Shown one piece after another: positions 1-36,721 of a stretch of 36,721 nucleotides of DNA (position 1 is its first letter; the number at the start of each line of letters is the position of its first letter). Source of the DNA: a virus; the IMG/VR virus record IMGVR_UViG_3300044695_000904, positions 1 to 36,721 of that record. The stretch is one strand, 5' to 3'. The translations under genes were made by a program, and so were the position numbers. The notes under the pieces were generated by a model, which saw only the letters and a list, made by a program, of their open reading frames with translations, was not told the DNA's origin and searched no databases.

Positions 1-127
1 CTTACAAAGTCAAAGAGTTGTAGCCCGTCACCTTCGTCATCGACTTAGGCTTAGTGTTCACCAGTTCTGCAATCATCAGAACAGCGCCAACATAACCAAT
101 CTGCCAGTTAGGTAGAGTCGATTCAAA
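1..127. repeat. Terminal direct repeat, left copy (circular contig overlap)
   Basis: Bases 1-127 are identical to bases 36595-36721. The shared stretch begins at the stop codon of the major capsid gene and ends inside that gene, so the right end of the window is the 3' part of the same capsid gene. A perfect 127-base overlap is what a de Bruijn assembler using k=127 leaves on a circular sequence. The repeat is therefore best read as an assembly signature of a circular or circularly permuted genome rather than a biological terminal repeat. Confidence 0.93.
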
Positions 128-1003
128 GCCCGTAAACACAAACGAACCCTGCTCATGGATATAGAGCGACAGGTAGTTCGTATTCAGGAAGTACACAGTA
201 CCTTCTGGGCAATATGGATCAGGATAAATAGGAACACCAGCAACCATCAGTGCGCGGAAAGCAGCTTGTGCGCCGTTGGCATCACTGTCAAAGCCGGAAC
301 CAGGAGTGATGACGTATTGCTCTTGACCAACATAGTCTTGAGCCAACAGAGTCCAAGTACCAAAACCGCAAACGCCGAATGATGGAACTTCAGCGCCATT
401 CTTCACTGTGCCAGAAATGTATTGCAGGATGTTTTGACGGGTCGGATTGACCGAACCGGCTGCATACTGCTTGGATTTCCACCAAGTATAGGTTGAACGG
501 TCGATGTTGCCGTAGGTTCCAGAGTCGGCAACAGCGGCTGGCAGACCGATAAACTGCTGGTTATTGCTTGTGTTGTTGTACAGCGAGGTTGCCATCGCAT
601 CCATCATCACGTTGGTCGCATCATTCATACGAGCTTCGATCAGAGGAATAACGGCTGCATCCTGCTGAACTGCACCTTCCATACCCAGGAAAGGTACTGG
701 AGCAATCATCAGCTTCAGGTTGAACTCAGCGTTATAAGCGCCTTGCTGGACAGACGGTTGAGCGAACGAGCCGCTGTAGTCTGACCATTGAGCGTTCACA
801 AACTGCGAACCCTGAACAGGAACGGTTACAGAGGAAACACCGCCAGAGGCTTGCTGACTGTTAGCAATCAGTGCCGCCATCAACGGGGTCGAGTTATAAA
901 GTTGTACGACCAGTTTCGGGATAAATGCCCTACGGGTAACGTAGGTCAACTCAGTAAACTGAGTGGAACCCGAAGCCGGAAGAATGCCGCCACCAATAGG
1001 CAT
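2..1003 (-). CDS. Major capsid protein
   Basis: This 333-residue protein should be the main shell subunit of the phage head. The assignment rests on its position directly after an acidic, coiled scaffold-like gene (1039-1569) and downstream of terminase and portal. It also fits in length, lack of Cys clusters or enzyme motifs, and a composition rich in aromatic and small residues (for example the NAQWSDYSGSF stretch near residue 70 and the C-terminal LPNWQIGYVGA). Its start has a purine-rich GGAGATAGATT leader. The stop lies 13 bases from the next gene in the circle (start 36582). The fold is presumably HK97-like, as in all tailed phages, but that is known from the class and not visible in the sequence. 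Confidence 0.85.
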   Translation of the reverse strand: MPIGGGILPASGSTQFTELTYVTRRAFIPKLVVQLYNSTPLMAALIANSQQASGGVSSVTVPVQGSQFVNAQWSDYSGSFAQPSVQQGAYNAEFNLKLMIAPVPFLGMEGAVQQDAAVIPLIEARMNDATNVMMDAMATSLYNNTSNNQQFIGLPAAVADSGTYGNIDRSTYTWWKSKQYAAGSVNPTRQNILQYISGTVKNGAEVPSFGVCGFGTWTLLAQDYVGQEQYVITPGSGFDSDANGAQAAFRALMVAGVPIYPDPYCPEGTVYFLNTNYLSLYIHEQGSFVFTGFESTLPNWQIGYVGAVLMIAELVNTKPKSMTKVTGYNSLTL

Positions 1004-1038
1004 AATCTATCTCCGATCTAAAAATATCCCCTATTCGC

Positions 1039-1569
1039 TCACAATCCTATTGGTTTTGGATTGCGGCGCAATTCATTCAATGCAGCAGCAGCTTCATTTC
1101 TAGCACCCTGAACTGGGTTCTTCCAGAACTGGTCAAGATTAAATCCCTTGATGGCAGATGGATTGTATCCAGTAGGTGTAGGTGTTGCTGCCTGTTTCAT
1201 GTACGACCAATACTCAGCCGCTACTTCATGGTTAGTAATGCCTTTATCCAGCATTACTCTTTCCACTTGTTCGATATCATCATCACTTTCGATAAGACCT
1301 TTAGCCTTGAGCTTAGAACGACGACGATTTAATTCTTCAACCGCATCTTTTTCCCGCATCTGATTACGCAACGAATCAAGTTCGTTTTGCATCTTTGCGG
1401 TAGCTGCATTAGTTGCATCCTCAATTTCCAATTCTGGAATCGGCATATCCGGTTTGGCTTTCTTTGTTAAACGAAGAAAGTCTTTACGAGTATTTGGATT
1501 CTCAGCGAGTTGACGAGCTAGTGCAGCAAGTTCATCACGGGCTTCAGTTGTAAGGTCTTCAAGTGACAT
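1039..1569 (-). CDS. Capsid scaffolding protein
   Basis: This is a 176-residue hydrophilic protein, rich in Glu, Lys, Asn and Ala, lying immediately upstream of the capsid gene. Residues ~55-85 form a heptad-like coiled-coil stretch (KMQNELDSLRNQMREKDAVE), followed by a basic helix and a Pro/Thr linker near residue 130. Assembly scaffolds of tailed phages have this position, size and helical character. They form an internal core around which the coat protein polymerises and are then lost. The start has the leader AGGGGATAACA, placed just after a terminator-like hairpin (1592-1616). A head-maturation protease was not recognised, so the scaffold may leave intact, as in P22-type systems. Confidence 0.75.
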   Translation of the reverse strand: MSLEDLTTEARDELAALARQLAENPNTRKDFLRLTKKAKPDMPIPELEIEDATNAATAKMQNELDSLRNQMREKDAVEELNRRRSKLKAKGLIESDDDIEQVERVMLDKGITNHEVAAEYWSYMKQAATPTPTGYNPSAIKGFNLDQFWKNPVQGARNEAAAALNELRRNPKPIGL

Positions 1570-1591
1570 TGTTATCCCCTATTCTAAAAAC

Positions 1592-1616
1592 AAAAAAACG
1601 CATCTTAAATGATGCG
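1592..1616 (-). terminator. Intrinsic terminator-like hairpin upstream of scaffold gene
   Basis: On the minus strand, CGCATC and GATGCG form a 6-bp stem (1611-1616 with 1599-1604) around a 6-base loop, followed by seven U's and then GUUUUU. The stop codon of the 60-residue gene lies in the loop. It is inside the late operon, only 23 bases before the scaffold start codon, so it probably attenuates transcription or marks an mRNA 3' end. Confidence 0.7.
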
Positions 1617-1787
1617 CTTGCCGCCTGGTTTCTCAACCATCATCTTGTTCTTAGCGCCAGCTTTAGCTGCTGAGTTAAGACCACCCATGTTGGAGAAACG
1701 AGGTGTGTTAATAATTTGTCCGTTCTGCTGATTATTATCAGTAGGATTACGGGGTGCGGCTGCTCCGCGAGGTTTAAAAAGTTCCAT
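1605..1787 (-). CDS. Small basic Gly/Ala/Asn-rich protein
   Basis: This is a 60-residue protein of unknown function in the head gene cluster. It is basic, has a Pro/Ala-rich N-terminus (FKPRGAAAPRNP), a Gln/Asn-rich centre and a Lys-rich C-terminus (KNKMMVEKPGGKRII). It has no membrane segment or cysteines. Small proteins of this type often sit between portal and scaffold genes in environmental podophages. The gene ends in the loop of a terminator-like hairpin. The assignment as a gene relies on frame, operon position and a purine-rich leader (AAGGAATCTAAG). Confidence 0.65.
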   Translation of the reverse strand: MELFKPRGAAAPRNPTDNNQQNGQIINTPRFSNMGGLNSAAKAGAKNKMMVEKPGGKRII

Positions 1788-1805
1788 CTTAGATTCCTTA
1801 AAAAA

Positions 1806-2264
1806 TTACATCATGCCAGGAACCGCTGGCGCGGTTGCCATCGCCTTGCCCTCTGGCGATTGACCACCAGCTTGCGGAAGCGATTGTAACATTTGCAAGA
1901 TTTCAGATTGTTTAAGTTCCTCTGCGCTGTCTTTGCGCTTGCCTACAACAGACATGAGCGCTTTCATTGCCGCTATAACCATCTTTCCTTCTTTGGAATT
2001 GGCTCCAATACCAGGCAACGAACGTTTAATAAGATCAACCGCCAAACTTATATCAACCATTGATCCTTCTTTTGAACCCATTGCAGGTTCAGGCGTTGAC
2101 ATAGGTGCAGACATGGGAGGTGTTTCAGAGCCACTCATGCCCTCTTCTTCACCCTCACCTTCATCTTCCGATTCTTCACCATCAGTCTTAACTTCAACCT
2201 CAACCTTTGGTTTCTTCTGCTGAGTTTCCATCAGCTTCATCAATTCTTCAGAAGGAACGCCCAT
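1806..2264 (-). CDS. Acidic head-cluster protein
   Basis: This 152-residue protein has a strongly acidic segment (EESEDEGEGEEEG, about residues 32-44), a Met/Pro/Ser-rich linker, and a helical C-terminal half (residues ~70-130). The start is ATG at 2264, which has a GAGG leader. The frame can be extended eight codons to a TTG at 2288, but without a better ribosome site. Placement between portal and scaffold, with low complexity and acid clusters, suggests an assembly helper, but no family is recognised. The antisense frame across the acidic run is a composition artefact. Confidence 0.65.
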   Translation of the reverse strand: MGVPSEELMKLMETQQKKPKVEVEVKTDGEESEDEGEGEEEGMSGSETPPMSAPMSTPEPAMGSKEGSMVDISLAVDLIKRSLPGIGANSKEGKMVIAAMKALMSVVGKRKDSAEELKQSEILQMLQSLPQAGGQSPEGKAMATAPAVPGMM

Positions 2265-2352
2265 ATCGACCTCGATAAAAATTTGCAATAGGAATAACCA
2301 AATTGATAGCTTTTGTCAAGTTATCTACGACATTTTCTTCCACGTTTTGCAC
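2248..2352 (-). CDS. Possible 34-residue peptide with GTG start
   Basis: An open frame starting at GTG 2352 encodes 34 residues with an acidic N-terminus and a hydrophobic middle (AINLVIPIANF). It overlaps the first 17 bases of the acidic head-cluster gene in another frame. It fills most of the otherwise empty gap between that gene and the 55-residue gene at 2374-2541. No convincing ribosome site was seen, so it may be chance. Confidence 0.2.
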   Translation of the reverse strand: MQNVEENVVDNLTKAINLVIPIANFYRGRYGRSF

Positions 2353-2373
2353 TCTTGTTCATTTTGCAACTCC

Positions 2374-2541
2374 TTATCGTGACATTCTTCCAGAAAAACT
2401 ACGGTTTTCAGTTCGGGGTGTATAGGATCGAACTGTGCTGACTTTGTATTGCAGACTTGCTGGCTGATCTCCGCGTTGCAAGTTTTCCGTTGTTACCCTT
2501 GGCTGATCTGCTTTAGGGCTTACCATACTTGGATTGTTCAT
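2374..2541 (-). CDS. Small hydrophilic protein coupled to portal gene
   Basis: This 55-residue protein starts at ATG 2541, which overlaps the portal stop codon as ATGA, the same coupling used at most junctions of this operon. The product is Ser/Arg/Thr/Gln-rich and basic, has no hydrophobic segment, and ends SGRMSR. Function is unknown. A shorter run of codons would leave a 250-base hole in an otherwise tightly packed operon, which supports it being a gene. Confidence 0.6.
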   Translation of the reverse strand: MNNPSMVSPKADQPRVTTENLQRGDQPASLQYKVSTVRSYTPRTENRSFSGRMSR

Positions 2542-4199
2542 GCTGCCTCCGCTATTTGAGGTGGTTCTGCTGGCGGCTGACCGCCTTGAGGTTTTGGCTG
2601 TGCTTGTTGCTGCATTTGCATCAATTGAGCCGCTTCCTGCTTTTGTTCCATCACCTTTAGTTTCTCTTTTAATAATTGTTTCATAGGTGGTTCAAGCAGG
2701 TCAAGCAGAGATTCGCGGTCAATAGCTTGTGCGTTGAATAGGCTAAATGCCAACTGGCGTAAGTCTTCTGTAAAGATTGGGCTATTGGAATGAGCGTCTA
2801 CTTTTACAACGTAATCTTTAGTAAATTGGGCTGGAATAAACTTATTATTCTCAGCATCCAAAAGCTGCGTTGTATCGTACTTTTGAATCAGCTTCATGTA
2901 CAAGGTAGCTACTTTTTCTAGCGAGTCTTCAATAATCAGCGCACGTTTTTTAGCGCGAGATGATCCAAGTCTTGCCAAACTAGCGGCATGGCTTTGGCTA
3001 CGAACACCAGATTCTCCACGACCTGCCATCACAGGCGTAATACCGGAGGCTTCTGCAAACATCACATCAACTTCACGGATTACTTCAAAAAGATCATTGG
3101 GAATATTGGGGGAAAGGCGTTCGACCTTAGCACTTGGCATATCGCTAGAGAGAAGACCGCCAGCACGATTAAGGGCAAAATTCTTTTCATCCAGCAATCC
3201 AGTAAATCCCATCAACGCAGTCGGAGGCGAAACTTGTTTTGATAACAAATCTAAAATCTCTGACATACGTTTATTACGCAATGCTTGCAAGAATACTAAG
3301 CGCTGTACTTCTGACTGCCCCCAGTAATAATCGTATTGTGGATTCGGGCAAATCTGAACAAAAGGCAATTCGCCTTTCAAGAACATTGATTCGCCAGGTC
3401 GGTCATAAATGACTACATCAGGATCAGCAATGGTGACGCACTGATAATCGCCTGTTTCGTCATTCCATACCCATAGTTCGTGCATCTCTACGGTGTCTTC
3501 AGCTACTCGCGCTTTGTAGCGATTCATACCTGATAGATCAAGGTTGACTGTACCCATCATGTTTGGGTTAGTTTGCGACATGATGATGCGGTCAATACCT
3601 TCTGGAATATCTGTTGTCTGCTCATGGAAGGATGAGCTTACTCGTTTTAGAATTTCATCTCGTCGAGGATGCGACCACAGACGCGCATACAACTCTGACT
3701 TTGTAATGTAGTAACTTTGGACAATTGCTTCTTGTCTATCCGTGTAAGGCGTATCTTCGCGCAGAACGCCAATTGCACCTGGGTCAATCATGTACGGATG
3801 AATACCGTTGTTGACTACCAGTTTGACAAATGTTGTATTGAAACAGAGCGCCCAGTTCAAGGCATTTGAAAAAACTTGATCCGTATTAGAGTTCAGCCAT
3901 TCATCATTCAACTTGTGCGCCATTGATTGCGTTCTTGTTAATTCAAACGGAGCAACGGACGCGCCTAAGTCGATAGAAAAACGTGTTGTTTCTGCTGAAT
4001 AAAGAAAGCTACTTAGCTGGTCAATGTGCGGATAAATCTTATTGAAGATAGCTGGCGGTTCTTCAGGCGCTGCGCCAAACAAAAAATAAGAGCGCAAGGC
4101 TGCATAGTCAGCTTTACGCTCCCCTTTTGACACTAGGCACTTTTCTATCAGGTCAAGATAGAACGCCTGTCGCTGTAGCGGCTCACTTGGGATTCTCAT
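2538..4199 (-). CDS. Portal protein
   Basis: This 553-residue protein should form the dodecameric ring at the capsid vertex through which DNA is packaged and ejected. Evidence is its length, its place between terminase and scaffold/capsid, and the typical portal build. It has a helical N-terminal part with a Tyr/Phe-rich segment, a central region with many beta turns (for example VYDRPGESMF near 265), a long helical region (residues ~380-450), and a Gln/Pro-rich C-terminal tail (QAQPKPQGGQPPAEPP). The start overlaps the preceding stop as ATGA. The Gln-rich tail resembles the barrel/crown extension of podovirus portals. The family is inferred from context and overall resemblance, without a database search. 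Confidence 0.85.
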   Translation of the reverse strand: MRIPSEPLQRQAFYLDLIEKCLVSKGERKADYAALRSYFLFGAAPEEPPAIFNKIYPHIDQLSSFLYSAETTRFSIDLGASVAPFELTRTQSMAHKLNDEWLNSNTDQVFSNALNWALCFNTTFVKLVVNNGIHPYMIDPGAIGVLREDTPYTDRQEAIVQSYYITKSELYARLWSHPRRDEILKRVSSSFHEQTTDIPEGIDRIIMSQTNPNMMGTVNLDLSGMNRYKARVAEDTVEMHELWVWNDETGDYQCVTIADPDVVIYDRPGESMFLKGELPFVQICPNPQYDYYWGQSEVQRLVFLQALRNKRMSEILDLLSKQVSPPTALMGFTGLLDEKNFALNRAGGLLSSDMPSAKVERLSPNIPNDLFEVIREVDVMFAEASGITPVMAGRGESGVRSQSHAASLARLGSSRAKKRALIIEDSLEKVATLYMKLIQKYDTTQLLDAENNKFIPAQFTKDYVVKVDAHSNSPIFTEDLRQLAFSLFNAQAIDRESLLDLLEPPMKQLLKEKLKVMEQKQEAAQLMQMQQQAQPKPQGGQPPAEPPQIAEAA

Positions 4200-4675
4200 G
4201 GTTTTGAAACCTGTAGGTTTTCATGATCTTGCATATAACTCGCGGTCTTGGGTGTTGTCAAGTTCCCTAAAGTGGATGGTGACACACCTACGCTCTCTCC
4301 CGCAACTGATCTGAAAGCGTTTCCTTTTAGTAAAGTATCCATATTGAACTTGCCGCCGACGTTACCCCACATCACGGCATCGCCAGGACGGGATTCGCGG
4401 GGTGGTGGTGGTACGTCTTTGGGTACGGGCTTATTGTTTCTTGTGTAAAAGCCAGATTGGTTCTCACCTTCACGGGCAGACTTGATGTTGGTCATGTTGA
4501 AGTCGAGCGCCAACTGGTTGATGGTTTTGTCGTTGTGCTTGGTCGTATCAGATTTCATCCCTACTGGCTGTAAAAAGACCATCTGGACGTTTTCTGTACA
4601 TCCATCAGGACAAACAGGCTCCCAAGCCTCAAAAAAACCGTGTAAGTCACATTTATAATCGTGCAATACCGCCAT
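4196..4675 (-). CDS. Conserved phage protein with zinc-ribbon-like N-terminus
   Basis: This is a 159-residue protein. Its N-terminal ~26 residues hold a Cys/His cluster (YKCDLHGFF ... VCPDGC) that looks like a short zinc ribbon. The rest is hydrophilic, with DKTINQLALDF near residue 50 and a Pro-rich stretch PKDVPPPPRE near 85. Proteins with this N-terminus are common directly upstream of portal genes in environmental phages, but I know of no established function. It is followed by the portal with an ATGA overlap, so it is probably a virion or head-assembly component. Confidence 0.75.
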   Translation of the reverse strand: MAVLHDYKCDLHGFFEAWEPVCPDGCTENVQMVFLQPVGMKSDTTKHNDKTINQLALDFNMTNIKSAREGENQSGFYTRNNKPVPKDVPPPPRESRPGDAVMWGNVGGKFNMDTLLKGNAFRSVAGESVGVSPSTLGNLTTPKTASYMQDHENLQVSKP

Positions 4676-4677
4676 AA

Positions 4678-5133
4678 TTACCTCCCCTTCATTGTTTCAT
4701 CTAAACGATAATCACTATAATCAAACTTGTTTTTGATGCCTATTTTGAGTTTGATGCCTTCAGAAGTCATTTGTAGGCCGTATCCACGAGTGGCTATGGG
4801 TTTTGGCTCTTTCCTGTACTCCAAATATTTACGTCCGTAATGCACCATGACCCTGACTTTGCCATCTCTCCAGAGGCAATATGCTCTGGAAACACGCCTT
4901 TGGACTATTTCAGAGATAGGTCGAGTCTCCAAAACAAAGGTTTCGTGTAGGTGGTAGCGGCTAATTCCGCATAATTGTGCAAATAACTTGGTTGGAATGA
5001 CCTTTTTCTTGTCTAAAAGCAGCCTTTTTACGACAGCTTTCAGTTCTGCTTTGGGTAAAACCTCAACTGACTCTCTCTCGTCGGTGGATGGTGTATCCAT
5101 AATGTTCGAATAGTCTATAAATGTCGATTTCAT
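4678..5133 (-). CDS. Basic protein of the packaging cluster, function unknown
   Basis: This is a 151-residue basic protein. Residues ~25-75 contain KRLLLDKKKVIPTKLFAQLC followed by GISRYHLHETF, a helix-turn-helix-like layout. It could bind DNA, and it lies where a small terminase subunit could be encoded, but no clear TerS signature was seen. The start is uncertain: ATG 5133 overlaps the glycosyltransferase gene by 71 bases and has GAGGAAA about 17 bases upstream, while ATG 5100 overlaps by 38 bases with no clear ribosome site. Confidence 0.65.
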   Translation of the reverse strand: MKSTFIDYSNIMDTPSTDERESVEVLPKAELKAVVKRLLLDKKKVIPTKLFAQLCGISRYHLHETFVLETRPISEIVQRRVSRAYCLWRDGKVRVMVHYGRKYLEYRKEPKPIATRGYGLQMTSEGIKLKIGIKNKFDYSDYRLDETMKGR

Positions 5134-5872
5134 GTGGCACCCGCTGAGTTTCCTCTTCTGTTAGCAGCCAATCCATTGTATTTTCGCCGGTTAGCCGCCG
5201 AAACCGGCTGTGATGCCCAAAAATAGACTGAAAATTGATATTGGCATGGGTAATTGGGCATAAATGCTCAAAAGAGAACAATTTTGACTCTTCATCTGGC
5301 GCAAACCGCATTCCAACCGCCTCCAGATAGGGTCGTAAGAAGCAACAAATCTGCACATCCTCATTATTGAGTACATCAGCATCAAATCTTGCACAAGTAA
5401 TGCCATAACGGGTCGGGGCTTCCAAAAAGCGCTTACTTCTCAGGCTAAATCCACCGTTTTGCACAATTTTCAGATTGGGTTTGCCCACATACATATACCC
5501 TGTCATGAATTCATTGTTTTCTGTCAGGGCGGCATGGGTCAAGCCACCAATAAAGTCGTACTGAAACCATTCATCGCGCCAATTATCAGCATTTAATGCC
5601 CACCCATCATGCTGAACAATCAATGCGTACTCTGTTTCTATAAAAGCATGAAGTTGATATATAACAAAATTGCTATATCCCTGATACGTCATAGGCGAAG
5701 CCAAAAGCTTTTGCGGAATATCAGTATCTAAGGTTTCGTTAGTAATGAGCAGGGGCTGCGATCCTGGCAGTGCTTGGCAGGTTTTACGAATTGCATGAAC
5801 GGCATCCAATCCTTTGCCATTGCCATAAATGGCGACTACCGTAATATTTTTAAATTTGTTATTGGTTTCCAT
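5063..5872 (-). CDS. DUF5672-type putative glycosyltransferase
   Basis: This 269-residue protein resembles the DUF5672 family, which has a GT-A-like fold and is found in sugar-modification clusters. An N-terminal Rossmann-like strand (ITVVAIYGNGKG) is followed by YALIVQHDGWALNA near residue 90. There, QHDG takes the place of the metal/nucleotide-binding DxD-like motif. DFIGG and QNGGFSLRSKRFLE follow. A catalytic acidic region NNEDVQICC lies near residue 168. It sits between terminase and portal genes. It may glycosylate virion or host surface components, which is inference. ATG 5872 was chosen over an upstream TTG. It overlaps the terminase stop. Confidence 0.72.
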   Translation of the reverse strand: METNNKFKNITVVAIYGNGKGLDAVHAIRKTCQALPGSQPLLITNETLDTDIPQKLLASPMTYQGYSNFVIYQLHAFIETEYALIVQHDGWALNADNWRDEWFQYDFIGGLTHAALTENNEFMTGYMYVGKPNLKIVQNGGFSLRSKRFLEAPTRYGITCARFDADVLNNEDVQICCFLRPYLEAVGMRFAPDEESKLFSFEHLCPITHANINFQSIFGHHSRFRRLTGENTMDWLLTEEETQRVPHEIDIYRLFEHYGYTIHRRERVS

Positions 5873-7622
5873 AAATTCCAATTCGTTTTAAGTAGTCGGC
5901 AACATTGCGGCCTACGGCGATCTGCTCAGGTGTGCTGTCATCCTGAACTCTGCTGACATGGCGGGTAATCTTTTGGGCGATAAGTCTAGGCTGCACTTGT
6001 TCTGCGTAGGCTGCGGTTGCCAGTGCTGCTGCCATAACGCGATCATCTTTGTTTCTGCCTGACGCATGGATTGCTGCATTTTCACGGATGATGGTTTTCA
6101 TTTCATCAATAAGATCAATAGAGAAAACATCCATCATTCCGCGCTCAAAGTAATCCTTCATGTAAGAGAGCATTCGTTCTTTACTGGAAGCGGTTGTAAG
6201 CCAACCAATAGAATTAGACAAGCCGCCAAGGGTGTCATTACGTCGCCAGATGTAGTTGCTCATGCTTCCCAGCACGTTCATCAGGTCATGCCCCATTGCG
6301 CCACCGATAGCGGAGGCTTGGCGTTTCAGGTTTCTCAGTTCGTTGATAACTGCTTGACCAGGGCCATTGACTTCAAGGTTTAGGGTTGAGTTTTTGTAAG
6401 CGCCAGCAAGGTGGGCGATAACCCATGCAAACTGGTAGGTATTCATCTCAGATGTAGCAAACTCTGCCACTTGTTCCATGCCATCAGCATAGCAACGAAA
6501 AACTTGTATACAGAAGCGGTCAGCCCAATCAGAACTGCCATAAGCAGGATCAGCACCAATAACATAATAAGCCGTATCAATGGGTTCCTCCCAAATCTTC
6601 AGGGTTGACAGCCTTTCTGTTGACTTCAGCACTTCCGTATCCTGGAAGTTAGCACCCATCGTATAGCGGTAGTGGTCGCAGCTTATCTTCTTAGCATTCT
6701 TCATTGCGTCCGTACAACGGGCGTTAGAGAAGAAGCTAGTTCCCGTCATGATGAACGCATAGTCTTCAGTGGGTGGGAACTCCTGATACATCAGGGCATC
6801 ATCTTTGATACCTTCGTAGAGCTTCCAGCGCCACCAAGCCATTTGTCGGCTGTTGATTTCAAAGTTGTAGAGTTTCTTAATATCTCTTGTCCACTCTTTT
6901 TCTTCAGGGGTCAGCTTGCCATCCCAATACACTTTATAAATTTGGGAGTTGCCATCCACAGAGTAGAACTGATTGCGCCACCAGCCGCAGAAGATGGCAC
7001 GTTGGGTACGGGCTTTCCTGGCGGTAATGTACATATCGTGAAACATATTGAAACCACGCGCAGTGGATTCAAAGATATAAAGGCGTTTATCGTTAGTTTC
7101 AGCGAGAGAGGCCAGCAGGGAGGCTAGACCTTCTTCGTCACCCCAGGACGATGTTTCGGTTCCGTGAAGGAACGTGATGCCCTTCCCACGACCCAGACTT
7201 CCTTTCGCTCGCAGCCCAGCGACCTGATAAAAGATGCGACTGCGATTCTTGAGTGCAAGCGAATTACGATTATGGGAGAGTATGGGTATTTTGTACTCTT
7301 TCGGTAGACCGTCCATATAGGCTGTGAGGGTGCCTTTGAACATATCTCTGTTTTCTTCTGTGTCTGTGACGAGGGTTCCGTTGAGTCCATTATTGATGTA
7401 ATGCCAGTAAAGGTCTAAAGCCAGTGAGATAGTGGTAATACCAAGTTGCCGCCCTTTCAAGATAACAAAGAAGTGAACGCCTTCAGCCAACCCCGTAGCT
7501 ATCTCATCCATGACATAGGTTTGCGTACCCAGTAGGTTGTCCATCTTCCGCAAGCCCTGCTCTTTTGTCTCAATCTTTAACTGTGTGCAGAACTTGTAAA
7601 ACTGATTCAAATTGAATTTCAT
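5859..7622 (-). CDS. terL: Terminase large subunit
   Basis: This 587-residue packaging motor pumps DNA into the procapsid and cuts concatemers. The ATPase domain carries a Walker A variant KGRQLGIT at residues ~56-63, an acidic HGTETSSWGDEE stretch at ~153-164 in the Walker B/catalytic area, and the coupling motif ESTARG at ~185-190. The RNase H-like nuclease domain begins at YYVIGADPAYG (Asp ~358). It ends with a conserved RNKDDRVMAAALA acidic site near residue 540. ATG 7622 was chosen because it overlaps the preceding stop as ATGA and follows AAGGAAA. An in-frame GTG lies nine codons upstream. A small-subunit partner is not obvious. Confidence 0.93.
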   Translation of the reverse strand: MKFNLNQFYKFCTQLKIETKEQGLRKMDNLLGTQTYVMDEIATGLAEGVHFFVILKGRQLGITTISLALDLYWHYINNGLNGTLVTDTEENRDMFKGTLTAYMDGLPKEYKIPILSHNRNSLALKNRSRIFYQVAGLRAKGSLGRGKGITFLHGTETSSWGDEEGLASLLASLAETNDKRLYIFESTARGFNMFHDMYITARKARTQRAIFCGWWRNQFYSVDGNSQIYKVYWDGKLTPEEKEWTRDIKKLYNFEINSRQMAWWRWKLYEGIKDDALMYQEFPPTEDYAFIMTGTSFFSNARCTDAMKNAKKISCDHYRYTMGANFQDTEVLKSTERLSTLKIWEEPIDTAYYVIGADPAYGSSDWADRFCIQVFRCYADGMEQVAEFATSEMNTYQFAWVIAHLAGAYKNSTLNLEVNGPGQAVINELRNLKRQASAIGGAMGHDLMNVLGSMSNYIWRRNDTLGGLSNSIGWLTTASSKERMLSYMKDYFERGMMDVFSIDLIDEMKTIIRENAAIHASGRNKDDRVMAAALATAAYAEQVQPRLIAQKITRHVSRVQDDSTPEQIAVGRNVADYLKRIGIYGNQ

Positions 7623-7801
7623 AGTTTCCTTGTACGCAAGATGCGGCACTTCTCTCTATCTTCCGGGGAGAAGTCAGGGCTAATCTCTGCCACCGTACAG
7701 GGCAAGGCAGGTTTGGCAGTTATTGCATTTATCATCCAAAAGACAGAGAAGGCCGCAATAGCGGCGTAGTACAGAATGGCAAGATAAGAGGCGTATTTCA
7801 T
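7619..7801 (-). CDS. Small single-pass membrane protein
   Basis: This 60-residue protein has one hydrophobic stretch at residues ~6-27 (YLAILYYAAIAAFSVFWMI) and a polar, charged C-terminus with two cysteines. It starts with an ATGA overlap with the gene upstream and ends in an ATGA overlap with terL. The orientation suggests a short N-terminus and a C-terminal domain of about 30 residues. Possible roles include superinfection exclusion or a lysis accessory, but nothing in the sequence decides between them. Confidence 0.65.
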   Translation of the reverse strand: MKYASYLAILYYAAIAAFSVFWMINAITAKPALPCTVAEISPDFSPEDREKCRILRTRKL

Positions 7802-8058
7802 TTTCTGCTCTTCCTTCTATCTTTCTCAAAACCTTCCAGGTTCCAGTTGGCAATACGATCACGGGCTTCATAATCACGGGCAACCCGTAGCAGCTCTTTT
7901 GCCATATCAGGGCTATAACGCTCTTTCCAACTTGCTGCCAGCCGTTTCTTGCCATCAGGAGAGAACGTGTTGATAGCTTTCCTCATTTCCTCTTTCAGCA
8001 CCCGTCTGGACAATAAAAGCTCTTGCCGGTACTGCTCTTCAGGTTCTGGCTTCGCCAT
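7798..8058 (-). CDS. Small charged helical protein
   Basis: This 86-residue protein is very rich in Arg, Lys and Glu and predicted mostly helical. It has a motif-like region RKAINTFSPDGKKRLAASWK around residues 26-45 and a basic C-terminus (EKDRRKSRK). No cysteines or membrane segment are present. It lies just before the membrane protein and terminase genes. It might act in DNA binding or packaging, but the family was not recognised. Confidence 0.65.
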   Translation of the reverse strand: MAKPEPEEQYRQELLLSRRVLKEEMRKAINTFSPDGKKRLAASWKERYSPDMAKELLRVARDYEARDRIANWNLEGFEKDRRKSRK

Positions 8059-8239
8059 CTATCACCTTACGCAAATGCGAGAGTTCAGCCAAGCATTCCG
8101 CAAGAAGGCCAGCAGAACGGGCATTCACCCGCCGTAACTCCATTACCAGTTCCGCATGATTCATCCGACGTACCGCTTGCCAGTAATCATCCTGCTCCAT
8201 GTCCACATAATCCTCGTGTAGCTCCACAACGTTGCTCAT
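8039..8239 (-). CDS. Small coiled-coil protein, paralog 1
   Basis: This is a 66-residue acidic-to-neutral helical protein. The core MNHAELVMELRRVNARSAGLL matches MTHAQLFSELMRVHTESAKML of the neighbouring gene at 8248-8460, so the two are paralogs. The C-terminal half is a heptad-like helix, suggesting a dimer. The gene begins eight bases after its paralog's stop codon, with an AGGAGG ribosome site (AGGAGGTTTT). It overlaps the next gene by 20 bases. Function is unknown. Confidence 0.65.
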   Translation of the reverse strand: MSNVVELHEDYVDMEQDDYWQAVRRMNHAELVMELRRVNARSAGLLAECLAELSHLRKVIDGEART

Positions 8240-8247
8240 AAAACCTC

Positions 8248-8460
8248 CTATTTGCCATCGTCTTCGATCTCACGCTCCAACTCCGCAATCTTCTCCTGCG
8301 CCGACTGCAACATCTTCGCCGACTCTGTATGCACCCGCATTAACTCAGAAAACAACTGAGCATGGGTCATACCCCAACATTTCTCCATGTAATCCTTTTT
8401 GGCATTCTCCAACGCCAGCCAAGCATCATGACCATTCTGAACCTTCACAGAATCCTCCAT
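8248..8460 (-). CDS. Small coiled-coil protein, paralog 2
   Basis: This 70-residue helical protein is related to the downstream 66-residue product over ~35 residues, sharing the pattern HA-L--EL-RV---SA--L followed by an amphipathic helix. The C-terminus is acidic (IAELEREIEDDGK). It overlaps the preceding gene by 16 bases. Tandem paralogs of this size may form hetero-oligomers, but this is inference. No known family was recognised. Confidence 0.65.
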   Translation of the reverse strand: MEDSVKVQNGHDAWLALENAKKDYMEKCWGMTHAQLFSELMRVHTESAKMLQSAQEKIAELEREIEDDGK

Positions 8461-8678
8461 ACCCGTACCCCCTCCCCATCCTTCCTGGCTATAAACTTCC
8501 TCTGCAAACGCTTCCCAGCCCGCCAGTTCGCATTCAATACCACCTGCAACGCTACACCCCCAATAAAGAAACTATCCCCTACCTCCATTTCCTCATGCGG
8601 ATACCGACGACTTACCCTCTCCTCCGGTATAGGAATACTACTCTCAACCCTAATACCCGTATATTCACTCATAAGCAT
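8445..8678 (-). CDS. Small protein resembling DUF7303-type phage proteins
   Basis: This 77-residue protein is the first gene of the late operon. The segment EEMEVGDSFFIGG, a basic region NWRAGKRLQRKFIARKDGEG and the C-terminal VRVWRIL match a small phage protein type that I recall as DUF7303. The basic middle suggests nucleic acid binding. Three in-frame ATGs lie close together (8684, 8678, 8672). ATG 8678 has the best spacing (six bases) from a perfect AGGAGG. The promoter/operator-like palindrome ends directly upstream. Confidence 0.65.
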   Translation of the reverse strand: MLMSEYTGIRVESSIPIPEERVSRRYPHEEMEVGDSFFIGGVALQVVLNANWRAGKRLQRKFIARKDGEGVRVWRIL

Positions 8679-8689
8679 ATACATCCTCC

Positions 8690-8710
8690 TGTGATAATCA
8701 CTATATCACA
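8690..8710 (-). promoter_or_regulatory. Palindromic operator with extended -10 for the late operon
   Basis: TGTGATA and TATCACA form a 7-bp inverted repeat separated by seven bases, with a nested perfect palindrome GTGATAATCAC at 8691-8701. On the minus strand the same bases read TGATATAGT, an extended -10 element (TG-N-TATAGT), with no good -35. Transcription starting about seven bases further would leave a very short leader before the AGGAGG of the first late gene. An operator over a promoter is the simplest reading. A repressor such as the AlpA- or Cro-like protein could bind here, which is inference. Confidence 0.45.
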
Positions 8711-9220
8711 GACACATAAAAACACGCATTCTCAGAAAACCGGTTTTTTCTTTGGGGGGAGAGCTGAGTAGGGCACGCACAACTCAAGGCCAAGTCCCAC
8801 TTATCGGTGTCAAACAGACAATTACAAACCTGGCATTGTTGTTGGGTTGACCATGCCCAAAATGGAATCATGACTAGCTGCGTGTGGCTTGGTTGACGTA
8901 TAAGCATGGCGATAATCTGCCCATGCCCCTAGCCGCAAAGTATTGTATTTCCGGCAAGGTGATGAGAGGGCATATCTCCGCCAACCCGTTACCTGTAGGC
9001 TAGTTCTACTGTATAGATATATAAACCCCTAGATACTCTGTATATATATATATATATATGTATACAGATAAACCCCTATAATTATCTATATGTAAATATA
9101 TAGATTTTCCCTATTGAATTATAAATTCCAATTAAAATATATTACTTGCGATAATAATATATTAGTCTAATATTATAACTGTAGTAAAATACATTTCATA
9201 CATTAGATTGGAGATTAAAT
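8711..9220. other. Divergent intergenic region with AT-rich core
   Basis: About 510 bases separate the minus-strand late operon from the plus-strand early genes. The left part (8711-9000) has normal composition and no convincing gene. An AACCGGTT palindrome lies near 8740. The right part (9005-9220) is very AT-rich, with a TA run of about 20 bases ending in GTATAC at 9040-9064. It also has two copies of ATAAACCCCTA (9021-9031 and 9068-9078) and a TCTATA/TATAGA inverted repeat (9085-9104). Early promoters must lie here, but no clean -35/-10 pair was found. Confidence 0.6.
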
Positions 9221-9774
9221 ATGTATCCAGCTATCAAACAAACAACTGATTTTATTGCTCAGGAAGTATTAAAATACGGACACCCCGGAAAGACGGGGGC
9301 CAAGACGCATGGGAAGGCGAAGGGTGATAGTGGCATATTGCACACAGCCGATAGGGAATGCAGCCTTTCCAGCCGTGTTGGTGAATGCGTAGGCTGATAC
9401 GTCAAGGACTGATCCTCAGCGTAGGGCAGATAGAGAACCCTTCCAAGCCGGAGATCAGCACCGGCCACCAACAACCTATTTCGCCTCACCCCAGCTGGGG
9501 CCGACCTCTACATCCACCCGGTTGGGTATCTCCATCTTGACGCAGTTGGCCATGATATCCGCGGCGCGTTTCCAGATTTGACGGCTGAGATGCGAAAGAA
9601 GTGCCGCGATCTCCGGTCTACGAAGCGTTCAAAGCATGGCGAGATGGAAAAAGTACAGAAGCCGTTATCATTAAATTATGCAAAGAGCATAACGTATTAG
9701 ATTGGGCCACAACCGTAAGGCGTTCGCTTTCACGCTTAATTCATGACAATTATTTGAATTCACGCTTAGGTTGA
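9221..9774 (+). pseudogene. Small early gene interrupted by foreign DNA
   Basis: The 5' part starts at ATG 9221 after the leader GGAGATTAAAT and reads MYPAIKQTTDFIAQEVLKYG. After about 9280 the composition turns GC-rich and the frame stops. A native-looking 3' part resumes at about 9616 in another frame (VYEAFKAWRDGKSTEA ... to a stop at 9772-9774). Together these look like one ~75-residue protein split by ~340 bases. The inserted bases hold a DNA polymerase gene tail on the other strand. The product is of unknown function and presumably inactive unless the insert is spliced out or is an assembly error. Confidence 0.5.
9476..9616 (-). pseudogene. polA (fragment): 3' remnant of a family A DNA polymerase gene
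   Basis: The minus strand encodes 46 residues ending in a stop at 9476-9478. They include ADIMANCVKMEIPNRVDVEV and the terminal GPSWGEAK. The closing pattern, a helix followed by a V-P/N-x-V-x-V-x-V-G-x-W-x-x-A-K end, is the typical C-terminus of DNA polymerase I-type enzymes. No other part of a polymerase is present in this genome. The base composition is more GC-rich than the flanks. It is too short to be functional. Confidence 0.6.
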
Positions 9775-9787
9775 TTAAAAATCACTC

Positions 9788-9807
9788 AGGCCGGTTAATT
9801 CCGGCCT
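9788..9807 (+). terminator. GC-rich hairpin between early genes
   Basis: AGGCCGG and CCGGCCT form a perfect 7-bp stem around a TTAATT loop just after the interrupted gene. The downstream tail (TCATTCGATT) is only weakly U-rich. It may be a weak terminator or an mRNA end-protecting hairpin. Confidence 0.45.
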
Positions 9808-9829
9808 TCATTCGATTGGAGATTAGACA

Positions 9830-10338
9830 ATGCAAACAATTCTTTTCGCTATCCCTGAATCAAGATTGACGGCAAAGCTTGCAGAATCAATTACCGGATC
9901 ACTAGGCAAGCCCATACAAAGCGCGCAAACGGATTAGACTCGATTTCATGGGTAGATTCTATGATCAAGCTTATTCGGAAATCAGGCGAAACATATTTCC
10001 GTTGGCATGATAGCGGCGATTTACAGAGCTTTATGCATTTGCTTAATATTGTCAAAATTGCAGAATCTTTGCCTTCTGTTAGTTTCTGGCTTCCGACAAA
10101 AGAAAAAAAGCTTGTCTATCAATATCGGGAAACTTTCGGCGATTTCCCGGCTAATTTATGCGTACGGTTATCTGGTGCAATGATTGACGGCAAAGCGCCT
10201 GATTATGCTGGCAATACGTCAACAGTGACATCAACGTTCAATTTCACTTGTAAAGCGCCAAAACAAGGCAACAAATGCCTTGATTGCCGGGATTGTTGGG
10301 ATCGGAATATTAAAAACGTAACGTATAAGGTTCATTAA
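9830..10338 (+). pseudogene. Gp88-like protein gene, broken by internal deletion
   Basis: The N-terminal frame (9830-9937, 35 residues, leader GGAGATTAGACA) begins MQTILFAIPESRLTAK and stops soon after GSLGKP. The C-terminal part continues in a different frame from about 9905, as QAHTKRANGLDS into SMIKLIRKSGETYFRWHDSGDLQS, FWLPTKEK and CRDCWD (stop at 10336). This second part matches the Gp88 family of small phage proteins, where RWHDSGDLQS and the Cys-rich end are characteristic. The usual middle region with a Cys pair is missing. The join falls on GGCAAGCC, which would fit deletion through a short repeat. The 125-residue frame from ATG 9961 could still be translated. Confidence 0.6.
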
Positions 10339-10340
10339 TC

Positions 10341-10535
10341 ATGATTCAGACTGAATTTCCGAGGGTAAATAAATCTGAGCTTGCAAAATCCGTGGTGTTT
10401 TCATGTTTCAACTGCTATCAAGATTTTTTTGACCCTTATTATTTTGAAACTAAAAACGCGCACGGTCGTGGCAAGTATTTTGTTTGTTGTGAAACTTGCA
10501 GAATGAATACTTATTTTGATATTGAGGAAAAATAA
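10341..10535 (+). CDS. Small CxxC zinc-binding-like protein
   Basis: This 64-residue protein has two Cys pairs, CFNC at ~25-28 and CCETC at ~52-56, spaced like a treble-clef or ribbon zinc finger. It is rich in aromatic residues (YYFETKNAHG, KYFVCC). It starts two bases after the Gp88-like gene ends and has no strong ribosome site. It might be an early host-takeover or regulatory protein, which is inference. Confidence 0.55.
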   Translation: MIQTEFPRVNKSELAKSVVFSCFNCYQDFFDPYYFETKNAHGRGKYFVCCETCRMNTYFDIEEK

Positions 10536-10538
10536 ACA

Positions 10539-10694
10539 ATGAAGAAAATTCAATACATTGCCGTCATTGGCGGCTTTGCCGTATCTGCAATCGGTTATCT
10601 CATCGGAGATATAACGACAAGCGAATTTATTGCTTTCGGCATCTTTTACATTATTGGCGCACTTGTTACCGCTTGCCAAAAAGACACTATTTAA
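10539..10694 (+). CDS. Small two-segment membrane protein
   Basis: This 51-residue product has two hydrophobic stretches, at residues ~5-23 (QYIAVIGGFAVSAIGYLI) and ~31-46 (IAFGIFYIIGALVTA), separated by a short polar loop DITTSE. This suggests a hairpin membrane protein with both ends on the same side. It is followed by a GGAGATTAGACC leader for the next gene. Function is unknown. It could act at the inner membrane early in infection, for example in superinfection exclusion. Confidence 0.55.
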   Translation: MKKIQYIAVIGGFAVSAIGYLIGDITTSEFIAFGIFYIIGALVTACQKDTI

Positions 10695-10707
10695 TGGAGA
10701 TTAGACC

Positions 10708-10989
10708 ATGCGTGATTACATTGATTATGACAAACAATTCGCAAAAGATTCTGGGGAGTTCTTTTTACCCGAAACAAAGAAATATTTTAGTTTTCGGCCC
10801 ACAAATAATCCCTGGGCTTTAGAAAATGGCCTATTACATGAAATTGACGTTTTAGACGGATTAAGATTCGGCATTGTCAGAAAAACACTTGCCTATATTG
10901 CTATTGATGAAAATCAATATGGAAAACCAGTAATTGCAAAATGGGATATTACGAAGCGGAGAATCTTTCAATCAATACGAGCGATTTAA
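10708..10989 (+). CDS. Hypothetical early protein
   Basis: This 93-residue protein starts with the recurrent GGAGATTAGACC leader. It is aromatic and charged (KKYFSFRPTNNPWALEN), with no cysteines or membrane segment. It ends in a basic stretch (KWDITKRRIFQSIRAI). No family was recognised. It is followed by two copies of AAGCCGTTTT and a strong terminator, so it is probably the last gene of a first early transcript. Confidence 0.6.
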   Translation: MRDYIDYDKQFAKDSGEFFLPETKKYFSFRPTNNPWALENGLLHEIDVLDGLRFGIVRKTLAYIAIDENQYGKPVIAKWDITKRRIFQSIRAI

Positions 10990-11013
10990 GCCGTTTTAAG
11001 CCGTTTTTTACTT

Positions 11014-11047
11014 GACCAGTAGCCTTACCACTACTGGTCTATTTTTT
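11014..11047 (+). terminator. Intrinsic terminator after first early genes
   Basis: GACCAGTAG (11014-11022) pairs perfectly with CTACTGGTC (11031-11039) around an 8-base loop, followed by TATTTTTT. This is a canonical rho-independent terminator for the plus strand. Confidence 0.85.
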
Positions 11048-11077
11048 CGCCTTGTGGCGCGTTTTTAGGGGATTAGA

Positions 11078-11260
11078 ATGAATCAAAACAATGAAGCATT
11101 GTTCCGACACTACGGTTACAGAGATGGTCTAGCAGGTTTTGTACCGTTTCCACCGGAAATAGCAGCGCATGAAGCCGCTTATCTTGACGGTTATCAAATC
11201 GGCAAGGCTGATCGACAAGATCAGATCAGAATCGACAGAACCGAAACCGAAATCGATTAG
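11078..11260 (+). CDS. Small GYxDG-motif protein, tandem paralog 1
   Basis: This 60-residue protein starts after the leader AGGGGATTAGA. Its core is GYRDGLAGFVPFPPEIAAHE followed by YLDGYQIGKADRQDQ, a pair of Gly-rich turns flanking a Pro-Pro loop. The same layout occurs in the next gene. The pattern GY-DG ... Y-x-x-GY-x-x-G recalls ribosome modulation factor-like proteins, but the similarity is too short to claim function. The C-terminus is charged (RIDRTETEID). Confidence 0.6.
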   Translation: MNQNNEALFRHYGYRDGLAGFVPFPPEIAAHEAAYLDGYQIGKADRQDQIRIDRTETEID

Positions 11261-11290
11261 AGCCGTTTTAATCAATTCTAGGGGAATCAA

Positions 11291-11467
11291 ATGAAGGTTT
11301 TATTCTTGAGCGAACTAGGCCGATCAAGTTTTAGACAAGAAGGTTACAAAGATGCAATAAACGGACATCCACCGTCACCGCCATCTATTAACATTTTCGA
11401 AACCGAATATAACGAAGGGTACGCTATCGGACTAGCAGACTTGCAGAGAATTCAAGAATCGGATTAG
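11291..11467 (+). CDS. Small GYxDG-motif protein, tandem paralog 2
   Basis: This 58-residue protein starts at ATG 11291 after GGGGAATCAA. It repeats the plan of the preceding gene: GYKDAINGHPPSPPSI then YNEGYAIGLADLQRIQ. Both genes end GATTAG directly followed by AGCCGTTTTA, showing that the tandem duplication included the 3' flank. The N-terminus (MKVLFLSELG) differs from its paralog. A strong hairpin terminator follows. Function is unknown. Confidence 0.6.
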   Translation: MKVLFLSELGRSSFRQEGYKDAINGHPPSPPSINIFETEYNEGYAIGLADLQRIQESD

Positions 11468-11488
11468 AGCCGTTTTAAGCCGCTTTTA

Positions 11489-11525
11489 GGTGATATGGTA
11501 GTCTGACTACCTATCGCCTATTTTT
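11489..11525 (+). terminator. Intrinsic terminator after tandem paralogs
   Basis: GGTGATATGGTAG pairs with CTACCTATCGCC (one bulged T and one G-U pair) around TCTGA, followed by TATTTTT. It ends the transcript of the two paralogs. Confidence 0.75.
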
Positions 11526-11579
11526 CAGCCATACGCGCCCGTATATAAAGCCGCAGCCCTATTTAAATGGAGGTGAGCA

Positions 11580-11783
11580 GTGAAGTCCAATCTAAAACAA
11601 TTATTCCCGCCCAAGCATCCGGCCTCGCAGCCAGGTGCGAGACCCCAAGTGAAAATCAAACCGACCAGCATTCTGGATCAGGAATTTGATTACACCCCAG
11701 CCGCAGCCACAGACCTAGCTGCTAGGTTCAAAGCAATGGGGTTCAAAGCCAAACCTAAGAAACCAAAGTTCGGCAAAAGATAA
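11580..11783 (+). CDS. Small basic protein with GTG start
   Basis: This 67-residue protein starts at GTG 11580, with the strong site TGGAGG about six bases upstream. It is highly basic and Pro/Lys-rich (PPKHPASQPGARPQVKIKP at the N-terminal side, KAKPKKPKFGKR at the end). It has a short helical segment DLAARFKAMGF. Such small basic products may bind nucleic acids. It is isolated between two hairpins and lies next to the origin-like region, so a replication-associated role is possible but unproven. Confidence 0.6.
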   Translation: MKSNLKQLFPPKHPASQPGARPQVKIKPTSILDQEFDYTPAAATDLAARFKAMGFKAKPKKPKFGKR

Positions 11784-11803
11784 CTGCTTATTTTTTAAGC
11801 AGT
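11783..11803 (+). terminator. Hairpin at end of basic-protein gene
   Basis: ACTGCTTA pairs perfectly with TAAGCAGT around a T-only loop, starting on the last base of the stop codon. The downstream U content is modest (CTATATATGCTTTTA), so termination may be partial. Confidence 0.55.
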
Positions 11804-11840
11804 CTATATATGCTTTTATATTGAGATAAAAAGAATAGTC

Positions 11841-11990
11841 GAGTAGTACTCCGAAGGAGTAGTACTTATATATCTATATCTTTGCAAGAACTGTTCCATG
11901 ATAGTTATGCACAAGTTATCCACAGACTTATCCACAGAGAGAGAAATAGAAAAAACGGACAATAAATAAAATAAAATTTTTTGTCCTTGC
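11841..11990 (+). other. Putative DnaA-dependent replication origin
   Basis: Three DnaA boxes matching TTATNCACA lie in the same orientation: TTATGCACA (11905-11913), TTATCCACA (11916-11924) and TTATCCACA (11928-11936). They are spaced 11 and 12 bases apart, about one helical turn. Right after them comes an AT-rich stretch of ~35 bases (11945-11980) bounded by the inverted repeat GGACAA (11957-11962) and TTGTCC (11981-11986). To the left are two direct copies of GAGTAGTACT (11841-11850, 11857-11866). DnaA boxes beside an unwinding element are the standard design of bacterial and plasmid origins. Confidence 0.65.
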
Positions 11991-12044
11991 AGAAAATACT
12001 CTACGGAATAAAAATCTGATCGCCTCATTTGAAAGGAGAACAGA

Positions 12045-12230
12045 ATGAATGAAGATAATCTAAATCGTTTGCTTCGGATAACGGACGTTGCATATCAAAC
12101 ATCATTGGCTAAATCTACGATTTGGCTCTGGGTTTCTCAAGGCAAATTTCCTAAGCCACTATCCCTAAGCCCAACTATCAAGGTTTGGCGAAAGAGCGAT
12201 ATAGACGCTTGGATTGACAGCCGCACTTAA
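12045..12230 (+). CDS. AlpA-like DNA-binding regulator
   Basis: This 61-residue protein has the winged helix-turn-helix layout of AlpA/excisionase-type regulators. LLRITDVAYQTSLAKSTIWL covers the DNA-recognition helices, WVSQGKFPKPLSL the turn, and KVWRKSDIDAWIDSRT the closing strand and helix. These proteins bind DNA and act as small transcription activators or excision factors. The leader GAAAGGAGAACAG lies at a good distance. Because there is no integrase, a regulatory role, possibly at the adjoining origin or the early promoter, is more likely than excision. Confidence 0.8.
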   Translation: MNEDNLNRLLRITDVAYQTSLAKSTIWLWVSQGKFPKPLSLSPTIKVWRKSDIDAWIDSRT

Positions 12231-12289
12231 TGAATTTGATCCTTATATTGATGGTCTATGAATACCTGAATGATGATAGTAAATATTCA

Positions 12290-12340
12290 TTGCGGAAAAC
12301 TATTTTCTTAGAGTACATTTAACTTTGTGCAATGTTGCAC
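12290..12340 (+). promoter_or_regulatory. Putative early promoter and operator
   Basis: TTGCGG (12290-12295) and TACATT (12314-12319) lie 18 bases apart as possible -35 and -10 elements. A palindrome GTGCAATGTTGCAC (12327-12340) follows at the expected start of transcription. A repressor bound there would block the recombination operon. The -10 match is only moderate, so the promoter part is weaker than the palindrome. Confidence 0.4.
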
Positions 12341-12366
12341 GATTAGACCCATGAAAGGGGATTAGC

Positions 12367-12642
12367 ATGGCCTACCTGAAAGACGTCAAACTTTGCGTTG
12401 ACTGCAACTTTTATGGCAATCCGCATGGACTACGGGATCGCTGTATCAACCCTAAAACAACCATCATCAGCCTAGTCACAGGCGAAGAAGACTTCCCCTA
12501 TTGCTTTGCAGAACGTCAAGGGGAAAGCGAACACCATTGTGGCGCACAAGCTAGGTTCTTCAACTTAAACACAGACGCAGCCGCAGAACGTGAGATGCGC
12601 CGCCAGGAATTTGAGGAGGCTATGCGAGATGCGCCCCGATAA
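12367..12642 (+). CDS. Cys-rich zinc-binding-like early protein
   Basis: This 91-residue protein carries KLCVDCNFYG at residues 8-17, RDRCINP near 23-29, a conserved-looking LVTGEEDFPYCFAER and HHCGAQARFF. This gives five Cys and paired His that likely bind metal. A plan of C-x2-C, C, VTGEE and CG is common in small early proteins of phages infecting beta- and gammaproteobacteria, with unknown function. The leader is AAAGGGGATTAGC. The gene is first in the recombination operon. Confidence 0.7.
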   Translation: MAYLKDVKLCVDCNFYGNPHGLRDRCINPKTTIISLVTGEEDFPYCFAERQGESEHHCGAQARFFNLNTDAAAEREMRRQEFEEAMRDAPR

Positions 12643-12850
12643 CCCCGAACAACTCCACAAAATCTTGGAGCGCGTCTGCATTCTGCTTGAAGAAGAACTA
12701 GGCGACGATGTTCGCTCATGGCTGGCAACCTGCTTGGTTCTGCTGCAAACAATTGCAGACGCAGCTGAGATGGATATTACCGATGTCGCAAAAATGCTAG
12801 TCAAATGCCACATTGCATCATCACCCAACGATGTACCGCCAATCCACTAG
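12629..12850 (+). CDS. Small acidic helical protein
   Basis: This 73-residue protein starts at ATG 12629, with GAGGAGG about nine bases upstream inside the previous gene, overlapping it by 14 bases. An in-frame upstream ATG at 12590 would add 13 residues deeper in the previous gene and lacks a ribosome site. The product is helical and acidic, with two or three Cys and an LLEEELGDDVRSWLA segment near residue 20. No family was recognised. Confidence 0.6.
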   Translation: MRPDNPEQLHKILERVCILLEEELGDDVRSWLATCLVLLQTIADAAEMDITDVAKMLVKCHIASSPNDVPPIH

Positions 12851-12860
12851 GAGATTAGAT

Positions 12861-13097
12861 ATGCAGAAATTGATGACAAAAGCGGAATTTAATGAATGGT
12901 GGGTTTCTGACAAACTATCAGGGAACAATCCCTTTCTTCGAGAAAGCCCTACATATTGGGCATGGGAAGGCTACCAGGCTGGCGTGAAAGCAGAGCGCGA
13001 GGCGTGTGCGAAGACAGTAGAACAGGCCGGTATAGAGGGCTACGGCACGATCTTTGAAGCAGCGGCTTTACTTATCCGCGAGAGAGGTGCGCCATGA
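12861..13097 (+). CDS. Small early protein with WEGYQAG segment
   Basis: This 78-residue protein starts at ATG 12861 after the leader GGAGATTAGAT. The frame can be extended upstream to 12813 but without a ribosome site. The centre reads YWAWEGYQAGVKAEREACA and the C-terminus FEAAALLIRERGAP. Short phage proteins of this type, often with A-x-W-x-G-x-x-A-G and ERE-CA motifs, are frequent in recombination operons but have no assigned function. Its stop overlaps the next start as ATGA. Confidence 0.65.
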   Translation: MQKLMTKAEFNEWWVSDKLSGNNPFLRESPTYWAWEGYQAGVKAEREACAKTVEQAGIEGYGTIFEAAALLIRERGAP

Positions 13098-13354
13098 AAC
13101 CAACACAAGAGCAAGCACTTCGAGAATATTTACATGAAGCAATTATTCCTCTAATTGAAGATGTGCTTGTCAAAAAAATTGGACAAGGCATGACTTTTGC
13201 AACAGAAGAACTCAAACGATCTAAGAAAGAATGGCAAGGGCTGACGGATGAGGAGTATGAGGCGATGGCAGAAAAATATGTCACTAATTATTTCTTTGAC
13301 ACACTTAAATATGCCAGAGCCATCGAAGCCAAACTGAAGGAGAAGAATACATGA
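13094..13354 (+). CDS. Charged helical protein upstream of the exonuclease
   Basis: This 86-residue protein is rich in Lys and Glu, mostly helical, with a segment KKIGQGMTFATEELKRSKKE near residues 27-46. The C-terminal helix is long (YARAIEAKLKEKNT). No metal site or membrane segment was seen. It overlaps both neighbours as ATGA, so it is likely co-translated with the YqaJ-like exonuclease and may help that module. The function is unknown. Confidence 0.65.
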   Translation: MKPTQEQALREYLHEAIIPLIEDVLVKKIGQGMTFATEELKRSKKEWQGLTDEEYEAMAEKYVTNYFFDTLKYARAIEAKLKEKNT

Positions 13355-14259
13355 CAAGTCCTAATCAAGAAGACTTTGAGCCAGAAGTACGCAATAGCGC
13401 ATGGTGGTCAGGTGATAGCCGTATGGCAGTCAATGGCAAAGCGGCTGACGTTATCCTGCAAAAGCAGGGAAGGATGCCGCCGCCAGACTTGTCCGATATT
13501 CAGGAAGTGCTGGATATGGGTAAGGCGATGGAGCCAACTATTGCCAGGCTGTTTCAGGATAAGCACCGCATTGAACTGAAAGACGCAGACTATGCACTTA
13601 CACATCCGACTGAGAAATGGATGCGCTCTCACTTTGATTACATCAGTGCAGATGGACGAATACTCGTTGAATGCAAGAACTACAACAGTGTCGTTATGTC
13701 TAAGTTCGACGAAGAAACAAACATGGTACCTATTGCTGATCTCACTCAGTGCATCCATGAAGCTGCCGTTCATAACGTGGATGAAGTTTATCTTGCAGTC
13801 CTGTTTGGTGGACAAAGATTCCGCACCTTCCACTTCAACATCACGCCACAGATGAAGGAAGAACTCATCAAGCAGATGGCGCAGTACTGGGGCTACGTTC
13901 AATCAGGAAACTTGCCTGATCCTACGACCATTGACGCTTGCAAGGTTAGCTTCCCGACAAATACTGAGGAAGTGGCAATAGCTACGCAAGCTGTTGAAAC
14001 AGGTATTGCTGCGCTCAAAGAGTACAAGGCAAAGATTAAGCAACTGAAAGATGAAGCAGAAAAGATCGAGGTAGCAATCAGAGGTTACATGGGTACACGG
14101 GGATCAATCGTTAGCGTTGACGGACACATGCTAGTCACTTGGAGGAATTCAAAACCAAGTATGTCATTTAATGCCGATTTATTTCAAAAGGCAATGCCAG
14201 ACATTTATGAAAAGTTTGTCACGGAAACGCCAGGTTCTCGCCGCTTTTTACTTAAATGA
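13351..14259 (+). CDS. YqaJ/lambda-type exonuclease
   Basis: This is a 302-residue nuclease of the PD-(D/E)XK superfamily, YqaJ-type, which degrades one strand of double-stranded DNA to supply single strands to an annealing protein. The conserved parts are AWWSGDSRM at ~17-25, MGKAMEPTIARLF at ~56-68 (Glu61), HFDYIS with Asp96, and VECKN with Glu107 and Lys109, which give the catalytic D...ExK. TQCIHEA near 132 takes the place of the usual Q-x-Q helix. Residues 220-250 form a coiled coil. It lies directly before a RecT-type gene, the usual phage two-component recombination pair. Confidence 0.85.
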   Translation: MTSPNQEDFEPEVRNSAWWSGDSRMAVNGKAADVILQKQGRMPPPDLSDIQEVLDMGKAMEPTIARLFQDKHRIELKDADYALTHPTEKWMRSHFDYISADGRILVECKNYNSVVMSKFDEETNMVPIADLTQCIHEAAVHNVDEVYLAVLFGGQRFRTFHFNITPQMKEELIKQMAQYWGYVQSGNLPDPTTIDACKVSFPTNTEEVAIATQAVETGIAALKEYKAKIKQLKDEAEKIEVAIRGYMGTRGSIVSVDGHMLVTWRNSKPSMSFNADLFQKAMPDIYEKFVTETPGSRRFLLK

Positions 14260-14269
14260 AGGGGATGAT

Positions 14270-15112
14270 ATGAGTAATCTAATACCAATAAACGATATTG
14301 AGAAGATGGCAAGAGCCATTACAGCCAGCAAGTTATTCGGTGTGAAGGATGTAGATCAGGCTGTTGCTCTGATGCTGATAGCACAAGCTGAAGGAATGCA
14401 CCCCGCGCTGGCTGCGCGTGACTATCACGTTATTCAGGGCAGACCTAGCCTGAAGGCCGACTCTATGATGGCTAGGTTTCAGTCTGCCGGTGGGAAGGTG
14501 GAGTGGTCAGAGTATACGAATGAAAGCGTGACAGGCACGTTCTCTCATCCGGCAGGTGGTAGCGTCACTATCAACTGGACTATGAAGATGGCGAAGGATA
14601 TTGGCCTAGCAGCGAAAGATAACTGGAAGAATTATCCACGCGCAATGTTGAGATCGAGGTGCATAAGTGAAGGAATCAGAACCGTTTATCCTGGATGTAT
14701 CGCAGGTACATATACTGATGAGGAAACCGAAGACTTTAAACAAGCTCCGGCTGCAAAAACTCAGGTCAAAGATATGGGCGCAGCAGATGTTGTTGCAGAA
14801 GAAATTAAGGAAAGTGTAAAGGTGCTGGATAAACCAGTGGGTGATGGTTTTTTTCCACTGCTAACACCGCATCCAGACAATTTGGAGAAGGTGGCAGAGG
14901 AACCGTACAGCGTGTCTACGGATTTAGAAAACTGGGAGATTTCCTTCCACGACCTAGTGGCAAAGATCAAAGCCAGTACGAAAATGGAAACAGAGTTGAA
15001 ACGGGCAAAACTCAAACGCCTGAAAGAGGTGAATGACGAAACTATTAAAAAGCTGGACGCAGCTACACGGATGAGAGTAATGGCAGCTTCTAATTCTATG
15101 GAGGAAATCTAA
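14270..15112 (+). CDS. RecT-type single-strand annealing protein
   Basis: This 280-residue protein starts at ATG 14270 after GAAGGGGATGAT. An upstream in-frame ATG (14171) would overlap the exonuclease by 89 bases. The N-terminal 150 residues fit a phage RecT/RecT-like annealing domain: VALMLIAQAEGMHPALAARD near 37-56, YHVIQGRPSLKADSMMARF, and NYPRAMLRSRCISEGIRTVY near 124-143. These proteins pair complementary single strands and cooperate with a 5'-3' exonuclease. The C-terminal third is acidic/basic and less conserved. It may contact the SSB-like protein encoded next, which it overlaps by one base. Confidence 0.82.
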   Translation: MSNLIPINDIEKMARAITASKLFGVKDVDQAVALMLIAQAEGMHPALAARDYHVIQGRPSLKADSMMARFQSAGGKVEWSEYTNESVTGTFSHPAGGSVTINWTMKMAKDIGLAAKDNWKNYPRAMLRSRCISEGIRTVYPGCIAGTYTDEETEDFKQAPAAKTQVKDMGAADVVAEEIKESVKVLDKPVGDGFFPLLTPHPDNLEKVAEEPYSVSTDLENWEISFHDLVAKIKASTKMETELKRAKLKRLKEVNDETIKKLDAATRMRVMAASNSMEEI

Positions 15113-15396
15113 TGAAGAATCACGAAAAAGAGCCAGGCAAGGGTGTTTTGTACATGAACGATAAGAAGGCAGACGGAAGCAAGCAACCAGACTTCAAGGG
15201 TGGCTTTACCGCAAGCCGTGACATATCTGCTGGAGAGTGGGTGAAGATGGCTGCATGGAAGTACAAAACGCAAGTGGGTGAACTTATTTCAGTGGCAGAG
15301 GATAACTTTGTGCCGAACCCTGACTACAAGAAAGCACCGCAGCCTAGAGAGCCTAGAGAAGTGGATCACTTCCAAGATCAGGACGTACCCTTCTGA
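15112..15396 (+). CDS. Small single-strand DNA-binding-like protein
   Basis: This 94-residue protein has a compact beta-rich core (residues ~12-62, with GEWVKMAAWKYKTQVGELIS) and a Pro-rich linker. It ends in a D-rich hydrophobic tail, FQDQDVPF. Bacterial SSB proteins end in an acidic tip of the type DDDIPF, which recruits repair enzymes. The same kind of end, together with the neighbouring exonuclease and annealing genes, argues for an SSB substitute. The core was not matched to a known OB fold by eye. Start and stop overlap neighbours by one base (TAATG, TGATG). Confidence 0.55.
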   Translation: MKNHEKEPGKGVLYMNDKKADGSKQPDFKGGFTASRDISAGEWVKMAAWKYKTQVGELISVAEDNFVPNPDYKKAPQPREPREVDHFQDQDVPF

Positions 15397-15713
15397 TGGC
15401 AAAAATAAGCCCTACTCAAAGAAGTCTTGAGTATCTGCGTGAACAAGGATACCACGTTGAGATTGTAGAAAAGTGGAATCATTGGGCAAGGATACGCCAA
15501 GATTTATGGGGTTGGTGCGACTTGCTGGCACTTCGCAAGAATGAAGTGCTGGCAGTCCAGGTTACAGCATCGGCAGTGGCAACGCGCATCAAGAAGATTC
15601 AGGATAGCCCGACTATTCAGTTTGTCAGAGATGCCAATATCAGGGTGGAAGTGCATGGCTGGAGACAGAATAGTAAGGGTGAATGGGTGATTAGAGTGGA
15701 GGATATTTCATGA
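15396..15713 (+). CDS. PD-(D/E)XK-like putative nuclease
   Basis: This 105-residue protein reads like a small Holliday-junction-resolvase- or VRR-NUC-style fold. RQDLWGWCDLLALRKNEVLA carries Asp42, followed after a strand by AVQVTASAVATRIKKI. In canonical enzymes the second motif is E-x-K, but here it is Q55-V-T57, so metal-dependent catalysis is uncertain. It is part of the recombination operon, with one-base overlap at the start and ATGA-type overlap at the stop. It may resolve branched DNA, or may have lost activity. Confidence 0.5.
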   Translation: MAKISPTQRSLEYLREQGYHVEIVEKWNHWARIRQDLWGWCDLLALRKNEVLAVQVTASAVATRIKKIQDSPTIQFVRDANIRVEVHGWRQNSKGEWVIRVEDIS

Positions 15714-15916
15714 ATGCAGCGAACTTCGATAAATCAGAGCGTCTTCAGAAAGTAGCAAAACTTTTGGGGAGGGGAGGCGAATACACAACTATGGATATTA
15801 TAAAAAAGGCAGGTGTGTGTGCAGTCAACAGCATCATAAGCGAACTGCGAGAGAACGGGTACATCATTACCTGTGAACGCAGACATAACAAATGGTTTTA
15901 TAGGATGGTCAAATGA
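15710..15916 (+). CDS. Winged-helix DNA-binding protein
   Basis: This 68-residue protein has the layout of a winged helix. YTTMDIIKKAGVCAVNSIIS gives two helices with a turn, ELRENGYIITCERR gives the third helix and wing start, and NKWFYRMV the last strand. Proteins of this size are common in phage early operons, where they may regulate transcription. The start overlaps the preceding gene as ATGA and the stop overlaps the glycosyltransferase gene likewise. The target is unknown. Confidence 0.7.
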   Translation: MNAANFDKSERLQKVAKLLGRGGEYTTMDIIKKAGVCAVNSIISELRENGYIITCERRHNKWFYRMVK

Positions 15917-16650
15917 CTAAACTCTTCATAGCCACGCCGATGTATGGTGGGCAGAACTATGGCTTTTACGCTCAGTCTTTATTGCAACTCAATAATGTAC
16001 TGCGCGATAACAATATAGAAAGCTTAATGTCTTTCATGTTTAACGAGAGCCTGATTACCAGAGGAAGGAATGCACTTGCTCATGGATTCATGAAAACGGA
16101 CTGCACCCATCTATTGTTTATTGATGCAGACATACGATTCAATGCGCCTGATGTTCTAAAAATGATTGATGCTGACAAAGATGTCATCTGCGGCATCTAT
16201 CCTAAAAAAGAAATCAACTGGCAAAGTATTAAAAATGCAATGGATGCTGGTGTGCCTGACGCTGAACTCAAGTATCACACTGGTAGCTTTGTAGTAAACC
16301 TTAAAAATTATGTTGGTGCCGTGACTGTTCCAGTAGATAAGCCAGTTGAGATATGGAATGGTGGTACTGGCTTTATGCTGATAAAGCGAGAAGTGTTTGA
16401 GAAACTCAAGGATATTGTTCCCTGGTACGTCAATGACGTTACTGATCTATCAGGAACAATGGGCGCAGAAAAGATTAGCCAATACTTTACAGAAAGCATT
16501 GAGCCAGATACGCAGCGCCTATTGTCTGAAGACTATCACTTCTGCAAAGTGTGGCGTGATAACGGTGGAGAGGTTTACGCAGCACCCTGGGTACATCTGG
16601 CGCATATAGGCACTTATGTGTTTGAAGGCGCATTATTAGCAGCACCATGA
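15913..16650 (+). CDS. GT-A glycosyltransferase-like protein
   Basis: This 245-residue protein has a GT-A type fold. The N-terminal strand MTKLFIATPMYGG is followed by RGRNALAHGFM near 51-60 and THLLFIDADIRF at ~65-76, whose DAD is the metal-nucleotide DxD motif. Further elements are CGIYPKK near 95 and NGGTGFMLIKREVFEKL near 150. SEDYHFCKVWRDNGGEV, with an acidic ED pair, is at the usual catalytic-base position. The early position suggests modification of DNA, host surface sugars or another early target. Which sugar or acceptor is used cannot be read from the sequence. Confidence 0.78.
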   Translation: MTKLFIATPMYGGQNYGFYAQSLLQLNNVLRDNNIESLMSFMFNESLITRGRNALAHGFMKTDCTHLLFIDADIRFNAPDVLKMIDADKDVICGIYPKKEINWQSIKNAMDAGVPDAELKYHTGSFVVNLKNYVGAVTVPVDKPVEIWNGGTGFMLIKREVFEKLKDIVPWYVNDVTDLSGTMGAEKISQYFTESIEPDTQRLLSEDYHFCKVWRDNGGEVYAAPWVHLAHIGTYVFEGALLAAP

Positions 16651-16659
16651 GGAGGCACG

Positions 16660-16896
16660 ATGGAAGAAGAAAAGGAGTACAAACCTAAACACAAGCTACT
16701 TGATGCGTGTATAAAAATGGCTGGTGTGAAAACAGACAAAGAATTGGCAGCAAGATTGTCAATAAAAAGCCCCATGATTAGCAAAATCCGTCATGGAAAA
16801 CTTAAAGTTTCTTCAAATATTATTTTAGCAATTCATGATTCATTGGGGATGCCGGTTCCTGTGATCCGTGAACTTCTAAAGGAGGGTTTGTTATGA
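16660..16896 (+). CDS. Cro/CI-like helix-turn-helix regulator
   Basis: This 78-residue protein has an XRE-type helix-turn-helix. DKELAARLSIKSPMISKIRH spans helices 2-3 of the domain (residues ~25-45), followed by KVSSNIILAIHDSLGMPV. This resembles small Cro-type repressors that control early or late promoters. It follows the glycosyltransferase by nine bases with a GGAGGCACG leader and overlaps the next gene by ATGA. It could bind one of the palindromes at 8690 or 12327, which is inference. Confidence 0.8.
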   Translation: MEEEKEYKPKHKLLDACIKMAGVKTDKELAARLSIKSPMISKIRHGKLKVSSNIILAIHDSLGMPVPVIRELLKEGLL

Positions 16897-17042
16897 AATA
16901 CTTATTTGCTTTGTGGCTGGCAATCACCGCACCATTAGTGTGCGCAACCTGTACTTACCATACCTACTGTGATGGCAGCGGTAGATGCGTTAACTGTTCT
17001 ACTTGCTGTTATGGGAATAACTGTCAGACGAACTGCTATTAA
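16893..17042 (+). CDS. Secreted cysteine-rich peptide
   Basis: This 49-residue product starts at ATG 16893 inside the stop of the regulator gene (ATGA), after GGAGGGTTTGTT. Residues 1-18 form a signal peptide: basic Lys2, hydrophobic core YLFALWLAITAPLV, then V-C-A with cleavage likely after Ala18. The mature ~31 residues hold eight Cys (YCDGSGRCVNCSTCC, NCQTNC), at high density for disulfides, plus Tyr, Asn and Thr. It lies at the end of the early operon, just before the terminator. Export to the periplasm and disulfide folding are inferred. The target is unknown. It is not a clear lipoprotein (no L-A-G-C box). Confidence 0.7.
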   Translation: MKYLFALWLAITAPLVCATCTYHTYCDGSGRCVNCSTCCYGNNCQTNCY

Positions 17043-17071
17043 AAAAACCCCCGCCGGAGAGTTGGCGGGGG
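17041..17071 (-). terminator. Strong terminator ending the late operon
   Basis: On the minus strand CCCCCGCC (17071-17064) pairs perfectly with GGCGGGGG (17055-17048) around an 8-base loop and is followed by seven U's (17047-17041). It lies between the convergent early and late units. On the plus strand there is no U run after the stem, so it mainly stops the late transcript. Confidence 0.88.
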
Positions 17072-17104
17072 AAAAGCGCTGGAAGGAAAGCAGCGCCGCA
17101 AGTC

Positions 17105-17257
17105 TTAACGAGAAGGTTTTCTGGCGGTCTTGGCTGACTTGATGAAAGCCTCTCTCGTAGGCGCACCCTTGCTGCCAGGTTTACGCATACGCTCATTGCT
17201 ACCAGCCTTGATTCTGGCGCGTTTCTGATGAATATTGGCGTACAAACCTTCTTTCAT
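17105..17257 (-). CDS. Small Lys/Arg-rich protein at the end of the late operon
   Basis: This 50-residue protein is very basic: EGLYANIHQKRARIKAGSN, then MRKPGSKGAPTREAFIK and a basic end TARKPSR. It starts with an ATGA overlap with the methyltransferase gene. The pattern of a short Tyr/Ile segment followed by a K/R-rich GSKGAPT region occurs in many tailed-phage genomes. The function is unestablished. Binding to DNA in the head or to RNA is possible. Confidence 0.75.
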   Translation of the reverse strand: MKEGLYANIHQKRARIKAGSNERMRKPGSKGAPTREAFIKSAKTARKPSR

Positions 17258-17766
17258 TTTATTCCCCAAAAGTAGAGATCACAGGCACTTTCATTTGTAC
17301 TGAACTCATACTGCTTAAAAGCTGTTAAATCGCATTCTGAGCGCACATCTTCTTCTGTCAGATTCCTATAGTAGTCACCACAAAACGGAGCGTCATGCGG
17401 TGTTGTGCGCCGTGTACCATGCTCTGCCCTGCCTGTCGTTGCACAACTAAAAAATACCAGGTTGCAAGACATTCTTACCATGTTGTTAAACGTCTTAGCC
17501 CACTCAGGGTTATGCTCAAAACATTCACAACTTGCGACCACATCAAAGATGCCATCAGCATAGGATAAGTCTTCGCCTTTGGCAATGACATCCACATCTC
17601 GTCCTGCGCCAATATCAACCCCAACATAATTGCATTGCTGAAAGAACTGTCTGATAGAACCGTTAATATTTAGACTACCTATTTCCAGTACATTCTTTCT
17701 GATGAAGAGGTCTGGAAACTTATTTTGCAATGCTGCAACAAATTCTATTTGTGCCGGATGGCTCAT
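17254..17766 (-). CDS. Class I SAM-dependent methyltransferase
   Basis: This 170-residue enzyme-like protein has the Rossmann methyltransferase core. NVLEIGSLNINGSIR (residues ~25-39) is motif I, which binds S-adenosylmethionine, and YVGVDIGAG has the acidic residue after strand 2 (Asp51). YADGIFDVVASCECFEHNPE near 69-88 is the motif after which catalysis usually occurs, with FFSCATTGR as strand 5. The acceptor is unknown. The closest resemblance is to small-molecule or sugar-type methyltransferases rather than DNA enzymes (no D/N-PPY motif). It sits between DUF6321-type and basic peptide genes beside the lysis genes. Confidence 0.75.
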   Translation of the reverse strand: MSHPAQIEFVAALQNKFPDLFIRKNVLEIGSLNINGSIRQFFQQCNYVGVDIGAGRDVDVIAKGEDLSYADGIFDVVASCECFEHNPEWAKTFNNMVRMSCNLVFFSCATTGRAEHGTRRTTPHDAPFCGDYYRNLTEEDVRSECDLTAFKQYEFSTNESACDLYFWGIK

Positions 17767-18024
17767 TTAACGGCATCCCCATCTTCGCATACTGGCTTTC
17801 GCCCGTTCTGAATTCTTAGACTTTCTCACCACGCCGCCCATCCTGGCGCAGAAACTGGCTTTACGACCAGCATCGGCTTTAGTCTTAGGGTTAGGCGCTG
17901 GAGCCTTCAAGTTGCTACCTGTCTCACGATTGTACTTAGCGCGACCTTTTGCAGTCAGGCCAGCACCACGACTGACCGGCAACTTCTCGCCGCGACCTAT
18001 TGATAAACTAGGATTCTTAGCCAT
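17767..18024 (-). CDS. DUF6321-like basic protein
   Basis: This 85-residue basic protein has GLTAKGRAKYNRETGSNLK near residues 22-40, then PKTKADAGRKASFCARMGGV, and RAKASMRRWGCR at the end. Those blocks match the phage family I recall as DUF6321, present in many tailed phages but without known function. The gene lies two bases after the GH24 gene. It has two cysteines and no membrane segment. The Lys/Arg density would suit nucleic acid binding. Confidence 0.75.
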   Translation of the reverse strand: MAKNPSLSIGRGEKLPVSRGAGLTAKGRAKYNRETGSNLKAPAPNPKTKADAGRKASFCARMGGVVRKSKNSERAKASMRRWGCR

Positions 18025-18026
18025 TT

Positions 18027-18509
18027 TTACCCTGCCATAAACAATGCACGTTCATCGTTGCGCCGGTTGACTAAGCCTTTAAGCACTTTGCCTCCAGCTT
18101 TGGTGTACTTCAAGAACTCATCAGCAGCGCCTACATAATCCTGCCGGTTAAACTTCTGTCGTAGTGTGCTGCGCTGCAATGTTCCCAACCCTACGTTAAA
18201 GCTAAAGCTAACCAAAGCGTCCAGCCAGCCTTGCTTAGTGCCAGCAGCAGGACAATATTTAAGAACTCCACGTTCAAACCGTTCAAGGTCTTTCGCAAGT
18301 ATGGCATCCACTTCTTCCATCGTAAATACTCTGTTCCAACCCGCAGGACAGGGTAGGCCGACTCGCTCTTCAATCTTTAGCTTGCAGTGATTTGCATCAA
18401 TGACATGACCAACGCCAATCGTCCACAGCTTTGCAGGACACTGGTAAGGCTTTAGCCGTACACCCTCATGGTGACGAATCATCTGCAAAGCTTTTTTGCT
18501 CACCGGCAT
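18027..18509 (-). CDS. GH24 endolysin (phage lysozyme)
   Basis: This 160-residue muramidase cleaves peptidoglycan N-acetylmuramic-acid linkages at lysis. The catalytic site is read as E15 in RHHEGVRL, Cys24 in PYQCPAKLW in place of the usual Asp, and Thr30 in WTIGVGH. This is the E-8aa-(D/C)-5aa-T pattern of T4-type lysozymes. LVSFSFNVGLGTLQRSTLRQK and GLVNRRNDERALF are the conserved C-terminal helices. The N-terminus is polar, without a signal or SAR anchor, so export presumably depends on the holin-like proteins encoded upstream. Confidence 0.92.
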   Translation of the reverse strand: MPVSKKALQMIRHHEGVRLKPYQCPAKLWTIGVGHVIDANHCKLKIEERVGLPCPAGWNRVFTMEEVDAILAKDLERFERGVLKYCPAAGTKQGWLDALVSFSFNVGLGTLQRSTLRQKFNRQDYVGAADEFLKYTKAGGKVLKGLVNRRNDERALFMAG

Positions 18510-18511
18510 GG

Positions 18512-19027
18512 CTACTTACCAAAGGCTCTGCCGCCAAAATGAAACGCAATAATCGAAGCGAACAACGCCTGAGTCTCATCATCCCAAAGCTGCTTAGACA
18601 GTGTTGCAAAATCTACATCAGAGATGAAACCTTTGTATGCCAACGTTGCGTCAATTGCCACTAACAGGAAGAAAAACCCATAGGTAATCACTGGGCGCAC
18701 ACTGGCTCTTAGGTCTTTCATGAACTGGCTCGTGCCTTCGTTCAAGCTCATGTCATGCTTGTAAATCATCTCCATCTCAGACTGCTGTGCAGCAATGAGA
18801 GACTGTCGCTCATCTGCGGCAGCTTGGACTTTGATCTCATCAAGCTTGATCTCTTCTACCTTCTGTTGGGCGGCGTAGCCAGCTTGTAGCAGTTGCAACT
18901 CTCGCTCTGTTTGCATTTGAGCAAGCTTTAATTCATGGGATTTGTCAGCGCGATCTTGAAAGAATTCCAGCAGCTTGGGCAGACCACCTGCCAGAAAAGA
19001 GATCAGCGTTGAGAGAAGTGTCAGCAT
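18512..19027 (-). CDS. Holin-like membrane protein (GTA-holin 3TM type)
   Basis: This 171-residue protein has a hydrophobic N-terminus (LLSTLISFLAGGLPKLLEFF), a long charged coiled coil (~25-90), a central hydrophobic segment (~112-131, PVITYGFFFLLVAIDATLAY), and a C-terminal hydrophobic patch (ALFASIIAFHFGGRAF). This plan resembles the phage and gene-transfer-agent holin family with three membrane segments. Such proteins form the inner membrane hole that lets endolysin out. It lies two bases upstream of the lysozyme gene and overlaps the membrane protein gene before it by one base. Confidence 0.75.
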   Translation of the reverse strand: MLTLLSTLISFLAGGLPKLLEFFQDRADKSHELKLAQMQTERELQLLQAGYAAQQKVEEIKLDEIKVQAAADERQSLIAAQQSEMEMIYKHDMSLNEGTSQFMKDLRASVRPVITYGFFFLLVAIDATLAYKGFISDVDFATLSKQLWDDETQALFASIIAFHFGGRAFGK

Positions 19028-19440
19028 TATTTAGTCTCCGCGATAACTTTATCGTCACCCCGCTTGACGGTAACTTTCCCATCTTCCACATCAACTTGCA
19101 TAGAAGGCTCTTTACGATCAAGCCTGTCTAGTTTGTCGATCAATTGCTTCATAACTTCAAACTCAGGACGCTCTTGCTTTGTTGCGGAACCTGCAATGCC
19201 GTTAAGCATTTGAATCAAAGCTGTCAAAGAAGCGCCAAGCAATCCCATGACAGCAGCCATCTTGCCTTCTTCTAACCACAGACTAGCAAAGACACCGATA
19301 ACTACAATGATAACGATAGCAAGTAACCCGTACTTACCGATAGCTTTGCCAGCCACTTCTTTAGCGGGAGATGTAGCTTCTAGCTTGGCAAGTTCAACTT
19401 CTGCGTTTAACTTTATCTTTTGCAGGTCGGCATCCATCAC
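19027..19440 (-). CDS. Lysis-region membrane protein
   Basis: This 137-residue protein has a coiled N-terminus, two hydrophobic segments at ~38-56 (GLLAIVIIVVIGVFASLWL) and ~62-83 (AVMGLLGASLTALIQMLNG), and a charged C-terminal domain with a VDVEDGKVTVKRGDDKV tail. The two-segment hairpin layout fits a second holin or antiholin. It could also be a lysis accessory such as an inner-membrane spanin, but no outer-membrane partner was found. The gene is co-translated with neighbours through one-base overlaps. Confidence 0.65.
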   Translation of the reverse strand: MMDADLQKIKLNAEVELAKLEATSPAKEVAGKAIGKYGLLAIVIIVVIGVFASLWLEEGKMAAVMGLLGASLTALIQMLNGIAGSATKQERPEFEVMKQLIDKLDRLDRKEPSMQVDVEDGKVTVKRGDDKVIAETK

Positions 19441-19787
19441 TACATCCCTTCTCCTGGCATGATATAAACTTTGGCATTGTTGTGTGGCGCAATAATACGA
19501 GCGTAAACAGTTTTAGTTGGGCTGCACTGCGGCCCTGTAAAAACTTTTTCTGTATAAGGCGCAATAGCAACAACGTTAGCGCCACTCTCTGTTGGAATGG
19601 TTGCCGTAATGTCGCTTGTCTGTCCATAGGCCACAAACACAGGATCATTCTTGTCTGTATTAAATACAAAGTATTGATTTACTGGACTTGTGGCAGTAAT
19701 AGAAACAACATTACCCTGTGTATTTGCAGTGGCAGCAGTTGCCACCACGCAATTACCCATTGGCTGAAATGGAATGTTGTTAGCCAT
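19440..19787 (-). CDS. Small beta-rich virion-like protein
   Basis: This 115-residue protein has alternating Val/Thr/Ala strands (NVVSITATSPVNQYFVFNT, PVFVAYGQTSDITATI) and no helix signature. It resembles the 109-residue product at 28806-29135 in length, TA-rich strands and the YVxxGDGx/IMPGEGM end. Both are probably small structural proteins on the virion surface. Similar proteins occur near fibre or decoration genes in environmental podophages. It lies upstream of the membrane proteins, with a one-base overlap. Confidence 0.6.
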   Translation of the reverse strand: MANNIPFQPMGNCVVATAATANTQGNVVSITATSPVNQYFVFNTDKNDPVFVAYGQTSDITATIPTESGANVVAIAPYTEKVFTGPQCSPTKTVYARIIAPHNNAKVYIMPGEGM

Positions 19788-19987
19788 CAGTACACCTTCT
19801 TACCGTCGCCGACCGTTGGACTCTTCTTGCGATCAGTAGAGCCATCAAAACACCACTGAGCTTGGAAACCACCTTTGGGCAAAACACCTGATTTGTAATA
19901 AGGCTCACCGCCAGTGGTCGCATCTGACGGGGTTTGTGGGCGTGTTGGCGAAGCCTTACCCTGGCTATTCTCCGGATACTTTTTCAT
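19787..19987 (-). CDS. Small polar protein of the lysis-region cluster
   Basis: This 66-residue protein is rich in Pro, Gly, Lys and Thr. It has a SQGKASPTRPQTPSDATTGG segment, then PYYKSGVLPKGGFQAQWCFD, and a basic C-terminus. No fold or membrane segment was recognised. The start has a strong ribosome site (AGGAGTATGAAAG) inside the end of the preceding gene, overlapping it by 23 bases. It may be a structural linker, but the role is unknown. Confidence 0.6.
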   Translation of the reverse strand: MKKYPENSQGKASPTRPQTPSDATTGGEPYYKSGVLPKGGFQAQWCFDGSTDRKKSPTVGDGKKVY

Positions 19988-20180
19988 CTTTCATACTCCT
20001 ATCTCTACGCAAAACCAAAAATGTAAATATGGCAAAGACAGTCAGAGCTACCAGCCTTTCCCACTGCGGTTCGTACATTGACCAACAACCCATTGCAAAT
20101 ACCAACAACAAAGCCAAAACCGTCAACAGACGTTCACCAATGATGTTCAATGCCAACCTGACAACTTGAATAGCATCCAT
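19965..20180 (-). CDS. Small two-segment membrane protein
   Basis: This 71-residue protein has two hydrophobic stretches at ~15-34 (GERLLTVLALLLVFAMGCWS) and ~43-59 (LVALTVFAIFTFLVLRR), and a charged, polar C-terminus. The start has an AAAGGGGATACAC leader. The location next to the lysis genes suggests a holin, antiholin or superinfection-related membrane protein. None can be singled out from the sequence. Confidence 0.65.
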   Translation of the reverse strand: MDAIQVVRLALNIIGERLLTVLALLLVFAMGCWSMYEPQWERLVALTVFAIFTFLVLRRDRSMKDEKVSGE

Positions 20181-20217
20181 GTGTATCCCCTTTATAATAA
20201 ATGGTACTCACATAATA

Positions 20218-20418
20218 CTACTCATCTTCATCATTGGCAAAACCAGCACCCCACTCATCATCGGCAATTTTGAGCTTGATAGCTTCTAGCTTCAAAGCAC
20301 GATCAAGTACCTTTGTCTTATCAGTAATTGACGCTGTGGAATCTCCCATAACCGACGTTAGCATTTGCGATATAGCATCCTCTAACGCCGGATTTATCCC
20401 CTTATCCTTTTTCTTCAT
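20218..20418 (-). CDS. Small conserved acidic/basic helical protein
   Basis: This 66-residue protein has a basic N-terminus (KKKDKGIN), a helical middle ([36 protein letters not shown]) and an acidic C-terminal tail ([14 protein letters not shown]). This bipolar arrangement resembles small conserved phage proteins found close to tiny basic genes. No function is established. It starts within the preceding stop codon (ATGA) with a GAGG leader. Confidence 0.65.
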
Positions 20419-20561
20419 CGCTTTCCTCTAGCTGCCTTCTTTGCTTTTCTTGCAACAGAATAAGCAATTGCGACTGCTTGCTTCTGTGGTTTACCGCGCT
20501 TAATCTCTTTGCTGATATTAGCGCTCATAGTCTTCTGGCTGTACCCCATTTTGAGTGGCAT
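20415..20561 (-). CDS. Tiny Lys-rich protein
   Basis: This 48-residue protein (start ATG 20561) contains [20 protein letters not shown] and then [21 protein letters not shown]. The repeated [26 protein letters not shown] pattern is very common in phage genomes, where the product is usually of unknown function and strongly basic (expected pI above 11). A role in DNA condensation or as a minor internal protein is plausible. The next gene starts by ATGA overlap. Confidence 0.85.
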
Positions 20562-20570
20562 AGCGGCCTC

Positions 20571-20735
20571 CTATCGCTTCATCTTACGGTTAGCGCCACG
20601 CATAGGCGTAACCTTCAAACTGCGACCTAGCATCTTCTGAGCGTCCATAGAACCACGCATTTCGTTCTCACCACCACGCTTAGTGTCAGCTTCCATCTGA
20701 CGCATTTCTTTTTTGGAATATTCTTTACCGTACAT
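20571..20735 (-). CDS. Tiny Arg/Met-rich basic protein
   Basis: This 54-residue basic protein starts at ATG 20735 (GGAGATTGAAAT leader). It reads YGKEYSKKEMRQMEADTKRG, then MRGSMDAQKMLGRSLKV and an RGANRKMKR end. Four MR or RM pairs and many Lys give a strong positive charge. It lies between two other small or structural genes of the late operon. It may be a DNA-binding minor virion component, which is inference. Confidence 0.75.
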   Translation of the reverse strand: MYGKEYSKKEMRQMEADTKRGGENEMRGSMDAQKMLGRSLKVTPMRGANRKMKR

Positions 20736-20747
20736 AATTTCAATCTC

Positions 20748-22133
20748 CTATTGTTCAGATTGCAAGGGTTTTGCTGCCGTACCAACTGCTGTTGCTTGTG
20801 TTGCACGTTCTGTAACCGTCATTGGCTTTTCTTTCAGTGTTCTTTGTATTGCTCTAGCTTGTCTTGTCTTTAGACCAGCAGAGGTAGCCATCTTGCCCAT
20901 AGTCGTTCCAAGAATATCTCTCAAAGATCCATCTGTTCCAGAACGCTGCCATACCGGACGTAATTGCAACTCTTGCCCAATTCTCCCAAGCTCGTCTAGC
21001 TCTCCACCAACTCTACGAATAGCTTGCTTTTGACTTCCAAGCATATTTCCTAAAGCTTCAAGACTTATATCGCCACCACGAACACCTTTTTGACGAATCA
21101 AATCTTCAAGAATTACGCTATTTCGATACAAAGGACGCAATTTATTTAATTGACCTGCAATTTCAGGATAATTTCTTGCAATAGAGCCATCAATCGCATC
21201 CACCAATTCATACAGCCTATGCGCGTCAGACCTGTCAGATGCAGACCTTGCAGCAGCCATTAAATCATTTCTAATGGTTTGCAAAGCATCACCTGATATT
21301 GCAAATGTTTTTGGTTTAGCGCCTTCTCTTCCGGCTAAAGAACTAAAATTTTTTACAATTGCATCAGCAGTATTTCTTACAGCCGCCAGTTGCTGACTTG
21401 GAGGAAGATTAGTTTCGAATGTTCTAATGGCATCTAATGCTTGTATTGCTTCTGTATCAACATTAAATATTTTTCCTTTGTAAACCTTATCAAACTCAGA
21501 GCCAAGAGACTTTAAACGACCACGAACAAATTCTGGAGTTATTTCAGCAACTTGTTGACCGGTAGCTTTTGAAGCTAGTTTGTTTGCTAAAGACTGATTC
21601 TCTAGGGCAAAACCAGTAGCGCCTTTTTCTGCTACTGGTTCAACTCGTCGTACTTGAGAAGGACTTAATTTAAAACCAAGACGTTCCGCAGTTTTAGCAG
21701 TAGCTTCTCTAGTTACTGAAGGAACACCAAGAACCATTTTTGTTCCGGTTTTTAAAATGCTTGGTAATGCAGTGCCAAATCCACCAATAATTTCACCGGC
21801 AGTTTTATATCCGCTAACTTCTTCTCTTGGAGGTTGAATTCCAACTTTTGCTAAACCTCGCTCAATTTCTGTTCCAGTTGGAAATATTGTTTCCCTTCCC
21901 ATTAACTGATCGCGCTGGTCTTTTTCTCGCAATCCCAAAAATTCAGGAACAGTATAAGCACCAAATTTCTCAAGTTCTCCAAGACCACCGCCTAATCCAA
22001 CAACTCCACCGTAGGTAAGTGCGCCAACTTTTTCCCCAAAAGTCGGCTCTTTCACTTGTGACATTTGCTGTCTGCCAGATAAAGATTTTTCCTTTTCTAG
22101 CTGCAACAATTCCAATTCTTCATCTTCAGTCAT
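20748..22133 (-). CDS. Putative internal virion protein A
   Basis: This 461-residue protein has a charged N-terminal helix (ELELLQLEKEKSL), a Gly-rich segment near 37-52 (GALTYGGVVGLGGGLGELEK), a second hydrophobic patch near 108-125 (AGEIIGGFGTALPSILK), then a long helical region (130-440) typical of ejection or internal core proteins. The start overlaps the previous gene's stop as ATGA. In podoviruses such proteins are injected with the DNA and help to form a trans-envelope channel, but I did not match it to a named protein. Confidence 0.6.
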   Translation of the reverse strand: MTEDEELELLQLEKEKSLSGRQQMSQVKEPTFGEKVGALTYGGVVGLGGGLGELEKFGAYTVPEFLGLREKDQRDQLMGRETIFPTGTEIERGLAKVGIQPPREEVSGYKTAGEIIGGFGTALPSILKTGTKMVLGVPSVTREATAKTAERLGFKLSPSQVRRVEPVAEKGATGFALENQSLANKLASKATGQQVAEITPEFVRGRLKSLGSEFDKVYKGKIFNVDTEAIQALDAIRTFETNLPPSQQLAAVRNTADAIVKNFSSLAGREGAKPKTFAISGDALQTIRNDLMAAARSASDRSDAHRLYELVDAIDGSIARNYPEIAGQLNKLRPLYRNSVILEDLIRQKGVRGGDISLEALGNMLGSQKQAIRRVGGELDELGRIGQELQLRPVWQRSGTDGSLRDILGTTMGKMATSAGLKTRQARAIQRTLKEKPMTVTERATQATAVGTAAKPLQSEQ

Positions 22134-23668
22134 CGTCCAGCCTCCCTAGCAGTTTTCTTTTGCTGCAATTCCTGTAGTCTCTTTTCCTTATCTTCAGACC
22201 ATCCTCCACCACCGCCGACAACTCTTGATGTTTGTTGACCAATAGTTTCAGCCCCTGGCTTTCTTGCTGAACGAATAACCTCAGAAGTTGTAAATGGAAT
22301 AGCTTGCTCAATACGTTTTACCAAAGCATCCGCTGTTTTTGCTTGTCCTGGTGGCATCAAACCAGATTCAATTGCTGGGCGTATATTTTCTGTAGCAATA
22401 CGACGAATATCAGCCAGTTTAATAGCGACTTTGTAAGGATCATCAATACCAGCATTGATGTACAAGCCGCTTTGCATTTGGTTTGCAAGCTGTGTCAAAC
22501 CTGTAGCAGCACCACTAGCTTCAATAGACGCTAAGTTACGACCAATACCTGTAAATATAGTATTCATCATTTCTGCTTCTTTACTAGATATTTTTCTACC
22601 AAGATTATTTCTCATGTAATTCAAGAAACCATCTTTAGTTTGCAGGTTTGGCAACAACCCTGTGGTTGTTCCAACTGGAAGTTCTGACAAAGATTCTAGG
22701 GCAGAAGCAACCCCGCCTAATGAGTTGACAGCCCGTTGAGCCATCATATTTTGTTGAGTAATTTTTCCTTGTTGAGCTTCAAGTCTTGCTAATTGCGCTT
22801 CTCTAGTAGCTTCAATTTGAGCAAGTCTCAATTGTTTTTGTTGTTCTAATTCACGCTCCTTAAATCTCATATCTTCAGCGCGTTTTACTTGATCGTTGCG
22901 TAAAGCTACAAGACTAGAAGTATCTTTACTTACTCCATCAATATATTCAACAGCACGTTGAATACCTTGCTTTTTTAGAATTGCATCACCAATCTTTGAA
23001 CCAGCTTTAGCAAAAGCAATTTCTGCCTGTTGCTCACCAAGCTCTCTGTTTGTTCTATATGTTTGCAAAGCTTCTTGAAGCTCTGTTTGCAAAATAGTTA
23101 CTTTGTTTTGCAATACCTTTATGTTCTTTTCAAAAATATCTTTTTCTCTTTTGTATATATCTGCTCTGCCTTTTTGGTAGCCTTCCAGCATCCCATTCAT
23201 TGCACCCATTGTGTTGTAAGCAGATAACTTACCTTCCCCGCCTACTGCCATGCCAATAATCCCAATCAAGCTAAACATGGTTGCCATGTCTTTAGCATTG
23301 TCTTTAGATGGAACAAATGCCGCATTTTTTAATTCATCTCTAGCAAGCTTTAATGCCTGACGCTCCGGAGATTCCTGCGCCATTTTTGCTTCTTCTTGAC
23401 GAAGCTGAAGCTTTTGTTCTTCTCTTGCAACCGTTCTCTCTTGGTCTAAACGCTGCTGTTCTGCCGCTGCCGCATCCATCTCTTGCATTAAGCCAGATCT
23501 AGCCTGACGAGTTTCTTCCATTGCTGGAGCCATTTGTTCAGCAGTAACGTATTCTGGCTTTGTAGAACTTTTTGTGAATAATCCTTGTGTTAATGGCAAG
23601 GATGGCATTTGTCCTAGCATCCGATTTTGAGTTTGGGTCTGTAAAATGTCAGCCATCATAAGCTCCAT
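22130..23668 (-). CDS. Putative internal virion protein B (coiled-coil)
   Basis: This 512-residue protein is dominated by Gln/Glu/Ala/Arg-rich coiled-coil segments (residues ~25-100, 165-215 and 235-300, for example EQQKQLRLAQIEATREAQL). It has a small hydrophobic Gly segment MFSLIGIIGMAVGGEG near 130, and a less charged C-terminal part with NLGRKISSKEAEMM near 350. ATG 23668 overlaps the previous stop as TGATG. Another in-frame ATG lies at 23656, with a better spaced GGAG site. Position between two structural genes and the helical build suggest an ejection protein. The family is not identified. Confidence 0.6.
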   Translation of the reverse strand: MELMMADILQTQTQNRMLGQMPSLPLTQGLFTKSSTKPEYVTAEQMAPAMEETRQARSGLMQEMDAAAAEQQRLDQERTVAREEQKLQLRQEEAKMAQESPERQALKLARDELKNAAFVPSKDNAKDMATMFSLIGIIGMAVGGEGKLSAYNTMGAMNGMLEGYQKGRADIYKREKDIFEKNIKVLQNKVTILQTELQEALQTYRTNRELGEQQAEIAFAKAGSKIGDAILKKQGIQRAVEYIDGVSKDTSSLVALRNDQVKRAEDMRFKERELEQQKQLRLAQIEATREAQLARLEAQQGKITQQNMMAQRAVNSLGGVASALESLSELPVGTTTGLLPNLQTKDGFLNYMRNNLGRKISSKEAEMMNTIFTGIGRNLASIEASGAATGLTQLANQMQSGLYINAGIDDPYKVAIKLADIRRIATENIRPAIESGLMPPGQAKTADALVKRIEQAIPFTTSEVIRSARKPGAETIGQQTSRVVGGGGGWSEDKEKRLQELQQKKTAREAGR

Positions 23669-24861
23669 CAAACACGAGGTTTGGTAATTTGCTCTACATC
23701 AGCATTATTTGCACCCATACCTACCAATATCCTAGCCATATTTGTGTAGTATGAATTTGTCATCTGTGTAGCATAACGATCTGCTTCCAAGCCAGTACGG
23801 ATAGCACCAAGCATCAATTGATCGCCAATGTTGCTAATCTTCATTCCATAATCATATTGGTTAGCAAGAAGCTGTTGGCGATAATTTTCTATTTGTGCAG
23901 CCGCTTGTTGCGCTCCAACACCGCCCCTAGCTTCAGCACCCTGTGCTAGTCTGGCTCTCATGGCTGCTAAAGACTGTTGGCCTTGAGGCGTAAGCTGACC
24001 TGTCTCTGCTTGTTGAATTAGAGTAGCACCACGCTCACGATATGGACGAGCAATCTCTTCCTGCTCTGCTCTTGCCTGTCTTCCTTGCTCTGCGGCCTCT
24101 CTTGCACCCATAGCGCCCTGAATGCCCAATCCAGCCGCTAGACCAAGACGGGCAAGCTCATTGCCAGAAAGTCCTGTAGCTTCTTTCAAATAATCAACAC
24201 CACGACGTACAAGACCTTTTTCTTCCCCTGCTCTACGCAATCCTTCTGCCCCTGTAATGGCCTCTCTTTCAGGGAAGGCAGCAGGTGTTGCACCAGGCAT
24301 TGTTGGGAATCCACGTTCATCAAAACCTTTTGCAACATTAGGAACATTAAAACGATCTAAAGTTGTTGGTACAGTGCCAAAACGATCAGCACCCATAACA
24401 GCAGGGCTAAAACCAAAATCACCTGTGCCTCTCACGTTGTAATCAGAAAGATAGTCTGGAGTAATTGTTTGTGCATTTGATGCAGTACCATAAGGCTGAC
24501 TAAAAATATCTGCTCTTGGCTCAACTTCTTGATAGCCAGTTGCAGCCGCATCTGAATAACCTTGAACATCTGCCGCAGTCATAGGAGATACGCCGCCCCT
24601 ATCCTGCGATGGCATATTTGCAAAATACTGATCTAAAGCATCATTTTCATCATAACCTTCGTAAAACTCCGGCAATCCGGTCATAGGATTTTCCGTAGCA
24701 GCGCCACCCATCCTTTGCAGCAACGCCGCCTCTTTAGGATTGATATGCGCCAGAATAGAATCACCACGCCTACCTTGAGACTGTAGGAATTGTGCAATAG
24801 CTGGCAAATCAATATCAGCCATTACGTCTGTCTTCAACAGTTTTGCAATTTGTTTTGCCAT
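23668..24861 (-). CDS. Conserved virion protein with ILAHINPKEAALL motif
   Basis: This 397-residue protein begins with LLKTDVMADIDLPAIAQFL and GDSILAHINPKEAALLQRMG, then GGAATENPMTGLPEFYEGYD. This N-terminal pattern is widespread in environmental phages just upstream of internal virion genes. The centre is low-complexity, and a glycine-rich hydrophobic stretch lies near residue 235 (LARLGLAAGLGIQGAMG). The C-terminal half is helical, with AREAAEQGRQARAEQEEIAR. It is probably an internal or tail-tip virion protein. ATG 24861 follows the upstream stop directly. A GTG at 24870 is an alternative start. Confidence 0.65.
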   Translation of the reverse strand: MAKQIAKLLKTDVMADIDLPAIAQFLQSQGRRGDSILAHINPKEAALLQRMGGAATENPMTGLPEFYEGYDENDALDQYFANMPSQDRGGVSPMTAADVQGYSDAAATGYQEVEPRADIFSQPYGTASNAQTITPDYLSDYNVRGTGDFGFSPAVMGADRFGTVPTTLDRFNVPNVAKGFDERGFPTMPGATPAAFPEREAITGAEGLRRAGEEKGLVRRGVDYLKEATGLSGNELARLGLAAGLGIQGAMGAREAAEQGRQARAEQEEIARPYRERGATLIQQAETGQLTPQGQQSLAAMRARLAQGAEARGGVGAQQAAAQIENYRQQLLANQYDYGMKISNIGDQLMLGAIRTGLEADRYATQMTNSYYTNMARILVGMGANNADVEQITKPRV

Positions 24862-24862
24862 T

Positions 24863-27499
24863 TTAGCCACCCAATTCGTCTTTAATTCTCAAGGATTCTA
24901 CATTCCAAACATTCTTACGTTTACCTAATCTGCTACCAAACAAAGGTTCCCCTGGATCACCAATCCGCAATGCTTGTGATAAGGCTTGCATAGCGGCTGT
25001 TGTTGATTTTGGAATAGGTTTTGTTGTTCCTGCTGCACCACCTGGAGAAATCAAACCAAGCAATATCAAATCCTCATCTGTCATAGGTTCAGCGCCTGTA
25101 CCTTCGCCTTCGCCTTCGCCCTCACCACCGCCACCGCCAATTCCTTCGCCTTCTCCACCTTTACCAGTTCCACCTTCTCCAGCACCTTCACCGCCAGTAC
25201 CTTCTCCACCAGCACCAGTTCCGGCAGCATCACCAATTCCTGCGCCTGTACCTGTTCCAGTGCCAGTGCCAGTGCCAGTGCCAGTGCCAGTGCCAATCTC
25301 AATAGATTCACCAGCGCCAGTACCTCCGGCAGTACCTCCGGCAGTGCCGTCTACAGTTCCACCAGTTGTGCCTCCAGTTGTACCTGTTGTAGTGCCAGTT
25401 CCTGTAGTGTCACTAGGAACAGTACCTGCTGTACCACCTGTTGTAATGCCACCAGTAGTAGTTCCAGTAGTAACATCACTGGGAACACTAGGGACTACGC
25501 CAGTTGGCGCACTAGGAACTGTGCCAGCAGTATCAACGCCAGCAGTTCCTCCACCCGTAGCAGCTCCACCAGAAGTAGCGCCACTAGCGGCCCCTCCAGT
25601 GGTTGCTCCACCCGTAGTACCAGTTCCTATACCAGCTAAATTGATAATGTCTTTTGTAATGTCTTTAACGCCAGCAGTTGATCCTCCTGACACTGGTTGA
25701 GTAGTTGGCGTAACTGGAGTTTTAGGCCCAGTTGGAAAAATAATTGCATCAGTTTTAGGAGCTTGCGTACCACTAACTTCAGTGAAACTAGGTCTAGTAT
25801 TTTGACTTACAATTGTATCAATTGAATCTTTTTTGTATGAAAATTCATAAGTAAATTTTTTTATGTCTGGCTCATAAACAATTGTGTATCCAGTTTCTTT
25901 TCCTGTTACTGGATCTATTTTTGTTATATTTTTTTTATAACTTACAATACCATCTCTGTCTGTATATTTAATAACCTGTTCGCCAGTTTCTCCAGGTAAA
26001 GGCTGAAATTCTTTTAAAGAAGAAATGTTGGATGGTACAGAAATATCCATTCCACCCGTACCAGCAAAAGGATCGCCTATTTGCGTACCAGGTTTTACAA
26101 CAGTGGCTTGTGATCCTTCTTCAAGACTTCTAATTTTTTGTTCTGCATCACCACGATCACTTAAAACAAAATCAGCTACTGCGTTTGCTAAAGCATCACT
26201 CTGCGACATTCCAGACTGTATATTTTTTGCATACTCCCCAAAAGCAGCAGCAATAGCTCTATCATCTGTTGCTCTTAAAACTCCACCAGCAACAGCACCA
26301 CCAGCAGCACCAGCTAATAAAGCAGTTTTTACATCTTGACCTAAGAGCGCAGCATTAACGCCTTGCGTAACAGAATTACCCAAAGTGTTTTGTATTATTG
26401 GATCTTTTAGTTTAGATAAGGCAGCAACATACTCACCAGCTTGGTAAGCTGTCATTCCAGCTACTGTTCTTTTTAATATTTCTTGAGGATCACCGCCATT
26501 AGTAATTCCAGCAATAGTATTTGCTATTGCATTACCAGCAGCGGCAGATACACCTAAACTCCCGGCAAGAACATTACCCATTGCAGGTAAAGCAATAGAA
26601 CCCATAGCAAGTTCAGCAAAATCAAAAAACCGATCTATGCCACGAGGTTTATTTGCTTGAATGTTATATTCAATATCTTGTTGCGCTTGCTCTATTCCCA
26701 ACTTTGTCGCATTGCTTATTACTGATTGCAATGCGCTAACATTTACATTTTCATTTTCTAATAAGTATTTAATTGTTTTTTGTAAATTATTATTATCTAA
26801 AGTATAGTCATTTGGGTTATAAGTGCTTTTGCTACCAGCGGTAACAATACGTTTAGTAATTCTGTGAACTTCATCAAATGCGTATTGTTTTGGATTTAAA
26901 TATGCTTTAGTAAGTTCCCCGTAAATTCTATTTATTTGTTTTTCTCTAAATTCAAATGTGCCGCCCTTTTTTTCCAGAGCGTAATATTCTAAATCGCTAT
27001 AAAGATCCTTTAAAGAAGGAATATATTTACCCATTCCTCCAACACCTACCCCATATCTATAATAAGAATTTGGAGCGCCATTAACAAATCTTTGTGCTTC
27101 TTCTATATTTGTAATTGGTTTTAAAGGCTCTTGTTTTTTAATTACAGTCGGCTTATCTGGTGCCGGTATATTTACAGTGCCAGCAGTAGTAACTCCAGCA
27201 CTGCTTGTAGCTGTGCTTGGCCCTAATTTAAGTGTATCTACTTGAGGAATAGTAGAAGAAGATGGGGTTGTTGTAGCAGTACCAGCTCCAGAACTAGGGC
27301 TTGTTGGGGCAGGAGGCCCATAGTTAGGCACGTTACCAGCAGTAACTTTGGGCGCAGCACTAGGTGTTACTGGTTCAGCCTTAATAACACCGCTTCGTAT
27401 TGCGGCTAATAAATTTTGTGGCGTTCCAAAAGCTTTTGCCATTGAAAGGTCTACCGCACCTAATGGCGTAATTACTTTTTTAGATGGGCTGGTTGCCAT
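24863..27499 (-). CDS. Large putative internal virion protein with Gly/Thr-rich region
   Basis: This 878-residue protein has a Pro/Thr/Ser-rich N-terminus (residues ~40-125) and a helical core (130-290). A hydrophobic Ala/Gly-rich region at ~295-345 (IALPAMGNVLAGSLGVSAAA) and a second at ~395 (TALLAGAAGGAVAGG) follow. Beta-like segments come next (500-590, with a YTDRDGIVSYK stretch). The low-complexity Gly/Thr/Ala region (~625-815) is made of short TGGTAGT-like repeats and a GTGTGTGTGTGTG run. A charged C-terminus ends in DELGG. The hydrophobic segments fit a DNA-ejection protein that enters membranes. No enzymatic motif was seen. Confidence 0.6.
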   Translation of the reverse strand: MATSPSKKVITPLGAVDLSMAKAFGTPQNLLAAIRSGVIKAEPVTPSAAPKVTAGNVPNYGPPAPTSPSSGAGTATTTPSSSTIPQVDTLKLGPSTATSSAGVTTAGTVNIPAPDKPTVIKKQEPLKPITNIEEAQRFVNGAPNSYYRYGVGVGGMGKYIPSLKDLYSDLEYYALEKKGGTFEFREKQINRIYGELTKAYLNPKQYAFDEVHRITKRIVTAGSKSTYNPNDYTLDNNNLQKTIKYLLENENVNVSALQSVISNATKLGIEQAQQDIEYNIQANKPRGIDRFFDFAELAMGSIALPAMGNVLAGSLGVSAAAGNAIANTIAGITNGGDPQEILKRTVAGMTAYQAGEYVAALSKLKDPIIQNTLGNSVTQGVNAALLGQDVKTALLAGAAGGAVAGGVLRATDDRAIAAAFGEYAKNIQSGMSQSDALANAVADFVLSDRGDAEQKIRSLEEGSQATVVKPGTQIGDPFAGTGGMDISVPSNISSLKEFQPLPGETGEQVIKYTDRDGIVSYKKNITKIDPVTGKETGYTIVYEPDIKKFTYEFSYKKDSIDTIVSQNTRPSFTEVSGTQAPKTDAIIFPTGPKTPVTPTTQPVSGGSTAGVKDITKDIINLAGIGTGTTGGATTGGAASGATSGGAATGGGTAGVDTAGTVPSAPTGVVPSVPSDVTTGTTTGGITTGGTAGTVPSDTTGTGTTTGTTGGTTGGTVDGTAGGTAGGTGAGESIEIGTGTGTGTGTGTGTGTGAGIGDAAGTGAGGEGTGGEGAGEGGTGKGGEGEGIGGGGGEGEGEGEGTGAEPMTDEDLILLGLISPGGAAGTTKPIPKSTTAAMQALSQALRIGDPGEPLFGSRLGKRKNVWNVESLRIKDELGG
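25257..25301. repeat. TGCCAG hexanucleotide tandem repeat
   Basis: About seven and a half perfect copies of the unit TGCCAG run here. On the coding (minus) strand they specify alternating Gly and Thr. Insertion or deletion of a unit keeps the frame and changes the protein by two residues, so length variation would be tolerated. The flanking DNA (25081-25700) holds many degenerate relatives of the same codons. Confidence 0.9.
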
Positions 27500-27501
27500 A
27501 A

Positions 27502-27846
27502 TTAACTCGCAATCTTTAATGCAGCAACTATTTGCTCATGAATGTAGTAATGATTTGCTACCCAATCATAAAAATCATCTTCTACATTCCAATTAGAATC
27601 TAATAAATTAAATGGATTATTTAAGTTTAATAAATTAGCAAAAGCATTATGTTCTACTTGGTGCGCTAATAACCAATCATCCAAGTTGTCAGGGTTTGCT
27701 TCCATTAAAGGAAAAGCAGGAACTGTTTTCCCCTGATCCATCAATATTTCACGAAACAGTTTATGCTGGTATCCATTCTCAAATAGAAATTCTTGCAACG
27801 AATCAACGTCACCAAATTTAACTATTGATAATTGATCCATGTTCAC
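27502..27846 (-). CDS. Small acidic protein of the tail cluster
   Basis: This 114-residue protein is acidic, with aromatic residues (DDFYDWVANHYYIHEQ near 85-105). The layout suggests a helical globular protein. It is placed between the 878-residue virion protein and a tail-region membrane protein. The start is GTG 27846, overlapping the preceding stop as GTGA. An ATG two codons later (27840) is also possible. It may be a tail adaptor or a small internal protein. No family was recognised. Confidence 0.6.
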   Translation of the reverse strand: MNMDQLSIVKFGDVDSLQEFLFENGYQHKLFREILMDQGKTVPAFPLMEANPDNLDDWLLAHQVEHNAFANLLNLNNPFNLLDSNWNVEDDFYDWVANHYYIHEQIVAALKIAS

Positions 27847-28067
27847 GATTTGTCAACTTTCCCGTCTAGCTTGTCAAAAATTTTACCCAGCATACCTTTG
27901 ATGTCATGGATGTCACTTTTGTAAGCATCCTTACTCACATAGTCATGCGGCAAATCACGAATCTCTTCGTCTATACGATCCAATAATTTGGTAATGCGAT
28001 TAAGCGTATAGCCACCAAAAAAAGCAGCTAAACCCACTACCAAGTTAAAAAGCATTTGGCCTTCCAT
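27843..28067 (-). CDS. Small membrane-anchored coiled protein
   Basis: This 74-residue protein has a hydrophobic N-terminus (residues ~5-22, MLFNLVVGLAAFFGGYTL) and a charged helical remainder (RITKLLDRIDEEIRDL, DIKGMLGKIFDKLDGKV). The layout is similar to XhlA-type proteins that associate with holins, but it is located in the tail-fibre region rather than the lysis cluster. It could be a lysis or membrane-contact factor. The start lies directly before the stop of the tail-fibre gene. Confidence 0.6.
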   Translation of the reverse strand: MEGQMLFNLVVGLAAFFGGYTLNRITKLLDRIDEEIRDLPHDYVSKDAYKSDIHDIKGMLGKIFDKLDGKVDKS

Positions 28068-28796
28068 TTAAACTCCGTAATAAGGTATTTTTTTGTTTTG
28101 ACCACCAATTTGAACAGTAATGTAACCCTCTGGAACCAGCGGCAAACTGGAGGTTGCAAACGTAGCTGTAGCCGAGGTAGCAGATGTTAAATTAACATTA
28201 TTAGATGTTAAATTAGCTGTTATAGACCCGCCAGTAATCGTTACATTGTCAGCATTCTGTGTTGCTATTGTTCCTAGACCAGTGACATTTGCACTAGGAA
28301 CGCTTGTTAATGAAATTGTTACATTACCTGTAAGAGCGCCACCACCTGACAACAGGCCGCCAGCTAAAACATTGACGGTATTTGCTACTGCGCCACTCAC
28401 ATTTGCAACGGGTACAGAGGTCAAATCAACAGTGACATTGCCAGTAAGCTGACCGCCGCCCGTCAATAAGCCCGAAGTCAGTACAAATGTTGTATTTGAT
28501 ACAGCACCAACATTTGCTGCATTTAAAACAACAGCACCGACCTGACCATTAACAGACGTAACTGTGTTGGATTGGTCGATCTTCTGCCAAACTGTGCCAT
28601 TGAATATTGCCCAATCACCTATTTGCCAATCAGTAATGCCATTAAGATTAGTAGAACCAGCAACACTAACAACGTAATAATAGTTTTGTGTACCAACACT
28701 AGAGGTAAGTGCTGGCGAGTTTGCATTGGCATCCCAAGTGCCTTGATATGACAGGGTTCCTGTCGCTATACCGCCGCCACCAGCTACCTTTAACAT
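28068..28796 (-). CDS. Tail fibre or carbohydrate-binding virion protein
   Basis: This 242-residue protein starts with a typical fibre module (LSYQGTWDANANSPALTSSV, YYYVVSVAGSTNLNGITDW, IGDWAIFNGTVWQKIDQ) that resembles chitin-binding or CBM5/12-like modules of phage fibres. It continues with NTVTSVNGQVGAVVL and two to three repeats of TSGLLTGGGQLTGNVTVDL (near residues 107-150). The last ~25 residues (LVPEGYITVQIGGQNKKIPY) look like a conserved C-terminal tip. The layout suggests a trimeric beta-helical fibre that binds the host surface. The start has an AAGGAGCAATC leader. Confidence 0.75.
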   Translation of the reverse strand: MLKVAGGGGIATGTLSYQGTWDANANSPALTSSVGTQNYYYVVSVAGSTNLNGITDWQIGDWAIFNGTVWQKIDQSNTVTSVNGQVGAVVLNAANVGAVSNTTFVLTSGLLTGGGQLTGNVTVDLTSVPVANVSGAVANTVNVLAGGLLSGGGALTGNVTISLTSVPSANVTGLGTIATQNADNVTITGGSITANLTSNNVNLTSATSATATFATSSLPLVPEGYITVQIGGQNKKIPYYGV

Positions 28797-28805
28797 GATT
28801 GCTCC

Positions 28806-29135
28806 TTATAACCCATCGCCTGCGGTCACATACACAACAGCAGAGCCAGATGCAGTAATTCCAGTAAAGTAAGCATTAGGTAAAAACGTCAAAATCTCAT
28901 CCGTATTAGGCAATAAAGGGAAAGATTCTTGACTACTCGTTACCAATGTTGCAGCCGAATTTGCAGCAGCGGCTGTTGCTCCATATCCTAAAAATACAAT
29001 ACCAGTACCAGCGTTAATTACACGATATTGATTACCGCCTAGCGTAGAAGAAATGCACTGTACTGGAGTAGGGGCAGTTGTACTTGCCGTAAAAGTTACC
29101 GTATTCCCAGTTTTTGTAAATGCGTTAATTCCCAT
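28806..29135 (-). CDS. Small beta-rich virion protein, paralogous to the one at 19440
   Basis: This 109-residue protein consists of Thr/Val/Ala beta strands (NTVTFTASTTAPTPVQCI, GNQYRVINAGTGIVFLGYG) and ends VVYVTAGDGL. It resembles the 115-residue protein at 19440-19787 and, in style, the coat-associated proteins at 35.8-36.6 kb. A small accessory virion protein next to the tail fibres is the likeliest role. It overlaps the tail assembly chaperone-like gene by eleven bases. Confidence 0.65.
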   Translation of the reverse strand: MGINAFTKTGNTVTFTASTTAPTPVQCISSTLGGNQYRVINAGTGIVFLGYGATAAAANSAATLVTSSQESFPLLPNTDEILTFLPNAYFTGITASGSAVVYVTAGDGL

Positions 29136-29634
29136 TTGGTTCCTCCGGCGATACAGGCCATTTCATTGTCCAAGGAAAACCATCTTGTGTTGGCAAATCT
29201 CTCAATGCTTGACGGTAAGTAGCCCACTCTAATTTTTTATTTCCAGGACTATCATCTAACTGCGTCCAATCACAATCAGAAAGTCTGCGGTTTCTATCTT
29301 GGCGAACATTTGCTGCTTGCTCTGCATCTTTTCTAGCTTTGTAAGCGGCTTCTTGTTCCTCTGCTGTGGCTTCTTCATTATCAGTAAAGATTGGCCCTAA
29401 TACATATTTTGTGTACCACTTTCCATCTTGAGCAAGTTCAATTCCAGAAAACTGGCTGTACTGATACACCGTACCGCCTGTGGCTTGTGGCCCCTCAAAT
29501 ACAGACTGAATACCATTAGCTTCCATCCACTCTAAATTGATTGGAATAGGAACTTCTGCACTACCTCTTAAATGGTCGCGTAGCGCATGGTCTGTAGGAA
29601 AAAACTCGCCTGTGGCTTCTATTCTAAATCCCAT
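29125..29634 (-). CDS. Tail assembly chaperone-like protein
   Basis: This 169-residue protein starts at ATG 29634 (leader AAAGGAAACATC), not at the longer frame start 29739. The C-terminal part (NRRLSDCDWTQLDDSPGNKK, then EWATYRQALRDLPTQDGFPW) matches Phage_tail_APC-type chaperones that help assemble tail fibres. The middle contains an acidic-helical segment (NEEATAEEQEAAYKARKDAE). It follows the 649-residue fibre gene and lies before a small virion gene, a position usual for fibre assembly helpers. Confidence 0.75.
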   Translation of the reverse strand: MGFRIEATGEFFPTDHALRDHLRGSAEVPIPINLEWMEANGIQSVFEGPQATGGTVYQYSQFSGIELAQDGKWYTKYVLGPIFTDNEEATAEEQEAAYKARKDAEQAANVRQDRNRRLSDCDWTQLDDSPGNKKLEWATYRQALRDLPTQDGFPWTMKWPVSPEEPNGN

Positions 29635-29644
29635 GATGTTTCCT

Positions 29645-31594
29645 TTAAGCAATTGCCAAGAAAATGAATGTTCCACCGTTTGCATTGATCGCCGCTGGTG
29701 CTGTGCTGCTAATCTCAAACCCTGCGTTAGAAGTGTCAACGTAATCTGTGTTAGTGACTTCGGCAGCAGTTGAGTTCAGTAACAGATAAGGATCATTACC
29801 CGCGACAATCCCTCTTGCGCTATCCCAAACGTACCAGTCGCCTGTGCTGTCGGTACGCTTTATCAGCACGAACCTCGCGCCAGCAGTGAACCCGCAGTTG
29901 ATCGTTTGATTGGAACCGTTGCCGGTGTAGCTGCCTACTTTGGAAACACCTGAGACAGAGGCGAATAAGTAGGCGACGTATGTAGCGGTATTTGTGTTTA
30001 CGTCTGCATTTGTTCCAACAGAAAACACCGACGAAGTAGGGCTTGTGTCGTTCCAGTAAGTATTGTCGTCGGCTGTCGCTGCTGTGCTGTTAAGCAATAG
30101 ATAGTCTGTGTTGTCATTGTTTGCATACACAGCCCAATCGTTGATAGCGCTCCTGCATTTCACAATCATCAACTCAGGAGCAACACCTAAGTTGTGCGAA
30201 ACAGTCCTGTTCGCTCCCGTCCCCGTATAGCACACCACATCAAAGAAGCCGGGAGCGCGACGGAAATACCATTGGATGTAATTGACAGCAGAAGTATTCC
30301 ACGCGCCTGTTCCACTCGTTGAGCCTATCCATCCAGTCTGAGATGCCAAAGAACTCATAATTGTTGAAGCAGCTTCTGCATCAGTATTATCAGAGCGCAA
30401 TTGGACAGTTGCTCCACGCAACCTATCTATCCAAATAGGCGTTGGGTTGCTAGCAGCTCTTCCACGACCAATTACAAGGTCAATAGGGAAGGTTGCATCT
30501 GTTACGACAACACCCGTTGTGCCAGTGCCTGTTCTTGTTGCTGGTGTAAACACACTCGTCCCACTCGTCGGCGTTCTCATAGGGCCGCGACGGATGGCGA
30601 TGTAGATGTAGGTTTGACCAGAGGCGTTCCAAGCAGCATTGTTCTGAACGACAAATCCTGTAGCAGTTGGATTAAACGCATCCCCACCTGATTCTGCGGA
30701 AGATGAGTTAGGGAATAAAGCCTTATCACTTGTTGACATATCTAATCCACGCATTATGTCAAACATCATCCAATCGCCGCCTGTTCCTGTAGCTTGTTTA
30801 TACATAAGGAATTGCGGTTCGTAACCTAAAGAGACAGTTTGTGTACTACCATTCCCCGTATAACTCCCACAGCTAATCACATTGTCCGTACCAGCCGCGC
30901 CAAACCCTCCTGCGTCGTGGGCGAATAGGTAAGCGACGTAGGTGCGGCCAGTTGCATTTACGTCATTGTCTGCGCCTACCGTAAATACAGAAGATGTGGG
31001 AGCGGTGCTGTTCCAATAGGTGGTCGCAGTGATCTGTGCGCCGGTGGTATTTAATTGCAGCGCATTTGCTGCGCTGGAAAGACTGCGGTGATAAACAGCC
31101 CAATCAGTTATATTGCTTGTGCATTTAACGATAATGCATCCCGGCACTGAACCAAGATTGTGAGGAATAGTTCTTCCTGCTGTAGAGTTGCCACTCCAAG
31201 TCACCACATCAAAGAACTTCGCTTGCTTGCGGAATGTCCATGAGACATAAGTGGCAGCATTAACTCCAATACCTGTTGCGCTTCCAATAGAAAACCCATC
31301 TGAATTAAACGCAGTAAGGCTATTCGCTAAAGAAGCTTCAGCATCTGTCGTGTTTGTATTCAGTTCATCGGTAGTGCCGCGCACAGTATCAAACAGAAAA
31401 TTGTTTGTGGCCGCAGAGCGAGACTTAATCCAAACCAATCCACCCTTACCAGACAGATCAATCCCGTTCGTGATCGTCTGCGTCGAACCGTTACCCGTAT
31501 AAAGGTACGTGCTAAATACGTCCTCGATGTAGTTGGCGCTAGACGATGCCTGTACACCAAAAAAAGATAAAATTGTTTGTAGGATGCCTGTCAT
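29645..31594 (-). CDS. Tail fibre with repeated lectin-like units
   Basis: This 649-residue protein starts at ATG 31594 with ATGA overlap of the previous fibre gene. A longer frame would add 22 residues inside that gene. It carries about six related units built around YTGNGSTQTI, a LVWIKSRSA-like strand, a WxVYHRSL or DxxRG line, LLLNSTAAE and TYVAYLF. Such repeats form DUF7483-type or LamG-like domains in phage fibres. They probably bind sugars on the host surface. No enzyme motif was noticed. Neighbouring units share near-identical phrases such as TSPTSSVFSVG and TAPTSSVFTVG. Confidence 0.75.
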   Translation of the reverse strand: MTGILQTILSFFGVQASSSANYIEDVFSTYLYTGNGSTQTITNGIDLSGKGGLVWIKSRSAATNNFLFDTVRGTTDELNTNTTDAEASLANSLTAFNSDGFSIGSATGIGVNAATYVSWTFRKQAKFFDVVTWSGNSTAGRTIPHNLGSVPGCIIVKCTSNITDWAVYHRSLSSAANALQLNTTGAQITATTYWNSTAPTSSVFTVGADNDVNATGRTYVAYLFAHDAGGFGAAGTDNVISCGSYTGNGSTQTVSLGYEPQFLMYKQATGTGGDWMMFDIMRGLDMSTSDKALFPNSSSAESGGDAFNPTATGFVVQNNAAWNASGQTYIYIAIRRGPMRTPTSGTSVFTPATRTGTGTTGVVVTDATFPIDLVIGRGRAASNPTPIWIDRLRGATVQLRSDNTDAEAASTIMSSLASQTGWIGSTSGTGAWNTSAVNYIQWYFRRAPGFFDVVCYTGTGANRTVSHNLGVAPELMIVKCRSAINDWAVYANNDNTDYLLLNSTAATADDNTYWNDTSPTSSVFSVGTNADVNTNTATYVAYLFASVSGVSKVGSYTGNGSNQTINCGFTAGARFVLIKRTDSTGDWYVWDSARGIVAGNDPYLLLNSTAAEVTNTDYVDTSNAGFEISSTAPAAINANGGTFIFLAIA

Positions 31595-32664
31595 GTCAGA
31601 TTCGATCCAGAAATAACCCAAGCTGTGCTGGTAATTTTTACTGCTGTAGCAACACCCCATTGGGTAAGGGTTCTAGTTCCTGTTGCGCCATTAGATGATA
31701 AATACAAAGTATCTGTTGTTAATGCAATACTTACATTGTTGGCAGAACCGTTAATAATGGTGACAGCACTTCCCACCGTAAAGGCCACATTAGAATTTGC
31801 TGGGATCGTATACGTTGCCGCAGCTTGTCCTGTTGGGTGATAAATATGTTTTCCAGAATCTCCAATAACAACGTTGTAATTACCGTTCTGGCTATTCTGA
31901 GGAATGCCCATGTAACCTACAATATTTGCACTATCAGTCGTTGCGTTTGATACTGTGCCTGTTATTGTGCCGCTACTGATTGTGGTGTTGGTAAGGGTTA
32001 AGTTTCCAATGCTAGTTGATGTTCCACCTAACGAAACAGAAGTATTTCCAATTGTCACGCTACTGTTTGACAAATATGAATTAGGAAATGTCGTTGCTAC
32101 ACTACTTATAGTTGTATTCGTTAATGTTAAATTGCCAACCGTTGTTGCTGTCCCGCCTAAAGCAATTGTTGTATTACCTATGGTCACATTGCCAGTAATA
32201 GCGCCTGGAGCCTGACTTGCCCACGTTGTTCCTGTTGATGTCAGAACATTGCCTGATGATCCTGGAGCAACCGTTTTTACTGCATTTGCAGCATTACCAA
32301 TAACAACATTTTCAGCAGCTAAAGTAGCTACCCCTGTACCGCCCTGATCTACAGTAAGCGGCGTTGAAACACTGCTAATTGTTACGTTTTGCAAAGTAAC
32401 ATTTCCAAACGTACCTTGTGTTGATCCTAACGATACGCTTGTATTGCCAATAGTAACTGCGCTATTTGCTAATAAATTATTTGGAAATGGCGTAGCAGCA
32501 CTACTTATAGTGACATTTGCCAACGTCATATTATTCAGCGTAGTAACTGTGTTACCAAGTTGAATAGCAGTATTTCCAATTGTTATTGGCGTAGCAAAGT
32601 TATTATCTAAATCAGATAACGGAATAGTTGTTGTTGCATTTGCAAAAGTATTTGGTACTGGCAT
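31591..32664 (-). CDS. Tail fibre protein with tandem beta repeats
   Basis: This 357-residue protein begins with PVPNTFANATTTIPLSDLDN, then PITIGNTAIQLGNTVTTL. The sequence is made of repeated ~24-residue units of the form VTIGNTSVSLGGTSTSIGNL followed by TLTNTTISS, at residues ~65, 160, 200 and others. This is a beta-helix-type fibre. The C-terminal ~100 residues (SGKHIYHPTGQAAATYTIP and following) lack the repeats and may form a head or trimerisation domain. Environmental podophages commonly carry this fibre type. It is the first of the fibre genes after the gp10-like protein. Confidence 0.75.
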   Translation of the reverse strand: MPVPNTFANATTTIPLSDLDNNFATPITIGNTAIQLGNTVTTLNNMTLANVTISSAATPFPNNLLANSAVTIGNTSVSLGSTQGTFGNVTLQNVTISSVSTPLTVDQGGTGVATLAAENVVIGNAANAVKTVAPGSSGNVLTSTGTTWASQAPGAITGNVTIGNTTIALGGTATTVGNLTLTNTTISSVATTFPNSYLSNSSVTIGNTSVSLGGTSTSIGNLTLTNTTISSGTITGTVSNATTDSANIVGYMGIPQNSQNGNYNVVIGDSGKHIYHPTGQAAATYTIPANSNVAFTVGSAVTIINGSANNVSIALTTDTLYLSSNGATGTRTLTQWGVATAVKITSTAWVISGSNLT

Positions 32665-32665
32665 T

Positions 32666-34642
32666 TTAGAACCTCGTTCTCAATTCATGTTCAAATTGGA
32701 AACCGTTAATAACAATAGGTGTGGACGTACTATTAACAGTTATACCTAAATATTTACCCCACATCTCAGCATCAGATTTGTATAAATAATATCCAGCACC
32801 CGCAGAACCACTAGAAAGCCAACCAATAATTGCACTAGCATTATTAGCCCACTGTATTTCTTGGCTTGAATTATTTATCCACTCTATTGCATTTTGAAAC
32901 GCTATAGGTGGAGACTGCGCTGATTCTGAGTCTACATAAGCAGTTAGATTTGTAGGGGAAGAACCTAGCGTTGCTTCAATACCAATCTTTAATGCTTGCT
33001 TATCACGAATGGGATCACCCATTGCATCCAATGCAGTTTCAAGAATTATATCTACTGATGTGGATGTATCACTGTACAACTTTAAAAAGTTAGTTCCATT
33101 CGTTCCAAATATGAGTAACTTGCCGCCTGTTGAAATAGGCGCAACTAGCTTGACTTCCGTTTGGTTAGAGAAAAACCATTTCTTTTCAAAGAATATTGCC
33201 TGTATATAACGATAAGTGCCACCATCGTTATAACGAATATTAAATACAGCGCAAAGAATGTTGTTTAAAAGAACTTGACCGCCAACAATAGTCGCAGTTG
33301 TAAAGTCTATGTCTGGAAATATGCCATCTAAAGCGTCAGATATCTTTGATGTAGTAGAACCGACCAGCGCATATACACCATATTCGTTCATAAATAATAC
33401 AGAACGGAAATAAGGAAATATTGCGTAACTTAGACGAGTTCCAACAGACGCAGATATGTTTGTGTTTGTAAAAATAGTAACGCCAGTGTCCGTTACGCGA
33501 ACATCCGAGAAAACGTTAATACTATCTTCACCAAAGATATACAAAAAGTTGTTTGCAGCCAGTAACTGAACAATATTGCTACGCAACGTGTTGTCAGTTA
33601 AAGTAAGTGAGCCAGCAGATATGCTTGTAAAGTCATTGTAAGTACCAGCAGCGCTATATGAAACAGTTCTTCCTTGTGAAACCCAGGTTCTACCACTAAA
33701 CGTCTGGATTCCTGTAACTGGATCAGTGTTGATAATGGCTTTTGCAGTAGCATTACTTCCTCCACCACCCGTAATTGTCACCGTAATATTGGAAGCATTG
33801 CTGTAATTGCTGCCAGCATCAGTCATAATGACATTTACGACCTGACCACCTGACAGAATTGCTTGTCCTGTTGCCCCTGTTCCACCACCACCAGAAATAG
33901 TAACAACTGTATTTGATACATTGCTGTAACCAGTACCGCCATTAGTGACCAGAACAGAAACTGTGCCTGTTGCAAACGTCACAAGACTGCAAACAGCATT
34001 GGCATTTGTACCACCACCACCAGTAATCGTAATAGTAGGGGGCGACGTATAGCCTGTACCACCCTCTGTCAATACAATGGAAGTTACTGCATTGCCAGTA
34101 ATGACTGCTTCAGCCTCAGCTTGTACACCGCCTGTTTGGTTTGGCGCAGAAATGATGACCGCTGGCTGGCTGGTATAACCACTACCGCGATTAACAATTC
34201 CTATTGATCCTACCGCGCCGATAGATACAAGATTAGTGCCATCCCATGAAAAAATACCTTTGTTCTTATCGCCAATAAGAACACGCTCACTTTTCCATTG
34301 CGTAATATTGACACCAGAGTTTGAGAAAGTGCTGGTAACAGCAACATTACCTTTTACATTTGCCTCAACATCAACATACTCACATCGACCATCTTCCTGA
34401 AATCCTAATACATAGTCTTTGTTGTTAATGTTTGAAGACAACAATGTAGTTGTTACATTGGCAAATGAAATACTGGTATTGGATTGGCCTGGTAGGGTTT
34501 TGATATTTGCGTAGCCAATAGGCATTGCATTCTCAAGCCACGAAAACTCGCCATCTTCAAGCGCAGTGCGGTTTGCTTTCGTGTTTACGCCACGAAATTG
34601 TTTAATAACACGGTACGACTTTTTCTGTTCAGCCGCTGCCAT
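32666..34642 (-). CDS. P22 gp10-like tail/stabilisation protein with inserted Gly repeats
   Basis: This 658-residue protein begins with YRVIKQFRGVNTKANRTALE and FSWLENAMPIGYANIKTLPG, a start typical of phage stabilisation or tail-hub proteins of the P22 gp10 type. Residues ~150-305 hold four repeats of the type GGTGYTSPPTITITGGGGT, likely Ig-like modules inserted in the core. The rest resumes the core, with LLAANNFLYIFGEDSINVF near 365 and aromatic strands. It should plug the portal-adaptor stack and carry fibres. Its location directly after the adaptor gene supports this. Confidence 0.78.
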   Translation of the reverse strand: MAAAEQKKSYRVIKQFRGVNTKANRTALEDGEFSWLENAMPIGYANIKTLPGQSNTSISFANVTTTLLSSNINNKDYVLGFQEDGRCEYVDVEANVKGNVAVTSTFSNSGVNITQWKSERVLIGDKNKGIFSWDGTNLVSIGAVGSIGIVNRGSGYTSQPAVIISAPNQTGGVQAEAEAVITGNAVTSIVLTEGGTGYTSPPTITITGGGGTNANAVCSLVTFATGTVSVLVTNGGTGYSNVSNTVVTISGGGGTGATGQAILSGGQVVNVIMTDAGSNYSNASNITVTITGGGGSNATAKAIINTDPVTGIQTFSGRTWVSQGRTVSYSAAGTYNDFTSISAGSLTLTDNTLRSNIVQLLAANNFLYIFGEDSINVFSDVRVTDTGVTIFTNTNISASVGTRLSYAIFPYFRSVLFMNEYGVYALVGSTTSKISDALDGIFPDIDFTTATIVGGQVLLNNILCAVFNIRYNDGGTYRYIQAIFFEKKWFFSNQTEVKLVAPISTGGKLLIFGTNGTNFLKLYSDTSTSVDIILETALDAMGDPIRDKQALKIGIEATLGSSPTNLTAYVDSESAQSPPIAFQNAIEWINNSSQEIQWANNASAIIGWLSSGSAGAGYYLYKSDAEMWGKYLGITVNSTSTPIVINGFQFEHELRTRF

Positions 34643-34644
34643 GA

Positions 34645-35490
34645 TTAGAACGGAGTGCTATAAGGATCAGGCAAGCGGCGCGTCATCGTTGTCGCCAAAA
34701 CAGCCTGAACTTGTTTTACATATTCCTGTTTGTATATCTCTGCCTCCCCATAGCTTTGCTCTTTGAACTTAGCTTTATACGCTGCATAAAAAGCAACTGG
34801 ATTAGTATACGGATCAATGATCTGATCTACAGTATTAGCCGACACTAATGGCGTAGGCAAAATAACCGTATCTATTTCCATCGTATAAATTTGATCTGGA
34901 ACTGGAGAAATATAGATTTTTGATTGACCAAAGATAGAAAACGCAATAGGCCGACCAATATAGTTTTGCCAGTAACGTAATTGGGCGTTAAATTGTGTCC
35001 AAGGCAAATATTGCAGCGGAACACGACTATTGCCCCAATAAAGATTGATATTGATTACGTCTAACGTTAATAAACCTTGTGGCAATGCCACATAGTTTAT
35101 GTTTTCTACGTTACCAACATACGTTATTTGAGCCGTTCCATCAGCAAATGCTGTGCTTGGTGGGTAGCCACCATTAGAAGACGGATACGGTGGCGCAGTG
35201 CTACCTGTCGTACCAGCGGTAGTGACTTCGTAAATAAAGATATTTGAGAAAAGATACGTTCCAAGCGTGACAGGTGTATCTGCCGTCCATGCAACAGGCT
35301 GCACAGCAGACGAAACTGGAGCAAGCGGGGTTTGGGTAATCTGAATAGTACGGAGGCAACCAGTGTCACGGACAACACGCTCCCTACCCGAATTTATGTA
35401 GTCGGTTAGTTCGGAGTCGGAATAAAAATTTCCGTTCGCATCATGCAAAAGTCTTCTGACTTCTGTGATGTAACTGGACAACGTTGCCAT
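34645..35490 (-). CDS. Head-to-tail adaptor (P22 gp4-like)
   Basis: This 281-residue protein begins YITEVRRLLHDANGNFYSDS and LTDYINSGRERVVRDTGCLR, a helical start typical of podovirus adaptors that dock below the portal. The middle is beta-rich (VTLGTYLFSNIFIYEVT, YALPQ-type and YWGNSRVPLQYLPWTQF segments). It ends with a helical, Tyr-rich AFYAAYKAKFKEQSYGEAEI stretch. Proteins of this type join portal and tail in P22- and T7-like phages. It lies two bases upstream of the gp10-like gene. Confidence 0.78.
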   Translation of the reverse strand: MATLSSYITEVRRLLHDANGNFYSDSELTDYINSGRERVVRDTGCLRTIQITQTPLAPVSSAVQPVAWTADTPVTLGTYLFSNIFIYEVTTAGTTGSTAPPYPSSNGGYPPSTAFADGTAQITYVGNVENINYVALPQGLLTLDVININLYWGNSRVPLQYLPWTQFNAQLRYWQNYIGRPIAFSIFGQSKIYISPVPDQIYTMEIDTVILPTPLVSANTVDQIIDPYTNPVAFYAAYKAKFKEQSYGEAEIYKQEYVKQVQAVLATTMTRRLPDPYSTPF

Positions 35491-35503
35491 TTAATTCCCA
35501 TAT

Positions 35504-35842
35504 TCAAGCGGCTTTTTGGACGGTTCTCCCCACCCGACCTTCCGGAACGGGCGGGGGTACTAAGTCAATCGCCGGGGATAAGGAGCGATCTTGTTTAGAC
35601 TTTTCTTCACTAACGATAAACTTTTCAAGATACGCCAATCCATCTGGCATATCGTTTAGCGTTTTAGCAAATCCAAGTCTTGCTACCACCGGCTCTTTGT
35701 TTTCAGAGCCATAACCGAATATGTGACGGGCGACTTCTACAGGTATTTCAACAGTTTCATTCACAGGGAACTTATACTGTTTAAACGCATATTCATCGAC
35801 AAGAACCTTATCGGTCTTGTTAGTCACATAAACAGTTGTCAT
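35504..35842 (-). CDS. Conserved capsid-region protein
   Basis: This 112-residue protein is placed between the coat-associated proteins and the adaptor. It has TTVYVTNKTDKVLVDEYAFK and VEIPVEVARHIFGYG (near residues 32-46), a GSENKEPVVARLGF line, and a Pro/Arg-rich C-terminal tail. The VEIPVEVARHIFGYG segment is frequent in environmental phages at this location. It may be a head completion or stopper protein. Its start overlaps the preceding stop as ATGA. Confidence 0.7.
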   Translation of the reverse strand: MTTVYVTNKTDKVLVDEYAFKQYKFPVNETVEIPVEVARHIFGYGSENKEPVVARLGFAKTLNDMPDGLAYLEKFIVSEEKSKQDRSLSPAIDLVPPPVPEGRVGRTVQKAA

Positions 35843-36249
35843 AGAGTTACAACGTCACCAAAGACAGTAATATCGCAAGTGCCATCGCTAACCGCTGTAT
35901 TCACTTTAACGTACAAGGAACCAGCGGAATAAACTGATGTAGCTGCACCAGCCGCCAGAGTAATATCCTGGAAAGTTGATGTGCTAGTAACAGAAGACAA
36001 AGCAGTTGCATTGCTAACAGCATTGGACGCATTACCATCGTTAGAGGTAAGAATCGTCACATTTGCAGTAGCAATGCTTTTGTTTGCATTAGCGACTACA
36101 ATCCTGCGAACTATGTATGAAGAGCCACCCACAACAGGGATTTGGGCAACGGCATTGCCAGTAGCGTCGACAGAAACGCCGACAGCCTTGCCAATACCAA
36201 AGCTACCAAAACTATTGGGGTAAAGCGCACCTACATGGTTTGCATTCAT
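35839..36249 (-). CDS. Coat-associated beta-rich protein
   Basis: This 136-residue protein has a beta-sandwich-like pattern of Val/Thr/Ala strands: YIVRRIVVANANKSIATANV, VTILTSNDGNASNAV, SLYVKVNTAVSDGTCD. The gene lies three positions from the capsid gene in the circle, followed by the VEIPVEVARHIF protein, a placement typical of head decoration or stopper proteins. The leader is AAGGAGCCAAC. A paralog-like relationship with the 107-residue neighbour is suggested by composition only. Confidence 0.65.
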   Translation of the reverse strand: MNANHVGALYPNSFGSFGIGKAVGVSVDATGNAVAQIPVVGGSSYIVRRIVVANANKSIATANVTILTSNDGNASNAVSNATALSSVTSTSTFQDITLAAGAATSVYSAGSLYVKVNTAVSDGTCDITVFGDVVTL

Positions 36250-36258
36250 GTTGGCTCC

Positions 36259-36582
36259 TTATGCGTAAGTCTCAGACACAGCCTCACCGCCGTTCACTTG
36301 GAACAGGGTAATTGTCGGAGTACCAGACAGCACGTTGGCGCGAACGTTGACACCATCAGCTACAAAATAACCACCAGTGTTATTTGCAACAACAACAGCC
36401 CAAGAAGCGTTGCTGATGTTGCCACTGGTATTGGTATTAAGTTCGATAGTGACGTTTGCCGTTGGAGCAATGTAATAGTCACCGGCAGGAACCGTGACTG
36501 TTGCAGTGCCAGCAGCATACGCTTGAAAAAACGCACCAGGCGCATCAGTAGAAGCGCCAGCAACGAGGATTTTATTTGACAT
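36259..36582 (-). CDS. Small head decoration-like protein
   Basis: This 107-residue protein follows the major capsid gene across the circle junction. It has AGTATVTVPAGDYYIAPTAN, TIELNTNTSGNISNASW and TITLFQVNGGEAVSETYA. Beta-rich, short and Thr/Val-rich, it resembles decoration or cement proteins, which bind to the outer face of the capsid. The start has a GGGAGATATAGTC leader. The function is inferred from size and position. Confidence 0.65.
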   Translation of the reverse strand: MSNKILVAGASTDAPGAFFQAYAAGTATVTVPAGDYYIAPTANVTIELNTNTSGNISNASWAVVVANNTGGYFVADGVNVRANVLSGTPTITLFQVNGGEAVSETYA

Positions 36583-36594
36583 GACTATATCTCC

Positions 36595-36721
36595 CTTACA
36601 AAGTCAAAGAGTTGTAGCCCGTCACCTTCGTCATCGACTTAGGCTTAGTGTTCACCAGTTCTGCAATCATCAGAACAGCGCCAACATAACCAATCTGCCA
36701 GTTAGGTAGAGTCGATTCAAA
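36595..36721. repeat. Terminal direct repeat, right copy (partial capsid gene)
   Basis: This is the second copy of the 127-base overlap. On the minus strand it encodes the last ~41 residues of the major capsid protein, with its stop at 36596-36598, and reads off the window edge. It is not a second capsid gene. In the circle, the capsid gene is followed by the gene that starts at 36582. Confidence 0.93.

Follow-up and report, generated by a model that had tools for sequence, protein, structure and literature searches.

Structured RNAs and foreign DNA pieces have both been described in phages. In phage HK022, the put RNAs bring about antitermination in cis without protein factors. These RNAs lie in the leaders of early operons and consist of two stem-loops (PMC9378689). 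STnc100 (RF02076), a gammaproteobacterial prophage sRNA, is expressed as a small RNA in EHEC according to RNA-seq and Northern results (PMC5331693), and the PasD sRNA has recently been linked to it as a relative (PMC13192938). GOLLD, ROOL and OLE are large structured RNAs of phages, bacteria and environmental DNA. The mosaicism of phage genomes arises by illegitimate recombination, with short microhomology at the junctions, foreign pieces that carry gene stubs and recombinases encoded by the genome. Here we analysed a stretch of 36,721 nt from a 36.7-kb virus record (the window), in which a small early gene is interrupted. We consider it probable that the insert is a non-coding RNA locus that was captured from another, polA-carrying phage together with the ends of the neighbouring genes, and that it acts as RNA.

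The ATG at 9221 opens a small ORF, the first of the rightward genes beyond a divergent non-coding region. This ORF stops after about 9395 and its 3' part continues in a different frame. An earlier note on this DNA let the gene resume at about 9616 in another frame; the interruption and the frame change hold, and the boundaries have moved to 9267 and 9625. When 9266 is joined to 9626, the sequence reads MYPAIKQTTDFIAQEAFKAWRDGKSTEAVIIKLCKEHNV... and aligns with the uninterrupted gene of a more distant contig, L159 (MYPAIKQTTDKIAQQAFLVWQQGGDHNAVIIKLCKESNV...), with no gap and no extra residue at the junction. The insert is thus 9267-9625, 359 bp in length, with GAAG on each side. The features of the locus are as follows.

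9221-9266, plus strand: small early gene, 5' part (MYPAIKQTTDFIAQE...), first gene of the rightward early cluster, with an intact homologue in L159
9263-9266, unstranded: left copy of the GAAG direct repeat, the putative insertion microhomology, from the sequence
9264-9272, plus strand: AAG TAT TAA, the last codons (K-Y-stop) of the donor small gene if the insert is read as a circle; the donors L079, L081 and L082 end ...KKCRDLRATKY*
9283-9298, plus strand: hairpin CCCCG-GAAAGA-CGGGG; L188 and L193 have the same loop on another stem (GCCGG-GAAAGA-CCGGC)
9300-9382, plus strand: predicted RNA module A (CCAAGACGCATG...CCGTGTTGG hairpin) with interior subtype GGGTGATAGTGGCATATTGCACACAGCC, from a covariance model (R2), covariation and sequence copies
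9375-9475, plus strand: predicted RNA module B, with closing stem GTTGGTG/CACCAAC, a hairpin with loop GGCUGAU, a variable region and a hairpin with loop AUCAGC (a kissing-loop candidate), from a covariance model (R1), covariation and fold
9476-9570, minus strand: the last 31 codons and the stop codon (3' end) of a phage family-A DNA polymerase gene, a likely passenger, from nucleotide and protein matches
9571-9625, plus strand: 3' end of a donor small membrane-protein gene facing polA (PDLTAEMRKKCRDLRSTK), a likely passenger, whose 55 bp are 80% identical to L079/L081 at the nucleotide level (E about 1e-9)
9622-9625, unstranded: right copy of the GAAG direct repeat
9626-9774, plus strand: small early gene, 3' part (AFKAWRDGKSTEAVIIKLCKEHNVLDWATTVRRSLSRLIHDNYLNSRLG-stop); the join 9266-9626 gives a 64-aa ORF

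The near relatives L002 and L003, whose flanks on either side match the window at about 95% identity, do not have the insert. Between the positions corresponding to 9091 and 9779 they hold a different small gene, and the locus is therefore variable. The insert is richer in GC than its flanks, as had been noted before (0.563 for 9267-9625, compared to 0.27 in the 300 bp on the left, 0.417 on the right and 0.44 in the window). That a foreign insert splits, and thereby destroys, the small first early gene is well supported by these comparisons. The earlier proposal of DNA acquired from another phage agrees with the near relatives lacking the insert, with the intact gene in L159 and with gene pieces that match the polA-adjacent region of other phages. 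There was no blastn match between the 2 kb around the site and phages, nor between the insert and plasmids, and a search of bacterial genomes for relatives of the interrupted gene gave one match, which was spurious.

The small early genes of this phage group differ by many indels. In the next gene (Gp88-like, PF17338), 142 bp have been lost between two GCAAGC repeats (window 9902-9913, compared to L002 5320-5475), which causes a frameshift and removes a cysteine-rich part. A start sequence, GGAGATTAGACAATG, is common to the small early genes (window 9811-9832; L002 4966-4982 and 5229-5250; L159) and may be a regulatory signal as well as a recombination joint.

On the minus strand, 9476-9570 aligned over 91-94 bp with the polA ends of the viral contigs L079-L082, at 91-94% nucleotide identity, and the protein of the stub had 60-67% amino acid identity to the C-termini of annotated phage DNA polymerase I proteins. 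The earlier note had read the last 46 residues of a family A polymerase here, ending GPSWGEAK; the polA C-terminus and GPSWGEAK-stop are correct, but the match covers only the 31 codons ahead of the stop codon. The residues upstream of them (RRPEIAALLSHLSRQIW) are not polA but the antisense of 55 bp from the 3' end of another donor gene. In L079 and L081 this piece sits just past the polA stop, as the 3' end of a small convergent gene that ends NPDMTPEARKKCRDLRATKY*, whereas in the window it is on the opposite side of polA. The two coding ends meet at 9570/9571 with at most 2-3 bases in common. After GAAG, the insert starts with TATTAA, and its right end followed by its left end reads ...PDLTAEMRKKCRDLRSTKY* (...KKCRDLRSTKY*), compared to ...PDMTPEARKKCRDLRATKY* in the donor. 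By codon counting, the chance of a Tyr codon and then a stop at that point is estimated at ~0.0015 (2/64 x 3/64). Because its two ends rebuild the terminus of the donor small gene, the insert looks circularly permuted. The simplest account would be a circular permutation of a donor segment, reconstructed as the small-gene end, the RNA and the polA end, that was opened at GAAG. In L080, module A directly adjoins a polA end 94% identical to that of the window. A search for relatives of the donor small gene returned only the three donor contigs already known, none with all the pieces contiguous.

The phage had been described as having no polymerase of its own, and indeed no other match to family-A polymerase (PF00476) was found in the record, which holds the last 31 codons and no intact domain. 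The polA stub looks like a passenger with no evident role, because a stub so arranged was seen nowhere else and the RNA modules occur in hundreds of places. Short stretches of 25-45 bp elsewhere in the window (13073-13106, 13226-13255 and 13312-13357) are 86-100% identical to polA-bearing phage contigs such as L080-L087 and L127-L129, which suggests repeated exchange with a polA-bearing phage lineage.

The earlier note described the insert as carrying a polA-type 3' end. That end is present, but the main content, 9283-9475 between the gene stubs, was overlooked and is predicted to be a structured RNA common to many phages. On the evidence of conserved folds and covariation, this payload would comprise the GAAAGA hairpin, module A and module B. 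The CCCCG/CGGGG hairpin that had been noticed near the left edge was found at 9283-9287/9294-9298. A search with the payload core identified six viral contigs in unrelated contexts, one of which (L080) has it directly beside polA. In L193 (1150-1430), the GAAAGA hairpin, two copies of module A and a module B stand in a row.

The copies of both modules were first gathered by sequence patterns, so that conservation of the letters fixed in those patterns is no evidence, and the E-values of the covariance models are rough owing to a short calibration. The arms of module A, CAAGACGCATG and CCGTGTTGG, were found at the right distance in at least 119 viral stretches, where chance is estimated to give fewer than one. 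The interiors of the copies differ, and the subtype of the window recurs in L080, L186, L187, L280 and L292. The model R2, built without the window, matches 9300-9382 with 50.3 bits (E 2.8e-10). In the inner stem, which was mostly not fixed by the search pattern, six of the eight pairs have changed on both sides. Paired cells make up 94.4%, compared to 75.0% in shuffles, 48 cells are double changes, compared to 13.3, values that none of the shuffles attains, and the covariation score exceeds those of all 500 shuffles. RNA is favoured for module A because U-G pairs are common. Copies overlap ORFs of at least 100 aa in 29 of 95 cases, compared to 74% for random positions, as expected for a non-coding locus. 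Nine of the 95 copies lie within 500 bp of a tRNA, all on the same strand, compared to 2.3% for random positions, and the association is modest. L222 and L261, which share one fixed site, are 93% and 100% identical in the flanks and only 55% identical in the hairpin interior. Direct comparison of flanks, used in place of a clustering by flank identity that was too loose for counting sites, gave conserved flanks with a divergent interior in 18 of 73 same-site pairs, which represent few independent sites. The loop interior of module A thus appears to be swapped like a cassette at fixed sites.

Module B was matched by the model R1, also built without the window, only at 9375-9475 (53.7 bits, E 3.7e-14). 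Its outer stem covaries strongly, with forms such as GUUGGUG/CACCAAC, GUUGUGGUG/CACCACAAC and GCAGGUG/CACCUGC; eight pairs have changed on both sides, G-U pairs are present and the covariation score is again higher than in all 500 shuffles. The loops GCUGAU and AUCAGC are complementary in all six pairs in the window. Across the copies, one varying pair stays paired in all of them (G-C, A-U or G-U), and the remaining five are invariant because the search fixed them and carry no information. The MFE z-score is only -1.96, and the computed fold closes module B. In the window, as in the other A-B tandems, modules A and B both draw on the strand GUGUUGGU for their closing stems, and the two closings are therefore mutually exclusive. 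No exact match to a 22-mer from the variable part of module B was found among the viral contigs, and the RNA locus showed neither a clear promoter nor a clear plus-strand terminator. In a large Salmonella plasmid (L319, 371-1729), two complete copies of module B with very long variable regions stand in tandem. In L266 (4888-5280), a module B lies within another recurrent arm pair (AAGCGGATGCTG ... CAGACGCAGCGAGTACC), which is also present in L184, L185, L186 and L292. The modules thus appear to be stacked and nested.

Besides viral contigs, module B was found in the cultured phages mEp460, Aeromonas ST4, Pseudomonas ZC08, Salmonella IME207 and several Klebsiella phages. The mEp460 type is present in 840 of 5,426 complete E. 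coli genomes (about 15%), and 237 of the 944 sites in E. coli are on plasmids. In mEp460 and the E. coli prophages the module follows the repressor gene and has the early-left genes on its other side; one Klebsiella phage carries it between Q and holin, and other copies are in tRNA clusters or between structural genes. Module B was not found in the relatives of the window that were searched, among which L010 alone had module A, nor in the loci of polA phages that were examined. No annotation existed at module B in the 25 E. coli records listed, and no description of either module was found in Rfam 15 or in the literature searched. A search of Rfam with the whole window (introns, riboswitches, GOLLD etc.) gave no match at the gathering score; weaker matches were only chance, miRNA-like ones in an AT repeat with E above 1. 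Apparently, the modules are a widespread, unannotated phage RNA family whose interiors are exchanged like cassettes.

We suggest that in donor-like phages the small membrane-protein gene and polA are convergent, with the RNA between their 3' ends, so that a contiguous donor would have the order small gene, hairpin, A, B and polA and contain the sequence ...CGGTCTACGAAGTATTAAAATACGGACACCCC.... The intergenic RNA and the two gene ends would have been joined end to end, as a circle or a tandem copy, and the segment would then have been inserted, at the 4-bp homology GAAG, into the gene that opens the rightward early cluster, by illegitimate recombination during co-infection. The phage encodes RecE-like and RecT-like recombination proteins. 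Most likely the RNA is made from the plus strand, as the first part of the early transcript. It would then act as RNA, either as a stable small regulatory RNA comparable to STnc100 working in trans or as a leader element working in cis; it could also be a decaying passenger itself.

The second of these functions, with the same origin of the insert, would be an action like that of HK022 put, in which the folded leader RNA modifies RNA polymerase for the downstream early genes. In the window, the RNA lies within the gene that comes first after the divergent promoter region, module B in mEp460 and the E. coli prophages has an early position, the Klebsiella copy lies between Q and holin, and put RNAs likewise lie in early leaders, where they form two stem-loops (PMC9378689). 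However, the copies in tRNA clusters or between structural genes are often outside leaders, and the similar-looking STnc100 was reported as an expressed small RNA (PMC5331693). We regard a put-like action as unlikely.

An artefact would explain the locus differently, if fragments of a co-occurring polA phage had been joined into the contig when the library was prepared or assembled. This record alone has the insert, the pieces of the insert are in permuted order, and the 142-bp frameshifting deletion at a short repeat is nearby. However, the outer junctions share only 4 bp, which we think too short for an error of a k-mer assembler, the RNA modules are complete at both edges with high model scores, and small early genes in this group vary by many indels anyway. 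A chimera is therefore improbable in our opinion. Even less can be said for a mobile element with its own transposition mechanism, for which GAAG would be a target-site duplication. The 4-bp direct repeat at the edges, the subterminal hairpin on the left side and the dispersal of the modules across many phages would fit such an element. Yet the insert ends within donor coding sequence and not at element ends, and constant ends are missing, since the flanks of other A/B copies differ right up to the module stems. The donor gene also has the right GAAG (ACGAAG), so that GAAG is microhomology and not a duplication, and we consider this explanation very improbable. The earlier idea that an early transcript complementary to the polA 3' end of a competitor lowers its polymerase is scarcely credible: the 95 nt do match polA ends of possible competitors, at 91-94% identity, and lie antisense inside the rightward early transcription unit, but the polA stub was found so arranged nowhere else, the RNA modules next to it are widespread without polA, and the stub of a neighbour gene is carried too, as a passenger would predict.

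If the captured locus does act as RNA, annotation has apparently missed a structured RNA that about 15% of complete E. coli genomes carry, as do many phages that infect Klebsiella, Pseudomonas, Salmonella, Aeromonas and freshwater bacteria. The swapped interiors would point to selection for diversity, such as a conflict with hosts or other phages could bring, and the capture would be a route by which phages gain non-coding RNA genes, with the ends of neighbour genes coming along. As a tentative extension, phages might share exchangeable RNA cassettes. The conserved arms of module A, about 20 nt in length, would have two roles, forming the stem of the RNA and acting as homology arms, by which the RNA between them would be exchanged whole at a constant site; modules would be stacked and nested. 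Competition of A and B for GUGUUGGU would be a switch, and through the variable part the RNA of each phage would have a specificity of its own, directed for instance at host RNAs or defence systems. This is possible, and we would not at present call it likely.

Among the known systems, module B is akin in build to STnc100, itself a little-understood prophage RNA. Compared by eye, the Rfam consensus and the module B alignment A1 follow the same plan: GGUGAAU, a hairpin, a variable region, a second hairpin and CACC closing the outer stem. Both have complementary loops, GUGC/GCAC in STnc100 and GCUGAU/AUCAGC in module B, but the loop and stem sequences differ. Both are present in phages, often near tRNAs. 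In Aeromonas phage ST4 (L307), a match to STnc100 below the threshold (1943-2051, 39.1 bits, cut-off 47) lies 450 bp upstream of the module B copy, near three tRNAs. Even at E 10, the model RF02076 found nothing in the window, and it had no match at the module B copies in L306-L309, and the RNA of the window is for this reason not filed as STnc100. Module B thus appears to be built like STnc100 without being STnc100.

An integron attC site was rejected on inspection, as GTTGGTG does not fit GTTRRRY, and so was an IS200/IS605-like element, as the ends fall within donor coding sequence; GOLLD, ROOL and group I/II introns had no Rfam match. The put RNAs resemble the RNA of the window as phage RNAs made of hairpins, at a position in the genome like that seen in the window and in lambdoid phages. 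However, put is about 70 nt with two stem-loops, whereas A and B together are larger, have a variable interior and occur also in tRNA clusters. GOLLD, ROOL and OLE share with the modules their occurrence in phages and environmental DNA, but they are far larger, and no Rfam match was found in the window or at the module loci. Finally, the insert resembles phage mosaicism in its short microhomology junctions, its foreign gene stubs and the recombinases encoded by the genome. Unlike the usual mosaicism, the piece in the window appears circularly permuted and is centred on a non-coding RNA.
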